Below, piece by piece: positions 1-64,000 of a DNA stretch of 64,000 bases. Origin of the DNA: Ignavibacteria bacterium (GTDB lineage Bacteria > Bacteroidota > Ignavibacteria > Ignavibacteriales > SURF-24); NCBI GenBank assembly GCA_025612375.1, contig JAAXKN010000021.1:1-64000 (forward strand). Direction: 5' to 3'. Position numbers and translations under genes: made by a program. The notes below the pieces were generated by a model, which was not told the DNA's origin, did no database searches, and worked only from the letters and a program-made list of their open reading frames with translations. Each line of letters begins with the position of its first letter. The first letter of the stretch is position 1.

Positions 1-300
1 TAGATATGATATACTCTTTTTTTACACCATTTTCACCTTATTGCGTAAGGTGAGTAATTAAATCTATGAAGGTCTTGATCCCGATGGCAGGATCTGAAGG
101 AAGAGTTATTACTAATTATTCCCGCGCCATTGATCAGCGTGGGTGAACAGGCCGGGTAAGAATCAGCAAAGAAAGTTTTAGAATAATGCTTTAATTAAGT
201 AAATTCGCACAGGCGTTTTATTGGATAAGAACAGCATGATTATAAATAAAACGACGAAATGGAATATCATCTCGAAAAATACATATAAAAAAGGCAAACA
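1..300. other. Leading non-coding stretch, no gene seen
   Basis: No open frame here is convincing. A 7-bp hairpin (CACCTTA/TAAGGTG, about positions 35-53) is visible but has no T-tract on the correct side for either strand, so I do not call it a terminator. The 3' end holds a modest purine-rich ribosome site (AAAAAAGG) just before the ATG at 301, so the promoter of the first gene should lie in this stretch. Confidence 0.4.
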
Positions 301-1152
301 ATGATCAAACATGTAATTACAGTATTTATAGTTCTTTCAGTAATGATTCCTTTGCAGATATCAGCAGAAGGCTACTTGATAAAGAACCGCTATCAACCCA
401 ATAATATATATAATATCCACTGCAAAACTGAAACAAGCTCCGATATTAATTTTGTAGCTTCGGAGGAAATGCTCAAAATGCTCAAAGAGAAGGGAACCAC
501 ATTTCCCATTTCATCGAAATCTTACCTGGATATATCTGAGATTGCTGAGACAGGAAAACTGAAGGAAAATAATAGTTTCCCCATTAAAGTTGAATTTACA
601 GATGTAACGCAGACAAATGTTGTAAACGGTGTAAAGAAGGAATCACCCGATTCAAGCAATTTCAAGGGAACTATAATATCTGGAATTATAAATGAGAATG
701 ACACATTTACTGATGTTCAGATTACAGGCAGTAATGCAGCAGTGAGATATAAGGAGTTGCTTTCAGGACTTGTCAGCAGTCTCATTAGTCAATTCCAATA
801 TCCCGATTCTCTGGTTTCAATTAATGACAGTTTTACAAAGGAAATTCCTTTACAGTTGCCCGTCCCGGGAACGAGTCCCATAAACATCAAATTAATAACT
901 GTTTACACTCTAAAAAAAATTGAAAATGATCTGGCCTATTTTGATACAAAGTATGAGCTTGAAATGACCCAACAGTCTTCGAAATATGAAGTTGAATCAC
1001 ACGGCGGCGGCAAAGGAACATTAATACATGACTTGAAAAGAAACTTCTTCGCTAGACACCAGTCAGAAATGGAAATTCACCTTGAAGTAATATTTGATCA
1101 ACTGAAGATCGTTTCTAATTCCGTTTCCAAAACAGACTATAGCGTAAAATGA
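301..1152 (+). CDS. Secreted protein of unknown function (DUF6263-like)
   Basis: A 283-residue protein with a clear N-terminal export signal (hydrophobic VFIVLSVMIPLQ then a small-residue SAEG cleavage region), so it should be periplasmic or surface located. The rest is soluble and rich in beta-prone segments with no membrane span. The C-terminal third (a VYTLKKIENDLAYFDTKYEL segment followed by a Gly-rich GGGKGTL turn) resembles the layout of DUF6263-type secreted proteins of Bacteroidota, but I recognise this only loosely. Its stop codon overlaps the start of the next gene by 4 bases (ATGA), so the two are very likely co-translated. No catalytic motif is evident and I assign no function. 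Confidence 0.7.
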   Translation: MIKHVITVFIVLSVMIPLQISAEGYLIKNRYQPNNIYNIHCKTETSSDINFVASEEMLKMLKEKGTTFPISSKSYLDISEIAETGKLKENNSFPIKVEFTDVTQTNVVNGVKKESPDSSNFKGTIISGIINENDTFTDVQITGSNAAVRYKELLSGLVSSLISQFQYPDSLVSINDSFTKEIPLQLPVPGTSPINIKLITVYTLKKIENDLAYFDTKYELEMTQQSSKYEVESHGGGKGTLIHDLKRNFFARHQSEMEIHLEVIFDQLKIVSNSVSKTDYSVK

Positions 1153-1538
1153 AAGCCCTTACCTTTATTATAACATTGATCTTATCTGTAGCATGTTTTT
1201 CTCAACAGGATACGAATAAGGTGGATTGTAAGACGTGCAGAAAGCATCCCGGGGTAATTGGACCGGCTTTTAAGATCCATGGAGTGCTAAGCTACTGGAA
1301 CGGAAATCCAAGTGTGAGAATTTGGAAGGTCGGCACAAAGAAGATTTATGGTGTAAGTGAACAAAGGTTTTATAAAGAAGGTTATTATAATTTGCCTCAA
1401 TGGCTACCAACAATAGGCTTTGATGAAGAAATAACAGGTGATTTTGTCCTTTATCCGTTTACTAAAGAAAAGACCGGAGTTATGCCGCTTGTATGCATTG
1501 ATACAGTTTACAATATGAAAGTAAGAAAGCGGAAATGA
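1149..1538 (+). CDS. Small secreted protein of unknown function
   Basis: A 129-residue protein with a typical signal peptide (MKALTFIITLILSVACFSQ). The mature part begins with a CKTCRKHPG segment containing a CxxC pair and has a third Cys near the C terminus (LVCIDTV). The CxxC could bind metal or form a disulfide; neither can be decided from sequence. It starts inside the last codons of the preceding secreted gene (ATGA overlap), so both proteins are probably made from one mRNA and may act together in the periplasm. I do not recognise the family. Confidence 0.65.
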   Translation: MKALTFIITLILSVACFSQQDTNKVDCKTCRKHPGVIGPAFKIHGVLSYWNGNPSVRIWKVGTKKIYGVSEQRFYKEGYYNLPQWLPTIGFDEEITGDFVLYPFTKEKTGVMPLVCIDTVYNMKVRKRK

Positions 1539-1707
1539 TGAATATAATTTAAAGAAGCACTTTATTTTCAAATAGAAGAATATGGATTGATCGCTTGTTA
1601 TAAGAATATGAGAAAAAGAATATTATTAACCAGAATGGAATCTCCATGAAAATATCCATAATTGTCCCGGATAGCGGGAGTTGAGACATATTTAAGAAGA
1701 CAATAAT

Positions 1708-2367
1708 ATGATGCAGAATAGAAAACAAACGGCCTGGAAGAAGAATAGAAAGCTTGGCGACATCCAGGGCGGACGTATGCGTACTAAGCTTGCTGATAAT
1801 ATCTTTAACCGGCAGCATAATCTTCAACCTCCTAAGGATGGTGAAGAAAAGCCCATATTTATTCATGATAATCCCTCTAGGGATTTCTACTTTCCAGTTA
1901 GCATTGAAGATATAAAGAGAGTACTGTCTTGGCTTCCTGAGGAACATATTTCAGGTCTGACGCATATCTGGCTAAGAAAATTCAGAAAGAGTGATCATGA
2001 AAGTGGTGACACTCCGCAGGGAGAATTCATTTGTGGAAGCAAAGTCCAGCTGATTGTGCTTTATCCATTCCCGAAGAATCATAAAATGAGGTTCGGCAAA
2101 AATAAGCCGGAAAACAAGGTCATTAACTTTTATAAGAATTACACAAACGAGCTGAAAGAAGATGAAAAGGGCTGGTTCCTTGAGTGGACAAAAGAAAAAG
2201 TAAAGAAATACTACTTGGAAATCCTGCTTCTTCATGAGATTGGTCATTCACTGGATTCTTACTACAAAAGATTCAGAAGTAAAGCAGCAGTCAAGCAGCG
2301 TGAAGACTATGCCGATACATATGCAAAGCTATGGAGTAACAGAACAACTATCTCATTTGAAGATTAA
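1708..2367 (+). CDS. Predicted zinc metallopeptidase (HExxH), family unknown
   Basis: A 219-residue basic protein without a signal peptide. Residues 176-180 read HEIGH, the core of a zinc-dependent peptidase site (two His ligands and a catalytic Glu), followed by SLD and then REDYADTYA at 198-206. This arrangement (HExxH, then an Ex-x-AD helix about 20 residues later) resembles gluzincins and the ImmA/SprT-like minimal peptidases, where the downstream Glu is the third ligand (here Glu199). The N-terminal 50 residues are Lys/Arg rich. The preceding 170 bases hold a small hairpin (TCCCG/CGGGA, 1665-1679). The substrate is unknown. An alternative is a non-catalytic protein with a fortuitous motif, but the flanking hydrophobic ILLL makes the site look genuine. 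Confidence 0.6.
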   Translation: MMQNRKQTAWKKNRKLGDIQGGRMRTKLADNIFNRQHNLQPPKDGEEKPIFIHDNPSRDFYFPVSIEDIKRVLSWLPEEHISGLTHIWLRKFRKSDHESGDTPQGEFICGSKVQLIVLYPFPKNHKMRFGKNKPENKVINFYKNYTNELKEDEKGWFLEWTKEKVKKYYLEILLLHEIGHSLDSYYKRFRSKAAVKQREDYADTYAKLWSNRTTISFED

Positions 2368-2548
2368 GATAGATGAGTTTCTCGTCAGTTGGATCCGATG
2401 GCGTAAGCGCTAATAACGTTTTTCTTTATTTTAAAACGGCACCAAACTTAGGATCTAAATGAAATACACCTTCTCAGTAATCCTATTGAACTCATCCTTG
2501 TTCGCAGATAATGAGATCATAATTAAACTTTCTTAATCGGATGGTAAC

Positions 2549-3019
2549 GTGAAATTATTATTACTATTCATTTGCATAATGGCGCAGTCAGAACTTCTCG
2601 TATGGGCTCAGGATACTTTGACTTGCGCTGTTCAGGTTTATGATATTCCATTTGATATCAAAGATGACCCGAATATCAGGATATCATTTCCGGAAAATTC
2701 CTTTCCCAATGGAGCAGAAGGTGTTGCATTGGCACCGGTTCTGGTTGATGAAAAAGGTATTCTTATCAAATATTGTGTTAATGTAATTCGAATTCAGGAT
2801 TCTTTAAAAAATAATTCTTTGCTTTATACAGATTATAATATGAGATTGGACACTATCAGTGGAACAGCTGCCGAAATACCAATCGAAAAATATCCTTATT
2901 ATATACGATTCATTGTTAAAGAAATTTATAAAAATATTAGACTGATAAAATTTACAACCAATAAACCGGCTTCCACAAAAAGAAAGTATCAATTTTCGGT
3001 TATTTTCAAAATAGGGTAA
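2549..3019 (+). CDS. Small secreted protein of unknown function
   Basis: A 156-residue protein with a signal peptide (LLLLFICIMAQSELLVWAQ, cleavage probably after WAQ). The mature region carries alternating beta-strand-like segments and one Cys near the middle (IKYCVNVIRIQ), ending in a strand-rich tail (RKYQFSVIFKIG) that could be the last strand of a barrel or sandwich. The SFPENSFPNGAEGVALAPVLVDEKG segment resembles a TonB-C-like 'value plus direction' pattern only weakly. It sits alone between two gaps of about 180 and 65 bases. I do not recognise the family. Confidence 0.6.
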   Translation: MKLLLLFICIMAQSELLVWAQDTLTCAVQVYDIPFDIKDDPNIRISFPENSFPNGAEGVALAPVLVDEKGILIKYCVNVIRIQDSLKNNSLLYTDYNMRLDTISGTAAEIPIEKYPYYIRFIVKEIYKNIRLIKFTTNKPASTKRKYQFSVIFKIG

Positions 3020-3083
3020 GAGTCTGCTTCCCTGAGTCATCATGAATGCGCATACGCAAAAGGGAAAATAAACTTAATTTAAT

Positions 3084-3758
3084 ATGAAAATATCTAAAGT
3101 AATCCGGTTGTCTCTGCTTATTTTCTCTGCCGCTGCTTTTGTCTTTGCATTATGGCAGCTATACCTTCTGAATTACTTAAAACAACCTAAGCAAAGAAAA
3201 CCTTTGGAATTTCCAGCTGAATTTTTGGAGGGGAGAAAATATAACTATAGTTTCATTTCTGATATTAATGCAGAGTATGAGATTGCGATTAATTTTGACC
3301 ATACTCAGCCGCTTAACAAAAATGATTCCTTAACAGGATATATAATTCCCTCCGGCAGAAGTTACCGAAGCATTTCTCTGCCGGTATCATTATCATTATA
3401 TGAATCTGGGAAAAGGATCTTAAGTGTTGATTCTGTTTCAAGGCAGAGCTATTATTGCAGTAGCAATTCAATTGGGAGAATAATTGAAGTATTTACAGCC
3501 GGGAAGGGAAAACTGTACAATATTTCAGTCGAAATTAAAAGGACAATTGCTGACTTAAATCAGAGAAATCCTAAAATTATTATTAAACCGGCTGGAGCAG
3601 CAATTAAACGGGAAATAATTAATGCACAGAGTTCTTTGGCAATACACTGGTATTTCTTCTATATATCATTAGGAGTATTTATCATACTTTCAACTATAAA
3701 CGTTACATGGTTTATTAAAGTCTGGATTTCGAAAAGGGAAGTAAAAACAGGACAATAA
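3084..3758 (+). CDS. Membrane-anchored protein with two transmembrane segments
   Basis: A 224-residue protein with a hydrophobic segment at about residues 8-28 (a signal anchor) and a second at about 190-212 (FFYISLGVFIILSTINVTWF), bracketing a soluble domain of roughly 150 residues. By the positive-inside rule the short ends are cytoplasmic and the central domain periplasmic. The central part is strand-rich (YNYSFISDINAEYEIAINF) and might be a small sandwich domain. No catalytic motif. It starts 64 bases after the previous secreted protein, so it could share its transcript. The family is not recognised. Confidence 0.6.
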   Translation: MKISKVIRLSLLIFSAAAFVFALWQLYLLNYLKQPKQRKPLEFPAEFLEGRKYNYSFISDINAEYEIAINFDHTQPLNKNDSLTGYIIPSGRSYRSISLPVSLSLYESGKRILSVDSVSRQSYYCSSNSIGRIIEVFTAGKGKLYNISVEIKRTIADLNQRNPKIIIKPAGAAIKREIINAQSSLAIHWYFFYISLGVFIILSTINVTWFIKVWISKREVKTGQ

Positions 3759-3908
3759 CCATTATGGGGATATTCATAATTTGGCGAATCATTCCCGATG
3801 ACGGGAGAGAAAATACATATTGTTGATATTTGTATGTCCCATGATCTTCCGAAAAGGTCTATAATAGAGAATTACAAATCCCAAGGTATTCATATCTGTA
3901 GGAAGAAA

Positions 3909-4457
3909 ATGTATAAACAGCTGTTTTACATAGTATCTATTTTGATTGTTATTTGTGAAAACCTTGTTGCTCATGATATAAGGACATCTACATGCTTTAG
4001 CCAGTCCTTGACAAGTCAAAATAGTTTCAGGTTATCCATTGTCAGAGGTTCATATGAAATTATTAGATTCGAAATGGCTTCATCTAACATCATTCAGGAT
4101 AATTTATCAGAAAGCAAATATTATATATCAACAAATTCAATTTCATTATTACTGAATTACCTTGCGACTAAGACAAAATGGGGTGAATATTTAGGCTGCG
4201 TTTTGATTCCTCAAATGCTGGGCAATATGAAGTTCAATATGGACATATATCAGGAGTATGCACAACTGACTATTGGACAAACAACGGATTATTACCTGCA
4301 CTACAAAGTACCACGGATATTTACAGCTTCATCAGTTGGAATTGAATCTCATTTGGATAAAGTCAGACTCGTTGCCACTTTTGAAGTACCTTTATCCAAA
4401 GGTTACCGTAAAGATAGGAGCCCTTATTTTCAGGTGCTTGCCGGATATTATTTCTAA
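3909..4457 (+). CDS. Secreted protein, probable small outer-membrane barrel
   Basis: I choose the ATG at 3909, which gives a 182-residue protein starting MYKQLFYIVSILIVICENLVAH, a good export signal preceded by AGGAAG. A longer frame opens at 3798, but its first ATG lies in the loop of a hairpin (TCCCG/CGGGA, 3793-3806) and the extra 37 residues have no signal character. The mature protein alternates polar and hydrophobic residues and ends with an aromatic residue (VLAGYYF), the hallmark of the last strand of an outer-membrane beta-barrel. The length fits an 8-strand barrel. Ligand and role are unknown. Confidence 0.55.
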   Translation: MYKQLFYIVSILIVICENLVAHDIRTSTCFSQSLTSQNSFRLSIVRGSYEIIRFEMASSNIIQDNLSESKYYISTNSISLLLNYLATKTKWGEYLGCVLIPQMLGNMKFNMDIYQEYAQLTIGQTTDYYLHYKVPRIFTASSVGIESHLDKVRLVATFEVPLSKGYRKDRSPYFQVLAGYYF

Positions 4458-4585
4458 GCTTTACAGATGCTTTGAAAAAAGATATTTTTAGAATCATGCT
4501 AAATTTATCTAAATTTGCACTTGCCGGGTTTTAACCGGGTATATACCATGTCTACAAATCCTTAAATTATTTTGCACTACTAAGC

Positions 4586-5575
4586 ATGAATAGATTACTG
4601 CAATATAAACATTCATTAAAGTACATAAGCGAAAGTGCGCTGATTATAACAACACTTCTCTGGGGCGCTACGTTTGTTATTGTTAAAGGGTCACTCACAG
4701 ATTCATCCCCCATGCTCTTTGTTGCTGTGAGATTTCTCATAGCCTCAGTAGTCATGCTGCCTTTTGTTTATAAAAAGCTGATCCGGATAGATAAGAAGAC
4801 ACTATTCAGGTCTGCACTCCTGGGAGTTTTTCTTTTCTTTGAATTTGCCCCACAGGCAGTGGGACTTAAGTATACATCTGCCACCAAAAGCGGGTTTATT
4901 ACAGGCTCTTTCGTGCTCTTTACTCCAATAATGCAGATAATAATTGAAAAGAAAAAACCTGCCCTTGGCGCAATTGCAGGGAGCATAATTGTAGTATTCG
5001 GACTTTTATTTCTCTCTGTTAAAGCTGCTCCTGGTCTGGATATGTTCCAGTCGATATTCAGTCTGCTCAGTGATCTTGGCGGAAACTTTAATATTGGTGA
5101 CTTTTTTACACTCATCTGTGCTTTTTTCTTTGCCGTACAGATAGTATATCTGCACAAGATAAGTAAAGAGATAAACTTTCTTCTTCTTACTTTCTTTCAG
5201 ACCGCTGTAACAAGCCTGCTGGCATTCCTGTTTTCGGCTGCGCTTTCAACGACAAATATTGAACCTGTTCATTTTGAGCTGACAGGAAATCTCATATTCG
5301 GACTCATGTATACAGCGCTGTTTGCAACGATCATTACCTTTTTACTTCAAAGCAGGTTCCAGAGGGAAGTGAGTCCCGTCAAGGCGGGAATTATATATTC
5401 GTTTGAACCTGTATTCTCCGCAATATTTGCATATCTGATGCTTGGCGAAAGGATCTCAGTTTTAGGCATAGTCGGAGGAATACTGATATTCTTTGGACTA
5501 TTAACGTCTGAGATACTTGAATATTTGAGGCAGAAGGGGACAGTTGATCGTGAAGCGGAAGTGGATGAAGCTTAA
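4586..5575 (+). CDS. EamA-family (DMT) transporter
   Basis: A 329-residue inner-membrane protein with about ten hydrophobic segments in two similar halves, the usual plan of the drug/metabolite transporter superfamily. The first EamA unit (about residues 16-145) has the typical LLWGATFVIVKGSL opening, and the second (about 170-310) ends with the characteristic EPVFSAIFAYLMLGE box. Such proteins export small metabolites or amino acids by proton exchange, but the substrate cannot be told. The C-terminal 15 residues are charged and cytoplasmic. It stands alone, about 130 bases after the preceding gene and 55 before the next, all on the same strand. Confidence 0.88.
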   Translation: MNRLLQYKHSLKYISESALIITTLLWGATFVIVKGSLTDSSPMLFVAVRFLIASVVMLPFVYKKLIRIDKKTLFRSALLGVFLFFEFAPQAVGLKYTSATKSGFITGSFVLFTPIMQIIIEKKKPALGAIAGSIIVVFGLLFLSVKAAPGLDMFQSIFSLLSDLGGNFNIGDFFTLICAFFFAVQIVYLHKISKEINFLLLTFFQTAVTSLLAFLFSAALSTTNIEPVHFELTGNLIFGLMYTALFATIITFLLQSRFQREVSPVKAGIIYSFEPVFSAIFAYLMLGERISVLGIVGGILIFFGLLTSEILEYLRQKGTVDREAEVDEA

Positions 5576-5629
5576 ATTGCAGCTAACCCCGTAATCAAAT
5601 GAGTTGAGTATTTTTAAAGGGAATTATAT

Positions 5630-6139
5630 ATGAAATTTATGTATCTATTTCTCATTACTGCAGTGCTGAATTCCTTTCTATTTGCAAACACTGAAAGCGG
5701 TAAGGCTGAAAATTATCCGGAAAGTCCAACCAAGTCCTATATTTATCTGTCCACAGGGTTTTATGAAGCAGCTTCTGTGGGGCTGGGGCATGATTTTCAC
5801 GGCGGATGGGGAGCTGGCATTAAGACCAGCGTACTTTTATTTAAGACTGATGTGCTGAAGAATAATGGGATGGGCATTGGCTTGGAAATTCACAAAAGAA
5901 TATTCAGTGAAAAGAAATTTAGATTATTTGATACCATAAGTTTTGAAGCAAGTTATGGGTCAACAATAACTACGGTTCATAACCCCTGCAGCGAAATTCA
6001 GCTTAACGTTGCATCTCAGAAAGAAAGCAGAGATGGGATACACTTATACTATAGCATTGGTCTGGGGTACTCATATGAGAAAAGCAGCGGTGGAATGTTC
6101 ACCCCAGCTTTCAGACTTGGAACGATCTATAATTTCTAA
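5630..6139 (+). CDS. Small secreted outer-membrane-like protein
   Basis: A 169-residue protein with a signal peptide (MYLFLITAVLNSFLFANT). The mature region has repeated amphipathic strands with Gly/aromatic pairs (YIYLSTGFYEAASVGLGHDF, GWGAGIKTSVLLF, YYSIGLGYSYEKSSGG) and ends in TIYNF, an aromatic C-terminal residue as expected for insertion into the outer membrane. I infer a beta-barrel of about eight strands. It begins 54 bases after the EamA transporter and may be read through from it. No specific family was recognised. Confidence 0.6.
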   Translation: MKFMYLFLITAVLNSFLFANTESGKAENYPESPTKSYIYLSTGFYEAASVGLGHDFHGGWGAGIKTSVLLFKTDVLKNNGMGIGLEIHKRIFSEKKFRLFDTISFEASYGSTITTVHNPCSEIQLNVASQKESRDGIHLYYSIGLGYSYEKSSGGMFTPAFRLGTIYNF

Positions 6140-6415
6140 TTCGGAAGGTGCTTCATAAATGGTTTATCCGTTTGCGGGCAATCGGCTAAGAAAATAGCTT
6201 CCCTTTTATCTCCATAATTATTTTTATTTAGCAGCAATATATTTCTTTTGCCGGCATCTTTAAAATAAACAATCGGTAAGGACTTGACTGCGAATCCCCT
6301 GTCTCTCTTAAAAAATAATTACTTATAAATTCCTTGTTTATTTTTCTTATAAATGTAAATTGCTGAATGGGTTAAACTTCTGTTTCATCTATTCTTAATT
6401 TTACAGGAGGTGAAA

Positions 6416-7801
6416 ATGTCCCGCATTCTGTTCTTAATTCTGTTCATTTCATTTTCAGCCATTTCCTTTTGTAATAATTCCGACACAATTACTGTCGCAT
6501 GCAGGCGGATTGAATTTGAAGTTAAGAATCCTTTATTGGAATCTCATCCATACATATCCGGCAAGGGAATTCCTGTGACAGATAATCTCTACAAGAAAGT
6601 AAAATTTCCTAAAGAATACCCCAAGCTTAAACTTGTTCTTTTCCATTTTCAGCCTTCCCAGTATTATTATTTCAAGTATATTAATGGAGAGTTGTCAAAG
6701 AAGAAATTCCATGAGTACATGCTGGACCCTGCACTTGGACTGGATACGGGCTGTGTATCCAAAAAATTCATCCGGGAGTATGTAATAGCAGGATTTGAGG
6801 AAAGGGATGATGAAATTATCTCCTTTATAGACGTTAATAACAATAATGACCTGAGTGATGAGACATCATATACTTATAAAATAGCAGATAAGGATAATAT
6901 TAATTCAAAGGATCCGAAGAGGTATCCTGTGCTGAAATTCACATATGATTATTTTAATGGCTATAAAGTATCCCAGAGAACAATTGATGCAAAGTTAACC
7001 TTTGACCCGTCGGGTTATTACCAAAACCATGAAAACGGCGGATTACGTATTTTCTCATATATAGATTATATTCATGAGGGCAGCATCAGTGTAAATGGCG
7101 GTACATATAGAATTGGCCTTGATGATAACATAAAAGTCTACACTAAAAAGACAGCCCGTTTGGGTATTGCCCCAAATACCAGAAAACTTTTTCCGCCTGA
7201 TATAAAGTACATGGCCGGCGATACAATTTCCATCGGCAATCAGTACTATAAGTTCCTGACTCACTCTGTTGACCTGGATACGGTCTATTTTGCAAAACTG
7301 CCGGATGACATAAAGCCAGTTGGTCCTTTTGAAGGGCTCTATGCACCTGAACTGACTGGAGTTACTCTAGATGGGAAACCTTTTTCATTAAAGGCGTTAA
7401 AAGGCAAATATGTGTTAATTCATTTATATTCAACCTGGTGTGTTCCCTGCCGGGAGGGAAATGCGCCGTTAAAACAGCTTCAGAAGAAATACAGAAACAG
7501 CAATCTTGTGATGGTAAATGTAACTGAAGAAGATAATCGCGACCTGGTTGAGAAATTTGCTAAAGAATTCGGAATTACCTGGCTTAACGTTTATAAGAAA
7601 GAAATATCCCCCAAATCTTATAATCACAGAAGAGAATTTAAGACATTTATGAATATACTTGGCATCTGTTATTTAATAGCTCCTGATGGAAAGGTCATAA
7701 AAGCAATTTCCCCGTTCGTGATCAATGAGCGTCTCATTAAAGAGTGCGATGAAGTGCTAAGTAAAAATGTCCGGACTGAGCTTCAGACAACTGTAAAATA
7801 A
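6416..7801 (+). CDS. TlpA-like thioredoxin protein with large N-terminal extension
   Basis: A secreted 461-residue protein. The start is the ATG at 6416: an AGGAGG sits at 6405-6410, and the frame's earlier GTG at 6410 overlaps that ribosome site. Residues 1-20 form a signal peptide. The first 310 residues are an unrecognised soluble region. The C-terminal 140 residues are a thioredoxin-like domain with the redox site W341-C-V-P-C345 inside STWCVPCREGNAPL, preceded by the usual LKALKGKYVLIHLYSTW. TlpA/ResA relatives reduce or oxidise periplasmic thiols, for example in cytochrome c maturation. The large N-terminal region probably brings the redox domain to a partner. Its cognate system is not visible nearby. 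Confidence 0.8.
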   Translation: MSRILFLILFISFSAISFCNNSDTITVACRRIEFEVKNPLLESHPYISGKGIPVTDNLYKKVKFPKEYPKLKLVLFHFQPSQYYYFKYINGELSKKKFHEYMLDPALGLDTGCVSKKFIREYVIAGFEERDDEIISFIDVNNNNDLSDETSYTYKIADKDNINSKDPKRYPVLKFTYDYFNGYKVSQRTIDAKLTFDPSGYYQNHENGGLRIFSYIDYIHEGSISVNGGTYRIGLDDNIKVYTKKTARLGIAPNTRKLFPPDIKYMAGDTISIGNQYYKFLTHSVDLDTVYFAKLPDDIKPVGPFEGLYAPELTGVTLDGKPFSLKALKGKYVLIHLYSTWCVPCREGNAPLKQLQKKYRNSNLVMVNVTEEDNRDLVEKFAKEFGITWLNVYKKEISPKSYNHRREFKTFMNILGICYLIAPDGKVIKAISPFVINERLIKECDEVLSKNVRTELQTTVK

Positions 7802-7910
7802 ACGGGTTATATTGATAAGCTGGAGAAACAGCCTTATTTTGATACTGACCATATCCTTTCATTATATCCGATCAACAAAATAAGAGCAAATGAGGGTGAG
7901 CTTTTATAGA

Positions 7911-7986
7911 ATTCCGGAGGAATGATTTGTTTGTAGAATGAATCAGGGCGCACCGCCGCTGTGCCTGCCTATGGCATGGTGCGCCC
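7911..7986. repeat. Family A hairpin copy plus GC-rich palindrome
   Basis: Positions 7911-7923 are a family A unit: 5-bp stem ATTCC/GGAAT around a GGA loop, followed by the tail GATTTGTTTGTAG. Immediately downstream a GGGCGCACC...GGTGCGCCC inverted repeat (7946-7954 and 7978-7986) encloses 23 bases. A shorter version of the same GC-rich palindrome occurs at 40882-40901. Both lie between convergent genes and may double as transcription stops. Confidence 0.6.
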
Positions 7987-8020
7987 TACAAAGATGAACC
8001 TTATATTGTTAACTATCTGC

Positions 8021-9382
8021 TTATGCTATTTCCGGAACCTGCTTCAGGAATCCGTTTATCGTATCTTCCGGCATTTCGTAATTCTCAAGCTCGCCTTTTA
8101 AGAATGCATCGTAGGCTCCCAGATCCAAAAATCCGTGCCCTGAAAGATTAAACAATATCGTCTTGGCTTCACCCGACTCTTTGCAGAGGTTCGCCTGCTC
8201 AATTGCTGCCTTTATTGCATGCGAACTTTCAGGCGCAGGCACAATGCCTTCTGTCCTTGCAAACGTTCTTGCTGCCTCAAATACATCATTCTGCTGATAT
8301 GCCTCGGCTGTAATTATACCCTTGTTGTAAAGATGTGAAATGATGGGCGACATTCCATGGTAACGAAGGCCTCCTGCATGGATCGATGGGGGAACATACT
8401 TGTGGCCCAATGTGTACATCTTCATCATTGGCGTCATTCCTGCTTCATCACCAAAGTCATACATAAACTCTCCCTTTGTAAGCGTCGGGCACGATGCCGG
8501 CTCAACTGCAATTACCTGCAGGTCCTTTTTCTCTCCGGCCAGCTTGTCCTTAAGGAAGCTGAAACTTAGCCCTGCAAAGTTGCTTCCGCCGCCCACGCAT
8601 GCAATTACAACGTCCGGATATTCTCCGGCTTTCTCCATCTGAAGCTTTGCTTCTTCGCCTATAATTGTCTGATGCAGAAGCACGTGATTAAGAACACTTC
8701 CTAAAGCATAGTTTGTATCGTCTCTCTGGACAGCCATTTCAACTGCTTCGCTGATTGCAATCCCAAGGGCTCCCGGTGAATTCGGATCCTCTGCAAGAAT
8801 TCTTCTTCCTGCTTCTGTGAGGTTCGAGGGACTTGCAATTACATCTGCCCCGAAGAGCTGCATGAACGACTTTCTGTACGGCTTCTGCTGGAAACTAACT
8901 TTAACCATAAATACCTGACATTCCATTCCGAAATGGTTGCATGCCTGCGAAAGGGCTGATCCCCACTGCCCGGCTCCTGTCTCAGTTACCAGCCTCTTTA
9001 TGCCTGCTTTCTTGTTGTAATATGCCTGCGCAATTGCCGTGTTTGTCTTGTGGCTTCCTGAAGGATTGGAACCTTCATACTTAAAGAATATTTTTGCCGG
9101 GGTCTTCAGATGCTCTTCCAGACGGTATGCCCTTATTAAAGGACTCGGACGGCTTATGGCGTACATGTCCAGAATTTCATCCGGAATTTCAATATATCTT
9201 TTTGTGCTCATTTCCTGCTCAATGAGCTCCATCGGGAAAATTGCCGAAAGATCCTGCGGCCCTGCGGGCTGCTTTGTCACCGGATTGAGTGGTGCTGCCA
9301 AAGGTTCGCCCAGGTCGGCTAAAATGTTGTAGTAATAAATCGGCATTTCCTTTACGTCGAGGTTGATTCTGTTCTGTTTCAT
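8021..9382 (-). CDS. trpB: Tryptophan synthase beta chain, TrpB2 type
   Basis: A 453-residue PLP enzyme that condenses indole with serine to give tryptophan. It is the TrpB2 subtype, recognisable by its long N-terminal arm and the signatures [14 protein letters not shown] (Schiff-base Lys in SGSHKTN), [13 protein letters not shown] and [15 protein letters not shown]. TrpB2 enzymes usually work without TrpA. The start is the ATG at 9382, preceded by GGAG at 7-base spacing; the frame's upstream ATG at 9475 lies inside a terminator stem and is rejected. No other trp gene is nearby, so it is an orphan. The 5' leader carries a Trp-codon-rich reading frame and switching hairpins, pointing to attenuation by charged tRNA-Trp. 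Confidence 0.95.
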
Positions 9383-9448
9383 TGTAGTCTCCGTTGTATG
9401 TTTTGTTTTAATAAAATTTTTTTCTTTAAGTGACTTTATGTCCCGGCC

Positions 9449-9481
9449 AAAAAAAAAGCCGCAAGAATGTCTCACGGCTTT
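9449..9481 (-). terminator. Attenuator terminator of trpB
   Basis: On the minus strand, AAAGCCGUGAGA (9481-9470) pairs with UCUUGCGGCUUU (9466-9455) across a CAU loop: 12 pairs with two G-U wobbles. It runs straight into further U's (9454-9449, nine in a row counting the stem end). It lies 67 bases upstream of the trpB start codon, the position expected for an attenuator stop. The preceding 12-bp hairpin (9493-9522) is also followed by UUUUU and UUUU and may act as a first stop. Confidence 0.85.
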
Positions 9482-9545
9482 AAAACGAAAAAGCCGTGAA
9501 TAGTTGTTTCACTATTCACGGCCATATAAAATTCAGTATATATAT

Positions 9546-9632
9546 TTAAGCGAAGAATAGCGAAACACAGATGTTCCACCACCAACGCCAGGTGTTATTT
9601 ACATTGTTTAATATGTAATTATTTGCTTTCAT
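9546..9632 (-). CDS. trp leader peptide (28 aa, four Trp codons)
   Basis: A short frame with ATG at 9632-9630 and TAA at 9548-9546. Codons 14-19 read Thr-Trp-Arg-Trp-Trp-Trp (Trp codons at 9588-9590, 9582-9584, 9579-9581, 9576-9578). The peptide starts MKANNYILNNVNN and ends CVSLFFA. Four Trp in 28 residues is far above background and is the signature of a leader peptide whose translation senses Trp-tRNA. The last codons (9567-9555) are also the first arm of the attenuator, so stalling or finishing decides which hairpin forms. No strong ribosome site is seen, as is common in this group. Confidence 0.85.
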   Translation of the reverse strand: MKANNYILNNVNNTWRWWWNICVSLFFA

Positions 9633-9730
9633 TACTTCAAATATATACCTAAAAATTAAAATCTACAAATTATTTTTTGACCCCAGTTATAAATTTATGA
9701 AAATTTATTTTGGTGGAGTCCCTTTTCAGA

Positions 9731-9913
9731 ATTCCGGAGGAATGACTTGTCTGTAGGAAAAGGATATATCCCAAAAACATTTTAGAGCCCTGGAAGGGCG
9801 ACATGTAATAAGGAAATGAAACGTGCATACCCCTGATACAAATCGCTCCTCCGGAGCTCTGAAGAGGGGGGTGGGAACATTCTTCTGCTACAGACAAATC
9901 ATCCCTCCGGGAT
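9731..9913. repeat. Cluster of five family A hairpins, inverted pairs
   Basis: Units at 9731-9743 (ATTCC-GGA-GGAAT, tail GACTTGTCTGTAG), 9787-9799 (GCCCT-GGA-AGGGC), and in reverse orientation at 9845-9857 (GCTCC/GGAGC) and 9901-9913 (ATCCC/GGGAT, tail on the left, CTACAGACAAATC at 9888-9900). The outer copies face each other. The stem sequences differ between copies but both arms always change together, while the loop and tail stay fixed. A translated open frame across this region (9670-9927, minus) is a by-product and not a gene. A further single hairpin-like half is seen around 9720. Confidence 0.75.
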
Positions 9914-10044
9914 TCTATAAATACCAAATTATGCTAACGCCTGAATCCCGGCTACTGCCTAATGCCTTGATGAAATTTAATTTTTATGGATATATTATTA
10001 ATGAATGGGATTATAAATGAATGAAATAATAATAGGGAGGAACT

Positions 10045-10818
10045 ATGTTAAGAAGCGTGAAAACCCTCGAAGGCTATAAAATACACGCCCTCGACGGCGA
10101 AATTGGCGAAGTTAATGACTTCTTTTTTGATGATGTATCGTGGAATATACGCTACTTCGTTGTGGATACCGGTACCTGGCTTCAGAAACGACTGGTTCTC
10201 ATTTCCCCTCATTCACTGGGAAAACCGGACTGGAAGGAAAAACGCTTCCCGGTTAACCTGACTAAGGAAAAAATCCAGAACAGCCCCTCTGTCGACGTTG
10301 CCAGACCCGTCTCTCGCCAGCAGGAGACCGACTTAAGCGACTATTACGGCTGGCCTTACTACTGGACGGGCTTGGGCGCCGGGTTCCCCGGTGCTATACC
10401 TCCTGTGCCCCCAAACCTTAACACGCCCGACCAGGGCTTTGTTACAGATAAAAATACCAGAGATGAAAACCAGAGGGAAACTGACCCCCACCTAAGAAGC
10501 GCACGCGATATAATAGACTATAAAATTCAGGCGGATGACGATAAAATTGGCAACGTCGAGGACTTTATCCTCGAAGACGACCTCTGGAGCATCCGCTATA
10601 TGGTGGTCGATACCGGCAAGTGGCTCCTTCCCGGCAAAAAAGTGCTCATTGCACTCCCCTGGATACAGGATATCGACTGGAGCGATTCATTGGTCTATGT
10701 GAACCTTACAGCGGCCGAGGTGGAGCAGAGCCCTGAATATCATCCCGACAGAATCATAAATAAGGAGTTCGAGGCCGGCCTCTTCAAACATTATAACAGG
10801 CCGGTACCCTGGAAGTAA
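10045..10818 (+). CDS. PRC-barrel protein with two PRC domains
   Basis: A 257-residue soluble protein with two similar halves. Each contains the PRC-barrel pattern: a short greeting strand, IG-x-V-x-D-F-x-x-(D)D-x-x-W-x-I-R-Y-x-V-V-D-T-G-x-W-L. The first repeat is at about residues 5-75 and the second at about 150-225, joined by a Pro/Gly/Tyr-rich linker. PRC barrels bind RNA or protein partners (RimM, photosynthetic reaction-centre H subunit); stand-alone tandem versions are common in environmental bacteria and often stress-linked, but their ligand is not known. A strong AGGGAGG precedes the ATG. It is monocistronic and ends in a convergent terminator. Confidence 0.9.
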   Translation: MLRSVKTLEGYKIHALDGEIGEVNDFFFDDVSWNIRYFVVDTGTWLQKRLVLISPHSLGKPDWKEKRFPVNLTKEKIQNSPSVDVARPVSRQQETDLSDYYGWPYYWTGLGAGFPGAIPPVPPNLNTPDQGFVTDKNTRDENQRETDPHLRSARDIIDYKIQADDDKIGNVEDFILEDDLWSIRYMVVDTGKWLLPGKKVLIALPWIQDIDWSDSLVYVNLTAAEVEQSPEYHPDRIINKEFEAGLFKHYNRPVPWK

Positions 10819-10826
10819 AATAAAAA

Positions 10827-10855
10827 AGGTCTGGAAGGCTGATCCTTCCAGACCT
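10827..10855. terminator. Bidirectional terminator between convergent genes
   Basis: A perfect 12-bp stem, AGGTCTGGAAGG/CCTTCCAGACCT with a 5-base loop, lies between the PRC-barrel gene (+) and the M56 gene (-). An A-run precedes it (10822-10827), giving a U-tract on the minus strand; on the plus strand the following bases are less T-rich, so it should be strongest for the minus-strand M56 transcript. Confidence 0.8.
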
Positions 10856-10863
10856 GCTAAAAA

Positions 10864-12096
10864 CTATTTAAGCTTGAACTGGTAGGGCATTACCATGCGG
10901 ACCCTTACCGGCTTGCCTTTCTGCATTCCGGGGTTCCAATTGCCCATAAGTTTTGTCACCCTTACAGCCTCTTCGTCGCATCCGCCGCCAATGCCTTTAA
11001 CCACCTTAATATCACTCATACTCCCGTCTTTCTCAATAATAAAGCCTACCATTACTTTACCCTGTACGCCCTCTTTTTTAGCAGCCTGGGGATACACTAC
11101 ATTGCTGGATATGAACTCCAGAACCGCATTTACTCCGCCGGGGTAAGATGGCATCTGGTCTACAAACGTGTACGGCTCTTCCTGCTGAAGAGACGTATCT
11201 GCAGCCGGGGATGTCTTTGCAATTGCAGTAATGTCTCTTCCGCCGTTGGTCATGCCGAAGAACATTACTACAAGCATCATTAACGGAATGGAAAGAAGAA
11301 ATTTAACTTTTGCATTCTTGGATGACCTTTTTTGTGCCAGCATTTCGAACCTCCTTTTTAAGAGTGAATTGAAATTGTTCGTCATTGAATTTCCGCCTGC
11401 TCTGAAGGCGAAAGCCAGAAGCGTGGATTTATATTCTGTGCTGTCTGTGCCGTTATTTATAACTTCCGTATCGGCTATAAATTCATGCTGTGCCTCAAGC
11501 TCTCTTTTCATGAGCCATACAAAAGGGTTGAACCACTGCAGAATTGTAAGAGCCTCAAAGAAGATAATGTCAACCGAGTGGAGGCTTTTTATATGCGCCT
11601 CCTCGTGCAGTATCAGTGTCGAAAGCGCCGGGTCCTCCAGGTTTCCCTTGGGAAGAAATATTGTTTTGAAAAATGAGAAGGGTGAATGCCCCTCGTCAAG
11701 CAGAATTGTCTTGTGCCCCTGAATAATTACCGGGGCGCTGTAGTCTCCCAGCTTTGAGATCTGGTACAGCCTCCACAAAAATCTTGCAAGTAATGCTGCG
11801 GAAATTATGAGGTAACCGGTCCATAAAAGGTAATAGGGATCAATACCGCTATCTGCGGCTTTTGTGCTGCTGCCTATAAGTACGGGCTCAAGATAAAGCG
11901 TAATGGTTCTTCCTGCATCACCCGAAGGAAGACTGAACCTGAAGAGGGGAACCGTGATGGAAAAAATTCCCGCCATTAAAAGATACACCCTGTTCATATA
12001 GTGCACGGTTTCTTTTTTAAGGCGCGCCATGTAGAACAGGTAAAAGATCATGAAGCTGAAGGACGACTGCAAAAGGTAAAATTCAAAAGAGTTCAT
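10864..12096 (-). CDS. BlaR1-like M56 membrane metallopeptidase with TonB C-terminal domain
   Basis: A 410-residue inner-membrane protein. Transmembrane segments are visible near residues 5-22, 36-52, 88-106 and 268-286. The M56 peptidase site is H164-EEA-H168, followed by an ExxHExxAD-type helix (ELEAQHEFIADTEV, from residue 199). A C-terminal TonB-like domain (about 315-410, containing YPGGVNAVLEFISSNVVYPQ and the YP-x-A-K-K-E-G-V-Q-G motif) is periplasmic. In the BlaR1/MecR1 family the peptidase responds to an outside signal and leads to cleavage of the partner BlaI-type repressor. That partner is the next gene upstream (11 bases away). The TonB fold suggests the signal reports on an energised outer-membrane receptor, plausibly the one upstream. 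Confidence 0.88.
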   Translation of the reverse strand: MNSFEFYLLQSSFSFMIFYLFYMARLKKETVHYMNRVYLLMAGIFSITVPLFRFSLPSGDAGRTITLYLEPVLIGSSTKAADSGIDPYYLLWTGYLIISAALLARFLWRLYQISKLGDYSAPVIIQGHKTILLDEGHSPFSFFKTIFLPKGNLEDPALSTLILHEEAHIKSLHSVDIIFFEALTILQWFNPFVWLMKRELEAQHEFIADTEVINNGTDSTEYKSTLLAFAFRAGGNSMTNNFNSLLKRRFEMLAQKRSSKNAKVKFLLSIPLMMLVVMFFGMTNGGRDITAIAKTSPAADTSLQQEEPYTFVDQMPSYPGGVNAVLEFISSNVVYPQAAKKEGVQGKVMVGFIIEKDGSMSDIKVVKGIGGGCDEEAVRVTKLMGNWNPGMQKGKPVRVRMVMPYQFKLK

Positions 12097-12107
12097 TTTA
12101 TTTCCCG

Positions 12108-12512
12108 TTAATTGTTTTTCTTTTTAGTCCCGTTTTCTTTCTTTGCCTTAATTTCTTTCTGGAGCATCTTCATTATCTCTTCCATTTCATTTACATCCAT
12201 TTCTTCCTCCTTGCTGAAGAAAGAAACCATGCCTGCAAATGAATTCGAGAAGTATCCCTTAAGGAAGCCTTTAAGATGGTCCCTTGTATAATTCTCCTTT
12301 GTAACTATGGGGTAATACTCGTGCGTGTTGCCGTAGGCCTTGTGCGATACAAAGCCTTTCTTCTCAAGTATCCTTACAATTGTTGAAACCGTCGTATAGG
12401 CCGGCTTGGGCTCCGGAAGCTCTTTAATGATGTCGTTTACAAATCCCTTCCCAAGCCCCCAGAGTATCTGCATAATCTGTTCCTCGGCCTTTGTCATTTC
12501 TTTAGTTTTCAA
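12108..12512 (-). CDS. BlaI/MecI/CopY-family transcriptional repressor
   Basis: A 134-residue winged-helix regulator beginning with the conserved MTKAEEQIMQILW and YTTVSTIVRILEKKGFVSHKAYG, the DNA-recognition and wing region of the Penicillinase_R family. The C-terminal Lys/Glu-rich helix serves dimerisation and proteolytic release. It lies directly upstream of the M56 gene (11-base gap) and 77 bases downstream of the receptor gene. I infer it represses this cluster; inverted repeats upstream of the receptor are candidate sites. A shorter TACAATGTA element lies at 12538-12546, in front of its own start. Confidence 0.92.
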   Translation of the reverse strand: MKTKEMTKAEEQIMQILWGLGKGFVNDIIKELPEPKPAYTTVSTIVRILEKKGFVSHKAYGNTHEYYPIVTKENYTRDHLKGFLKGYFSNSFAGMVSFFSKEEEMDVNEMEEIMKMLQKEIKAKKENGTKKKNN

Positions 12513-12589
12513 TTTATTCCTCTCTGTAATTTATTAATACAATGTAAGTGCAGGGTGAAACTGACGGTGCTTCCCCTGAAATTTCTACT

Positions 12590-15001
12590 CTACTGCACTC
12601 CGGCAGGCCGGTCCCTTCCGTCATCAACCTCCCGTTCCTCTTTTGCCTGATAACTATTGAATAAATAACTCAGTGATAACGCCAGATACCTGGAATTATG
12701 CGGCATGAAATGACCTTTGGAACTGAAATCATTTGCATAAGTTTCATAAATGACATCAGCTTTATTTAAGACGTCATATATCGATAACGTTACTCTTAAA
12801 CTGTTAGCCAGAAACCGCCTTGAAAGTGAAATACCAAGATCCGTCGTGCTGCTCCTTTTATTTCTCTGCGACTTTGACTCCGGGCGGTAGGAAAACGACA
12901 CGGATGCATTTGCCTTGTACCAGAGATTAAAGCTTGCGTATGAGGACAGGTAAAGGTTTGTCTTGTTTTCAGACAGGTCTTCCTGCATGTAAGTGCCTTT
13001 CTGTATGAACCTGCTTACATTTATTCTGGTATTCAGCGTCGGGAACCACTTAGGCAGTTGTACCGGCGAAGATTTCCCGCTGCTTAAGTTAAGGCTTAGC
13101 TCAATTCCAAATTCCTGCGTCTTTGGCCCGTTTATGTATGTGGAAAATAAAACCGTGTCCTGCATCATCGTCTGGGCGCTTATAATTTTGCCTTTCGAAT
13201 CATAATAAAACAAAGTGAAGTACGGCATCAGCCCTGCGGAAATTGAATTTGTGTAAACAGGATCCAGCTTTGAATTTCCTTTGCTGGCTGAATAGGGAGA
13301 ATTATTTCTCCTGAAGGGATTTAAATATCTCATCTCGGGCCTTTGTACCCTTCTGGAATAGTTTACAAAAAGCTGCATCATGTTTATGTTATATGAAAGA
13401 TTAACAGACGGGTAAATACTGTAGTAATCTGTTGCAAAATTTTCTCCGCTTACTGTCTGCAGCCCTTCGGTATACGCTTTCTCTCCCCTGAGGCCAAGCC
13501 TGTAGTTGATGCCCAGGGCCTTACCCGAGTAAAGAAGATATACAGAATGAATACTCTCTTTATAATTAAACGTGTTGCTGAAATCCAGACTGTCCAGCCA
13601 TGCATCCTGGAGGTAACTGAAATACAGGTTAGCGTATTCATTCGACCTGTTCCTGAACGTAAAGTTATAGCCGGTTTCAAACCTGGCCGACTTACTGAAC
13701 GGATTCACATATGCCGCCTTAAAGATAGCGGTATTATTCTTCATCTGCTCATTCTGTTTCTGCAGATAAGGATAGTCTTTCCTGTAGTCATATTTAGTCG
13801 ATATATTATAAAAATCATCCTGCCCTATATTTGCATAGTAAATGTCGGAAGTCACTTCGCAGCCTTCACTGTTTATCTTATTCCGGTAGAATCCGGTAAG
13901 TGTATAAGTGGCGTATTTTGTATCCTGGTCAGATCCGTAGCTGTATCTGGTATCCTGCAGCAGGTAACTTTCTCTGCGCAGTGAATTGTCAGAATAGTCT
14001 ATATTCATTTTCTGATTTGTCATCGCAGTAGACAATGAAAAGAAATTGGATTCATCAGGCTCATAATCCATTCCGAGTTTCAGATCATAGAAATTGCTAA
14101 GCACACTTCCGTCGCCTGCTGATGTTGCAACGGATGTCCCGGCAGCGCTTTTCGAAATTAAGTACCGGCAGGAGGAAGATTTTTCTATATAATGTCCGTA
14201 AGTCAGATTTGTAAATATATTTATCTTCCCGCTTTTATAGTTCAGTGCTAAAGATGGCCTGGTATTTTCTTTGGAAGCTTGCCTTAAAGAGATGAAGCCG
14301 CTGAAAGAATCGAAGAGGTTCCTCTTTGAAATGAGGTTCAGAATTCCCGCATCGCCTTCAGGGTCGTCCTTGGCCGAAGGGGAAGAAACTACTTCAATTT
14401 TCTCAATCAGCTCTGCCGGCATCTGCGAAAGATACTCATCATTAAACTGGAAAGGCTTGCCGTCTACAAGTATTTTAACCCCGGCTCTTCCCCTGATCGT
14501 TATTTTGTTTGTAACAGGTTCAATCTCAACTGCCCCCACTGTTTTCAGGGCCTCGGCAACACTGGAAGGTGAAACGGGAAGTTTATCAATATTTATAACC
14601 TGCTTATCCACGTAATATTCAATCGGGGGCTTTTCTCCTTTAATTACTATGGTTTTCAGCGTAATTGAACCAGGGACTAATCTGATTTCCCCCAGGTTCA
14701 GTGTATCATTACCCGCAAAACTTACCTCAAAGCGCTTTGTCTCATAGCCTATCAGAGAAAACTGCACAACTGCGCTATCCGGCATAACTTTGCGGAGGGA
14801 AAAATATCCATTATTGTCAGAAATGGTACCTGCGGCAATTTTATTGCTGCTTTTGTTTATTACTGCCACTGTTACTCCGGGAAGCGGACTTTTAAGCAAT
14901 TCACCATCAAGCACCCGGCCTTTAATTGAGAACGTTTTTCCGCTTTGAGAAAAAACAACTGAGGTACAAAACAGGACCAGAACAAGAATGAAATGTCGCA
15001 T
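12590..15001 (-). CDS. TonB-dependent outer-membrane receptor (OMP_b-brl_3 type)
   Basis: An 803-residue outer-membrane protein. The start is the ATG at 15001 with AAAGGA seven bases upstream; an ATG eight codons earlier lacks a ribosome site. Order: signal peptide (residues 1-19), carboxypeptidase-like regulatory domain (about 24-100), plug (about 115-230, containing the GRAGVKILVDGKPF and EKIEVVSSPSAKDDPEG motifs), then a large barrel ending in LSLSYLFNS before a charged tail. It probably imports or senses a peptide or metal-chelate ligand using TonB energy. It sits upstream of the blaI/M56 pair on the same strand, suggesting ligand-responsive control. The C-terminal 20 residues are hydrophilic, atypical for a barrel end. 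Confidence 0.85.
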   Translation of the reverse strand: MRHFILVLVLFCTSVVFSQSGKTFSIKGRVLDGELLKSPLPGVTVAVINKSSNKIAAGTISDNNGYFSLRKVMPDSAVVQFSLIGYETKRFEVSFAGNDTLNLGEIRLVPGSITLKTIVIKGEKPPIEYYVDKQVINIDKLPVSPSSVAEALKTVGAVEIEPVTNKITIRGRAGVKILVDGKPFQFNDEYLSQMPAELIEKIEVVSSPSAKDDPEGDAGILNLISKRNLFDSFSGFISLRQASKENTRPSLALNYKSGKINIFTNLTYGHYIEKSSSCRYLISKSAAGTSVATSAGDGSVLSNFYDLKLGMDYEPDESNFFSLSTAMTNQKMNIDYSDNSLRRESYLLQDTRYSYGSDQDTKYATYTLTGFYRNKINSEGCEVTSDIYYANIGQDDFYNISTKYDYRKDYPYLQKQNEQMKNNTAIFKAAYVNPFSKSARFETGYNFTFRNRSNEYANLYFSYLQDAWLDSLDFSNTFNYKESIHSVYLLYSGKALGINYRLGLRGEKAYTEGLQTVSGENFATDYYSIYPSVNLSYNINMMQLFVNYSRRVQRPEMRYLNPFRRNNSPYSASKGNSKLDPVYTNSISAGLMPYFTLFYYDSKGKIISAQTMMQDTVLFSTYINGPKTQEFGIELSLNLSSGKSSPVQLPKWFPTLNTRINVSRFIQKGTYMQEDLSENKTNLYLSSYASFNLWYKANASVSFSYRPESKSQRNKRSSTTDLGISLSRRFLANSLRVTLSIYDVLNKADVIYETYANDFSSKGHFMPHNSRYLALSLSYLFNSYQAKEEREVDDGRDRPAGVQ

Positions 15002-15136
15002 GAGATTATCCTTTTTTATGTGCAATTAGTACCTGAATAAACTGTATCCGCTAAAGGACGCCAAAATAAAAGCAAAATCATTCTTAATTTGAAAAGACCC
15101 CACCAGGCCGGTCTCATTGATGTCAACTGCAATATA

Positions 15137-15194
15137 TAACTAAACTTTTAGTTAGTCAACGACTTTTTTAATCCCCTAACTATTTTTTTAGTAG
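15137..15194. promoter_or_regulatory. Two TAACTA/TAGTTA inverted repeats, candidate BlaI operators
   Basis: Positions 15137-15154 read TAACTAA-ACTT-TTAGTTA, a perfect 7-bp inverted repeat. Positions 15176-15194 read CTAACTA, five T's, TTAGTAG, the same half sites with one mismatch. Both lie 136-193 bases upstream of the receptor start. Their symmetry, spacing and place next to a BlaI-type regulator fit operator sites. Binding is inferred. Confidence 0.5.
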
Positions 15195-15262
15195 AATTGT
15201 GATTTAAGCGGCGCCCTCAAGGAGCCTCGGAGAAAGAAAGAGGCCCCACACCCTTCTTCAGA

Positions 15263-15405
15263 GCTTCGGAGAAGCAAATTGTCTGTAGAAAAAGGATGAT
15301 CAACAAAGAAAGCCGGAGCTCCGGAGGCGCGACTTGTATGCCGGGTATAAACATAAATTCAACATTCGGGTGGTGTCAGGAACCATTTCCTGACATCACC
15401 CGTCC
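15263..15405. repeat. Family A hairpins and a long palindrome in the 15.0-15.5 kb gap
   Basis: 15263-15275 is GCTTC-GGA-GAAGC with tail AAATTGTCTGTAG; 15318-15330 is a degenerate copy (GCTCC-GGA-GGCGC, tail GACTTGTATG). A further hairpin built on TCAGGAA/TTCCTGA lies near 15376-15395. No gene is visible between the receptor and the aldo/keto reductase. Confidence 0.65.
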
Positions 15406-15508
15406 GCCGCGCCATTAAAACAATCTTCTCCCCCTGTTTTATTTTCCTTAATATTCATTTATATTTTTTTATCGGATATTTCAATAATGTTACATAACCG
15501 GGAATAAT

Positions 15509-16453
15509 ATGAGATATAAAAAATTATGCAAAAACGGCCCCGAAGTCTCTGTAATCAGCTTCGGCGCCTGGGCTATCGGGGGACGCGACTGGGGTAAAAC
15601 GGACGATAACCAGTCCATTGCTGCCATAAATGAGGCACTCGACCAGGGCGTTAATTTCCTCGATACGGCCGACGTCTACGGCTTCGGCCACTCCGAAGAA
15701 CTTATTGCAAAAGTCCTCAAACAGCGCGGCAAAAACGGCATCTATGTCGCCACTAAGGCCGGCAGTGACTTCTATAATTATAAGGACGAAAAAGGGGAAG
15801 TGAAGATAACTCCTAACTATACAAAGGATTACCTCATTTCGGCAGCCGAGAAAAGCCTTAAAAGACTGAATGTAGATACGCTCGACCTCCTTCAGCTCCA
15901 CAGCCCTTCAACGGACCTCCTTGAAAAAGACGACCCGTGGGAAGCCCTCTATCAGCTGAAAAAAGACGGCAAGATCAGACTCGCGGGCTTAAGCGTCCAG
16001 TCGTTTAAGGAAACCGAACAGGCATACCTGCTGGATAAATACAATGACATTCTGGACTGCCTCCAGGTGCGCTATAACCTCCTTGAAAGGGAAGCCGAAA
16101 AAGAACTCTTCCCCAAGGCTGAAAAGTACGGAATAGGCATAATTGCAAGAATACCTATGCTCTTCGGATTCTTAACGGGTAAATTCAGCCGCGATACGCG
16201 CTTTGAAGAAGGGGACCACAGAAGGTTCAACCTGTCCCCGGAGAAAATCGAGAAGTACTTTACCGGACTTGAAAGCTATGAGCCTTTGTATATGCTCCAT
16301 CCGGAATACACAAAAGCGCAGATAAGCCTTGGCTTCTGCCTCATGCATCCTGCTGTCAGCACCGCAATTCCGGGCGGAAAAACCCCTCAGCAGGTCTCCG
16401 AGAACTGCGTCGCTGCCGAAATAGATCCTTCAATTTATAAAGAGCTCCTGTAA
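15509..16453 (+). CDS. Aldo/keto reductase
   Basis: A 314-residue NAD(P)H-dependent oxidoreductase of the AKR superfamily. The TIM-barrel hallmarks are present: GAWAIGG near the N terminus, the catalytic Asp and Tyr in FLDTADVYGFGHSEE, the catalytic Lys in VATKAG, the His in LDLLQLHSP and the C-terminal AIPGGKTPQQVSEN cofactor segment. The substrate cannot be told from sequence; AKRs of this subgroup reduce sugar aldehydes and ketones. It is monocistronic, with a strong terminator directly after it. A second, diverged member lies at 25.3-26.3 kb. Confidence 0.9.
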   Translation: MRYKKLCKNGPEVSVISFGAWAIGGRDWGKTDDNQSIAAINEALDQGVNFLDTADVYGFGHSEELIAKVLKQRGKNGIYVATKAGSDFYNYKDEKGEVKITPNYTKDYLISAAEKSLKRLNVDTLDLLQLHSPSTDLLEKDDPWEALYQLKKDGKIRLAGLSVQSFKETEQAYLLDKYNDILDCLQVRYNLLEREAEKELFPKAEKYGIGIIARIPMLFGFLTGKFSRDTRFEEGDHRRFNLSPEKIEKYFTGLESYEPLYMLHPEYTKAQISLGFCLMHPAVSTAIPGGKTPQQVSENCVAAEIDPSIYKELL

Positions 16454-16463
16454 GGGCATAAAA

Positions 16464-16493
16464 AAAGCTGACATTTTACAAAATGTCAGCTTT
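16464..16493. terminator. Bidirectional terminator between convergent genes
   Basis: AAAGCTGACATTTT pairs with AAAATGTCAGCTTT with only two bases between, so the true stem is about 12 bp with a small loop. It has A's before (16461-16466) and T's after (16491-16493, then AATTTTA), suited to stopping both the aldo/keto reductase (+) and the FKBP gene (-). Confidence 0.85.
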
Positions 16494-16529
16494 AATTTTA
16501 TATCAAAGATTTCTATCCTCTTCAATGGC

Positions 16530-17015
16530 TTAGTGGTGATGCCCGCCGTTGCCGTGAGCGTGTCCGTGAGCAAGCTCTTCAGCCGTAGCATCTCTTACAT
16601 CCAGAAGTTCAAGATCAAATGTAAGTGCTTCGCCTGCCAGGGGATGATTAAAATCGAGTGTAATCTCATCACCTTCAATTTTTGCTATTACAAAAGGCAG
16701 CTGCTGGCCGTCAGGTGTATTTGCAACGTATTCCATTCCTTCTTCAAGCTTGCTGCCTTCAGGGAAATTGGAACGGTCTACAACCTGTACGGATTCAGGC
16801 TGATATTCACCATAAGCTTCTTCAGGAGAAAGAAATATTTCTTTTTTGCTTCCTATAATCATGCTGCTGATTTCTTCTTCCAGTTTTGGAAGAATCTGGT
16901 TTTGCCCGCTTAAAAATGAAAAAGGCTGTTCTTTAGTTGCAGAATCCAATACTTCGCCATTCTGATCCTTTAGGCTGTAAACAACAGTAACAACCTGATT
17001 CGGTTTTATTGGCAT
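16530..17015 (-). CDS. FKBP-type peptidyl-prolyl isomerase (SlyD-like) with His tail
   Basis: A 161-residue cytoplasmic prolyl isomerase and chaperone. The FKBP domain occupies residues 1-70 and about 118-145 (VVTVVYSLKDQNGEVLDSA, LPKLEEEISSMIIGSKKEIFL), with an inserted IF/chaperone domain between them (about 70-118, EEAYGEYQPESVQV). The C-terminal HGHAHGNGGHHH resembles the metal-binding tail of SlyD. SlyD relatives bind nickel and help mature metalloproteins, but no hydrogenase or urease is in the window. It is transcribed convergently with the aldo/keto reductase. The call on the enzyme is firm, its metal role inferred. Confidence 0.92.
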   Translation of the reverse strand: MPIKPNQVVTVVYSLKDQNGEVLDSATKEQPFSFLSGQNQILPKLEEEISSMIIGSKKEIFLSPEEAYGEYQPESVQVVDRSNFPEGSKLEEGMEYVANTPDGQQLPFVIAKIEGDEITLDFNHPLAGEALTFDLELLDVRDATAEELAHGHAHGNGGHHH

Positions 17016-17277
17016 AAATTACTCCTCTAGAAAAATTATGATTGATATTTAAACATAAATAAACGCATTTTTCACAAAATAACCTATCCCAAAATGCAGG
17101 TTTGCTAAAATATTCATCTGTTTTAAGCTTTAATGATCATTGTAAAAACTTTACTCCCCTGCAAAAATTCACCCCCAAACATTGAATTTGTAAGACAAAT
17201 ACCTTAACTTTTTACCTTAACTAGTATAACCAGATGAAAGGCAAAATTGACAATAATCTTATAAGGTGTTGTAAGTA

Positions 17278-17724
17278 ATGGAAAAACAGGAAGTCAGGCA
17301 AATCCTGCTCGTTGAAGATAACCTCGGCGATATCCGCCTTATTAAAGAAGTTTTTAACTACGGCAAGGTCCCCGTTAACCTCAACGTCGTCAATAACGGC
17401 GTCGACGCTGTCTCTTTCCTTAAACGGGATGAAAATTTCCCCGGCGCACCCAGGCCTGAACTTGTTATACTCGACCTTAATCTTCCAAAGAAAAACGGCA
17501 AGGAGGTCCTGGCAGATATCCGCGCCGATGAAGAGCTGAAAACCCTCCCCGTCATCGTCCTTACCTCCTCCGAGGCCGAAAGCGACGTGCAGATCTGCAA
17601 AAGCCTCAAAATTGAACGCTACTACACAAAACCGATGGAACTCGATAAGTTTGTCGGCGTAATTGAGGAAATTGAGGACTTTCTAATAAATAACAGAAAT
17701 GGTAATTTAAACGGCAGCAATTAA
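17278..17724 (+). CDS. CheY-like response regulator (Rcp1 type)
   Basis: A 148-residue single-domain receiver. The acidic pocket is EDN (residues 13-15), the phospho-acceptor Asp66 lies in LVILDLNLP, the switch Thr96/Ser97 in VIVLTSSEAESD, and the invariant Lys118 in YYTKPMELDKF. There is no output domain. Rcp1-type receivers pair with histidine kinases such as bacteriophytochromes, and the VEDNLGDIRLIKEVF opening is typical of that subgroup. No kinase is adjacent, so the partner is encoded elsewhere. Its start codon is preceded by AAGGTG. Confidence 0.92.
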   Translation: MEKQEVRQILLVEDNLGDIRLIKEVFNYGKVPVNLNVVNNGVDAVSFLKRDENFPGAPRPELVILDLNLPKKNGKEVLADIRADEELKTLPVIVLTSSEAESDVQICKSLKIERYYTKPMELDKFVGVIEEIEDFLINNRNGNLNGSN

Positions 17725-17793
17725 TTCTTTGCTGTTATCCGTTAAGCCGGCTATCCACGTTTTCTCAACACACTTTTTTAAAGGGGAATCTCC

Positions 17794-19053
17794 ATGCTGA
17801 AAAAACTGACCTTAGCGCTTTTTCTTTTTGCCGCCACTTTGTCGGCCCAGGAAACTGACCTGAGCTACTTCGTCCAGAAGGCAACCGAAAACTATCAGAA
17901 TAAAAATTATGCCGAATCGGCTAAAAACTTCAGACGGGCTCTCGAAATGGCCCCCCAGAGCCAGGCACTTAAATATAACCTCGCATGCGCAACCTGCCTT
18001 TCGGGCAATAATGAGGAAGCCCTGAAACTCCTGAATGAACTTGTGGACGCCGGAGGCGGTATGGACGCCGAAAATGACCCGGACTTTACTTCTCTTAGAA
18101 ATACACCGGAGTTTAATGCACTACTGGAGAAAATTAAAAAACTTAAAGCTCCCATTGTAAACAGCTCAAAGGCTTTCACTGTCCACGAAAAAGACCTTAT
18201 CCCCGAAGGAATTGCATACGACAGCAAAACAGGCAGCTTTTTCTTAAGCAGCCTCTATAAGGCAAAAATCCTTAAGATCAGCCCCGATGGAAAAACTGAA
18301 AACTTTACCTCGGAAAATCAGGACGGACTCTGGTCGGTTGTCGGCATGAAGGCCGACGCCGAAAAAGGACTCCTCTATGCCGCAAGCAGCTTTACCGCTA
18401 CTATGAAAAATGCCGACCCAGGTGATCAGGGACGCGCAGGCATCTTTAAGTTCGATATAGCTTCGGGCAAACTGGTTAAAAAATATATAGCCCCCGGTAA
18501 TAACCATTTCTTTAACGACCTCGCCTTTACTAAGGAAGGCGACATATATGTTACCGACAGCCAGTCACCCGCGGTATATTTTATTTCTAAGGATACCGAT
18601 TCGCTTAAGCTCTACCTCAACCTTGCGGGCTTCCAGTACCCCAACGGTATTGCACTTAGCGACGACGGACAAAGCCTCTTTGTGGCTCATTCATCCGGTA
18701 TATTAAAAGTGGACCTCAAAAAGAAAACATATTCCTCTGTTGTTGCCGCAGATAATATATCACTCGACTTCTGCGACGGCATGTACTTCTATAAAAACAG
18801 CCTAATAGGGGTCCAGAATTCCAACTTTAACCGCATCGCACGCTTCTACCTCGATAACACCCTGCGCAGGGTTACTAAAATGGAGGTCCTTGAAGCCAAT
18901 AATCCCGATTTTATCATTCCCACAACCGGCACCATTAAAGGCGATGAACTTTATTTCATTGCAACAAGCCAGCTGAGAGCATTCGATGAAAACGGGAAAA
19001 TATTCCCTGAAGAAAAGTTAAAAGACGTACTGATATTAAAACTAAAACTTTAA
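17794..19053 (+). CDS. Secreted TPR plus SMP-30/gluconolactonase-like propeller protein
   Basis: A 419-residue exported protein with signal peptide MLKKLTLALFLFAATLSAQ. Residues about 25-110 contain TPR-like helices (NYAESAKNFRRALEMAPQSQALKYNLACATCLSGNNEEAL). The rest is a six-bladed propeller of the SMP-30/strictosidine synthase type with LIPEGIAYDSKTGSFFLSSL, FNDLAFTKEGDIYVTDS and YPNGIALSDDGQSLFVAHS. Such propellers hydrolyse lactones or esters or only bind ligand; the metal site cannot be verified by eye. It ends nine bases before the next gene, so the two are likely co-transcribed although their roles appear unrelated. Confidence 0.82.
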   Translation: MLKKLTLALFLFAATLSAQETDLSYFVQKATENYQNKNYAESAKNFRRALEMAPQSQALKYNLACATCLSGNNEEALKLLNELVDAGGGMDAENDPDFTSLRNTPEFNALLEKIKKLKAPIVNSSKAFTVHEKDLIPEGIAYDSKTGSFFLSSLYKAKILKISPDGKTENFTSENQDGLWSVVGMKADAEKGLLYAASSFTATMKNADPGDQGRAGIFKFDIASGKLVKKYIAPGNNHFFNDLAFTKEGDIYVTDSQSPAVYFISKDTDSLKLYLNLAGFQYPNGIALSDDGQSLFVAHSSGILKVDLKKKTYSSVVAADNISLDFCDGMYFYKNSLIGVQNSNFNRIARFYLDNTLRRVTKMEVLEANNPDFIIPTTGTIKGDELYFIATSQLRAFDENGKIFPEEKLKDVLILKLKL

Positions 19054-19062
19054 GGCTCTTAA

Positions 19063-19740
19063 ATGACAAAAGACGAAATCCTGGAATTTATAAAAAGCAA
19101 TTATAACGAGAAAAACGTTCAGGGAATGGCGCGCTTCGGCATCAGCTCCCTTAATACATACGGCGTACCGATGCCCAAACTCCGCTTTATGGCTAAGATG
19201 ATAAGAAAAGACCACGCCCTGGCTCTGGAGCTCTGGAAAACCGGCATACACGAAGCCCGCATACTTGCTGCCCTCATCGACGATCCGCGGCAGGTGACTC
19301 CAAGACAGATGGAAGCGTGGGTGAAGGATTTTGAATCGTGGGACGTCTGCGACCAGACCTGCAGCAGCCTTTTCGATAAGACGCCCTATGCCTACGAAAA
19401 AGCTCTGGAATGGAGCGCGCGGGAAGAGGAATTTGTAAAAAGGGCAGGCTTTGTCCTAATGGCCACCCTCTCGGTGCACAACAAAAAAGCCGACGACGAA
19501 ATGTTCATAGAGTTCTTGTCCATAATTGAAAGGGAAGCCTGCGACGAAAGGAACTTTGTCAAAAAAGCCGTAAACTGGGCCCTCCGTCAGATAGGAAAAA
19601 GAAACATCAGGCTTACCCCTCAAGCCATAAGAAGCGCCGAAAAAATCCAAAAAATGGATTCCAAAGCCGCCCGCTGGGTCGCCCGCGACGCCCAGCGCGA
19701 GCTCACCAACGAAAAAATCCTTGCAAGGATCAAAGATTAG
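19063..19740 (+). CDS. DNA alkylation repair protein (AlkD-like)
   Basis: A 225-residue all-helical HEAT-like repeat protein of the AlkC/AlkD glycosylase family, which excises bulky or positively charged alkylated bases. Diagnostic segments are GVPMPKLRFMAKMI, EARILAALIDDPRQVTP, FESWDVCDQTCSSLF (the catalytic Trp/Asp helix) and the C-terminal FVKKAVNWALRQIGKRNIRL. The length matches AlkD. It follows the propeller gene with a nine-base gap. The assignment rests on these family patterns. Confidence 0.9.
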   Translation: MTKDEILEFIKSNYNEKNVQGMARFGISSLNTYGVPMPKLRFMAKMIRKDHALALELWKTGIHEARILAALIDDPRQVTPRQMEAWVKDFESWDVCDQTCSSLFDKTPYAYEKALEWSAREEEFVKRAGFVLMATLSVHNKKADDEMFIEFLSIIEREACDERNFVKKAVNWALRQIGKRNIRLTPQAIRSAEKIQKMDSKAARWVARDAQRELTNEKILARIKD

Positions 19741-19761
19741 CTAAATTGCCACGGTGAATTG

Positions 19762-19846
19762 CCACGGCCTTCAGGCCGTGGTCCCGGATATTCCCATCCC
19801 CCTCTGGCCTTTAGCCCCAGATTATTCGTCGACAATCCGGGGCTAA
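19762..19846. repeat. Family B hairpin pair after the alkD-like gene
   Basis: CCACGGCCT-TC-AGGCCGTGG at 19762-19781, followed by a GGGGCT/AGCCCC-type half-palindrome region (19806-19846) in which the same GGGGCTAAA and TTTAGCCCC motifs appear on both strands. It lies between convergent genes and may terminate both. Confidence 0.65.
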
Positions 19847-19853
19847 AACTAAC

Positions 19854-20522
19854 TCAATTCGTCGGCAATGTCTTAAACGTGAACCACCAATCAAACCCTT
19901 CCTCTGTCTTCACGCGCTCTTCCGCCCCAACAACGTCCTTAGGCGGAGGATTAATAACCTTGTCGCCAATAAGCTCATTATTCGGCCAGTTCTCAGGCAT
20001 TGCAACCTTCTTCTCATCCGCAATCTGAAGTGCTTTCAGTGCCCTCAGTACTTCATTGATCTGACGGCCAACTTCCTGCGGGTAATAAATCATCAGCCTT
20101 ATAATTCCCTTGGGATCGATGATGAAAACAGCCCTTACGGTATTCGTCCCCTTTTCCGGATGCACCATCCCCAGCTTCATTGCAACTTTGCCCAAATCGT
20201 CTGCAATTACCGGGAAGGGGATTTCAGTGTTAAGCTTTTCCTTCATCCACTCAATCCACTTTATGTGCGAGAACACCTGGTCTATTGAAAGCCCTATCAG
20301 CTGCGCATTAAGTTTCTTAAATTCCTCGTCTTTCCTTGCAAATGCAATGAATTCCGTTGTGCATACCGGCGTGAAATCTGCCGGGTGGCTGAACAGAACA
20401 ATCCATTTCCCCTGAAAATCCTGCGGAATCTTAAAAAATCCGCGCGTTGTCTGAACCTCCAGCTCGGGGAACTTCTCTCCAATCAAAGGAATGCCAATTC
20501 TGGTTTCTTGCGTCATTTCCAT
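19854..20522 (-). CDS. Peroxiredoxin (1-Cys, Prx6-like)
   Basis: A 222-residue thiol peroxidase. The active-site motif [13 protein letters not shown] places the peroxidatic Cys at residue 54; the conserved Pro/Thr/Arg environment is intact. The long C-terminal arm ending [16 protein letters not shown] is typical of the Prx6/archaeal-type group, which can work as 1-Cys enzymes. I start at the ATG at 20522, four codons inside the longest frame, because GAGG lies six bases upstream; the first ATG would overlap that site. It reduces peroxides in the cytoplasm using a thiol donor. It is divergent from the Trm112-like gene. Confidence 0.93.
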
Positions 20523-20727
20523 AACATACCTCATTTAATTTGTTTGTAAAACGAAGCTATTTATATATAAAGAAAGTGGAGCCTCATTATCCCGGATGGA
20601 TCATCTTTTATCCTAAAGTAACGTTTCCCTATATAAATGCAAGTCAGGAAGAATTCTTCCTCCGCTTTACCTTTAACTTTCCCCATTTAATTCTTAAATT
20701 TGTAAACATAACAAACACAGGAAAACA

Positions 20728-20946
20728 ATGATCAGTAAGGATTTATTGGATATACTCTGCTGCCCGGAAACTAAGGCCGACCTGGTGCTGGACGGCAACT
20801 ACCTGGTTTCAGTGGATAAAGCTACACGCAGGCGCTACAGAATTGAAGACGATATCCCAATCATGCTTGTCGAGGAATCTGAACAGCTCGATATGGACAC
20901 GTGGATGGAAATAATGAAGCGCCACGGCAGGAAAATTGAAGACTAA
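20728..20946 (+). CDS. Trm112-like protein (YcaR family)
   Basis: A 72-residue small protein with the family signature LLDILCCPETKADLVLDG, in which the CC motif stands in for the zinc-binding CPxC of Trm112 homologues, followed by RRRYRIEDDIPIML. Bacterial members are uncharacterised partners or zinc-ribbon domains; the eukaryotic/archaeal version activates methyltransferases. The ribosome site AGGA precedes the ATG. It is 20 bases upstream of the FAD oxidase, so they probably form an operon. Confidence 0.85.
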   Translation: MISKDLLDILCCPETKADLVLDGNYLVSVDKATRRRYRIEDDIPIMLVEESEQLDMDTWMEIMKRHGRKIED

Positions 20947-20966
20947 TTTAATTAAGGTGAACGGAA

Positions 20967-22454
20967 TTGATTATTAAAACCTCTCCCGACGAGATTGAAA
21001 ACTACCTTTCAGATGCCGCCAACGTTAAGGGATTCTGCGAGGCGGTGTATTTCCCCGAAAATGAAAACGACGTAAAGAATGCCCTGAAAGAGGCCCTTTC
21101 TAAAAATACACCCGTTACTGTCTCCGGCAACGGCACGGGACTTACAGGCGCCCGCGTGCCCCGCGGAGGCGTCGTAATTTCAACGGAAAAAATGAATAAG
21201 GTCCTCGAAATAAATAAAGAAGAAAAATACGCCCTCATACAGCCTGCGGTAATTCTTAAGGACTTTCAGGAAATGGTGGAAAGCCAGGCGCTCTTCTACC
21301 CCCCCGACCCTACGGAAAGAAACTGCTTTGTAGGCGCAACCGTTGCGACAAATTCCTCGGGGGCAAGAACATTTAAATACGGCCCTACACGCAATTACGT
21401 GCTTGAAATTAGAGTCGTGCTCTCAAACGGCGAGACTCTTCACCTCACACGCGGCAAAGAAAAGGCAGAAGGCCTTAAACTAAGCCTTAAAACTGAAGAG
21501 GGAAGTGTAATAGATCTTGATATACCCAACTACTCAATGCCCAAAACAAAACATGCCGCAGGCTACTATGTAAAACCCGGCATGGATGCCATAGACCTCT
21601 TTATAGGCTCTGAAGGCACACTCGGCATTATTACAGAAATTAAGCTGAAACTCCTGGACCTGCCCGAGAACATACTCTCGGCAGTTATATTTTTTGACAA
21701 CGAGGACGACGGACTTAACTTTATTGCCGGGGCCAGAAAGCTTTCATACGAAAGCCGCACCTCATCAGATAAGAACGGCCTCGATGCTCAGGGACTCGAG
21801 TACTTCGACTTCCACTCACTTAAATTCATGCGCGATGAATATCCCCAGATACCTGAAAGCGCCCATGCTGCGGTCTGGTTTGAACAGGAAATTACTTCTG
21901 AAAATGAAGAAACCCTTTTTGAAAAATGGATGGAGCTCATAACTGAATTTAACGGAAACGAGGAAACAGCATGGTTTGCTTCAAATAAAACTGACCTGGA
22001 ACGCTTTAAGGATTTCCGGCACGCAATATCGTGGAAGGTGAGCGAGTACATTGCAAGAAAAGGCATTACAAAAGTCGGCACAGACATTGCCGTACCCGAT
22101 GAAGCCTTCAAGGGTTTTTACCATGAGCTCCAGAGTAAAGTTGAAAATGCAGGCCTGAATTACATTATCTATGGCCACTTCGGAAACTCCCACGCGCACC
22201 TGAATATGCTTCCAGAAAACGAAGATCAGTTCAAAGAAGCCAAAAAGCTTTACATGGAAATATGCAGAAGGGCAGTGGAACTAAAAGGCACCATCTCAGC
22301 CGAGCACGGCGTAGGCAAGCTGAAGAAAGAATATTTGATGATGATGTACGGCGAAGAAAACATAAAACAGATGGCCCATTTGAAAATGTCCCTCGATCCG
22401 AATAAACTCCTCGGCCTCGGCAACATTTTTGACGAGAAATATTTGTCGGTGTAA
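20967..22454 (+). CDS. FAD-binding oxidase, GlcD/D-lactate dehydrogenase family
   Basis: A 495-residue flavoprotein. The N-terminal PCMH-type FAD domain has TVSGNGTGLTGARVPRGG, the diphosphate-binding GATVATNSSGARTFKYGPTRNYVLEI and GSEGTLGIITEIKLKLL. The C-terminal FAD-oxidase domain has YGHFGNSHAHLNMLP and ISAEHGVGKLKKEYL. Members oxidise D-lactate, glycolate or other 2-hydroxy acids and pass electrons to quinone or a partner; without a GlcE/GlcF neighbour the substrate is open. The start is a TTG at 20967, supported by AAGGTG at 20954-20959 with seven-base spacing; no better start exists in frame. It follows the Trm112-like gene. Confidence 0.9.
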   Translation: MIIKTSPDEIENYLSDAANVKGFCEAVYFPENENDVKNALKEALSKNTPVTVSGNGTGLTGARVPRGGVVISTEKMNKVLEINKEEKYALIQPAVILKDFQEMVESQALFYPPDPTERNCFVGATVATNSSGARTFKYGPTRNYVLEIRVVLSNGETLHLTRGKEKAEGLKLSLKTEEGSVIDLDIPNYSMPKTKHAAGYYVKPGMDAIDLFIGSEGTLGIITEIKLKLLDLPENILSAVIFFDNEDDGLNFIAGARKLSYESRTSSDKNGLDAQGLEYFDFHSLKFMRDEYPQIPESAHAAVWFEQEITSENEETLFEKWMELITEFNGNEETAWFASNKTDLERFKDFRHAISWKVSEYIARKGITKVGTDIAVPDEAFKGFYHELQSKVENAGLNYIIYGHFGNSHAHLNMLPENEDQFKEAKKLYMEICRRAVELKGTISAEHGVGKLKKEYLMMMYGEENIKQMAHLKMSLDPNKLLGLGNIFDEKYLSV

Positions 22455-22479
22455 AAAAATATTTATCCTCTATGACTAG

Positions 22480-22541
22480 CCCCGACCTTTTAGGTCGGGG
22501 TTTAATGATCCCAAACAAACCCTCTGGGCTTTAGCCCCCGA
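22480..22541. repeat. Family B hairpin pair between convergent genes
   Basis: CCCCGACCT-TTT-AGGTCGGGG at 22480-22500 followed by TTTAAT, a plausible stop for the FAD oxidase (+). A GGGCTTTAGCCC element lies just after (about 22527-22540). The stem differs from the other family B copies but both arms change together. The flanking 22570-22596 has a direct repeat (ATGACGCCAT twice). Confidence 0.65.
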
Positions 22542-22604
22542 TCCTCCGTCTCATGGCTATTCAAAAAAACAATGACGCCATCCGGAGATGACGCCATTTT
22601 CAAT

Positions 22605-23894
22605 TTATATCACCGCCTTCACCGCCTCATAATGCGCCTTAACGGTCTTATCCAGATCCTCTGTCGTATGCGCCGTCGAAACAAACATCGCCTCAAACTG
22701 CGCCGGCGCAAGATATACACCGCGCTTTAACATCTCGTGGAAATACCTTCCGTACATCGCGGTATCCGACTTAACTGCACTTGCAAAATTCGTAACCGTG
22801 CCTTCGGTAAAGAACATGCACATCATAGAACCCACACGGTTCCATGCGAAATTCTTTCCCAGTGACTTCAGATTCTCCTGCATCCCTTCTTCAAGATACT
22901 TCGACTTCTCTTCCAGCACAGTGTAAACCTCAGGATGATCCTTAATATAAGTAAGCGTCGCATAACCTGCCGACATTGCAAGCGGGTTGCCGCTTAATGT
23001 CCCTGCCTGATATATGGGGCCCGAAGGCGCAACCATTTCCATAATATCCTTCCTTCCCCCGAATGCCCCAACAGGAAGCCCTGAACCTATAATCTTGCCG
23101 AACGTTGAAAGGTCAGGCTTAATCCCCAGTATCTCCTGAGCTCCTCCTCTTGCAACACGGAAGCCCGTCATAACCTCGTCAAAAATGAGCACTATGCCTT
23201 CTTCCTCACATAAGGTCTTTAACTCCTTAAGAAAGATTTTGTCAATCTTAACTACACCCATGTTTCCTGCAACGGGCTCAATTATAACCGCTGCAATCTG
23301 TCCCTTATTTGCCTGCACAAGCTTCTTTACAGAATCTATGTTATTGTAATCTGCAACCAGCGTGTCGGCTGCGTTTCCCTGCGTTACACCGGGACTCGTG
23401 GGAGTGCCCAGGGTAAGTGCTCCCGAGCCCGCCTTGATCAAAAAGTAATCGGCGTGACCGTGATAGCAGCCTTCAAACTTTATGAACTTTTCTCTTTTAG
23501 TAAATCCTCTTGCCGCCCTTACAGCGCTCATTGTGGCTTCGGTGCCGCTGTTAACCATTCTTACCATCTCAACCGAAGGCACCAGCTCTGCAATCAGCTT
23601 TGCCATATCAACTTCCAGCTCTGTGGGAGCCCCGAAGCTTGTTCCGTTTTCAATTGCCTTAAGCAGCGCATTTTTAATAAAATCCGGGTTATGCCCAAAG
23701 AGGTGCGGGCCCCAGCTTCCAATGTATTCCACATATTCATTGCCGTCAACATCCTCAATCTTCGAGCCGTATCCCTTTGTAATAAAAAGCGGACTGCCGC
23801 CTACCGACTTGAACGCCCTTACCGGGGAATTAACGCCGCCCGGTATATATTTTTTCGCTTCTTCAAAAAGCTTTTCACTTTTCTGAATATTCAT
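22605..23894 (-). CDS. hemL: Glutamate-1-semialdehyde 2,1-aminomutase
   Basis: A 429-residue PLP enzyme that isomerises glutamate-1-semialdehyde to 5-aminolevulinate, the second committed step of the C5 heme pathway. The N-terminal FEEAKKYIPGGVNSPVRAF and the PLP Lys267 in STFGKIIGSGLPVGAFGG are diagnostic, as is YHGHADYFLIKAGSGALTLG. The length is standard. It lies beyond the heme cluster and is separated from it by an aldo/keto reductase, an MFS transporter and the hemB terminator, so it is on a different transcript but transcribed in the same direction. Confidence 0.97.
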   Translation of the reverse strand: MNIQKSEKLFEEAKKYIPGGVNSPVRAFKSVGGSPLFITKGYGSKIEDVDGNEYVEYIGSWGPHLFGHNPDFIKNALLKAIENGTSFGAPTELEVDMAKLIAELVPSVEMVRMVNSGTEATMSAVRAARGFTKREKFIKFEGCYHGHADYFLIKAGSGALTLGTPTSPGVTQGNAADTLVADYNNIDSVKKLVQANKGQIAAVIIEPVAGNMGVVKIDKIFLKELKTLCEEEGIVLIFDEVMTGFRVARGGAQEILGIKPDLSTFGKIIGSGLPVGAFGGRKDIMEMVAPSGPIYQAGTLSGNPLAMSAGYATLTYIKDHPEVYTVLEEKSKYLEEGMQENLKSLGKNFAWNRVGSMMCMFFTEGTVTNFASAVKSDTAMYGRYFHEMLKRGVYLAPAQFEAMFVSTAHTTEDLDKTVKAHYEAVKAVI

Positions 23895-23960
23895 TCTCTC
23901 GTTCCCTGGAATTAATTAAAAATTATTACCGCAAATATATTAAATTAAAAACTAAAACCC

Positions 23961-25226
23961 CTATCTCTGCGCCCGCAGCTTTGGCATCCTGATGAAAACA
24001 AACAGCGCAAATAAAATAAGAATCACCGAGTTAATTACAATAGCCTCGGGCTCACCCAGATGCTCGGCTAAGAAACCTATCAGCAGTGAACCAATCGGCA
24101 TGAAACCGAAAAACGATATGCTGTAGATACCCATAACTCTTCCGCGGAATTCATCTGAAACCAGCGTCTGCACCAGCGCATTTACCACATTCATAACTAA
24201 AATCGATGCCGCCCCAATCGCTACAAGCATAAGAAGCGAAAGCGGCATCCACCTCACAAAAGAAAATGCCAGGAGCGAAAGCGGGAATGCGAACGTCCCG
24301 AAATTCACCATCTTACCCTTGCTCATATAATGCGAAACCGAAGCTATAAATAAGGCGCTTATGAGTGCACCTAAACCCCTTGCCGACTGCAGCAGGCCGT
24401 TCGTCGTTGCATCTCCGTGAAGTATCTTTACCGCCCAGGCCGGCACCAGCGTCGCAAACGATATTCCGAAAAGTCCAATAAAAGTAATGAGCGCAATAAG
24501 CACAAGAATCATCCTCTGCCCCTTAAGGTACTTTACGCCTTCCTTCAGATCGGCTATTGCGGACTTGCGCACTTCCGGTTTTGTCACCGGCTTAAGCTTC
24601 ATCATAAAAAGCGCTGCAATCACGCCTAAAAACGATACGCCGTTAATTGTAAAGCACCAGGCGGGACCGAATACTGCATAAGTAACTCCGGCCACTGCAG
24701 GCCCAACTGCCGTAGCCGCATTGAACATCGTGGAATTAAGCGCTATTGCATTAACCAGATCCTCGCGCTCAACCATCTCAAGCACAAACGACTGCCTCGC
24801 CGGCGAATCAAAAGCGTTTGCAACGCCAAGCCCTAAGGCCAGAACAACAACGTGCCACGCTTCAACTATTCCCATAAATGTCAGCGCGGCAAGTATAAAT
24901 GCCAGTATCATCATTACAGTCTGCGTAACAAGCAGTATGGTCCTCCTCGGCACGCGGTCTGCAACAACGCCCCCGTAAACCATAAAAAGCCATGCCGGAA
25001 TGCCCGAGGCAAATCCCACGTAGCCCAGATAGACAGGGGAGTGCGTCAGCTCATAGACGAGATACCCTGTTGCAGTCGTCTGCATCCACGACCCGAACAT
25101 GGAAGTCATCTGCCCCCAGAACCACAGCCTGTAATTCCTGTGCCTCAAAGCCGAGAAAGTCTGCCTGAAACTAACCTTCCTCTCCTTAGCAACCGTATTT
25201 GTATTTTCTTTAATATCTTCTTTCAT
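23961..25226 (-). CDS. MFS transporter (DHA3/enterobactin-exporter-like)
   Basis: A 421-residue protein with about twelve membrane segments. It shows the MFS loop motif GGVVADRVPRR between helices 2 and 3, FRGRVMGIYSISFFG in the second half, and DSPARQSFVLEMV, typical of the MFS_3 group that exports siderophores or drugs. I start at ATG 25226; a TTG two codons earlier is possible. It ends 66 bases before hemL on the same strand, so they may be co-transcribed. Given the context, efflux of a porphyrin or siderophore is conceivable but unsupported by any residue-level evidence. Confidence 0.85.
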   Translation of the reverse strand: MKEDIKENTNTVAKERKVSFRQTFSALRHRNYRLWFWGQMTSMFGSWMQTTATGYLVYELTHSPVYLGYVGFASGIPAWLFMVYGGVVADRVPRRTILLVTQTVMMILAFILAALTFMGIVEAWHVVVLALGLGVANAFDSPARQSFVLEMVEREDLVNAIALNSTMFNAATAVGPAVAGVTYAVFGPAWCFTINGVSFLGVIAALFMMKLKPVTKPEVRKSAIADLKEGVKYLKGQRMILVLIALITFIGLFGISFATLVPAWAVKILHGDATTNGLLQSARGLGALISALFIASVSHYMSKGKMVNFGTFAFPLSLLAFSFVRWMPLSLLMLVAIGAASILVMNVVNALVQTLVSDEFRGRVMGIYSISFFGFMPIGSLLIGFLAEHLGEPEAIVINSVILILFALFVFIRMPKLRAQR

Positions 25227-25304
25227 ATTCAATAAAGCCTGGTAAAGATAGAGGTAAAGGTAAATAAGTCAAATTATTAATCTTTACCTCTTTTCTGCCT
25301 TACC

Positions 25305-25335
25305 GTCGAACGTTGAACGTCGAACGTCGAACGTC
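25305..25335. repeat. Heptamer tandem repeat (GTCGAAC)n
   Basis: Four to five tandem units of the 7-mer GAACGTC, one degenerate (GTTGAAC), end at the stop codon of the aldo/keto reductase. The same repeat occurs at 37151-37180, 37231-37313, 43115-43160, 44919-44967 and 49671-49716. Confidence 0.8.
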
Positions 25336-26320
25336 AATACGTTATCTCCGCCCCCTGAAACAGATCCCTTATAAAATTAAACTCCTCATCCGTTAGCGGC
25401 TTGTCGGCGGCTTCCAGATTTACCATTACCTGCTTTAAGTTCCTGAAACCCGGTATTACTGCTGCAACTACTTTGTAATGAAGCAGATACTGCAGGGCCG
25501 CCCTCGAAAGCTCTTCTGTATTTGACCCGAACTTCTCCTTCAATGCCTCAACCTTCGGCTCAAGCTTCTCCAGATTCTCTACAGTAAACCTCTTTGCGTG
25601 CTCACGGTGGTCTCCTGCCTCAAACTTCGGGGGATTGTTCTTGCTGTACTTTCCTAATAATAACCCTTGAGCTACAGGACCAAATGCCACAAACGAAATC
25701 CCGTTCTTCTCAAGAAGCTTTCTTACAGGAGTCCCATCCGCAACATAATGATCATCCAGGGCATTGGCTGATGACTGAAGTACTTCAGGCTTAACTACCG
25801 GCACAAGCTTCTCAAAATCACTGTTTGAATAAGCCGACTGCCCGATAACCCTTATCTTTCCTTCCTCCTTCAGACGCCTCATTACCTCAACGGCATCGTT
25901 TAAGTACATGTCGCCCTGCCCGAAATCCCCGTGATGGAAATAATAAATATCTATATAGTCTCTCTTCAGGTTTACCAGCGACTGCTCGCACTGGTGCCTT
26001 ATATGCTGAGGCTCATAGGCGTGCGCTGCGGTCCCTGGGAACCAGCCCACCTTGGTTGCAATAACCACACTATTTCTTCTTTCGCCAAGCACCTTCGAAA
26101 GCATCCTCTCGGCGCGCCCGTTCCCATAAACGTCGGCGTTGTCAAAATGATTTACTCCGTGCTCCAGCGCGTAATTAACGGCTTCTGTAACTTCTTTTTC
26201 ATCCACGTTTGCCCAACCGTTGGGAGTTCCGTTTACCCAGTTAAGGCCCCCAAGCGTCCAGCAGCCGAGGCTTATTTCCGAAACTTCAATATTGCTTTTG
26301 CCAACTTTCCGGTATTTCAT
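25334..26320 (-). CDS. Aldo/keto reductase
   Basis: A 328-residue AKR-superfamily oxidoreductase. Catalytic Asp/Tyr lie in HFDNADVYGNGRAERML, the Lys in VIATKVGWF and the His in DIYYFHHGDFG; the C-terminal AVIPGFRNLKQVMVN binds the 2'-phosphate of NADPH. It is clearly different from the enzyme at 15.5 kb (sequence after the start SLGCWTLGGLNW). Its substrate is unknown. It lies between the hemB terminator and the MFS gene, all on the minus strand, and probably starts a new transcript after that terminator. Confidence 0.9.
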   Translation of the reverse strand: MKYRKVGKSNIEVSEISLGCWTLGGLNWVNGTPNGWANVDEKEVTEAVNYALEHGVNHFDNADVYGNGRAERMLSKVLGERRNSVVIATKVGWFPGTAAHAYEPQHIRHQCEQSLVNLKRDYIDIYYFHHGDFGQGDMYLNDAVEVMRRLKEEGKIRVIGQSAYSNSDFEKLVPVVKPEVLQSSANALDDHYVADGTPVRKLLEKNGISFVAFGPVAQGLLLGKYSKNNPPKFEAGDHREHAKRFTVENLEKLEPKVEALKEKFGSNTEELSRAALQYLLHYKVVAAVIPGFRNLKQVMVNLEAADKPLTDEEFNFIRDLFQGAEITY

Positions 26321-26381
26321 TTTATTCCTCTCTTTTTATAACAGTTTAATTAAAATGAACCTTCCAAACAACTCAAATAAA

Positions 26382-26413
26382 AAATGGAAGACGAAAAAAA
26401 TCATCTTCCATTT
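26382..26413 (-). terminator. Terminator after hemB
   Basis: On the minus strand a 10-bp stem AAATGGAAGA/TCTTCCATTT (26413-26404 with 26391-26382) has a 12-base loop containing a run of U's. It is followed by further U's. It sits 27 bases after the hemB stop and marks the 3' end of the heme transcript. Confidence 0.75.
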
Positions 26414-26439
26414 CTTCTGAAATTTATATCCGCAGAATA

Positions 26440-27423
26440 CTACTTGGTTCTTTCAAGAACCTTCACCACATCCTTTGCGAAATAGGTGATGATCATGTCC
26501 GCTCCCGCTCTTTTAATTGCAATGAGCGACTCCATCATAACCCTTTCCCCGTCAACCCAGCCGTTCTGTGCAGCTGCCTTAATAAGCGAGTATTCGCCGC
26601 TTACCTGGTATGCGGCCGTTGGCATTCCAAACCTTTCCTTTACGCGGTAGATGATATCGAGGTACGCCCCGGCAGGTTTAACCATAACCATGTCGGCTCC
26701 TTCCTCAATGTCTGACTCCACTTCCCTCAAGGCTTCCTCAGCATTTGCAACGTCCATCTGGTGCGAACGTCTGTCGCCGAAGGCTGGAGTGGATTCAGCT
26801 GCATCCCTGAAAGGCCCGTAGAAGCCTGATGCATACTTTGCTGCATAACTCATAATAGGGATCTTTGTAAAGCCCTTATAGTCGAGTGCTTTTCTGATGG
26901 CATATATTCTTCCGTCCATCATATCCGACGGCGCAATAATGTCTGCTCCGGCCTCGGCGTGCGAAACAGCTTCCTTTGCAAGAAGACTTACAGTCTCATC
27001 ATTTAACACTTCCTCGCCGTTAAGAAGGCCGCAGTGCCCGTGTGAAGTATATTCGCAGAGGCATACGTCTGTAATTACAAGCAGGTTTTTTACTTCAGCC
27101 TTTATTGCGCGTATTGCCTGCTGAATAATGCCGTTCTCGGCATAAGCCTCGGAACCCTGCTCGTCCTTGTGCTCCGGAATACCGAAAAGAAGAACCGCAG
27201 GAATACCCATTTGGGCTACTTCCTGGCATTCCTTTACTGCAACATCAACTGACATCTGGTATACGCCGGGCATCGATTTAATTTCATGCTTTATGTTCTC
27301 CCCATGAACTACAAAAAGGGGATAGATAAGATCGCTTTTATTTATGTGTGTTTCACGCACCATGTCCCTTATTATGGGATCATAGCGCAGTCGCCTTAAT
27401 CTTTTAGACGGGTAAACAGCCAT
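26440..27423 (-). CDS. hemB: Delta-aminolevulinic acid dehydratase (porphobilinogen synthase)
   Basis: A 327-residue enzyme that condenses two 5-aminolevulinates to porphobilinogen. It carries the Schiff-base lysines K196 ([17 protein letters not shown]) and K249 ([10 protein letters not shown]), and the zinc-type cysteine cluster C121, C123 and C131 in [16 protein letters not shown], so it is the Zn-dependent form. The start is the ATG at 27423, with GGAG six bases upstream; a TTG four codons earlier would overlap that site. It is the last gene of the heme cluster, 73 bases after hemY, and is followed by a terminator. Confidence 0.97.
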
Positions 27424-27496
27424 TTCTAACTCCAATATTAAATTTGTTTTTATTCAGAGGGCGGAAAAGCTTTCCGTCCTTATTAACTTAATTTTA

Positions 27497-28870
27497 TTAT
27501 AACAGCGCAAGGGCTCTTCTGTAAACCACTTCCGAGTTTTTAATGCAGTCGCCTACAGAGATTCCGCCCCTGTAGTTGCCGCTTAAAAGTATTCCCCTGT
27601 GGGCTTTTTCAAACTCTTCGAAATACTTTTCATGCTCAATGTAGCCCAGATTGTACTGAGGGATTGCCTTGGGCCACATCCTGTCTGTCCTGTACTGCGG
27701 CATCCCCGTTATTTTCATAACTTCCTGAAACTCTTTTAACACCTGGCGAATCAGGTCTTCCTTATTCATCTCATCAAAAAGCTGCGGTGATCTTGCACCG
27801 CCTACAAAAATTGTAAATGACGCAAAGCCCTCGGGTGCCCTGTTAGGAAATATTACCGAGCTCCATATTGCGCCCAGATACGATTTATTCTCTTTCTGCG
27901 GAATTAAATACCCGAAGCCGTCCAGTGGCTGCCCTATTGACTCTTCCTTGTAGCCCAGATAGAGCACCATAACAGGCGGATAATAAATTGATTTCAGATG
28001 ACTGAACAGGTTTTGATCCATTCCCTGGAACAGGTAGCCCGCAGCATGCGCCGGAAGGGTTGAAATTACAACGTCTGCTGAAACCGTCTCTTCCGTGCCG
28101 TTTTTCTTGTACTTTACTTCGTACGTGCTTCCGCTTTTTTTGATGTCTGTTACTTCGGCGCTGAGTATAACATTGTCCTTCATCGTTGAGGCAATAGTCT
28201 TCGGAAATGTCTGCATGCCGTTCTTGAAGGAAAACATTCTTGCGCTCTGCTTCGACTTCTCGGCATTCTGCTTCCTTTCCTTTGCGCCCTTTATCATTCC
28301 TTTTATAAGGCCGCCGTACTCTTCCTCCAGACGGTAAAGCTTGGGGAAAGCCGACTTTACGCTCAGCTCATCCGGGTTGCCTGCAAAGACCCCGGCTACA
28401 AAGGGATTAATGGCATAATCCAGAAACTCCTGCCCCAGACGCCTTTTTACAAAATCGGCAATCGACTGGTAGTATCCGTCGTTGGATTTTCCTACGAACG
28501 GTTCCTTCAGGAGCCTCAGCTTTCCCTGCGCCGAAAACAGACCTGTACTGAGAAATTTAATGGGATCCGTAGGAAGCGCGTGCAGCTTTCCGTCCCTTAA
28601 AATATATCTCTTATTTCCTTCAGAACTGGCATAGATCATTTCATCAGAAATACCTGTTTCCTCAACTATCTGACGTATGAGGGGAGTTGTCTCAAGTCCG
28701 CTGTTCGGACCGTAATCCACAAGAAATTCATTATCCCAGGTGCTCATCATTGCACCGCCCGGTTCACTTCCTTTTTCAATTACGGTAACATCAACACCGT
28801 CTTTTTTCAACCAGTAGGCCGCAGCCAGCCCGGATATTCCGGCACCAAGTATAACCACTTTTTTGTTCAT
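27497..28870 (-). CDS. hemY: Protoporphyrinogen oxidase (oxygen-dependent, HemY type)
   Basis: A 457-residue FAD enzyme that oxidises protoporphyrinogen IX (or coproporphyrinogen III) to the porphyrin. The FAD motif is VVILGAGISGLAAAYWLKKDG at residues 4-24, and EPGGAM follows. Interior signatures include FLVDYGPNSGLETTPLI and FVAGVFAGNPDELSVKSAFP, both typical of PPOX; the C-terminal GILLSGNYRGGISVGDCI binds FAD. The gene is often labelled hemG in related genomes, but the protein is not the short flavodoxin HemG. It needs O2 in known members, whereas HemN next door does not. Confidence 0.93.
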   Translation of the reverse strand: MNKKVVILGAGISGLAAAYWLKKDGVDVTVIEKGSEPGGAMMSTWDNEFLVDYGPNSGLETTPLIRQIVEETGISDEMIYASSEGNKRYILRDGKLHALPTDPIKFLSTGLFSAQGKLRLLKEPFVGKSNDGYYQSIADFVKRRLGQEFLDYAINPFVAGVFAGNPDELSVKSAFPKLYRLEEEYGGLIKGMIKGAKERKQNAEKSKQSARMFSFKNGMQTFPKTIASTMKDNVILSAEVTDIKKSGSTYEVKYKKNGTEETVSADVVISTLPAHAAGYLFQGMDQNLFSHLKSIYYPPVMVLYLGYKEESIGQPLDGFGYLIPQKENKSYLGAIWSSVIFPNRAPEGFASFTIFVGGARSPQLFDEMNKEDLIRQVLKEFQEVMKITGMPQYRTDRMWPKAIPQYNLGYIEHEKYFEEFEKAHRGILLSGNYRGGISVGDCIKNSEVVYRRALALL

Positions 28871-28915
28871 TGTCTTCCGGATTTATTTGTACATTTATTT
28901 GAATGTTCAGGAATA

Positions 28916-29884
28916 TTAAACTTTTTCCGCACCGTTTAACTTCTTCAATACTTCCTCACACAACGCCTCAACAAAAAGAGACGATTCATTCAATCCCGTC
29001 ATTACAACGTAATTCTCTATACCTGCCTTATCTGCTATGTGCCTGTACTCAATCCCTAACTCATAAAGAGTCTCAACATGATCCGATACAAAACTTACGG
29101 GAATTAAAAGCAGATGCTTTTTCCCCGCCTGCGCCATCTCCTGAATCTTATCCTTCGTCGATGGCTCAAGCCACTTGATGGGACCAACCTTGCTCTGGAA
29201 ACACTCCACAAACTCATGCGAGTTCTTCCTTTCTTCCATTACAGCCTTAACCGTCTTCTTTATCTGGTGACTGTAAGGGTCTCCTCTTTTTACATAGCTT
29301 ACCGGAGTTCCGTGCGCGCTGAATACCAGCACCACGTCTTTTCTTACATCCTCCGGAAACTTTAACAGGGCTTCATCAATCCTTTCATTGATCGCCCTTA
29401 TATATGCCGAATTGTCAAAATAATCGTTAACGGGAATAACCCTGGCCGCGCTGTTCTTAAACGCCCTGTTCCATTCATTAAATGAGGAGCCCGTAGTGGA
29501 GCTGGAAAAGTGGGGATACAGTGGAAGCAGTACAACCTCCTCATAACCCTTCTCCGCAACCTCTGCGGCAACTTTGTCCGTAAGAGGATTCCAGTACCTC
29601 ATTGCGGTATATACATCCGCATCCACGCCTGACTTCCTTAAACTCTCTTCCAGGCTTTTTCTCTGCAGCTCCGTCCAGTAGCCTATGGGCGACTTGCCGC
29701 CAATAAGTTTGTACTCTTCTACAACCTTCGGAGCCCTTCTTCCTGCGATAACCTTTGCCATAAAATCCTGGAACGGCAGATTGAATATATCCGTATCACT
29801 GAACAGATTCTTTAAGAACGGCTCAACAGCCTCCAGCGAATCCGGCCCCCCCAGATTAAACAGCACTACCGCAGTTTTCGTCAT
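28916..29884 (-). CDS. hemH: Ferrochelatase
   Basis: A 322-residue enzyme that inserts Fe2+ into the porphyrin. Signatures are the N-terminal VVLFNLGGPDSLEAVEPFLKNLF, the FSAHGTPVSYVKRGDPY loop with the metal-site His, and the CFQSKVGPIKWLEPSTKDKI plus SFVSDHVETLYELGIEY segments. The length is typical of bacterial soluble forms. Its ATG overlaps the hemN stop by four bases (ATGA), so hemN and hemH are translationally coupled. With hemY it completes heme b formation. Confidence 0.96.
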   Translation of the reverse strand: MTKTAVVLFNLGGPDSLEAVEPFLKNLFSDTDIFNLPFQDFMAKVIAGRRAPKVVEEYKLIGGKSPIGYWTELQRKSLEESLRKSGVDADVYTAMRYWNPLTDKVAAEVAEKGYEEVVLLPLYPHFSSSTTGSSFNEWNRAFKNSAARVIPVNDYFDNSAYIRAINERIDEALLKFPEDVRKDVVLVFSAHGTPVSYVKRGDPYSHQIKKTVKAVMEERKNSHEFVECFQSKVGPIKWLEPSTKDKIQEMAQAGKKHLLLIPVSFVSDHVETLYELGIEYRHIADKAGIENYVVMTGLNESSLFVEALCEEVLKKLNGAEKV

Positions 29885-31257
29885 ACAGTCCTCGAATATT
29901 TTGCGGTATCTTCTTTTCTTTCAATATAGCCGTCAAAGTTCATTGCAATGTTCCTTATAAGAAGCCTTCCCATTTCTGTAACCTGAACCTTCTCATTCGT
30001 TACGGAAACAAGCCCGTCGCCAATCATCTCCTTCAGGTTGTTGAGCCCCCATGCAAAGTACTCGCGGAAATTAATCTTAAACTCGTTTTCAATCTTTGGT
30101 ATATCAAGCTCAAAGTCGCACATAAGCCTCATTATAACCTGATGCCTCAGGTAATCATCATCGCTCAGGCGGTAGCCCTTCATAACCGGAAGCACTTCGC
30201 TGTCAATTGCCTGAAAATACTCTTTCTCCGTTTTATAATTCTGCGCGTAAATTCTCTGAAGCTGGCTTATAGCAGTAATGCCCATTGCATAAAGATCTGC
30301 TCCCGCGTGGGTCGAATAACCCTGGAAATTCCTGTAGAGCTTTTTCTCACGCAATGCAACTGCAAGCTCGTCGTCGGGCTTTGCAAAGTGATCCATGCCT
30401 ATAAAGACATATCCTGCCGAAGTAAGCTTTTCAACCGTCATCTTTAATATCTGAAGCTTCTCTTCAGCCTGCGGAAGATCCTCTGCGTGAATTAATGCCA
30501 TGTGTTTCTTAAGCCACGGAAGGTGCGCATAATTAAATACCGCAATCCTGTCGGGCGAAATATCTATTACCTTATCCACCGTCTGTGCAAACGTTTCAAT
30601 TGTCTGGAAGGGGAGCCCGTACATAAGATCGAGATTAATGCTGTGGAATCCCAGCTCACGCACCCACTGGACGGTCTGCCTTGTAATATCCTCGGGCTGA
30701 ATTCTGTTTACAGCCTTCTGCACCTTCTCGTCAAAATCCTGTACTCCCATGCTTATCCTGTTAAAGCCGCCTTCGCGCAAAGCCGCAACGTGCTCCCGCG
30801 TAAGATCCCTCGGGTCAATTTCGCATCCGGCCTCAATGTCGCTTTTGAAACTAAACGACTGGCTGATGTATTTAATGAGGTCTGCAATTTCATCGGGATT
30901 CAGGTGCGTCGGTGTTCCGCCGCCCCAGTGCAGCTGTGCAACCTTCCTGTCAGGAAGAATATAAGCTCTCAGCATGTCAATTTCTTTCTTAAGGTACTTA
31001 ACGTACTCTTTCACCCTGTCACGGTTGCGTGTAACAAGCATGTTGCATCCGCAGAAGTAGCACAGCGTGTCGCAGAAAGGAATATGATAATAAAGTGAAA
31101 GATCAGGCAGATTCTGTCCGTAATTTGTTTTAATTATTTCATCCAGATACTGCTCGTGCTTAAAACTGTCATTGAACTGCGGCGCCGTGGGATAACTGGT
31201 ATAACGCGGCCCCGGCTTATCGTACTTCTTTATCATATCCAAATCTATCGTAAACAT
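29881..31257 (-). CDS. hemN: Oxygen-independent coproporphyrinogen III oxidase
   Basis: A radical-SAM enzyme of about 458 residues that decarboxylates coproporphyrinogen III. The 4Fe-4S cluster is bound by the CxxxCxxC motif (C62, C66, C69, with a further Cys at 71) in HIPFCDTLCYFCGC. PGPRYTSYPTAPQF is the family's N-terminal signature and LHWGGGTPTHLNPDEI follows. I start at ATG 31257, because GGAG lies nine bases upstream; an ATG five codons earlier is the alternative. The stop overlaps the hemH start. The preceding gap from hemE (about 200 bases) holds several hairpins. Confidence 0.95.
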   Translation of the reverse strand: MFTIDLDMIKKYDKPGPRYTSYPTAPQFNDSFKHEQYLDEIIKTNYGQNLPDLSLYYHIPFCDTLCYFCGCNMLVTRNRDRVKEYVKYLKKEIDMLRAYILPDRKVAQLHWGGGTPTHLNPDEIADLIKYISQSFSFKSDIEAGCEIDPRDLTREHVAALREGGFNRISMGVQDFDEKVQKAVNRIQPEDITRQTVQWVRELGFHSINLDLMYGLPFQTIETFAQTVDKVIDISPDRIAVFNYAHLPWLKKHMALIHAEDLPQAEEKLQILKMTVEKLTSAGYVFIGMDHFAKPDDELAVALREKKLYRNFQGYSTHAGADLYAMGITAISQLQRIYAQNYKTEKEYFQAIDSEVLPVMKGYRLSDDDYLRHQVIMRLMCDFELDIPKIENEFKINFREYFAWGLNNLKEMIGDGLVSVTNEKVQVTEMGRLLIRNIAMNFDGYIERKEDTAKYSRTV

Positions 31258-31306
31258 CTTTCTTTTCTCCATTATTAAAATTCTTTATTTTGTCCCGATT
31301 CAATCT

Positions 31307-31458
31307 GGGGCTAAAGCCCCAACGAGAGAGGGGGAATTCCGATCCACGAGCTAAAGCTCGTGGCTATTCAATTGAGCCCGCCTCGGCGGGCTTTCTCAGC
31401 CTGAATAGCCACGACCTTCAGGTCGTGGATAAATGGTTCAAAAATATTTTTGGGCTTT
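31307..31458. repeat. Four to five hairpins inside the heme cluster (family B and others)
   Basis: In the hemE-hemN gap: GGGGCT-AA-AGCCCC (31307-31320), CCACGAGCT-AA-AGCTCGTGG (31344-31363), AGCCCGCC-TC-GGCGGGCT (31375-31392), CCACGACCT-TC-AGGTCGTGG (31409-31428), and a GGGGCT/AGCCCC half element near 31452. Every arm is perfect. The 8-bp GC stem is followed by TTCTC on the plus strand only, so it is not an obvious stop for the minus-strand heme mRNA. They may modulate RNA stability or read-through. Confidence 0.75.
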
Positions 31459-31470
31459 AGCCCCGGATCT

Positions 31471-32517
31471 TTATTTATGAAATTCGGCGCTCTCTTCCTT
31501 AACAATCCTCACCAGCGCCTTCAGATTCTCCGGATCCACATCCGGAAGAATCCCGTGGCCCAGATTGAACACATGCCCCGTCCCTTCACCGTACGACCTC
31601 ATTACATCCATAGCTCTCTTTCTTATAACATCCTGATTGGCATACAGCACGCAGGGATCCATATTCCCCTGAAGTGCCACTTTACTGCCCACGAGCTTTC
31701 TCACACTCCCTAAATCCATCGTCCAGTCCAGCCCCAATACATCAGCACCCGAATCCGCAAGCTCGCCTATATTATAATGCACTCCCTTGGCAAATACAAT
31801 AACGGGCTCATCTTTTTTCTTCAGCTCCGAGATAACCCGTGTAATATATTGTAAAGAAAATTCCCTGAAATCATCAGGGGCAAGAATTCCGCCCCACGTA
31901 TCAAATATCTGTACCGCGTTAACTCCCGCCTCTATCTTGGCCGAAAGATAATCCGCCACGGCTTTTGAAATCATCTCCAGAAGCTCGTGCGCAAGCCTTG
32001 GCTCGTCATAAATCATCTTCTTGATCAAAGAGAAATTCTTGGACCCTCTCCCTTCCACCATATACGTCAGAAGCGTCCAGGGCGACCCGCTGAAACCTAT
32101 GAGCGGAACCCTTCCCTGAAGAGCCTCTTTAGTCACTTTAACAGCATCCAGAACATACTTAAGATCCTTATAAGGATCAATTACCTTTAAGCTCTTTGCA
32201 TCATCCTTTGTGCGCACCGGGTTGTGGAATATTGGCCCTTTCCCCTCGTGCATCTCAAGCTTGAGGCCCATGGCCTCGGGTATAACAAGAATGTCCGAGA
32301 ATATAATTGCCGCGTCCACGCCTATAATATCCACCGGCTGAATTGTCACTTCGCTTGCCAGCTCGGGCGTTTTGCACATAGTCAGAAAATCGGCTTTTTC
32401 CCTTACGGCCCTGTATTCCGGCAGATACCTTCCTGCCTGACGCATAACCCATATTGGCGTGCGTTCAACCGCCTGCCTTCTGCAGGCCCTTAAAAATAGG
32501 TCGTTCTGTATCTTCAA
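31471..32517 (-). CDS. hemE: Uroporphyrinogen decarboxylase
   Basis: A 348-residue enzyme that converts uroporphyrinogen III to coproporphyrinogen III. It has the N-terminal RTPIWVMRQAGRYLPEYRAVR signature, IGFSGSPWTLLTYMVEG, and the C-terminal LQGNMDPCVLY and HVFNLGHGILPDVDPEN motifs. The start is a TTG at 32517, backed by AGGAG eight bases upstream; this TTG overlaps the stop of the TetR-HemD gene by four bases (TTGA), which indicates translational coupling. Confidence 0.96.
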   Translation of the reverse strand: MKIQNDLFLRACRRQAVERTPIWVMRQAGRYLPEYRAVREKADFLTMCKTPELASEVTIQPVDIIGVDAAIIFSDILVIPEAMGLKLEMHEGKGPIFHNPVRTKDDAKSLKVIDPYKDLKYVLDAVKVTKEALQGRVPLIGFSGSPWTLLTYMVEGRGSKNFSLIKKMIYDEPRLAHELLEMISKAVADYLSAKIEAGVNAVQIFDTWGGILAPDDFREFSLQYITRVISELKKKDEPVIVFAKGVHYNIGELADSGADVLGLDWTMDLGSVRKLVGSKVALQGNMDPCVLYANQDVIRKRAMDVMRSYGEGTGHVFNLGHGILPDVDPENLKALVRIVKEESAEFHK

Positions 32518-33932
32518 TAAACTGTCTCCTGGCTTGATGCTGTTTTGCTGATTAAATAATAGTCTGCTGCCGCTCTTAAAACACCTTCCATCGTGTACTC
32601 TTTGGGAAGTATATCTACTCTTAAACCCGACTTCTCAATCTCACTTGCCGTCGTGGGACCAATGGCCGCAACGGCAAAATCCTCAAAGTACTTGCTTACA
32701 TCTTTAACCTCCATTATTTCCAGGAAGTTTCTATACGATGATGGACTCGTAAAAATGAACAGGTCGGGCTTCGAACTCTTTAACTTGTCTTTATATAAAC
32801 TTATGCTTTCTTTCGATGGCACGGCAACGCTGTAAGCCGCAGCCGCACTTACATTCGCCCCCATCTGCCTTAAGGCTTCCTGAAGCTCTCCTCTTGCAAT
32901 TGCGGAAGAGGGGATAAATACATTTTTCCCCTTAAGATCTTCTTCACCTAAACCCGCAATCATTCCCGAAGCGCTGAACTCCTTGGGCACCATGCTGACT
33001 GTAATTCCCATCTTCTCACACACAGTAGAAGTTTTCTTTCCTACTGCCAGAACCTTCAGCTTCGAATAGTCGGGTTTTACCCCAAGCTCCTCGCATCTTT
33101 TAAGAAACATCTTAACAGCGTTAGCCGAAGTGAAAATGAGAATGTCTGTTTTATTAAGATCCTTAACAGCACTGTCAAACTCCTTCCAGTCCTCAGGCGG
33201 CACAACTTCAAGAGTAGGGAAGATTACAACGCCCGCGCCGCTGTCAGTAAAAAGTGCTGCCGACTCCTTCGAATCCTCCTCGGCTCTCGTTATAACAACC
33301 GTCCTGTTCTCCAGCGGAAGCTTCTTTTTGCTTCTGCTTAAGCCCTTCAGAATAAAATCAAAAAGCCTTTCCCTTTCATCCGTAATTTCATCTTTTGTGT
33401 AGCTGCCTGCAACGGCGCGGCCTACCGCGGCATAAATGCTTCCAAGCACCACCTGCGCCGCAAAATCGGGGTCAGACGTAAAGAAAACATTTTCCTTTAC
33501 GCCTTCACTTATAATCTCCTTCAGCGCGTCATTAAGCTCGGTTTTCCTTTCCCTGAACTCCGAGCACGAAGAGCTCTGCGCGTTAAGGTTATCTTTCTGG
33601 AACATGATAAAGAAACAAGAGTACTTTACCATGAACATGTAATTGTGTATTACAAAAGAGTGCAGCGACTCCACAGCCGTCGCCTCTTCCTTAATTCTTG
33701 TCTTAAGTGAGCTGATGAGGTTCGTCATCCTGGTAAGCATGATGGAAAAATATAGATCCTCCTTCGAGGCAAAGTAATTATAAAGCGTGCCCTTGGCAAT
33801 TGAAGCCATCCTGGCCACGTCCTCCATCATCACTTCATGAAAACTGTTCTCCGAAAAAAGCCGCGATGCCGCCTCAATTATCCTTTCACGCTTGTGATTT
33901 TTTTTATCCGTTATTTTTCCCTTATCAGCCAA
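32514..33932 (-). CDS. hemD: TetR-family regulator fused to uroporphyrinogen-III synthase (HemD)
   Basis: A 472-residue two-part protein. Residues 13-60 form a TetR-type helix-turn-helix (RERIIEAASRLFSENSFHEV, GTLYNYFASKEDLYFSIML) and about 65-200 a TetR-like ligand/dimer domain. After a basic linker (SRSKKKLPLE), residues 208-462 are a complete uroporphyrinogen-III synthase with TVVITRAEED, IFTSANAV (267-273), IFTSPSSYRNF (393-403) and AAIGPTTASEIEKSG (422-436). HemD closes hydroxymethylbilane to uroporphyrinogen III. The start is a TTG at 33932; the next ATG (residue 35) would cut the helix-turn-helix. It lies 12 bases after hemC and overlaps hemE. I infer an autoregulating enzyme-regulator for this operon; DNA binding is unproven. 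No stop or frameshift separates the halves. Confidence 0.92.
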   Translation of the reverse strand: MADKGKITDKKNHKRERIIEAASRLFSENSFHEVMMEDVARMASIAKGTLYNYFASKEDLYFSIMLTRMTNLISSLKTRIKEEATAVESLHSFVIHNYMFMVKYSCFFIMFQKDNLNAQSSSCSEFRERKTELNDALKEIISEGVKENVFFTSDPDFAAQVVLGSIYAAVGRAVAGSYTKDEITDERERLFDFILKGLSRSKKKLPLENRTVVITRAEEDSKESAALFTDSGAGVVIFPTLEVVPPEDWKEFDSAVKDLNKTDILIFTSANAVKMFLKRCEELGVKPDYSKLKVLAVGKKTSTVCEKMGITVSMVPKEFSASGMIAGLGEEDLKGKNVFIPSSAIARGELQEALRQMGANVSAAAAYSVAVPSKESISLYKDKLKSSKPDLFIFTSPSSYRNFLEIMEVKDVSKYFEDFAVAAIGPTTASEIEKSGLRVDILPKEYTMEGVLRAAADYYLISKTASSQETVY

Positions 33933-33944
33933 AAGTAAAATCTC

Positions 33945-34889
33945 TTATTTTAATCGTATGTTTTTGTAGATGTCTTCCAGTATCTCGCCGGCCCCGGCCT
34001 TAACCAGATCCTTTGCAAGCTGCCGCCCGAGCTTTGCGCTGTCTTTTTTGCTCCCGCGCAGCTTCTTCCTGAACGTTACAGAGCCGTCAATTGCCCCTAC
34101 AATGCCGTCAAGATAAAGCCCGTTCGGCCTAACCTGCGCATAAGCACCAATCGGCACCTGGCAGCCGCCTTCAAGCGCCTTTAAGAATGCGCGCTCTGCC
34201 ATTGCTGCCGTAAATGTCTCTTCGTCGTGCACCGACTGCAGTATCTCATAAACCATTTCGTTATCCGTGTGGATCTCAAGACCCAGAGCCCCCTGGCCTA
34301 CGGCCGGAAGTATCTCTTCAGTAGGAATAATTGACGAAATATGCTTCTTTAAGCCCAGGCGCTCAACTCCCGCGCGGGCAAGTATAATTGCATCCCATTC
34401 CGATTCTTCAAATTTCTTAATGCGTGTGGGAACGTTTCCCCTCAGCTCCACAATCTTAATATCCGGCCTCATGTGCAGCAGCTGCGAACGCCTCCTTAAA
34501 GAACCCGTTGCAACAACGGCACCTTCCTTTAAGTCCAAAAGCGTCATTCCTTTCTTTCCTGCAATAAGCGCATCCTCCACCGGGTGGCGCTTTGTAACTG
34601 CCGCAAGCCTCAGCCCTTCCGGTATATCCGTCTGTAGGTCCTTAAGACTGTGCACCGCAAGATCAACATTGCGGTTTAGAAGCTCAACTTCCAGCTCCTT
34701 GGTAAATAAACCCTTGTCGCCAATCTTGGACAGGGCAACGTCAAGGATCTTGTCGCCCTTGGTCTTTATAAGCCTGATTTCAACGGAAACCGACCTGTTT
34801 TTCTTTTCAATTTCTTTCTTTATAAAATTTGACTGCCACAGAGCAAGCTCGCTGCCGCGTGATCCTATAATAATGGTTTGTTTTTTCAA
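33945..34889 (-). CDS. hemC: Hydroxymethylbilane synthase (porphobilinogen deaminase)
   Basis: A 314-residue enzyme that polymerises four porphobilinogens. The dipyrromethane cofactor is attached to Cys243 in ALEGGCQVPIGAYAQV. TIIIGSRGSELALWQSNFIKK and TGSLRRRSQLLHMRPDIKIVELRGNVPTRI are family signatures. The start is a TTG at 34889 with GAGGG five to six bases upstream; no in-frame ATG fits. It lies 29 bases after hemA and 12 before the TetR-hemD fusion. Confidence 0.96.
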   Translation of the reverse strand: MKKQTIIIGSRGSELALWQSNFIKKEIEKKNRSVSVEIRLIKTKGDKILDVALSKIGDKGLFTKELEVELLNRNVDLAVHSLKDLQTDIPEGLRLAAVTKRHPVEDALIAGKKGMTLLDLKEGAVVATGSLRRRSQLLHMRPDIKIVELRGNVPTRIKKFEESEWDAIILARAGVERLGLKKHISSIIPTEEILPAVGQGALGLEIHTDNEMVYEILQSVHDEETFTAAMAERAFLKALEGGCQVPIGAYAQVRPNGLYLDGIVGAIDGSVTFRKKLRGSKKDSAKLGRQLAKDLVKAGAGEILEDIYKNIRLK

Positions 34890-34918
34890 TTATTCCCTCT
34901 GAAAATTCAGTTTTAATT

Positions 34919-36187
34919 TTAACTCTCGTGGTCCAGACCGAAAATGCTTCTTATAACATTTACCTTCATTGCCGATTCCTGCGTGTTTACACCGTTCTCC
35001 GAAATCTTCTTCAGCTCCACCGTCGGATGATGCAGTAGCTTGTTTACAATGCGCTTTGTTACCAGGTCCAGCTTCTCTGCGTCTTCGGCGCTTAACTTAT
35101 TCTTCATTTTTTCCACTTCCTCCTGGCGTATCTCTTCAAAAAGCTGCCTTAAGGATTTGATCGTTGGCGTAACTTCAAGCGAATTGTACCACCCGAAGAG
35201 GTTAACAAGCTCCTCCATAATAATTTCCTGCACCCTCGGAAGCTCGCCCTGGCGCTTTTTGACGTTCTGATCCACAATTATTTTAAGAGAATCTATGTCG
35301 TGATAGAACACATTGTCCAGCTCGCGCACCCTCGGGTCAATATCCCTCGGAATGGCAATATCCATAAAGATTGTTGAAGCATTGCTCCTTTTCTTCATGG
35401 AGCTTTTTACCTCGTCGTAGGTCAGTATCAGATCCGGCGCGCTCGTGGCGCTGATTATAATGTCATAATCCTGCAGGTATTCCCTGAAATTTGAGAAGGG
35501 GACAGTAGTGGCATGGATTAAGGAAGCCAGCTTCTCGGCTTTTGACATTGTCCTGTTTGTAACTGAAAGCCTTCCAATTCCCTTATCCCTTAAGTGCTTG
35601 GCTGCAATCTCGCCTGTCTCGCCAGTACCAATAACAAGGGCCGACTTGCGGTTAAGTCCCGAAAAAATCTTTTCAATCAGCTGCACCGCGGCATAACTGA
35701 CTGTAATTGCGCCGTCGCTTATAACCGTCTCGGTTTTTGCGCGCTTTCCTACTTTTATAGCCGAATCGAAGATCCTTCTCATTAAGAAACCCGCAAAATC
35801 AAAGTCCTCCGATATCTGGAAGGATTCCTTTACCTGTCCAAGTATCTGGTTATCGCCCAAAAGAAGCGAATCAATTCCAGCGCTGACCCTGAAAAGATGG
35901 TTTACAGCACCGCAGGAGAAGTAATTCTGGAAATTCTCCGGAGTAATTTTGCCCACGGGCTTCATTTCAATGAGGAATTTCTGAAGGTCTTTGAAGTTCG
36001 TGCGGGGATTTATAGGGAAACCGTATATTTCCGTGCGGTTGCACGTGGAAATAATAAAACCCTCGCTGAATAGGTTGCCTTTAAGCTCCTTTAGGAAAAC
36101 CTTAATTTCCTCGGTGCTCAGGTGCAGGCTCTCCCTTAATTCAACGGGCGCTGTCCTGTGATTTATGCTAACTGCTAATAAATTCAT
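34919..36187 (-). CDS. hemA: Glutamyl-tRNA reductase
   Basis: A 422-residue enzyme that reduces glutamyl-tRNA(Glu) to glutamate-1-semialdehyde with NADPH. The catalytic Cys49 lies in IISTCNRTEIYG; the N-terminal LLAVSINHRTAPVELRE and the NADPH fold VIGTGETGEIAAKHLRDKG (residues about 185-205) are intact, and GVDSLLLGDNQILGQVK-type sequence is present. It is the committed and usually regulated step of the pathway. It follows the hemX-like gene by 43 bases. Confidence 0.97.
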   Translation of the reverse strand: MNLLAVSINHRTAPVELRESLHLSTEEIKVFLKELKGNLFSEGFIISTCNRTEIYGFPINPRTNFKDLQKFLIEMKPVGKITPENFQNYFSCGAVNHLFRVSAGIDSLLLGDNQILGQVKESFQISEDFDFAGFLMRRIFDSAIKVGKRAKTETVISDGAITVSYAAVQLIEKIFSGLNRKSALVIGTGETGEIAAKHLRDKGIGRLSVTNRTMSKAEKLASLIHATTVPFSNFREYLQDYDIIISATSAPDLILTYDEVKSSMKKRSNASTIFMDIAIPRDIDPRVRELDNVFYHDIDSLKIIVDQNVKKRQGELPRVQEIIMEELVNLFGWYNSLEVTPTIKSLRQLFEEIRQEEVEKMKNKLSAEDAEKLDLVTKRIVNKLLHHPTVELKKISENGVNTQESAMKVNVIRSIFGLDHES

Positions 36188-36230
36188 AAGTAAGAATATT
36201 TGAATTCAACGTTAAATTCCGGCCTCGTCA

Positions 36231-37055
36231 TTAATAAAACGAATGAAAACTCTTTGCCAGAAAGTTTGTAAGCAGGATAGAAAAAATTGCCAGGCAGAAT
36301 CCTGCTATTGAAAAAACAATTACCTTTTTACCCCTCCATCCGCCTACGGTCTTGCTTAAAATACCCAGGCCGTACAAAACCCATACAAAGGCTGTTACAA
36401 TAAGTTTAGGATCGAACCAGTTGAAATTAGGGAACGCCGAAGGAAGCCATACGGCTCCAATGATAATTGCTATAGTAAGGAGCACAAAGCCTATTACAAC
36501 CGAGTAATAGCTTAACTGCTCAAGCTTTTCCAGACTCGGCAGACGCTCAAAAATGAGCCCGAACCTGTTAAGCTTAATCTCTTTATATAATATCCAGAAA
36601 AGCAGCCCGTAAACAGCGGAAATCGTAATGCCCGAATACCCCAGTAAAGCGCTTATTACGTGCAGACCCAGCATACGGTTGCGCAGAACCTCGCGCACCT
36701 CAATTAAATCCTGTATAAATAAAGATGAAATCAGCTGAAAAATGAGGGAAAATACTATTATAAAAAGCCCCGTACCCCTTATGTCCGTCAGAAGCTCCAG
36801 TATAAAGTAGCTGCAGCTGATGGCAAAAGCCAGCACCGTAAAAATCTCAAAAACATTAGTAATCGGGGGATGATTAAAATCTATTGTCCTGGCCAGAAGA
36901 TAAAAAGTATGAAAAATAAGGGTTACAAAGAGGAAAATTCTTTTGGAATTGGAAAATTTGTTCTTTTCCTTAACAAAGTCATACAGATAAACGAAAAATG
37001 TAAGGCTATAAAGTACAGGAAGAAGAAAATTTAGTATCTTTACTGCAGAATACAT
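36231..37055 (-). CDS. CcsA/HemX-like membrane protein
   Basis: A roughly 274-residue integral membrane protein with about eight hydrophobic segments (YSLTFFVYLYDFV, IFEIFTVLAFAISCSYFILELL, GLFIIVFSLIFQLISSLF, ISALLGYSGITISAVYGLLFWILYK, VVIGFVLLTIAIIIGAVWL). It belongs to the CcsA/CcmC/HemX fold. A HemX gene precedes or follows hemA in many Gram-positive and FCB genomes, where it limits HemA levels or aids heme export for cytochrome c. The conserved WxWD motif of true CcsA is not evident, which favours the HemX role. I use ATG 37055; a TTG 12 codons earlier is possible. It is first in the heme cluster. Confidence 0.75.
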   Translation of the reverse strand: MYSAVKILNFLLPVLYSLTFFVYLYDFVKEKNKFSNSKRIFLFVTLIFHTFYLLARTIDFNHPPITNVFEIFTVLAFAISCSYFILELLTDIRGTGLFIIVFSLIFQLISSLFIQDLIEVREVLRNRMLGLHVISALLGYSGITISAVYGLLFWILYKEIKLNRFGLIFERLPSLEKLEQLSYYSVVIGFVLLTIAIIIGAVWLPSAFPNFNWFDPKLIVTAFVWVLYGLGILSKTVGGWRGKKVIVFSIAGFCLAIFSILLTNFLAKSFHSFY

Positions 37056-37163
37056 ATGCTTTTCTATTAAAAAAGTGACTGATGGGTTCAAAAATAATAA
37101 CTATTTCCAACATACGCAACTCAAAATTAGACCCACCGGTCAGGAATCGTTCGACGTTCGACG

Positions 37164-37182
37164 TTCAACGTTCTACGTTGAA
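37164..37182. promoter_or_regulatory. 19-bp palindrome in the hemX upstream region, candidate TetR operator
   Basis: TTCAACGT-TCT-ACGTTGAA is a perfect 8-bp inverted repeat with a 3-base centre. It lies 109 bases upstream of the hemX-like ATG and 10 bases from the gmd terminator, hence in the presumed promoter region of the heme operon. Its size suits a TetR dimer. It is embedded in a copy of the heptamer repeat (37151-37180), which weakens the case. Confidence 0.4.
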
Positions 37183-37192
37183 AACATGATAC

Positions 37193-37216
37193 AAAAAAGC
37201 CCGCAAAAGCGGGCTT
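37193..37216 (-). terminator. Terminator after gmd
   Basis: AAGCCCGC-AAAA-GCGGGCTT (37197-37216). On the minus strand it is followed by UUUUUU (37198-37193). It closes the fcl-gmd transcript and insulates the heme promoter region. About 100 bases separate it from the gmd stop. Confidence 0.8.
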
Positions 37217-37230
37217 CAAATTATCTTTAC

Positions 37231-37313
37231 CGTCGGACGTCGGACCTTCTTTCCGTCGAACGTCGAACGTCGAACGTCGAACCTTCTTTCCGTTGGACGT
37301 CGGACCTTGGACC
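37231..37313. repeat. Heptamer tandem repeat arrays
   Basis: Three blocks of GTCGAAC/GTCGGAC units (about 37231-37246, 37254-37282, 37291-37313), separated by CTTTCTTTCC-type spacers. They run up to the gmd stop codon. A reverse-orientation block lies at 37151-37180. Confidence 0.75.
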
Positions 37314-38429
37314 TCAGTATCCCCGTCTTACAACTTTCTCAAAATCCGAATGTATCATCAATTTCACTAATTCTTCAAACTTCGTCCCCGGCTCCCAGCC
37401 AAGCTTTTCCTTCGCCTTTGCTGCGTTTCCAATCAGCAGTTCAACCTCTGTGGGACGGTAATACCCTGGCGAAACCTCCACAACGCACGTTCCGGGCTTC
37501 AGAATGTCGGTCTTTATCCTGGCACTCTGGTGCTTAAGCTCATGCTCCACAAGAGACATATCCACCTTCCTGATTACACCCCTTTCATTCTCCTCCTTAC
37601 CCTGCCAGTCTATCTCAATTCCAAGCTCACGGAAAGCCAGATCCGTAAACTCACGCACCATATGCGTCTCACCCGTAGCCAGCACAAAATCATCAGCCTT
37701 CTCATGCTGAAGTATACGCCACATACCCTCGCAGTACTCTGGAGCAAAACCCCAGTCGCGCTTGGCGTTCAAGTTACCCAGAATAAGCTTATCCTGGAGC
37801 CCAAGTGCAATCCTCGAGACTGCACGCGTAATCTTCCTCGTTACAAACGTCTCACCGCGCCTTGGCGACTCATGGTTAAACAAAATTCCGTTGCATGCAA
37901 ACAGGTTATAAGCCTCACGGTAATTAACAATTATCCAGTAGCCGTAGAGCTTTGCCACTCCGTAAGGGGAGCGGGGATAGAAGGGGGTCTTTTCACTCTG
38001 CGGCACTTCCTGCACCTTGCCGAACAGTTCACTCGTGGAAGCCTGATAAAACTTAACCTGACGGTCAATTCCAACCTCCCTTATTGCATCCAGGAACCTG
38101 AGAGTACCCAGGGCATCCACCTGTGCCGTATAGTCAGGAAGCTCAAAAGAGACCTTAACGTGGCTCTGAGCCGCAAGATTGTAGATTTCATCAGGACAGA
38201 TCTTCTCCAATAGGCGGTTTAAGTTACTGGTATCCACCAGGTCGCCATAGTGCAGAAAAAGAGTTTTCCCGCTGATATCGGGATTATTATAAAGATGGTC
38301 AATCCTTCCCGTATTAAAAGAACTGCTGCGTCTTATAATGCCATGGACCTCATACCCCTTTTCCAGAAGAATTTCTGTCAGGTACGATCCATCCTGTCCC
38401 GTAATGCCTGTAATGAGTGCTTTTTTCAT
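37314..38429 (-). CDS. gmd: GDP-mannose 4,6-dehydratase (copy 1)
   Basis: A 371-residue extended SDR enzyme that makes GDP-4-keto-6-deoxymannose, the first step to GDP-L-fucose. [19 protein letters not shown] is the NAD-binding motif; the active Tyr-Lys is in [15 protein letters not shown] and the Thr/Ser in [11 protein letters not shown] use the ATG at 38429, two codons inside the longest frame. It follows fcl on the same strand. A second copy at 54.0-55.1 kb, roughly 80 percent identical by eye, sits in the polysaccharide cluster; the two have diverged mostly in the last third. Confidence 0.97.
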
Positions 38430-38460
38430 GTTCAATTAAAAATTAAAAATTAAAAAATAT

Positions 38461-38542
38461 TGAATAGCCACTGAATAGCCACTGAATAGCCACGAGCTTT
38501 AGCTCGTGGAACGGAATAAAAAAATATTGGGGCTTTAGCCCC
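38461..38542. repeat. Tandem 11-mers and family B hairpins between fcl and gmd
   Basis: TGAATAGCCAC is repeated three times head-to-tail (38461-38493), then CCACGAGCT-TT-AGCTCGTGG (38490-38509) and GGGGCT-TT-AGCCCC (38529-38542). A TGAATAGCCAC-like lead-in also precedes the hairpins at 31.4 and 47.1 kb, so the tandem block looks like a duplication of the element's left end. Confidence 0.75.
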
Positions 38543-38566
38543 CGATCCTCCGGGGAAAATCAAAAA

Positions 38567-39523
38567 CTAAACCCTCTCGGCCACATTCTCCAAAAACCAA
38601 TTATAAGCTTTCCCAATCCCTTCCTTCAGCCCGGTGGTGTGGTGCCATCCCATCCCGTGCAAACGGGAAATATCCATCAACTTCCTGGGTGTTCCGTCGG
38701 GCTTGGTGGAATCATATTTTATTTTGCCCTTAAACCCTATAACCTCTGCAATTGTGGAGACTAACTCTGCAATCGTCAGATCCTCTCCCGTGCCTATGTT
38801 TATGTGCGAGATCCCATTCTCATAGAGATCCTTTGCCTCCACCTTCTGCATCACGTAATAACACGCGTCTGCCAGGTCGTCAACATAAAGAAATTCTCTC
38901 TTCGGCGTTCCCGTGCCCCATACTTCCACCTCATCCTTATTACCCGCCTTTGACTCGTGGAACTTGCGGATGAGGGCCGGAAGAACATGAGAGGTCTTCA
39001 GGTCATAATTGTCAAAAGGACCGTACAGGTTCGTCGGCATAACCGATATGAAATTAGATCCGTACTGCCTGTAATAGCTCTCGCACAACTTTATGCCCGC
39101 AATCTTGGCTATCGCGTAAGGCTCATTTGTATACTCAAGAGGACCCGTAAGAAGCATCTCCTCCTTCATAGGCTGAGGCGCCATCTTGGGATAAATGCAC
39201 GAACTTCCCAGGAATAGAAGCTTTTTAGCCCCGTACTTATGTGCCGCATGAATAATATTACTCTCAATCATGAGGTTCTCATAAATAAACTGCGCGCGGA
39301 AAGTGTTGTTGGCAAGTATTCCTCCCACTTTTGCCGCCGCAACCACAACCTCTTCGGGCCTTTCCTTCTCAAAAAACTCCTCAACTTTATCCTGCCTTAT
39401 AAGATTAAGCTCACTGGAAGTCCTGGTAACAATGTTATCATAGCCTTCTGAAACAAACTTCCTGCGGATTGCCGAACCCACCATGCCGCGGTGCCCTGCA
39501 ATATAGATCTTCTTGCTCTTCAT
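38567..39523 (-). CDS. fcl: GDP-L-fucose synthase
   Basis: A 318-residue SDR epimerase/reductase that converts GDP-4-keto-6-deoxymannose to GDP-L-fucose. The NADPH motif is [15 protein letters not shown]; the catalytic triad lies in [15 protein letters not shown] and the YAIAKIAG motif (Tyr and Lys), and the C-terminal [19 protein letters not shown] is typical. It is the first gene of the fcl-gmd pair on the minus strand. The alpha-1,2-fucosyltransferase at the right end of the window would consume its product. Confidence 0.97.
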
Positions 39524-39770
39524 GCCAACGCCTTTAATAAATAGAAAATTAACTTAAACCAACTAACTAAATTAAAGAAATTCAAACAATCAACGCAAAC
39601 CCGTCATTAATTTTTGAATCGGCACCGAATTCTTTGTATAATTTATAGTAGGCAGCTAAACCCGCGGCCCGCACCGTGAATTGCAATTTTTATTCTGCCG
39701 GCTTTTTTTTACCTTTGCATTGATTTTTTCTACCATAACCGAAATAAGAAAAATGAAGGGAGATTGAACT

Positions 39771-40868
39771 TTGAAGAAGATCATATCAGTAGTAGGCGCA
39801 AGGCCCAATTTCATGAAAGTAGCACCGCTCCATAAAGCACTTAAGAAATATAACGGACAAATAGAACACCTGATCTGCCATACGGGACAGCATTACGACG
39901 AAAAGATGTCGAAAATATTCTTCAGCGACCTGGAGCTCCCCGTTCCTCACTTCTACCTCGGCGTCGGCTCCGGAAGCCATGCAGAACAGACAGCCCGCGT
40001 AATGGTGGAATTCGAAAAAGTGCTCCTTGAGGAAAAACCCGACCTCGTTATCGTTGTAGGCGACGTAAACTCAACCATTGCATGCAGCCTTGTGGCCTCC
40101 AAGCTCCACATTAAAGTAGCCCACGTGGAGGCCGGCTTAAGAAGCTTCGACCGCCATATGCCCGAGGAAATAAACCGCCTCCTTACAGACGCCATATCCG
40201 ACTTCCTCTTCGTAACCGAAAAAAGCGGACTGGAAAACCTCATGCGCGAAGGAGTTTCAGAAAGCAAGGTCTTCTTCACCGGCAACGTAATGATAGACAG
40301 CCTCGTAAACTACCTTCCCAAAGCCGAGTCTTCAGACATAATTGCATGCCATAACCTGGAGAAGGGGAATTACATCCTCGTCACGCTTCATCGCCCGAGC
40401 AACGTCGATTCAAAAGACTACCTGGAAGAACTCATTCACCTTTTGAATACAGTATCAGAAAAGAGGAAAGTAATATTCCCAATTCATCCCAGGACAAAAA
40501 ACAACATGCACCGCTTCGGACTAAATAACACATTAAGCAGTAATGTAATCCTTACAGATCCCATAGGCTACATAGATTTCCTAGCCTTAACAAAAAATGC
40601 GGAGCTTATAATAACAGACAGTGGCGGCATACAGGAAGAGTCGACATACCTGGGAGTCCAGTGCATAACAGTAAGAAATAATACAGAAAGGCCGGTTACA
40701 GTAGAAGTAGGCACAAACCAGCTCATAGGCACGGACCTTGAAAAAGTAGAAAAGGCCGCTCTCGAAGTCCTCTGCGGCCAAAAAAAGCAGGGTAACATTC
40801 CTGATCTCTGGGACGGCCGCGCCGCCGAAAGAATCGCCCAAATCCTCATAGAACAATTAAAAAATTAA
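39771..40868 (+). CDS. wecB: UDP-N-acetylglucosamine 2-epimerase (non-hydrolysing)
   Basis: A 365-residue enzyme of the WecB/WbpI family: IISVVGARPNFMKVAPLHKAL, HTGQHYDEKMSKIFF, VEAGLRSFDRHMPEEINRLLTD and TDSGGIQEESTYLG are all in place. It interconverts UDP-GlcNAc and UDP-ManNAc, or, as WbpI, epimerises UDP-2,3-diacetamido-glucuronate to the mannuronate. Given the WbpA/B/E/D genes 12 kb downstream, the WbpI role is plausible, but sequence alone does not decide. The start is a TTG at 39771 with GGGAG eight bases upstream; an ATG at 39753 is closed by a stop after four codons. It is divergent from fcl. Confidence 0.9.
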   Translation: MKKIISVVGARPNFMKVAPLHKALKKYNGQIEHLICHTGQHYDEKMSKIFFSDLELPVPHFYLGVGSGSHAEQTARVMVEFEKVLLEEKPDLVIVVGDVNSTIACSLVASKLHIKVAHVEAGLRSFDRHMPEEINRLLTDAISDFLFVTEKSGLENLMREGVSESKVFFTGNVMIDSLVNYLPKAESSDIIACHNLEKGNYILVTLHRPSNVDSKDYLEELIHLLNTVSEKRKVIFPIHPRTKNNMHRFGLNNTLSSNVILTDPIGYIDFLALTKNAELIITDSGGIQEESTYLGVQCITVRNNTERPVTVEVGTNQLIGTDLEKVEKAALEVLCGQKKQGNIPDLWDGRAAERIAQILIEQLKN

Positions 40869-40881
40869 TCCCTCTGAGTAC

Positions 40882-41344
40882 GGGCGCACGTCGGTGCGCC
40901 CTCGCCTCAGGCTTTAGGCCCCAACCTAATTCAGAGCTTGGAGAGGTCAGATGAAGCTGATCTGTCGCAGAGAAGGAAACCAATCCTCTTCAGAGCTTCG
41001 GAGAAGCGACTTGTCTGTAGAAAGAGGACCCACACCCTTCTTCAGAGCTTCGGAGAAGCGACTTGTCTATAGGAACCAACGTGTAAACCTCTGATACAAA
41101 TCGCCCTTCCAGGGCTCTGGAATTTTGGGGGAATCCATTCTTTCTACAAACAAATCATCCCTCCGGGATTCTATGAATATCAGCTGTATTGGCTTTATTC
41201 AATGAAAAAGAAATCTAAGTACAAGCCCCAATACCGCGTTAGCGGTAAAATATTTGTAGAAAAAGGATCCCAAAACCGCGAGAGCGGTTTTCTATCTGTA
41301 GCCCAGGGTATCAAATTCGCCGTGGCGAATGCAGACACCCTGGG
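40882..41344. repeat. Dense repeat island: families A and C
   Basis: About 790 bases without a gene. Elements: GGGCGCAC-GTCG-GTGCGCCC (40882-40901); family A units at 40995-41007 and 41047-41059 (both GCTTC-GGA-GAAGC with tail GACTTGTCTG/ATAG), inverted units at 41103-41115 (GCCCT/AGGGC) and 41157-41169 (ATCCC/GGGAT). Two ACCGC/GCGGT hairpins lie at 41233-41246 and 41273-41290. The nested family C element at 41302-41344 has outer arms CCCAGGGT/ACCCTGGG and inner arms ATTCGCC/GGCGAAT. A matching nested element is at 50203-50244. The remaining 300 bases before the next gene hold nothing I can support. Confidence 0.75.
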
Positions 41345-41657
41345 GATGCTGATTGACATAAAAAGAATAATGTATTAAATTATGCATCATCTGGAAGATA
41401 GATCTATTCATATCATACACTGCAGCGCATAAAAAAATCACTGATCTAACACTTTAGAGCCTGAACAGTTGAATGCAGCTTTCAGAACCTTTCATCCCTT
41501 AGTTTTTCATTCCGGATATGACCTCAGACAAAATAAAGAACAGGCCATACAGTCGCCTGGCCTTTCCGTTCATTCCCGGAGGATCAAAATTCCCCGGAGA
41601 TCACCCAAAGCTTAAAAAACAGGAACTATCTTCTTACACAAAAGGAGAATGCTCATC

Positions 41658-43016
41658 ATGCTCAGTGCAATACGTATTATGCCGTTATTCCCCATAATCT
41701 TCTTAATAATTCTAACTTCAGGCTGCAAGGTAAATGACCCCGAGAAACTGAAGCCAGATGGCAGCCTCATTATAAAGGCTGAAGGAGTCTCCTCAACTGA
41801 GGTCTGGATCAGAATAAAAGACGAATCTTCCGCTCCTAAGGACGTTATCTCTCTTCAAAGAGATGGCCAGGCAGTCCTTTTATTTAGCCTCAAAGGAAAA
41901 GATACACTTATATGTGAGGATTCACTTAGCCCGGGAAGGCAGTACACCTACAAGGTAGCAAGAGTTACTTCAAAAGACGCATACACTTCAGAAGAATTAA
42001 GCATAAGAACGATGGACACGACCAGCCACGACTTTCATTTCAGAACCTTCTGGGTATGCAACCGGTCCAGCAGTCTAAGGGATGTAGCCATTATAAATGA
42101 AAATGATATCTGGGCAGTAGGGGACATGTACATGAACCTCCCTGAAGGAAAAGAGGACTATGAACCTGTTGGAGCAGTGCACTGGGACGGGAAAGAGTGG
42201 AAACAGATAAAGCTTCCGGCTGTGGCATCACCTACATACAATACATTTTTAACTCCAAATGATATACTTGCATTTTCACCTAATGACATCTGGTTTGCCA
42301 ATGGAGGGGTAATCCATTTTGACGGGAAGAAAGTGACAAAATGCTACTGGATAGCAGATTTTCCGGGAAATGTTGACAATCCAGTTCTGGGAAAAGGAAA
42401 AGGGATTACAAGACTCTGGGGCACTTCATCTAATAGCATCTATGCTGCTGGCTACAAAGGAGCAATAGCCCATTTTGACGGCAAGACGTGGAAGAAGATC
42501 GACTGCAATACTGATCTGACTATACAGGATATATGGGGAAGCAAGGACCCATTAACAGGTGAAGAGGTGGTCCTCTGTGTAGCCTCAAGACTATATTCCG
42601 GCGACCTTCCCAAAGTGCTCCGGATTAAGAACGACAAGGTAACAGAGCTTTCCATAGATGGTCTCCCTCCAAGTCTCTGCTCAGTATGGTTCATGGATCT
42701 GAATAAAGTCTATATCACAGGTGACGGTCATTTCGTAAAAAACCTGAACATTGGGACTGAAAAGTGGGATTTCTTTTCAAGATCATTTACCCGGTACTGG
42801 TCGGATGCGGTAAGAGGAAATGATCTTAACGATATTGTTCTTGCCGGTGCATTCGGGGATATATGCCACTTCAACGGAAAGACATGGAAAACTTACCTCG
42901 GGAATGGGACGGAGTATATCAATGGTAGTTTGAACGGGGTGGATATAAACGGAAACACTATCTGCGCTGTTGGTACAACTGGAAGTTCTTCATTTATAGT
43001 TCTGGGGCAGAGATGA
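41658..43016 (+). CDS. Propeller-type lipoprotein of unknown function
   Basis: A 452-residue predicted lipoprotein. The start is taken at ATG 41658: AGGAG lies ten bases upstream, while the earlier ATG at 41649 is only one base from it. The signal ends in ILTSGC, a lipobox with the lipidated Cys at residue 23. A fibronectin-III-like domain follows (about 25-115), then repeated propeller blades: NDIWAVGD, NDIWFANG, NSIYAAGY and NDIVLAGAF, each paired with a W/FDGKxW-type strand (HWDGKEWKQI, HFDGKTWKKI, HFNGKTWKTY). Such proteins are common in Ignavibacteria and Bacteroidota and likely bind a surface ligand. No catalytic residue is recognised. Confidence 0.75.
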   Translation: MLSAIRIMPLFPIIFLIILTSGCKVNDPEKLKPDGSLIIKAEGVSSTEVWIRIKDESSAPKDVISLQRDGQAVLLFSLKGKDTLICEDSLSPGRQYTYKVARVTSKDAYTSEELSIRTMDTTSHDFHFRTFWVCNRSSSLRDVAIINENDIWAVGDMYMNLPEGKEDYEPVGAVHWDGKEWKQIKLPAVASPTYNTFLTPNDILAFSPNDIWFANGGVIHFDGKKVTKCYWIADFPGNVDNPVLGKGKGITRLWGTSSNSIYAAGYKGAIAHFDGKTWKKIDCNTDLTIQDIWGSKDPLTGEEVVLCVASRLYSGDLPKVLRIKNDKVTELSIDGLPPSLCSVWFMDLNKVYITGDGHFVKNLNIGTEKWDFFSRSFTRYWSDAVRGNDLNDIVLAGAFGDICHFNGKTWKTYLGNGTEYINGSLNGVDINGNTICAVGTTGSSSFIVLGQR

Positions 43017-43114
43017 TCTTAAAACAGATATTAGTCCATAATAAATTAGGAGGCAAAGCCTTCAGAAAAACAAAAACCCATTCCACCTCATCGCTCCAAT
43101 TCTTCCCATCGAAA

Positions 43115-43160
43115 GTCGAACGTCGGACCTGCTCTCCCGTCGAACGTCGAACGTCGGACC
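43115..43160. repeat. Heptamer tandem repeat near the marR stop
   Basis: Units GTCGAAC GTCGGAC, a CTGCTCTCC spacer, then GTCGAAC GTCGAAC GTCGGAC. The array touches the 3' end of the MarR gene (stop at 43160), as the 25.3 kb array touches the aldo/keto reductase stop. Confidence 0.7.
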
Positions 43161-43648
43161 TAATTCTTCCCCCTCATCCTCTCAATTAACTCCCGAATTA
43201 TTCCCGAAACGCACTCCGTATCCGCGGCTTCATACTTCTCCAGCACACACGAGTGCATATCCAGACACATCGCATTCAGATCCCTGATTAAAGGCTGACT
43301 CTTACCCGTCAGAAATACATTAATACCCCGGCGGTCATCGGGATTAATACTCCTCGTTATCAGCTTCTTCGCCTCCAGTGAGGTAATTATATGCGTTATT
43401 CTGCCCGGCGTAAGCTTCATCTCCCGCACCAGATCCTTTATACTTACAGCCTCTGCATTCCTGAAATAACAGAGAAGCTTAAATTCTGCGGGAGTAAGAC
43501 CGTTCCTTTCGGCAAAATCCAGCTCCATATTCGTGTATTCTTTAACGAGATCAAACGTCAGGTCGGCCATTGCCTGCGCCTGCCGGCTTCTGTCCTTTAA
43601 TGGGGGGTTAAAGTCAGATGGGATTGGTTTTTTTTTAAGTTGTTCCAT
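43160..43648 (-). CDS. MarR-family transcriptional regulator
   Basis: A 162-residue winged-helix regulator: LTPAEFKLLCYFRNAEAVSIKDLV, then MKLTPGRITHIITSLEAKKLITRSINPDDRRGINVFLT, the recognition helix and wing with the DxRxxxxxLT signature. MarR proteins are dimeric repressors released by small phenolic or oxidative signals. It sits alone with no adjacent efflux gene in the same orientation. A 17-bp inverted repeat lies 42 bases upstream and is a candidate autoregulatory site. Confidence 0.92.
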   Translation of the reverse strand: MEQLKKKPIPSDFNPPLKDRSRQAQAMADLTFDLVKEYTNMELDFAERNGLTPAEFKLLCYFRNAEAVSIKDLVREMKLTPGRITHIITSLEAKKLITRSINPDDRRGINVFLTGKSQPLIRDLNAMCLDMHSCVLEKYEAADTECVSGIIRELIERMRGKN

Positions 43649-43689
43649 TATTTTCCAGAGGATAAAATCTTACTTTACAAAATAAATTA

Positions 43690-43706
43690 TTTTATCGCTG
43701 ATAAAA
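43690..43706. promoter_or_regulatory. TTTTATCGCTGATAAAA palindrome upstream of marR
   Basis: A perfect 7-bp inverted repeat with a GCT centre, beginning 42 bases before the MarR start codon. MarR dimers bind near-palindromes of 16-20 bp overlapping their own promoter, so this is a candidate operator. No biochemical support is visible. Confidence 0.45.
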
Positions 43707-44137
43707 CTAAAAACTTAAACTGAAAAAGCCAAAAGAAAAATAAAATTAAATATTTTTTGCTAAAAACCTAAATATCTGAATTATATTCACTCACCACCCG
43801 GAATGATATCAGTGATTTCAGGAAATGGTGAATTATACTGAATTTGTCATTACTGAACTATGGGAGTGATTGCCCGCCTGGAGCACAGGATCCCTCTGCT
43901 TGGTATGATATCCCAAACAATTTCGGAACCCTGCGAGCAGGATTCTATGATAATTGAATTTGTAAAAAAAATGATATAAATTGACCGGGAAAGTTTTGTA
44001 ATAAGATTTCTAAATACCTCGGCACAAGAGTGGAAAACTGGAATAAAACAAATTATACGCGCTGGAAGGAATGAGTGTGGGTGAAATAATATCGGGACTT
44101 TTTAATGAACCAAATAATAGTTAAATTTGAGTAAAGA
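43707..44137. other. Gene-free stretch with a degenerate hairpin
   Basis: No gene is seen. A CCTGC/GCAGG hairpin followed by ATTCTATGAT (about 43931-43950) resembles an inverted family A unit, whose right flank at 9910 and 41167 also reads GGATTCTATRA. The rest is AT-rich and may hold the promoters of the MarR gene (left) and the GNAT-like gene (right). Confidence 0.4.
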
Positions 44138-44656
44138 ATGGCCCAAATTGATATTGATATAGAAATCACTGATTGTATTATTAAGATAGCTACTAACGAA
44201 AAGTTTGATACTGTTATTGAAAGAGCTGCCCGAAACGATATCGAAAAATTGAAAGGCTTCGATTTTGACTGGAAAGTAGAATATAATGATAGCGAAAAGG
44301 AAGTTTATAAACTTAGAATTCAGGGACAAAGCGAGATACTTGGCCTAATCAGCCTTTCACCTATGCACGAGGAACGGGTTGTATTTGTTCACCTCATCGA
44401 ACGTAAGGACTATAAAGGCGAGAAACTCTATGCTGGTATAGGTGGAAATCTGTTCGCATTTGCCTGCAAACTCTCAATGGAACTTGATTTTGATGGCTAT
44501 GTTAGCTTCGAGGCAAAAAGTAATCTTATATCCCATTATGAAAAGGAACTGGGCGCTGAACTATATGGTTCTAATCTTATGGGGATAAATGATGAAAATG
44601 CTCTCAAACTGGTTATGAGATATTATAAGGAGTATGGAAATGACGATGTTGGTTAA
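44138..44656 (+). CDS. GNAT-like acetyltransferase-fold protein
   Basis: A 172-residue protein with a GNAT-type layout in its C-terminal two thirds: VYKLRIQGQSEILGLISLS and ERVVFVHLIERKDYKGEKLY lead into a motif-A-like GIGGNLFAFACKLSMELDFDGYVSFEAK, then NLISHYEKELGAELYG. The usual Q/RxxGxG/A acetyl-CoA loop is only approximated by YAGIGGNLF, so catalysis is probable but unconfirmed. Its final codons overlap a small basic gene. It lies in an AT-rich accessory region between MarR and uvrB. Confidence 0.6.
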   Translation: MAQIDIDIEITDCIIKIATNEKFDTVIERAARNDIEKLKGFDFDWKVEYNDSEKEVYKLRIQGQSEILGLISLSPMHEERVVFVHLIERKDYKGEKLYAGIGGNLFAFACKLSMELDFDGYVSFEAKSNLISHYEKELGAELYGSNLMGINDENALKLVMRYYKEYGNDDVG

Positions 44657-44798
44657 TTATGTAAGCAAGCTTTCGGCCGAAGATAAAAAGAAAATCGGCC
44701 AATGGGCATCTGAGAAAAGAACTGAGTCCAGGAAAAGAAAAAATCATAAAAATGTGGTTGCTAAAATAGAAGTTATTAAAAGACGTAAGGCCATATAA
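44640..44798 (+). CDS. Small basic protein overlapping the GNAT-like gene
   Basis: A 52-residue frame from ATG 44640 to TAA 44796-44798, overlapping the preceding gene by 17 bases in another frame. It is strongly basic (SEKRTESRKRKNHKN, VIKRRKAI) with one amphipathic N-terminal helix (VSKLSAEDKKKIGQWAS). The overlap suggests coupled translation. A toxin-antitoxin or regulator/partner pair is possible; antitoxins of GNAT toxins normally lie upstream and are of the ribbon-helix-helix type, which this is not clearly. Confidence 0.5.
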   Translation: MTMLVNYVSKLSAEDKKKIGQWASEKRTESRKRKNHKNVVAKIEVIKRRKAI

Positions 44799-44840
44799 CT
44801 TCACCCCCGTATTAACGCTAAATCCTTACCTGGATAATCG

Positions 44841-44967
44841 GGGGCTGAAGCCCCAGTAGAGAGAGAGAATTTCCCTTTCCACGGCCTAAAAGGCCATGGC
44901 TATTCATCCCTCCTCCCCGTAGAACGTCGAACCTGCTCTTTCCGTCGAACGTCGAACGTCGAACCTC
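44841..44967. repeat. Family B hairpins plus heptamer array before uvrB
   Basis: GGGGCT-GA-AGCCCC (44841-44854), CCACGGCCT-AAA-AGGCCATGG with one mismatch (44879-44899), then GTCGAAC-type heptamers (about 44919-44967). The order and spacing mirror the composite element seen at 31.3 and 47.1 kb, in reverse orientation. Confidence 0.7.
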
Positions 44968-45043
44968 CTTCCTGCCTTTCTATTCTCCCCTCACTTTCAT
45001 ATCTTAACTTTCTATATTATTTAACATAGACCTTAAGAAAAGC

Positions 45044-47059
45044 ATGAAAAAATTCGAACTAGTCTCAAGCTATAAACCCTCCGGCGACCAGCCCGAGGCT
45101 ATCCGCCAGCTCACTGAAGGCATCCGCCGCGGCGAAAAGGACCAGATCCTCCTCGGCGTTACCGGAAGCGGCAAAACATATACTATATCTAACGTTATTA
45201 AGGAGATCAATAAACCAACCCTTATTATCTCCCATAACAAAACCCTTGCCGCTCAGCTCTACTCCGAATTCAAATCCTTCTTCCCCAATAACGCCGTCGA
45301 ATTCTTTATCAGCTACTACGACTACTACCAGCCCGAGGCTTACGTCGTTAAAAGCGACTTATATATAGAAAAGGACTTCTCCATCAACGAGGAAATCGAC
45401 CGCCTGCGCCTTAAGGCCACTACAGCTCTCATCGAAGGCCGCCAGGACGTCATTATCGTCGCCAGCGTCAGCTGCATCTACGGCATCGGCGCCCCGCAGG
45501 AATACGCTAACCAGATGATCTTTATTGATAAAACCAAGGAACTCCCGCGCAAACGCCTCATGCGCCGGCTCATTGATATCTATTATGAACGCAACGATGC
45601 CGACTTCACACGCGGTACCTTCCGCGCCCGCGGCGACGTCGTCGAAATTATCCCCGCTTACGAGACCGAGGAGGCTATACGCGTCGAATACTGGGGCGAC
45701 GATATAGAAAAAATATCCATTATCGACCCCCTTACAGGCGACATTAAACGCGAGATCGAATCAATTGCGGTCTACCCCGCAAAACACTTCGTCTCCACTA
45801 AGGAACAGGTCACCCGCGCCATCGTAACTATTGAAGATGAGCTCCGCGAACGCTTAAAATACTTCAACTCGCAGGAAAAATACCTCGAAGCCCAGCGCCT
45901 CGAACAGCGCACCCGCTTCGATATAGAAATGATCAAGGAAATTGGCTACTGCTCCGGCATAGAAAACTATTCGCGCCATATGGACGGACGCCCCGAAGGC
46001 TCCCGCCCTTACTGCCTTTTCGACTATTTCCCCAAGGATTTCCTCCTCGTAATCGACGAGTCGCACGTTACCATACCCCAGGTCCGCGGCATGTATAACG
46101 GCGACCGCGCCCGCAAGGAGGTCCTCGTCGAATACGGCTTCCGCCTCCCCTCGGCGCTCGATAACCGCCCGCTCAAATTTGACGAATTCCTCCAGCTCAC
46201 TAACCAGGTCATCTACGTCAGCGCTACCCCCGCCGATTACGAACTCGAACGCACCGGCGGCGCTTTCGTCGAACAGATCATACGCCCTACGGGACTCCTG
46301 GACCCTGAAATCGAAGTCCGCCCGGTTAAAAACCAGATCGACGACCTCATAGGCGAGATCCGCATCCGCGTGGAAAAAAAGGAAAGAGTCCTCGTTACCA
46401 CTCTTACAAAAAAGATGGCTGAGGACCTGACAGATTACCTCGACCGCATCGGCATCCAGGTGCGCTATATCCATAGCGATATAGATGCATTGGAAAGGGT
46501 GGAAATTGTGCGCGACCTGCGCCTGGGCGATTTCGACGTCCTCGTGGGTGTAAACCTCCTCCGTGAAGGACTCGATCTTCCCGAAGTCTCCCTAGTTGCA
46601 ATAATCGACGCCGACAAAGAAGGCTTCTTAAGAAGCGAACGCTCCTTGATGCAGACTGCCGGCCGTACCGCGCGTAACGCGAACGGAAAAGTTATAATGT
46701 ATGCCGACGTAATAACCGCCTCAATGCGCAAAACGATAAATGAGACGAACCGCCGCCGCAAGATCCAGATGGCATATAATAAAGAGCATGGAATAACGCC
46801 CAAAACCATATTCAAGAGCGTCGAAGAGATCATGAATTCAACATCAATTGCCGATGTAAGAAAGAAAGAAGAAGAAAAATCCGATTTCTCATTCAGCAAA
46901 GTAGCCGAACCGGTAATAAAATACATGACACCCGATCAGAAGCAGGACCTGGTAGAACAGTTAACCACGCAGATGATAGAAGCCGCCAAAGATTTAGAAT
47001 TCGAGCGTGCCGCCGCCATCCGCGACGAAATCGACCGCCTGAAAAAAATGATAAAATAA
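45044..47059 (+). CDS. uvrB: Excinuclease ABC subunit B
   Basis: A 671-residue DNA-repair helicase-like protein of nucleotide excision repair. Walker A is [10 protein letters not shown] (residues about 39-48), the strand-insertion beta-hairpin is [12 protein letters not shown], helicase motifs follow ([15 protein letters not shown]), and the C-terminal UVR domain is [19 protein letters not shown], the UvrC-binding part. The length is normal. Base use is extreme for the window: in a single line count at 46081-46140 I find 39 of 60 G+C, against 18 of 60 in a line of the Wzx gene. It stands alone. Confidence 0.98.
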
Positions 47060-47075
47060 GTTCAAAGTTGAATAG

Positions 47076-47132
47076 CCGCGGCCTTTTAGGCCGTGGTTCA
47101 ATGGTCCCCAAAAATATTGGGGCTTCAGCCCC
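47076..47132. repeat. Composite family B element after uvrB
   Basis: TGAATAG lead, CCGCGGCCT-TTT-AGGCCGTGG (47076-47096, one G-U), then a 22-base spacer and GGGGCT-TC-AGCCCC (47119-47132). It lies 17 bases after the uvrB stop and could end that transcript. The 38.5 kb copy is the closest relative. Confidence 0.75.
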
Positions 47133-47208
47133 CGGTTATTCGTGGAAAATCCTATAAGCCATTTTACGAAAGGGAAGAATGAGAAATTAAACAATACCCG
47201 TCTTAAAC

Positions 47209-48264
47209 TTAAATCAGATGGAATTTATTAGCATAATTATGTAAATGATTGAAAGCAATATAAACATACCTTTCCTGGAAGAGTTTCTGCTTTCTCACCG
47301 ACCAATCATTAATTACCTTTATAATATCATCTGGCTGAAGATCGGGCTTATCTTTCCGGACAAAATCAACGGTCGCAAGTACTTCAAGAGATAAAGCCGA
47401 TTGAAACCCCTCAATTAAAGCTATAAGATTCTTTAACCTCGTTTTTTGTTCCTGAGAAAGCTCTCTCCTTATGTAGTCGCTTACTTCCTTTGTCCTATCA
47501 TATTGTAATTCAAGTGTTTCAAAAGGCTTAACATTCATCTGTTCCAAACCTTTAATATACTTTCCATTAAGATTATGAAGCATATGTTCAACCTGTACAC
47601 TATAAGGCCCATAATGGCTGGCTTGAAACTTAAGTTTGCTGAAGTTTTTATCTCCCAGCCTTTGCAGAAAATATGCAAGCTTATTAGCTACAAATAAACT
47701 GCTGTTCTCACCCAATGTCTCATAATAGAACATTGAATATAAAAGCATTGCCCGTGCCGGTGTTAAACTAACTTCTCTGGTTTGCGCATGCGACTTCAAA
47801 AGTGCTTTAATCTCCTGGCTGGGCTCATATATTTGTATATCTACATCTTGTAAATGTCCAAGATATTTTTCTATCAAAGGCTTTACTTTACTCCATTGCA
47901 GCCCTCCATTGCCGCAGCCTAAAGGAGGAATGGAAATACTATAAATTTTATAATCTTCAATTACTTTAACAAGCGCTTTTAGGCCCTCTTCAACGTATTC
48001 ATACTTCGATTTCAGAAACCATTCTGTCTTGGTCGGAAAATTAATGATTATTTTTTCACCATCCAGTTTTGTTTCCTTAACTACTAGTAATTTGCCGGGA
48101 ACTAACTCTTTTTTCTTGCATGCCTCGGCATAAATCCTGAAGTTCTCAGGAAATGCCTCCTTAAATTGAAGAGCTATTCCCTTGCCCATTACGCCCACAG
48201 TATTTACTGTATTGACAAGGGCCTGTGTTTTAGCTTCTAAAAGGTTTCCTGTTACAAATTTCAT
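47209..48264 (-). CDS. darG: DarG-type macrodomain antitoxin
   Basis: A 351-residue protein. The N-terminal macrodomain (about 1-155) has TGNLLEAKTQALVNTVNTVG, MGKGIALQFKEAFPENF and ISIPPLGCGNGGLQWSKV, the ADP-ribose pocket of DNA ADP-ribosyl glycohydrolase DarG, which removes the adduct placed by DarT. The C-terminal part (about 165-351, ARAMLLYSMFYYETLGENS, KFQASHYGPYSVQVEHMLHNL) is helical and resembles the neutralising domain seen in some DarG proteins, which binds DarT directly. It follows darT by 13 bases on the same strand. Confidence 0.9.
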   Translation of the reverse strand: MKFVTGNLLEAKTQALVNTVNTVGVMGKGIALQFKEAFPENFRIYAEACKKKELVPGKLLVVKETKLDGEKIIINFPTKTEWFLKSKYEYVEEGLKALVKVIEDYKIYSISIPPLGCGNGGLQWSKVKPLIEKYLGHLQDVDIQIYEPSQEIKALLKSHAQTREVSLTPARAMLLYSMFYYETLGENSSLFVANKLAYFLQRLGDKNFSKLKFQASHYGPYSVQVEHMLHNLNGKYIKGLEQMNVKPFETLELQYDRTKEVSDYIRRELSQEQKTRLKNLIALIEGFQSALSLEVLATVDFVRKDKPDLQPDDIIKVINDWSVRKQKLFQERYVYIAFNHLHNYANKFHLI

Positions 48265-48277
48265 ACTTTATCTTTCA

Positions 48278-48925
48278 TTAATAATAAAACTGATTATTAG
48301 GATTTATAACAACGGTAATATTTAGTCCAAGACGGTTAATAATTTCCTCAAGTACTTTAGATTTTTCACTATTAAAAACTACAATTGCCCTGATACAGGA
48401 TACAGGGACATAATCTTTGACTAAAAATTCCGCCTGTTTTCTTCGCATCCTGTCATAATCTGATTGTTGCGGCTGCCAATAACGGGCAGAAACCATATCC
48501 CAGTCTACCTCATCAATATTGGAGAGATCGTTATAAAACTTAGTAATTAAATTCTTGGCATGTCCATCTGTAAAGCACCATTCCCCGCATTGCTGCACTA
48601 CATCATCAAGTTTGCAGCAAACATATACAATCTCACTTTGCGGGCGCATTGTAATCCCTCTGTATCCCGTCTTTATATTTAATAACATAGGAGATAACGG
48701 CCCGAAATAGAAAGGGATGTAATCTCCCAAATATCCCCCGGGAGGGTTAATTCCTACAGGATAGTTGTTCCGCTGTTGAATAAGATTACTGTCTCCAATA
48801 TTTATATAGCCTGGTTCTGCTTTTTGATGTGTACGGGTAAACATTCCATGGCTAAGTAAATACTCCATATTATCTATATGGACTATTCTGTATAATTTAA
48901 CAATTTTGGGCCTTTGTCCGGGCAT
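48278..48925 (-). CDS. darT: DarT-type DNA ADP-ribosyltransferase toxin
   Basis: A 215-residue protein of the DUF4433/DarT family. Key features: LYRIVHIDNMEYLLSHG with His16, DYIPFYFGPLSPMLLNI (residues about 68-84) and the ARTT-like RRKQAEFLV with the catalytic Glu166. DarT transfers ADP-ribose from NAD+ to a base in single-stranded DNA in a short motif, stopping replication; known roles include anti-phage defence and growth control. It is the upstream gene of the pair, with its antitoxin 13 bases on. Base specificity (thymine or guanine) cannot be read off with confidence. It sits in an AT-rich patch flanked by repeats. Confidence 0.9.
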   Translation of the reverse strand: MPGQRPKIVKLYRIVHIDNMEYLLSHGMFTRTHQKAEPGYINIGDSNLIQQRNNYPVGINPPGGYLGDYIPFYFGPLSPMLLNIKTGYRGITMRPQSEIVYVCCKLDDVVQQCGEWCFTDGHAKNLITKFYNDLSNIDEVDWDMVSARYWQPQQSDYDRMRRKQAEFLVKDYVPVSCIRAIVVFNSEKSKVLEEIINRLGLNITVVINPNNQFYY

Positions 48926-49316
48926 TTACTTTTTATTATTGTAAAAAATCCTGTTATTTCAATAGACTGTATTGCATGATAAAGACACTAAAACAGACGG
49001 ATAAAAGTTAATTACTAAATTAAGTAAAGAAATAACAAATATAAATAGTACCCTTTCACCGTCGTACCTGCTATACATTTCTTCCTCCCCGTTCTTTTCA
49101 TTCAAAATTCAACATTCAGCATTCAACATTTAAAATAATTTGCACTTATTAAAAAATATTATAAATTGAACTCGGTTTTTTAATCCTCCGAACAAATGTT
49201 TACATTGACATCAGCTCCCGGGATTCAGAAAATCCTCATCATCTCATGCCGGAGGTGACATAATTAATTATTTATTTGTGCTCAATTTAATCCGGATCAT
49301 TAAACTGAGGGGTATA
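48926..49316. other. AT-rich gap with a tandem ATTCAAC-like microsatellite
   Basis: No gene is seen. Positions about 49100-49132 contain tandem 7-mer-like units (ATTCAAA, ATTCAAC, ATTCAGC, ATTCAAC). A related A/T-rich array occurs at about 49620-49650. A lone GTCGTACCTGC near 49062 resembles a decayed heptamer unit. The darT promoter probably lies here. Confidence 0.5.
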
Positions 49317-49556
49317 ATGACAGAGGTTGAAAACAGAGTGGAAATGAATGGACCTGAAATCCTGCAATATTATCACTTCAGGAACACTTCAGTTAAACTC
49401 GTCAAACACGACGGCAGGTACGTAGTCACCGCAAAAAAGTATATTCTCTATTTCTTTAAAAGAAAAATGAGATTTGAATTTACAAATTATAACGCAGCTG
49501 AGGATAAATATCTGGAAATCAAATCAGACCTCCAGTACCGCGGCCGGTCCTACTGA
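49317..49556 (+). CDS. Small hypothetical protein
   Basis: A 79-residue protein. The start is the ATG at 49317 with GAGGGG four bases upstream; a longer frame from 49278 begins with MLNLIRIIKLRGI and lacks a ribosome site. The sequence is basic and strand-rich (VKLVKHDGRYVVTAKKYILYFFKRKMRFEFTNY) and may be a small one-domain beta protein. Its family is unknown. It is isolated between the DarTG pair and the polysaccharide cluster. Confidence 0.55.
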   Translation: MTEVENRVEMNGPEILQYYHFRNTSVKLVKHDGRYVVTAKKYILYFFKRKMRFEFTNYNAAEDKYLEIKSDLQYRGRSY

Positions 49557-50324
49557 CATCCGGAAAGGGAAGAAGGCCCTAATTAACCATTAAGTCCCTC
49601 TCCCTTTTCCCATCTAATAATTCACCATTCATAATTCATAATTCAAAATTCCCCATTCCTCTGCCTTAACCTCGAACCTCGAACTTCGAACCTTTCTTCC
49701 CGTCGAACGTCGAACCAAAAAAAATGAAATTTTTTTTGAAAATTTTTCCGAAAACGCTCCTCGTCACCATATATATATATGTAAGTAAAATATTTAATGT
49801 AAGAAAAATTGTGTACGGATTGGGGAAGCGACCGGCCGACGAGTTGAGGGGAACCCGCCAGACGTGTGATCTTTAGGTCACAACCTCATAAAAATCCGCA
49901 AAATGCTTTATTTTGCTAAATTTTTTCATTACGTTTACAAATTAAAATTGGGAGTTGTGAACTATCTTTTCCGGCTCCCTGAAGTCGTCATATTAAAATG
50001 GGATTTCGTGTCCCAAATAGGCCATGTAACTCACGTGGCGGAGCTCCGCCCGGGCCAATTAAAAATTAAAAAGTGAGGGAGGGAAGAGTTTCAGTCTTTC
50101 GAATGGCTGCAAAAGTAAGTGAAATTGTGGTGAATAATAAATTAGAATTTTTATATTTATAAGTGGATACATAAAAACCGCATCGCGGTTTCATATTTGT
50201 AGCCCGGGGTATCAAATCCCCGAAGGGGATGCAGACACCCCGGGTTAGGGATCCCCCACAATTCAGAGCCCTGTAGGGGCGGCATATTAAGAATGGTTGT
50301 TAATTCATAGAAAGTTGAACAAAT
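49557..50324. repeat. Repeat-rich leader before the polysaccharide cluster
   Basis: No gene is supported. Contents in order: ATTCATA-like units (49620-49650), GTCGAAC-type heptamers (49671-49716), a (AT)n run near 49770, a G+C-rich block at about 49818-49860, TGTGA/TCACA hairpin (about 49874-49891), the 14-bp palindrome GGCGGAGCTCCGCC (50037-50050), an AACCGC/GCGGTT hairpin (about 50176-50190), the nested family C element (50203-50244) and a family A-type hairpin GCCCT-GTA-GGGGC (50268-50280). It probably holds the promoter and 5' leader of the polysaccharide operon. Confidence 0.55.
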
Positions 50325-50900
50325 ATGAATTTTTTCAAACATGAGTCGGCATACATAGATGAACCCTCCGAAATTGGAGAGGGAACAAAGATCTGGCATT
50401 TTTCTCATGTTCAGAAAAACGCTAAAATTGGAAAAAATTGTGTTTTGGGCCAGAATGTGAACGTTGCCAATAATGTTACCATTGGCGACTACTGCAAGAT
50501 ACAGAATAACGTATCTATATACGAAGGTGTAACCCTCGAAGATTACGTCTTCTGCGGACCATCAATGGTCTTCACCAACGTTCTCGACCCGAAATGTAAA
50601 TATCCCCAGGTCGGCGCAGAATTTTACAAACCGACACTGGTAAAAGAAGGCGCCTCCATAGGAGCCAACGCAACCATAGTATGCGGCCACACACTCGGCC
50701 GCCACTGCATGATCGGTGCCGGAGCCGTAGTAACCAAAGACGTCCCCGATTACGCTCTTGTAGTAGGCAACCCGGGAAAGATAATCGGCTGGGTAAGTGA
50801 AGCCGGCAAAAAACTGGAATTTAACAAGGATAACCTCGCCCGCTGCGAAAAATCAGGCAAGACATACAAATTTGAAAAAAATAAAGTTATAGAAATTTAA
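50325..50900 (+). CDS. WbpD/WlbB-like sugar N-acetyltransferase (copy 1)
   Basis: A 191-residue left-handed beta-helix acetyltransferase. Hexapeptide repeats run from about residue 15 to 150 (IGEGTKIWHFSHV, IGKNCVLGQNVNV, IGANATIVCGHT, IGAGAVVTKDV). It matches UDP-2-acetamido-3-amino-2,3-dideoxyglucuronate N-acetyltransferase, the last step to UDP-2,3-diacetamido-glucuronate. The catalytic site is at the trimer interface. A second copy at 53.4 kb has the same length and differs at about 30 of 191 positions in my ungapped alignment. This copy is more G+C-rich than its neighbours. Confidence 0.9.
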   Translation: MNFFKHESAYIDEPSEIGEGTKIWHFSHVQKNAKIGKNCVLGQNVNVANNVTIGDYCKIQNNVSIYEGVTLEDYVFCGPSMVFTNVLDPKCKYPQVGAEFYKPTLVKEGASIGANATIVCGHTLGRHCMIGAGAVVTKDVPDYALVVGNPGKIIGWVSEAGKKLEFNKDNLARCEKSGKTYKFEKNKVIEI

Positions 50901-51090
50901 ACAGTACAGAGTCTACGAGGAGTCCGGGGGGGAATTTTTGTAACCGCACATCCCGCTAAACGCCAATAAATTTTAACTCATTTCCCAGGGGGAAAAACAC
51001 CGGATAAATCATTCACTGAAATCCGGTGCTTGAATATTCCCATCCGGTTTATTTAATACACAAAAAAAATAACAAAAAGAAAGAAAACCT

Positions 51091-51684
51091 ATGTTTTTTT
51101 TAAGATTAATCCGGGAATCATGGGAAAGAGTCGTTAAAAGAATAGAGTATATCCGGACGTATATAGTATTAAAAAGAAACAGGGTGGAAATAGGGAAAGA
51201 AAGCATTAAAAACATAAACGGTGTACCGTTTATTGTAAACTGCGGAACCTGTGTAATTGGCGATAGAGTAACATTAAACAGTAAATATTCAGCAAATGCC
51301 ATAGGCGGCCAGACATTCCTTTCAATTGTTGTTAAAGAAAACGCAAAATTAGTTATAGATGACGATTCAGGTATATCAAATTCAGCAATCTACTGCGCTC
51401 AGGAAATACAGATAGGTAAAAAAGTATCCATCGGAGGGGATTGCAAGATATACGATACCGATTTTCATTCAATTCACCTGAGTGAAAGAAATACAAATGT
51501 TAAAAGCTCCCCGGTTATAATAAAAGATGGTGTATTTATTGGGACGGGAGCTATAATACTGAAAGGAGTAACCATTGGAACCGAAAGTGTAATAGGAGCC
51601 GGTTCCGTAGTTACAAAGAATATTCCTGACTATGAAGTCTGGGCCGGCAATCCGGCTAAATTTATTAAAAAACTAAAAAGCTAG
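51091..51684 (+). CDS. Hexapeptide acyltransferase
   Basis: A 197-residue left-handed beta-helix protein with an N-terminal helical arm (residues 1-30). Repeats include IGDRVTLNSKYS, IGKKVSIGGDCKIYDTDFHSIHL (the HSI region holds the catalytic His of the LacA/NodL-type group), IGTGAIILKGVTIGTESVIGAGSVVTKN and the C-terminal WAGNPAKFIKKL. Family members O- or N-acetylate sugars. It differs from the WbpD copies in having the DTDFHS motif and lacking the IWHF start. It lies between copy 1 of WbpD and the UDP-sugar dehydrogenase. Confidence 0.85.
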   Translation: MFFLRLIRESWERVVKRIEYIRTYIVLKRNRVEIGKESIKNINGVPFIVNCGTCVIGDRVTLNSKYSANAIGGQTFLSIVVKENAKLVIDDDSGISNSAIYCAQEIQIGKKVSIGGDCKIYDTDFHSIHLSERNTNVKSSPVIIKDGVFIGTGAIILKGVTIGTESVIGAGSVVTKNIPDYEVWAGNPAKFIKKLKS

Positions 51685-51795
51685 ATATTTTATCCTTATC
51701 CTTGGATCCAAAACATTTATTAGCTTTTGTCGAACAATTTTAAAAGAAGTTTAGGTCACTTTTCCGTCCCTCCCGTATGAAAAATTTAGTCATTT

Positions 51796-51842
51796 AATTC
51801 AGAAATAAAAATCTTTATTCTTGCCACGGTCATTTCTGAATT
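51796..51842 (+). terminator. Possible terminator after the acyltransferase
   Basis: AATTCAGAAAT (51796-51806) pairs perfectly with ATTTCTGAATT (51832-51842) across a 25-base loop and runs into TTTTTC. The loop is long and the stem AT-rich, so efficiency may be low. If real, the genes from the UDP-sugar dehydrogenase onward start a new transcript within 51843-51995. Otherwise this 310-base gap holds only an AT-rich palindromic patch near 51900. Confidence 0.45.
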
Positions 51843-51995
51843 TTTCATCCTGAATTTTTCCCCCTGTGATTGACGGGGCGGAGCTATGCTAAAATAAGAA
51901 TTAGTAAGTAACTTATTAATTAGTCCAGTTTCATTTGCTGAACTTGTATTTAATATAAAAATTATACTACAAAAATAATTATTTCCGGAGTAACA

Positions 51996-53336
51996 ATGCA
52001 GCTCTTAGAAAAAGTTAATAACAAATCCGCAGTTGTCGGTATTATAGGCCTTGGTTATGTGGGGCTACCATTAGGACTTGAATTTGCCCTTAAAGGATTC
52101 AAGGTAATAGGCTTTGATCTAGACCCCCGCAAACCAGAATTTCTTTCCCAAAAGAAATCTTACATTAAGCATATAAGTGAAGTGAAAATAGCCAAAGCAG
52201 TTGACAGCGGAAAATTCTCTGCAACAACGGATTTTTCTAGACTTCCGGAAGCTGATGCTATAATTATCTGCGTTCCTACTCCATTGGATGAACACCGCGA
52301 GCCTGATATGACTTATATTGTTAACTCGTCAAAAATGATCCAGCAGTATTTAAGGAAGGGTCAGTTTGTTTCTTTAGAATCGACTACCTATCCTGGCACA
52401 ACTGATGAAATTCTTCTCCCAATGTTCGAAGAGGCTCCAATAGTCCAGGGAAAGACTGACGCTAAGAAGTTAGTTGTTGGTGAGGATTTTTACTTAGCCT
52501 TCAGCCCTGAACGTGAAGACCCAAATAATCCCGATTACTCAACTGCCACAATACCTAAAGTTGTCGGTGGTACTACACCAAAGTGCCTTGAGATAGCAAA
52601 AGCGCTTTATGGAAATGTTATTGTAAAAGTAGTTCCGGTAAGCTCAACCGCTGCAGCTGAAGCAACAAAAATACTGGAAAATGTTTACCGTGCAATCAAC
52701 ATTGCCCTTGTAAATGAGCTTAAGATGGTATTTGACAGGATGGGTATTGACGTATGGGAGGTAATTGAGGCAGCAAAGACAAAGCCCTTCGGCTTCAACG
52801 CATTCTACCCTGGTCCTGGACTTGGTGGCCACTGTATCCCCATAGATCCATTCTATCTTACATGGAAAGCACGTGAATACGATATAAATACAAAATTCAT
52901 AGAACTGGCCGGAGAAGTAAATACATACCAGCCCTATTATGTAGTTGAAAGAACACGTGAAGCACTCGACTGCAAGCGCAAGCCATTAAATGGTGCAAAA
53001 GTCCTGATACTAGGGGCTGCATACAAGAAAGATATTGATGATATGAGGGAATCTCCTTCCCTTAAACTTATTGAAATATTCCGTGAAAAGGGAGCTGAGG
53101 TCAGTTATAATGATCCTTATGTACCAAAACTTCCTAAAACACGAAAATATGAATTCCAAATGGATTCAGTTGAGCTCACAGCTGAAAATCTGGGAAGCTT
53201 TGATGCCGTGGTCTTAAGCACAGATCATACAAATTATGATTATAAGTTCATTGCCGAGAATGCAAAAATTGTAGTAGACTCCCGTAATGCTTTTGCAAAG
53301 AACGGCGTTAAAAAAGAAAATATTTATAAAGCTTAA
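51996..53336 (+). CDS. wbpA: UDP-N-acetylglucosamine 6-dehydrogenase (WbpA-like)
   Basis: A 446-residue nucleotide-sugar dehydrogenase. The N-terminal NAD fold is VVGIIGLGYVGLPLGLEFALKG; the catalytic Cys lies in YPGPGLGGHCIPIDPFYLTWKA; ESTTYPGTTDEILLP and FSPEREDPNN are family signatures. It oxidises UDP-GlcNAc to UDP-GlcNAcA using two NAD+. It fits the first step of the WbpA-WbpB-WbpE-WbpD route in P. aeruginosa. The other members follow in this cluster. Confidence 0.93.
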   Translation: MQLLEKVNNKSAVVGIIGLGYVGLPLGLEFALKGFKVIGFDLDPRKPEFLSQKKSYIKHISEVKIAKAVDSGKFSATTDFSRLPEADAIIICVPTPLDEHREPDMTYIVNSSKMIQQYLRKGQFVSLESTTYPGTTDEILLPMFEEAPIVQGKTDAKKLVVGEDFYLAFSPEREDPNNPDYSTATIPKVVGGTTPKCLEIAKALYGNVIVKVVPVSSTAAAEATKILENVYRAINIALVNELKMVFDRMGIDVWEVIEAAKTKPFGFNAFYPGPGLGGHCIPIDPFYLTWKAREYDINTKFIELAGEVNTYQPYYVVERTREALDCKRKPLNGAKVLILGAAYKKDIDDMRESPSLKLIEIFREKGAEVSYNDPYVPKLPKTRKYEFQMDSVELTAENLGSFDAVVLSTDHTNYDYKFIAENAKIVVDSRNAFAKNGVKKENIYKA

Positions 53337-53392
53337 AAAAACAAATCGTGCTGAGGATAAAAGCTCAGCTGATTCTATGAGTGAGAGGAAAC

Positions 53393-53968
53393 ATGAATTA
53401 TTTTAAACATGAATCGGCATATGTAGATGAGCCTTCCGAAATAGGGGAAGGAACAAAAATATGGCACTTCTGCCATGTTCAAAAAAATACTAAAATCGGC
53501 AAAAATTGTGTGTTTGGTCAGAATGTTAATGTTGCAAACAATGTTACAATAGGAAATTTTTGTAAAATACAGAATAACGTATCCATATATGAAGGCGTAA
53601 CCCTGGAAGATTATGTGTTCTGTGGACCTTCTATGGTATTTACCAACATTCTGGATCCAAAATGCAAGTACCCACAGGTCGGAGCTGAATATTACGTACA
53701 TACATTAGTAAAGGAAGGTGCTTCAATTGGAGCTAATGCTACAATAGTATGTGGACATACAATAGGAAAACATGCTCTTATCGGAGCTGGTGCTGTTGTA
53801 ACAAAAGATGTCCCCAATTATGCTTTGATTATAGGCAATCCAGGGAAAGTAGTAGGATGGGTTAGTGAAGCGGGTAAAAAATTACAGTTCGATAAGGATG
53901 GATTTGCTTATTGTGAAAAATCCTGTAAAACCTACAAAATCGAAAATGGAAAAGTCCAAGAGATATAA
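53393..53968 (+). CDS. wbpD: WbpD/WlbB-like sugar N-acetyltransferase (copy 2)
   Basis: A 191-residue hexapeptide acetyltransferase nearly colinear with the gene at 50.3 kb: the same IWHF start, VANNVTIG, LEDYVFCGPSMVFTN, and the end WVSEAGKKL. It starts at the ATG 53393, with AGAGG about four bases upstream; a GTG four codons earlier overlaps that site. It lies next to wbpA and before gmd, wbpE and wbpB. The synonymous sites are much more AT-rich than in copy 1, suggesting a different origin or time in the genome. Confidence 0.92.
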   Translation: MNYFKHESAYVDEPSEIGEGTKIWHFCHVQKNTKIGKNCVFGQNVNVANNVTIGNFCKIQNNVSIYEGVTLEDYVFCGPSMVFTNILDPKCKYPQVGAEYYVHTLVKEGASIGANATIVCGHTIGKHALIGAGAVVTKDVPNYALIIGNPGKVVGWVSEAGKKLQFDKDGFAYCEKSCKTYKIENGKVQEI

Positions 53969-54033
53969 AATTGTATATTAAATTTCTAGAAGAGACTAAA
54001 ATAATTAAATCTAAATAATCTCCAAGTAATTAT

Positions 54034-55134
54034 ATGAAAAAAGCTCTCATCACCGGAATTACAGGCCAGGATGGTTCATATTTAACCGAAATTCTTTTGG
54101 AAAAAGGTTATGAAGTTCATGGAATAGTAAGAAGAAGCAGTTCAATTAATACTGGAAGGATTGATCATCTTTATAATAATCCGGAAATAAGAAATGAAAG
54201 ATTATTTCTTCATTATGGTGATGTAGTAGATACAAGTAATCTTAACAGGATTCTTGAAAAGATTTGTCCCAATGAAATTTATAATCTTGCGGCTCAGAGT
54301 CATGTTAAAGTCTCTTTTGAAGTCCCAGATTATACTGCTCAGGTTGACGCTCTCGGAACTCTTAGATTTCTTGATGCCATTAGGGAAGTTGGAATTGGAA
54401 GGGAAACTAAATTTTACCAGGCATCAACAAGCGAGCTCTTTGGTAAAGTACAGGAAGTCCCCCAAACTGAGAATACTCCATTTTATCCCCGTTCACCTTA
54501 TGGTGTAGCAAAACTTTACGGCTACTGGATAATTGTTAATTATCGTGAAGCCTATAATCTTTTTGCATGTAACGGAATTCTTTTTAATCACGAATCCCCT
54601 AGACGAGGCGAAACATTTGTTACACGCAAAATAACAATGGCAGCTGCAAAGATCGCGTTAGGACTGCAAGATAGGTTAGTTCTTGGTAACCTAAATTCCA
54701 AACGTGACTGGGGCTTTGCTCCTGAGTACTGTGAGGGAATGTGGAGAATTCTTCAGCATGAAATTCCAGAAGACTTTGTTCTTGCTACAGGTGAAACTCA
54801 CACAGTCCGTGAGTTTACAGAACTTACCTTCAAAGAGCTGGGAATTGAGTTAGAGTGGTGTGGCGAAGAAGAAAACGAAAAGGGTATAATTAGAAGATTT
54901 GATCCAACTTTCATCGCTTCCTTTCAAAATGAAAACTTTAGAACTGGACATTTGAAGCCGGGTTCTTGTGTTGTAGAGGTTTCTTCCTCATATTACCGCC
55001 CCACAGAAGTAGAACTGCTTATTGGCAATGCTTCAAAAGCAAAAGAAAGTCTCGGCTGGAGTCCTAAAACCAAATTTGAGGAGCTCGTAAATATTATGAT
55101 CAAATCAGATTTATATAAAAATATAAAAAATTAA
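54034..55134 (+). CDS. gmd: GDP-mannose 4,6-dehydratase (copy 2)
   Basis: A 366-residue extended SDR enzyme making GDP-4-keto-6-deoxymannose. Motifs are as in copy 1: [44 protein letters not shown] and [17 protein letters not shown]. The C-terminal 60 residues carry most of the differences (for example [20 protein letters not shown] against [21 protein letters not shown]). No second fcl is present in the window, so the fucose synthase at 38.6 kb would serve both, or this copy feeds another 6-deoxyhexose. Confidence 0.96.
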
Positions 55135-55145
55135 AATAGGTATAA

Positions 55146-56318
55146 ATGCTTATGCAAGTCCCATTATTAGATCTTAAGGCGCAATATAATGCATTAAAGC
55201 GGGAACTCGATTCTGCAATGCTTCGTGTTGCTGAATCACAGCACTTTATTCTCGGTCCTGAAGTTGACAACTTTGAAAAAGCCATGTGCGAATATATTGG
55301 ATGCAGATATGCATATGGCGTTTCTTCCGGAACAGATGCTCTCCTTCTTGCTCTTATGGCTCTCGAAATTAAAGCAGGTGATGAGGTGATTGTTCCAACA
55401 TATTCATTCTTTGCTACCGCCGGTGTAGTCGCTCGTCTTAGCGCAGTCCCCGTGTTTGTAGATTGCGATCCTGTTACCTTTAACATTGCCACTGAAAAAA
55501 TCGAGGAAAAGATCACCTCAAAGACAAAAGTAATTATACCTGTTCATCTGTACGGACAGAGTGCCGAAATGGAAAAAATAATGAAAATTGCTGACAGATA
55601 CGGATTAAAAGTGGTTGAAGACGGCGCTCAGGCAATTGGAGCTGAATATAAGGATGGCAGTAAAGTAGGTACAATCGGTCATATTGGCTGTTTCTCTTTC
55701 TTCCCAAGCAAAAACCTGGGTTGCTTTGGTGATGGAGGACTAGTAACAACAAATGATAATTTAATTGCTGAAAGGCTTCACATCATGCGCGTACATGGTG
55801 CGAAACCGAAGTATTATCACAAAGTAATAGGTGGAAATTTTAGAATAGATGCAATTCAAGCTGCCGTTCTAAATGTAAAATTACCATATCTTAATTTATG
55901 GTCCGCCAAAAGAAGACAGAACGCTGAGCTTTATACAAGATTATTTGTGAAATCAGGGCTCGCATCAGAAGAGGGCAAGATCTCTTTCGATAATTGCGAT
56001 AAAGTTCTGTTGCCAAGTCCGGTTTATAAGAATTCTTCATTAAAGAATTACCATATATATAATCAATATATTATAAGGGTTGAAAATCGTGATGGTCTTC
56101 AGGCATTCCTCAAAGAAAAAGGAATTGGTAATGAAGTTTATTATCCGGTACCGTTTCACCGCCAGGAGTGCTTCTCGAAACTAAACAATGAGGATTCTTT
56201 ATATCCAAACGCTAACTTTTCGGCTGAACATTCTCTTGCTCTGCCCATTTATCCGGAACTTTCTAATGAGCAAATTACATATGTTGTTGAAACAATAAAA
56301 GAATTTATACACTTATAA
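55146..56318 (+). CDS. wbpE: DegT/DnrJ/EryC1 aminotransferase (WbpE-like)
   Basis: A 390-residue PLP aminotransferase. It starts VPLLDLKAQYNALKRELDSA, shows YAYGVSSGTDALLLALMALEI, the PLP Asp/Gln region EDGAQAIGAEYKDG and the Schiff-base Lys in FSFFPSKNLGCFGDGG. WbpE transfers an amino group from glutamate to the 3-keto of UDP-2-acetamido-3-keto-glucuronate. It begins 11 bases after gmd and is followed by the WbpB-like oxidoreductase, which is the usual pairing. Assignment to WbpE rather than another sugar transaminase is by context. Confidence 0.88.
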   Translation: MLMQVPLLDLKAQYNALKRELDSAMLRVAESQHFILGPEVDNFEKAMCEYIGCRYAYGVSSGTDALLLALMALEIKAGDEVIVPTYSFFATAGVVARLSAVPVFVDCDPVTFNIATEKIEEKITSKTKVIIPVHLYGQSAEMEKIMKIADRYGLKVVEDGAQAIGAEYKDGSKVGTIGHIGCFSFFPSKNLGCFGDGGLVTTNDNLIAERLHIMRVHGAKPKYYHKVIGGNFRIDAIQAAVLNVKLPYLNLWSAKRRQNAELYTRLFVKSGLASEEGKISFDNCDKVLLPSPVYKNSSLKNYHIYNQYIIRVENRDGLQAFLKEKGIGNEVYYPVPFHRQECFSKLNNEDSLYPNANFSAEHSLALPIYPELSNEQITYVVETIKEFIHL

Positions 56319-56375
56319 AGCGGAATTTTATTCTGCTTTTCTTTAATAAACTTTCAAAATAATTTTTACAAAGCT

Positions 56376-57335
56376 ATGAAAAATTTTGCAATTACCGGTA
56401 TTGCCGGCTATATAGCTCCACGTCACCTTCAGGCAATTAAGGATACAGGGAATAAACTTATTGCCGCAGTTGATCCGCACGATTCAGTAGGTATACTTGA
56501 TAGATTCTTCCCAAATGTAAGTTTCTTCACTGAATTCGAAAGATTTGATCGTCATATTGAGAGACTTCGGAGAACAGACGGTGGAGAGGAAGTCAATTAT
56601 GTAAGTATCTGCTCTCCAAACAATCTACATGATGCGCATATTAGGTTTGCCCTTAGGGTTGGCGCAGATGCTATCTGTGAAAAACCTCTTGTCCTTAATC
56701 CCTGGAACTTGGATGCTCTTCAGGAACTGGAAAGTGAAAGTGGAAAACGAGTCTATAATATTCTTCAGCTTAGGGTTCATCCATCTCTGGCAGCATTAAA
56801 GAAAAAAACAGAATCCGAAGTTCAAAATTCGAAGAAACATGAAGTAGTTTTAACTTATATTACTTCACGCGGACCATGGTACAATTACTCATGGAAAGGT
56901 GATACAAGTAAATCTGGCGGTGTGGCCACAAATATTGGAGTTCATTTCTTTGACTTGTTGATTTGGTTATTTGGAAGTGTCGACAAAAATGAAGTATATA
57001 TAGCAGAGCCAAACAAAATGAGTGGTTTTCTGGAACTTAAGAATGCAAATGTCCGATGGTATTTATCGATTGATAGAAATGACCTTCCTGAAGAAGCTTT
57101 CAATAAAGGACGCAGCACACATAGATCTATAACGGTTGATGATAGTGAAATAGAATTTACAGAAGGCTTTACAGATCTTCATACACGCATTTATGAGGAA
57201 ATATTAAAAGGGAAGGGCTTTGGCATCGATGATGCACGGGCAGCTATTGAAACCGTTTATAATATAAGAAATGCCAAAGTACTAGAAGGCACAGAATATC
57301 TGCACCCTTATATACTAAATAAAAAAGAATACTAA
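56376..57335 (+). CDS. wbpB: Gfo/Idh/MocA oxidoreductase (WbpB/WlbA-like)
   Basis: A 319-residue NAD-dependent dehydrogenase. The N-terminal fold is ITGIAGYIAPRHLQAIKDTGN, typical of the WlbA/WbpB clade; the EKP motif is ICEKPLVLNPWNLDAL; the catalytic region GGVATNIGVHFFDLLIWLFGS follows. The enzyme oxidises UDP-GlcNAcA at C3 to the 3-keto sugar, the substrate of WbpE. Known WlbA enzymes recycle NAD+ with 2-oxoglutarate. It lies 57 bases after wbpE. Confidence 0.92.
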   Translation: MKNFAITGIAGYIAPRHLQAIKDTGNKLIAAVDPHDSVGILDRFFPNVSFFTEFERFDRHIERLRRTDGGEEVNYVSICSPNNLHDAHIRFALRVGADAICEKPLVLNPWNLDALQELESESGKRVYNILQLRVHPSLAALKKKTESEVQNSKKHEVVLTYITSRGPWYNYSWKGDTSKSGGVATNIGVHFFDLLIWLFGSVDKNEVYIAEPNKMSGFLELKNANVRWYLSIDRNDLPEEAFNKGRSTHRSITVDDSEIEFTEGFTDLHTRIYEEILKGKGFGIDDARAAIETVYNIRNAKVLEGTEYLHPYILNKKEY

Positions 57336-57416
57336 TTAATTCTACATCACGAATTATATAAACAGTTCTTAGTTTTAGTTAAATTTTCCAAAGGTATTTT
57401 AAAATAATTTTTTTAT

Positions 57417-58391
57417 ATGGAAAAAATATTAATTACAGGTGCTGCTGGGTTTATTGGCTCGCATCTTACTGAACGCTGTGTTGAATTGGGCTATTCTGTT
57501 AAGGTATTTGTCCGTTACAATTCAAAAAATAACTGGGGATGGTTAGAAGATTCAAAAGTAAAGAACGATATTGAAATTGTAGCAGGTGATATAAGAGATT
57601 ATGATTCAGTTTTTAATGCTATGCAGGGCTGTAAAACGGTTCTGCACCTGGCTGCTCTGATAGGAATTCCATACTCATATGTTTCTCCACTGGCATACAT
57701 CAAAACAAATATTGAAGGTACTTACAATGTACTTCAGGCTGGTAAAGTTTTGAATTATGAAAATGTCTTAGTGACATCCACAAGCGAGACCTATGGGACT
57801 GCTCAATATGTACCAATAGACGAAAAGCATCCTAGTGTGGGTCAATCGCCATATTCTGCTACAAAGATATCAGCAGATCAAATGGCAATAAGTTATTATA
57901 AATCTTTTAATCTTCCAGTTAAGATAGTCCGTCCTTTCAATACCTATGGTCCCCGCCAGTCTGCTCGTGCAATTATTCCAACAATAATAACTCAGATCTT
58001 AAGTGGTAAAACTCATTTGTCCTTAGGTAATTTGACTCCTACAAGAGATTTAACCTTTGTAAAAGATACAGCAAATGGGTTCCTGGAAATAATGAAAGTC
58101 AATGGATTGTATGGAGAAGCGACAAATATTGGTATGAAAAGTGAAATATCCGTTGGTGACTTGGTGCATATGATCGGGAAATTGATGCAGACAGATTTAC
58201 ATTATGAAATCGATAATCAGAGGGTCCGTCCCGCAAATAGTGAAGTAGAAAGACTATTCTGTGATAATTCAAAATTAGTCTCTAATACGAATTGGAAACC
58301 CGCTTATGATCTGGGAAGTGGTTTATTAGAAACCATTAATTGGCTAAAAGAGAATCTTCATTACTATAAAGCTGGAATTTATAATGTATAG
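57417..58391 (+). CDS. legB: NAD-dependent 4,6-dehydratase, LegB-like
   Basis: A 324-residue extended SDR protein: ILITGAAGFIGSHLTERCVELG, TSTSETYGTAQYVPIDEKHP, the active Tyr-Lys in YSATKISADQMAIS and NTYGPRQSARAIIPTIITQILSG are very close to LegB-type proteins, which convert UDP-GlcNAc to the 4-keto-6-deoxy sugar. It overlaps the next gene by eight bases. No NeuB/LegI or NeuC homologue is present, so the product is probably a 4-amino-6-deoxy hexose for the repeat unit, not a nonulosonic acid. Confidence 0.85.
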   Translation: MEKILITGAAGFIGSHLTERCVELGYSVKVFVRYNSKNNWGWLEDSKVKNDIEIVAGDIRDYDSVFNAMQGCKTVLHLAALIGIPYSYVSPLAYIKTNIEGTYNVLQAGKVLNYENVLVTSTSETYGTAQYVPIDEKHPSVGQSPYSATKISADQMAISYYKSFNLPVKIVRPFNTYGPRQSARAIIPTIITQILSGKTHLSLGNLTPTRDLTFVKDTANGFLEIMKVNGLYGEATNIGMKSEISVGDLVHMIGKLMQTDLHYEIDNQRVRPANSEVERLFCDNSKLVSNTNWKPAYDLGSGLLETINWLKENLHYYKAGIYNV

Positions 58392-59526
58392 TGAAACAAT
58401 AAAATTTATCAAATCGTTATATCCAAATCAAAATCCTGTACCTCTCCATGCTCCTGTATTTTTAGGTAAGGAAAAAGAATATTTGAATGAATGTATCGAT
58501 ACAACATTTGTATCATATGTTGGCAAATTCGTTACAAAATTTGAAGAAATGACGGCTCAGTATACGGGAGCTAAATATGCAGTCGCAGTTGTAAATGGAA
58601 CTGCGGCTTTGCAGATCGCCCTTCAGGTAGCAGGCATAGGAGACGGTGACGAGGTAATTACACAGCCGCTTACATTCGTAGCAACGGCAAATGCTATTTC
58701 CCATACCGGCGCAAAACCTGTATTTGTTGATGTTGATATGGAAACTATGGGGCTTTCCCCAGAAAAATTATCGGAATTCTTAAAACAGAATGGCGAAATT
58801 AAACAAGACTATTGCTTGAATAAAGTTACTGGAAGAAAAATTAAAGCAATTGTCCCAATGCATACTTTTGGCTTTCCATGCAGGATTGAGGAAATTGTTG
58901 AGATTGCAGACAATTACCATATTGCCGTGATTGAAGATGCAGCGGAATCTCTGGGCTCCTTCTATAAGGGAAAACATACAGGAACATTCGGACTTGCTGG
59001 AATCCTAAGCTATAATGGTAATAAAACAGTAACTACAGGCGGTGGTGGAATGATTATAACTGATAATGAGGAACTTGCAAGAAAAGCTAAGCATCTTACT
59101 ACTACTGGAAAAATTCCTCACAGGTGGGAGTATAAGCACGATATTATTGCTTATAATTATCGCATGACGAACCTTAATGCCGCTATTGGTGTTGCCCAGA
59201 TGGAATATTTTGACAGGATATTAAAATCTAAAAAAGAAACAACAAATCTTTATAGAGAGTACTTCTGTAATACCGATATCAAGTTCTTTACTGCCCCTAA
59301 AGATACAGTTGCCAATTATTGGTTGAACGTAATTCAGCTAAAGGATAAAGCTGATAGAAATGACTTCCTTGAATACTCCAATTCTAATGGGGTGATGACT
59401 AGGCCAATCTGGTGTTTAATGGATAATCTTAAAATGTATACAAATTGTATGAAGGGTAATTTAGACAATTCAAGATGGTTAGAAGATCGGGTTATAAACA
59501 TTCCAAGTGGATATAGAAAAATATAA
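58384..59526 (+). CDS. legC: LegC-family sugar aminotransferase
   Basis: A 380-residue PLP enzyme of the DegT family. LHAPVFLGKEKEYLNECIDTTFVSYVGKF and VVNGTAALQIALQVAGIGDGDEV are LegC-type; the Schiff-base Lys lies in LSYNGNKTVTTGGGGMIITD, and EDAAESLGSFYKGKHTGTFG precedes it. It aminates C4 of the 4-keto sugar made by the LegB-like enzyme. Translation is coupled to legB by an eight-base overlap. A gap of about 190 bases follows, with no gene visible. Confidence 0.85.
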   Translation: MYSETIKFIKSLYPNQNPVPLHAPVFLGKEKEYLNECIDTTFVSYVGKFVTKFEEMTAQYTGAKYAVAVVNGTAALQIALQVAGIGDGDEVITQPLTFVATANAISHTGAKPVFVDVDMETMGLSPEKLSEFLKQNGEIKQDYCLNKVTGRKIKAIVPMHTFGFPCRIEEIVEIADNYHIAVIEDAAESLGSFYKGKHTGTFGLAGILSYNGNKTVTTGGGGMIITDNEELARKAKHLTTTGKIPHRWEYKHDIIAYNYRMTNLNAAIGVAQMEYFDRILKSKKETTNLYREYFCNTDIKFFTAPKDTVANYWLNVIQLKDKADRNDFLEYSNSNGVMTRPIWCLMDNLKMYTNCMKGNLDNSRWLEDRVINIPSGYRKI

Positions 59527-59716
59527 ACCATATATTAGCTTAGAGAAGAATTCATTGGAATTTCTTCGAATAAAAGTATCTTATTGCGGTAATATTGAAC
59601 ATTATTATGGCCATCTCACAACTGCCACTTAACAATCAATATAGACAAAATTTAATTTTGTTTCTGGCTTAATTCCTTTCCTCAAATAAAATGATTCAAT
59701 TCAAGGTTTGATAAAT

Positions 59717-60259
59717 ATGTTAAAGAAATATTGCAAGTATTTGCGCTATTTACTGCCATATTATTTTCAGAAAAGATTTGAGATTAACTCATTGATCCCA
59801 GGTACATTAAGTAAAAAAACACAGAAGAATCTTTCAATTGAGGATGAGGTGACTTTCGGAGGAAATGTACTGTTGTTTAGTACTGCTAACATTACAATAG
59901 GTTGCAATACAATGATCGCTTATGGAGTGGTTATTCATACATCAACCCATGATTATAATTGTCATCCAATGTGGACAAAACATATCATGCGACCAGTAAA
60001 AATAGGCAAATATGTATGGATAGGGACAGGAGCAATTATTTTGCCAGGAGTCATTATAAAGGATCATGCAGTTATTGCTGCGGGAAGTGTAGTAAATGCG
60101 AATGTGCCTGAGGGGGCTATAGTAGCAGGAAATCCAGCGAGAATTGTTAAATATCGTGATCCCAGTATCTATAAAAATAAACTACCAATAATTGAAAATA
60201 GATCAGAAGCCGAAATAATTAACGATACTTATCTATCTAACAATTGTAAACTCCGTTAG
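59717..60259 (+). CDS. LacA/NodL-type sugar O-acetyltransferase
   Basis: A 180-residue hexapeptide acyltransferase. The start is taken at the ATG 59717 (AAGG ten bases upstream); a TTG three codons earlier touches that site. The motif VVIHTSTHDYNCHPMWT holds the catalytic His of the maltose/galactoside O-acetyltransferase group; VWIGTGAIILPGVIIKDHAVIAAGSVV and VAGNPARIVKYRDPS follow. It may O-acetylate the glycan or N-acetylate the amino sugar made by LegC. Confidence 0.85.
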   Translation: MLKKYCKYLRYLLPYYFQKRFEINSLIPGTLSKKTQKNLSIEDEVTFGGNVLLFSTANITIGCNTMIAYGVVIHTSTHDYNCHPMWTKHIMRPVKIGKYVWIGTGAIILPGVIIKDHAVIAAGSVVNANVPEGAIVAGNPARIVKYRDPSIYKNKLPIIENRSEAEIINDTYLSNNCKLR

Positions 60260-60313
60260 TTAAAATAATTATTAAATGATTGATAATTTAAAGTCAACAA
60301 ACAAAAATAATTC

Positions 60314-61765
60314 GTGAAAGATATTTTAAAAAGTTCGACTTATGTGGGTCTTACTGAAGCACTGCTGATAATAGTAACTATTATCAAAAATAAATTTATT
60401 GCTATCCATATTGGACCTGAAGGATTTGGAGCTGTAAATTTGCTGGCTTCTTTTTTTAGTATTGCAACAGTCTTTAGTACTACTTGGCTTACAACCGGCT
60501 TAGTAAAGTACATAAGTGAGTATAACTCAGACGACAATAAGAAGTACTTAGCTGAAATCTATAATTTTGCATTAGTATTCACTTTTGCTATTTCATTCAT
60601 TATTGTTGTTTTGATATTTATATTTTCTGATTATGTAAGAAATAATTTTTTGAGTCCTGAAATACTTTATAATTATTTCTTCCTTTATAATATTTCGTTT
60701 ATTGCAACAAGTTTGAACTCCACCTTTTCGTCTGCATTGCAAGGATTTATTATAATTAAAAAGGCTGTGTATCTAAGAGTAGTTAATGCAATTATTAGCC
60801 TAGTACTGGTAATTGCATTAATCCTCCTTTATGATACATTAGGATATTTTATAAGCATTTTGATTAGTGCTTTTGTAAGTGTGATACTTTATAAATTAGA
60901 ATTAGATAAACTTATAAAAATGAGGGTTTCTGTCCCGAATCTAAAAAGTCCTGCTAATAAAAAATTATTTAAATATGGTGGAGTGAGTATATTTACAGGG
61001 TTTCTGAACTTTATATGCCAATATGCACAGCGTTTAATTATTATTTCTTATGCTAACCTTTCGACATTGGGATTATATAGTGCTGTTAATTCCTTAGTTA
61101 CTTACATAGGATTAGCAAACAAAGGGGCAACATATTATTATCTGCCCAAAATGTCTCAAACTCTACCCCTCGCTGAAAGAAATGCTTTATTGAATGATTT
61201 TATTAAATTTAGCTTATATTCTACTTTCCCATTTGTGATAATTAGCATCTTGTTCGGGCAAGAATTTCTTCTAGTGCTTTACAGTAAAAAATTTGTTTCT
61301 GTAAGCGGAGTATTCGGTTATTTTGTATTTGCCCAATATTTAATAGTTTTGCTTACTTGTTTTCAATCTATTCTTATTGGTCAAGCCTATTTAAAACCTC
61401 TTATATTTACAAGTTTAGTAACACAATTATTATGGATATTACTCCCTTATTTATTGTATAAGAGAATAGGATTGACTTCGCTTGCTATAGGATTCATATT
61501 ATCAAGCACTTTTGAAATAGTCTTTTCTGCTATATATCTTAAAATTAAAATTGGCTTAATAACTAGTCGGAAAAATATTGTTATTTTTATTTCTTCAGTG
61601 ATTATCAGTTTGGCTACAATTAAAATGATATATTTATCTTTCGGAATTAAAATGATGATTTTGATTATTATTTCGTTATTTGCATTTTATAGTTTACCAC
61701 GGGAGGATAGGATAAAAATTAAAGGAATTGTCTTAAGAAATAAATACAATTTTAGTAAGGTTTAA
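60314..61765 (+). CDS. wzx: Polysaccharide flippase (Wzx-like)
   Basis: A 483-residue integral membrane protein with about 12-14 hydrophobic segments, of the MATE/MurJ/PST flippase superfamily. The N-terminal LKSSTYVGLTEALLIIVTIIKNKFIAIHIGPEGFGAVNL is typical of O-antigen flippases (the cytoplasmic IG-x-x-GFG motif). It carries lipid-linked repeat units across the inner membrane. The start is GTG at 60314. Position before the Wzy-like gene supports the role. Confidence 0.88.
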   Translation: MKDILKSSTYVGLTEALLIIVTIIKNKFIAIHIGPEGFGAVNLLASFFSIATVFSTTWLTTGLVKYISEYNSDDNKKYLAEIYNFALVFTFAISFIIVVLIFIFSDYVRNNFLSPEILYNYFFLYNISFIATSLNSTFSSALQGFIIIKKAVYLRVVNAIISLVLVIALILLYDTLGYFISILISAFVSVILYKLELDKLIKMRVSVPNLKSPANKKLFKYGGVSIFTGFLNFICQYAQRLIIISYANLSTLGLYSAVNSLVTYIGLANKGATYYYLPKMSQTLPLAERNALLNDFIKFSLYSTFPFVIISILFGQEFLLVLYSKKFVSVSGVFGYFVFAQYLIVLLTCFQSILIGQAYLKPLIFTSLVTQLLWILLPYLLYKRIGLTSLAIGFILSSTFEIVFSAIYLKIKIGLITSRKNIVIFISSVIISLATIKMIYLSFGIKMMILIIISLFAFYSLPREDRIKIKGIVLRNKYNFSKV

Positions 61766-61771
61766 AAAATT

Positions 61772-63127
61772 ATGGATCTGTTCTTAATATTTTCATTGTT
61801 CCTTATAATTATAACTTTTTTATCAGCTTTTCAGAAACCGTACACTGCTGTATTATTTCTTTTTTTTATGATTCCAATGGACCTTTATGATCCTTTCTAT
61901 AAATTGACCGGTTATATATCATCTTTTTATTTGAATTCTTTTATATTACTTTCCTCGGGAATTGCTATAGTCTTAAGGAAAAGAAAATTAAATAGAAATA
62001 AAGAGTTTTCAAATGTTAATATTATATTGTTGATCCTTATTATCTGGGGCATTGTATTAGGGGTTCTAAATATGTCTTATAATGAGGAACTTGATACTTT
62101 CACCAAAAATATTCTGAATATTTCAATTGAAGAGCAACTAATCCTAACAACTCTCCCTCTAATCCTTCTAAGTCTATTCTTCGAAATATTTCATCGCATT
62201 GAAATTGATGCAAAGATGAAAAAGAAATTATTAATTGTATTTTGCTTTCCAATATTCTTGCACTTATTTGCGAATTTACTCTCACTTCAAGGATACACAA
62301 TATTCAAAGTTGGTACTTCAGTGGAAGAATTCGGAATTCGCTTGTCTGGAATCTTTCAAGACAAAGAATTAATTGTTGATTATTGCGTGCTCGTTTTTGG
62401 ATTGGCATTTACATTATTTGGAGAAAGAAAGATACTACCATCCTCGTTGGTCATAGCATCAGTAATAGTTGGATCCATGTCGGGATCAAGATCTTTCATT
62501 GTAGATATAACTATATTCTTAATAACCTATTGGTATTTGTTATCTGTTAAAAAAAGAAAATATGTAATAATTGTAGTAATACCATTATTATTTCTTTCTG
62601 AATATATACTAAATAATATCTTAGATAATGTAATTGTTTTGGATCGTCTGAATTATTCCATGTCTTTAATATTAAAACAAAATAATATTGAGGCTGCAAT
62701 CAATAGAGATTTTGATGGAATCCCAGCTGTCTTTTCGAATATATCCATAATGGGAAATGGCGCTGCAGCATTTAATCAGATCAAAGGTCACCAAATGGTT
62801 AGCCATAACTTATTTTTACATGCATATGCTAGATATGGATTATTGGGCTTGCTTATGTTATTGTATGCATTTTATAAAGGTTTTAGCGTCACAAAAAGAA
62901 TGATTAACAATAAGATTAGTGGAGAATTAAAAAATGAAGCTTGCGTTTTATTTTCCTTATTATTAAGCCTTTTGGCGCAGCAATTGAAACTCAGTTCATT
63001 AAGAGCTCTAACTTCAATGTTATTGTACTCTGTTCTGTTTATATTTATAATTCTATTAAAGAAAAACTATGACCAAACTTTATCCTTAAGTACGAGTCGT
63101 GAAGTATCAAATTATGATAATATGTAG
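61772..63127 (+). CDS. wzy: O-antigen polymerase (Wzy-like)
   Basis: A 451-residue integral membrane protein with ten or more hydrophobic segments and a long outer loop near residues 290-350 ending in HQMVSHNLFLHAYARYGLLG. The SHN-x-x-LHAYARYG segment is characteristic of Wzy/O-antigen ligase-type proteins. It joins undecaprenyl-linked repeat units. It lies six bases after wzx and its stop overlaps the next gene by 14 bases. Wzy and ligase are hard to separate by sequence; position beside Wzx favours polymerase. Confidence 0.83.
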   Translation: MDLFLIFSLFLIIITFLSAFQKPYTAVLFLFFMIPMDLYDPFYKLTGYISSFYLNSFILLSSGIAIVLRKRKLNRNKEFSNVNIILLILIIWGIVLGVLNMSYNEELDTFTKNILNISIEEQLILTTLPLILLSLFFEIFHRIEIDAKMKKKLLIVFCFPIFLHLFANLLSLQGYTIFKVGTSVEEFGIRLSGIFQDKELIVDYCVLVFGLAFTLFGERKILPSSLVIASVIVGSMSGSRSFIVDITIFLITYWYLLSVKKRKYVIIVVIPLLFLSEYILNNILDNVIVLDRLNYSMSLILKQNNIEAAINRDFDGIPAVFSNISIMGNGAAAFNQIKGHQMVSHNLFLHAYARYGLLGLLMLLYAFYKGFSVTKRMINNKISGELKNEACVLFSLLLSLLAQQLKLSSLRALTSMLLYSVLFIFIILLKKNYDQTLSLSTSREVSNYDNM

Positions 63128-64000
63128 ATTAAAAGGTGGACTTGGCAATCAGTTGTTTCAGTATGCTATAGCCAGAAGGTTATCTAAAAAATGCAATTGC
63201 GATTTTAAATTGGATATTTCTGCATTTCAAAATGATAATTTTGGCCGTGATTATATGCTGGGGAAATTTAATGTTATCCAAAACATTGTCACTTCTGAAG
63301 AATTACGAACAATAAACCTTTGGTTTTCAAATTCTTGCAAAGGTAAACTATTGAGGTGCGGAAGTAAAGTGCTCCCATATTATAGAAGATACATTGTAAA
63401 CGAAACGAGGCCTTATTTTTATGACCAAAATATTTTAAAAATACGAAATAATTCATGTTTAAATGGTTATTGGCAAAATGAAAATTATTTTAAAGAAATT
63501 AGGGATATTTTATTAAAGGAGTTCGTTGTTGTTTCAAAATTGAGGGGAAAAAACAAAGATCTAGCTGATGATATAAATAAAACAAATTCAGTTGGTATAC
63601 ATATTAGACGACATAAGGGTATACAAAGCAATAGTGTGTTATATAAGAAAGTTGTTTCTCAATATGGTCTTGTATCCAATGAATATTATAATAGAGCAGT
63701 TGATATTATTGCGAATAAACAGAGTAATATCGAAGTATTCGTATTTTCTGATGATATTGAATGGGCAAAAGCAAATTTAAATTTTACTTATCCAATAACT
63801 TTTGTTGACAATAATGATGAAGCAAACGGCTACGAAGATTTTCGTTTGTTAAGTCTTTGTAAGCATCAAATAATAGCAAATAGTACTTTTAGTTGGTGGG
63901 CAGCTTGGTTAAACAATTACCATGATAAAGTTATTATATCTCCGAATAAATGGGTTCAAAGTCTTTTAAATATTCCAAATGGAATTTATCCAGATAATTG
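63114..64000 (+). CDS. Alpha-1,2-fucosyltransferase (GT11), cut by the window edge
   Basis: A frame open from ATG 63114 to the end, 295 codons so far; only a few residues should be missing. GT11 signatures: MIICRLKGGLGNQLFQYAIARRL at the start, VGIHIRRHKGIQ in the donor-binding region, VFVFSDDIEWAKANL and ANSTFSWWAAWLN near the C terminus. The usual HxRRxD motif reads HIRRHK here, so the Asp is replaced. It transfers fucose from GDP-fucose, which gmd and fcl provide. It overlaps the Wzy-like gene by 14 bases. Confidence 0.9.
   Translation, partial: MIICRLKGGLGNQLFQYAIARRLSKKCNCDFKLDISAFQNDNFGRDYMLGKFNVIQNIVTSEELRTINLWFSNSCKGKLLRCGSKVLPYYRRYIVNETRPYFYDQNILKIRNNSCLNGYWQNENYFKEIRDILLKEFVVVSKLRGKNKDLADDINKTNSVGIHIRRHKGIQSNSVLYKKVVSQYGLVSNEYYNRAVDIIANKQSNIEVFVFSDDIEWAKANLNFTYPITFVDNNDEANGYEDFRLLSLCKHQIIANSTFSWWAAWLNNYHDKVIISPNKWVQSLLNIPNGIYPDN

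Follow-up and report, generated by a model that had tools for sequence, protein, structure and literature searches.

What does a BlaR1-type protease sense when it ends in a TonB domain, and why should its operon also encode a TonB-dependent outer-membrane receptor? The established role of BlaI-BlaR1 is in Gram-positive bacteria, as a switch that responds to antibiotics; staphylococci sense penicillin with it. In the 64-kb stretch of Ignavibacteria DNA analysed here (the window), the receptor gene (12590-15001, identified by Pfam, AlphaFold model and Foldseek), a blaI gene for a BlaI/MecI-family repressor (12108-12512) and a gene for an M56 membrane metalloprotease with a C-terminal TonB domain (10864-12096, by the same three methods as the receptor) form one operon on the minus strand, bounded by a promoter-like site (15159-15131) upstream and a terminator-like hairpin (10855-10827) downstream. 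The original prediction had placed receptor, repressor and M56 peptidase in this order on one strand, and all three genes were found as claimed, with intergenic gaps of 77 and 11 bp. The receptor frame is listed from a TTG at 15025, and the ATG at 15001 behind AAAGGA is the likelier start. The hairpin (10827-10855, minus strand) follows directly after the M56 stop codon and resembles an intrinsic terminator with 12 pairs and a T tail; it has the longest stem of the six terminator-like sites found in 10700-15510, where 4.6 are expected. The hairpin had been missed before, as had a degenerate middle operator site and the promoter-like site around the first repeat. The operon, its operators, the promoter-like site and the domain make-up are thus established at the level of sequence. 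The other neighbour is presumably an aldo-keto-reductase-like gene, named from its translation, and no plasmid match was found by blastn.

Elsewhere in the window, Pfam recognises both a DNA-binding domain of the TetR type and uroporphyrinogen-III synthase (HemD) in a single 472-aa frame at 32514-33932 (minus strand), a possible regulator-enzyme fusion in surroundings that we take to be a heme-biosynthesis cluster. A DarT thymidine ADP-ribosyltransferase beside a macro-domain protein (47209-48925, minus strand) makes up a DarTG-type toxin-antitoxin pair, and two genes in opposite orientation (37314-38435, minus, and 54034-55134, plus) look alike and are presumably GDP-mannose-dehydratase-like.

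The promoter-like site consists of a -35 element TTGACT (15154-15159) and, 17 bp away, a -10 element TATATT (15131-15136), both on the minus strand and together matching 10 of 12 consensus bases. The promoter scan found 13 such sites in 10700-15510 against 8.6 expected, so they are common by chance, and this one is among three sharing the top score. Its spacer is filled by the operator O1 (15137-15154), a perfect 18-bp palindrome TAACTAAACTTTTAGTTA with the core ACTA-N6-TAGT at 15139-15152, which is the sole mismatch-free match to TAACTAAANNTTTAGTTA in its 5.23-Mb genome. A second operator, O3, has the same core at 15179-15192, 40 bp from O1, and between them lies the degenerate operator-like site O2 (ACGACTTTTTTAAT, 15159-15172) with six of the eight core bases, exactly 20 bp from each. 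The two TAACTA/TAGTTA inverted repeats originally predicted upstream of the receptor therefore stand in part: the first is perfect over 18 bp, and the second (15177-15194, TAACTATTTTTTTAGTAG) only in its ACTA-N6-TAGT core. Only one further genome of the genus was found, an Ignavibacteria bin (JAAXKQ010000010.1, locus L032), and there too the three genes are linked. The two genomes hardly differ from O3 down to the -10 element: the -35 element and O2 are the same in both, and within O1 and O3 only N6 positions have changed. Farther upstream the sequences have diverged, and in the leader they agree in part, best at the ribosome-binding site.

Could the repeats be AT-rich palindromes that arose by chance, with the receptor outside BlaI control? 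Loose forms of the motif do occur at chance frequency, since the motif as first proposed, with up to three mismatches, gives 37 matches in the 64-kb window against 36.95 expected, with no enrichment, and in loose searches of the whole genome the motif fell short of its reversed controls (6 matches against 10, 9 against 33 and 8 against 26). The signal of the operators comes instead from the exactness of their cores, from where these lie and from how they are phased. Exact ACTA-N6-TAGT cores occur in the window only in O1 and O3, and when the 483-bp intergenic stretch was shuffled 20,000 times with its dinucleotides preserved, two never occurred together (at least one did in 67 shuffles). With the conservation in L032, the 20-bp register and the link of the motif to blaI across the phylum also against it, chance is an exceedingly improbable explanation.

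This wider link emerged when 84,980 species genomes were scanned by pattern and 43 loci with relatives of the window BlaI came up. Of the 67 ACTA-N6-TAGT sites in these loci, 48 fell at the best blaI of each locus, between 350 bp before its start and 60 bp after it, a zone that amounts to 17.4 of the 556 kb; a permuted control motif had one of its 26 sites there. A site precedes blaI itself in 31 of the 43 loci and a gene one or two places ahead of it in L032, L038, L048 and L065, which makes 35 of 43 loci that are not independent, 11 being from Spirosoma or its family and others near-duplicates. The exact operator is absent from the remaining eight (L043, L050, L052, L054, L057, L060, L073 and L074). 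Of 395 genomes from the phylum, 46 have an exact tandem pair at 20 bp and one has the reversed control pair. Fifty-two tandem arrays were fetched, after overlapping array places had been merged by eye, and blaI was near 49 of them: adjacent or one gene on in 47 by gene call (with one gene in between at L127 and L165) and in two more by six-frame search. The three arrays without blaI in the fetched stretch stand before TonB_C genes (L132), before a gene without a Pfam match (L164) and before an RNase E/G gene (L139, 6033-6066). The last of these, with no blaI in 12 kb, may be a chance occurrence or a distal regulon member. At the other extreme, L131 (5985-6078) has five operators at exact 20-bp steps before blaI. 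Nine of the genes divergent from arrays were scanned and were mixed in kind, with no receptor among them.

Site spacings near blaI were 20 bp (68 cases), 40 (11), 48 and 28 (7 each), 60 and 58 (2 each) and rarer others, a table enriched for 20 because it mixes the 52 arrays chosen for that spacing with the other loci; among the 43 loci alone, a 20-bp pair occurs in 13 and a 40-bp pair in L032. In L033 and L034 the nearest operator lies between TTGACA and a -10-like hexamer, and in several relatives it is followed by what we take, by eye, to be a TAnnTTTG-like element of the Bacteroidota -7 type. On this comparison of sequences, ACTA-N6-TAGT is a marker of blaI promoters across Bacteroidota.

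The repressor itself matches Penicillinase_R over residues 7-118 of 134 (Pfam E 2e-31) and MecI (1sd6, E 1.2e-12), and palindromic ACTA-N6-TAGT sites of BlaI geometry, the putative operators, stand at its own operon promoter. Because these sites lie at the promoter, are kept in L032 and belong to a motif that marks blaI promoters phylum-wide, it is very likely, by analogy with the family, that the receptor operon is under BlaI control. The alignment to MecI Phe102 predicts cleavage at Phe98-Phe99 (12216-12221, minus strand), where the P1' Phe is kept, as it is in 83 of 103 relatives; passages of PMC9834060 give the cleavage of BlaI as Asn101-Phe102, with a P1' Phe almost invariant in BlaI. The window BlaI also seems to be a repressor of local reach, for which the receptor is the one known output apart from the regulatory genes, since matches to AACTA-N6-TAGTT outside the operon in the genus genomes G000 and G001 lie only inside reading frames and at places not shared between the two. 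In all, this motif occurs at 3 and 2 places in these genomes against 18 and 10 for the reversed control, in a search that misses O3 itself and weaker targets. The receptor thus looks like the main regulated output. The genome has one further BlaI-M56 pair (L009), whose BlaI is 29% identical and whose M56 is the stronger M56 match in the genome.

The M56 protein combines Peptidase_M56 with a TonB_C domain by Pfam (E 1.3e-18). In its AlphaFold model (mean pLDDT 80), four membrane-type helices and a protease domain are joined through a disordered linker to a C-terminal domain. A hydropathy scan picked out all of these four helices but the first, and also a stretch at 177-195 in the protease domain. 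In Foldseek, S. aureus BlaR1 came first (8exp_A, E 1.1e-8), followed by TonB C-terminal domains, the first of them bound to FoxA (6i97_D, E 4.6e-4); agreement with BlaR1 over the whole chain is modest (TM 0.41, rmsd 20). The TonB-like end proposed for this protein was borne out, as Pfam and fold both place TonB_C after the last membrane helix, at residues 332-409 (10870-11103, minus strand). The linker from that helix is of about 46 residues, by our own estimate borderline for spanning the periplasm. No penicillin-binding sensor domain was found in the protein, TonB_C standing there instead, and the score for the generic BlaR1 model of NCBIfam was 41.6 against a cut-off of 400.

For comparison, M56 hits of up to 300 residues or weaker than E 1e-12 were excluded. 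Of the 104 kept, 94 stood behind blaI, and removal of those at least 60% alike left 71, or 72 with the window; the set was drawn from relatives of the window BlaI and from operator arrays and is not a random sample. All 72 have HExxH, and H164, E165 and H168 of the zinc-protease motif HEEAH (residues 164-168, 11593-11607, minus strand) are invariant columns. At the position of the BlaR1 autocleavage loop the window protein has TNNFN (residues 239-243, 11368-11382, minus strand), with F in 61 of the 72 members and autocleavage predicted at Asn241-Phe242; in BlaR1 it occurs at Ser283-Phe284, as stated in part of PMC9834060. With HExxH, the BlaR1 fold match and the cleavage regions conserved, the original prediction of a BlaR1-type protease paired with BlaI holds, and from what is established for the family, release of the repressor by proteolysis through M56 is likely.

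The receptor has CarboxypepD_reg, Plug and an OMP_b-brl_3 barrel by Pfam, a signal-peptide-like start as judged by eye, and an AlphaFold model with the TonB-dependent-transporter fold, a plug and a large beta-barrel. The best 50 of 836 Foldseek matches are all TonB-dependent transporters, by title or name, and include heme, siderophore, copper and PQQ receptors at TM of about 0.5; these fold hits do not discriminate the ligand. No solved structure was close in sequence (best E 0.0053). The N-terminus gave no Pfam match to a signalling domain and has CarboxypepD_reg there, and before the plug lies TIVIKG in TIVIKGEKP, which we guess to be the TonB box. As TonB_C of the M56 protein is complete by Pfam and fold and stands in the operon of a TonB-dependent receptor, the protein might mainly be an energy transducer, a TonB for the receptor in its own operon, with the protease part secondary. 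This is very unlikely in view of the pairing with BlaI, the BlaI operators, the BlaR1-like membrane and protease part and the HExxH kept in every one of the 72 members, of which only 23 have TonB_C.

Relatives tell more of how the receptor came to be here. Six loci (L032-L037) have a BlaI of at least 60% identity, and only in L032 does the operon include a receptor; in L033-L037 the operator stands directly before blaI-M56. L033 and L034, of the same order, share the promoter-operator layout and have BlaI 76 and 73% identical, and L035 and L036 look alike, the record of L036 having only 260 bp upstream. The M56 proteins of L033-L035 have TonB_C although their operons have no receptor. For receptor homologues at 35-38% identity in the same and related genomes (L178-L184), stretches of 10.8-12 kb were fetched, and none contains blaI. 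The expectation that the trio would recur in relatives is therefore true within the genus, where L032 has it linked, and fails outside it, where the genes are unlinked (L033-L037 and L178-L184), an outcome that the original prediction had itself named as counting against it. Across the 43 blaI loci and 52 arrays, L032 is the one further trio under operators, so that the arrangement was seen in two genomes only.

Two other arrangements were considered and not counted. In L177, a receptor, a 328-bp gap, blaI and M56 follow one another, the fetched stretch has no ACTA-N6-TAGT, and the receptor itself follows a pair that resembles a response regulator and a kinase, read from the N-terminal sequences. 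In L041 and L042 a receptor of the same kind (called by Pfam in L041 and by phmmer in L042) comes after a second blaI-M56 pair, in a different order.

The simplest history suggested by these comparisons is that the receptor was inserted between an existing promoter-operator block and blaI; alternatively, it may have been lost in the relatives. Since close relatives keep operators, blaI and M56 without the receptor, the sensor is probably older than the capture of the receptor. Furthermore, as L033 and L034 have M56-TonB_C and operators with no receptor, TonB_C does not depend on the window receptor, and what it reads may be other receptors or a different signal. The same relatives give some ground for regarding the receptor as captured cargo under BlaI, with an M56-TonB_C that makes no contact with it and responds to something general: peptidoglycan, envelope damage or free TonB-type interactions. 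Cell-wall domains on BlaI-paired M56 proteins (Amidase_3 in 3 and Peptidase_M23 in 1 of the 72) agree with it, as does other cargo behind such operators, namely an FtsX/MacB permease (L127) and TonB_C proteins (L065 and L132). Against it, TonB_C (23 of 72, the window included) and Plug (15 of 72) are the commonest extra domains, the next being CarboxypepD_reg (5 of 72), in counts taken at E of at most 0.001 and not at curated cut-offs; these domains may overlap. Their frequency points to the receptor interface rather than the wall, and we consider the cargo explanation somewhat unlikely. In sequence terms, the counts suggest that BlaR1-type proteases have repeatedly taken up either half of the TonB-receptor interface as a sensor part.

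At L136 (6481-8802) an M56 protein has TonB_C and a SusC/RagA model match below the cut-off, and at L127 (8958-11150) one has a cell-wall amidase, Plug and a SusC signature above it. Separate TonB_C genes stand beside BlaI-M56 pairs in L038, L054 and L065 and perhaps in L037, where the M56 is possibly split; L038 (6568-15821) has three blaI-M56 pairs, a further M56-like gene and the separate TonB_C gene.

Taken together, we favour, with somewhat better than even confidence, an autoregulated local derepression switch of the BlaI/BlaR1 type with the TonB-dependent receptor as its output. BlaI dimers on O1, in the promoter spacer, and on O3 would keep receptor, blaI and M56 off, and the degenerate O2 in the same 20-bp register would perhaps help BlaI occupancy. 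The M56 protein would span the inner membrane, its zinc protease facing the cytoplasm and TonB_C reaching into the periplasm, where BlaR1 has its beta-lactam sensor. Engagement of TonB_C would open the protease, which would cleave BlaI next to Phe99, so that receptor, BlaI and M56 are made. We infer the identity of the signal: the most likely one would be the state of a TonB-dependent receptor, possibly that of the window, whose TonB box would be freed on ligand binding. Sensing of such a receptor state is plausible, at slightly less than an even chance, and sensing of the window receptor itself is less so. As a wider proposal, to which we give somewhat lower weight still, Bacteroidota and Ignavibacteria might have a third type of signalling from outer membrane to gene beside anti-sigma relays and hybrid two-component systems, in which BlaR1-type proteases with TonB_C or a SusC-like plug as their periplasmic sensor would read the state of TonB-dependent receptors and cut BlaI off 20-bp-phased ACTA-N6-TAGT operators, the output here being the receptor itself.

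The resemblance to staphylococcal BlaI-BlaR1 and MecI-MecR1 covers the repressor family, the four-helix M56 protease, their pairing, the palindromes at the promoter and the cleavage regions. Unlike in BlaI-BlaR1, TonB_C takes the place of the beta-lactam-binding domain in the window sensor, a receptor is the target, and the operator half-site is ACTAAA or ACTATT, whereas the staphylococcal one has TACA. The staphylococcal genes form a divergon; the three genes of the window run one way. Cell-surface signalling of the FecARI type is similar in that an outer-membrane TonB-dependent receptor is encoded with its own regulators and that the putative contact is a domain which an inner-membrane protein exposes in the periplasm; in contrast, control in the window would be by derepression. 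The operon has no gene for an ECF sigma or anti-sigma factor, the neighbours of the receptor gene being blaI, M56 and the aldo-keto-reductase-like gene. Proteolysis is also part of the path from receptor through anti-sigma to ECF sigma factor, as described in part of PMC7593790. CopY/CopR belong to the same repressor family, and the window operators fit the TACANNTGTA geometry of CopY and the TACA/TGTA sites of BlaI/MecI as given in passages of PMC7253601; however, CopY is metal-controlled via CXC motifs, while the window BlaI has no cysteine in its sequence and is paired with a protease.

In the open PMC literature, outside of which lie most subscription papers and all bioRxiv preprints, no paper on M56-TonB fusions with BlaI was found by title or the start of the abstract. 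For Porphyromonas gingivalis a BlaI gene and an M56 gene appear in tables of PMC10470040, and a BlaI family regulator is mentioned for Riemerella in a passage of PMC5294843. Many BlaI-M56 pairs in this large Gram-negative phylum have transport-interface domains where a drug sensor would be, which could be a little-described way of sensing events at the outer membrane, and the simple operator code, readable from sequence, gives a direct and testable idea of what such pairs sense. Other Bacteroidota pairs share the operators, the pairing and often TonB_C, whereas a receptor between operators and blaI is found, among the loci examined, only in the genus of the window (L041 and L042 having theirs after the second M56). 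With the receptor as the only other gene, this operon would make a clean test case.
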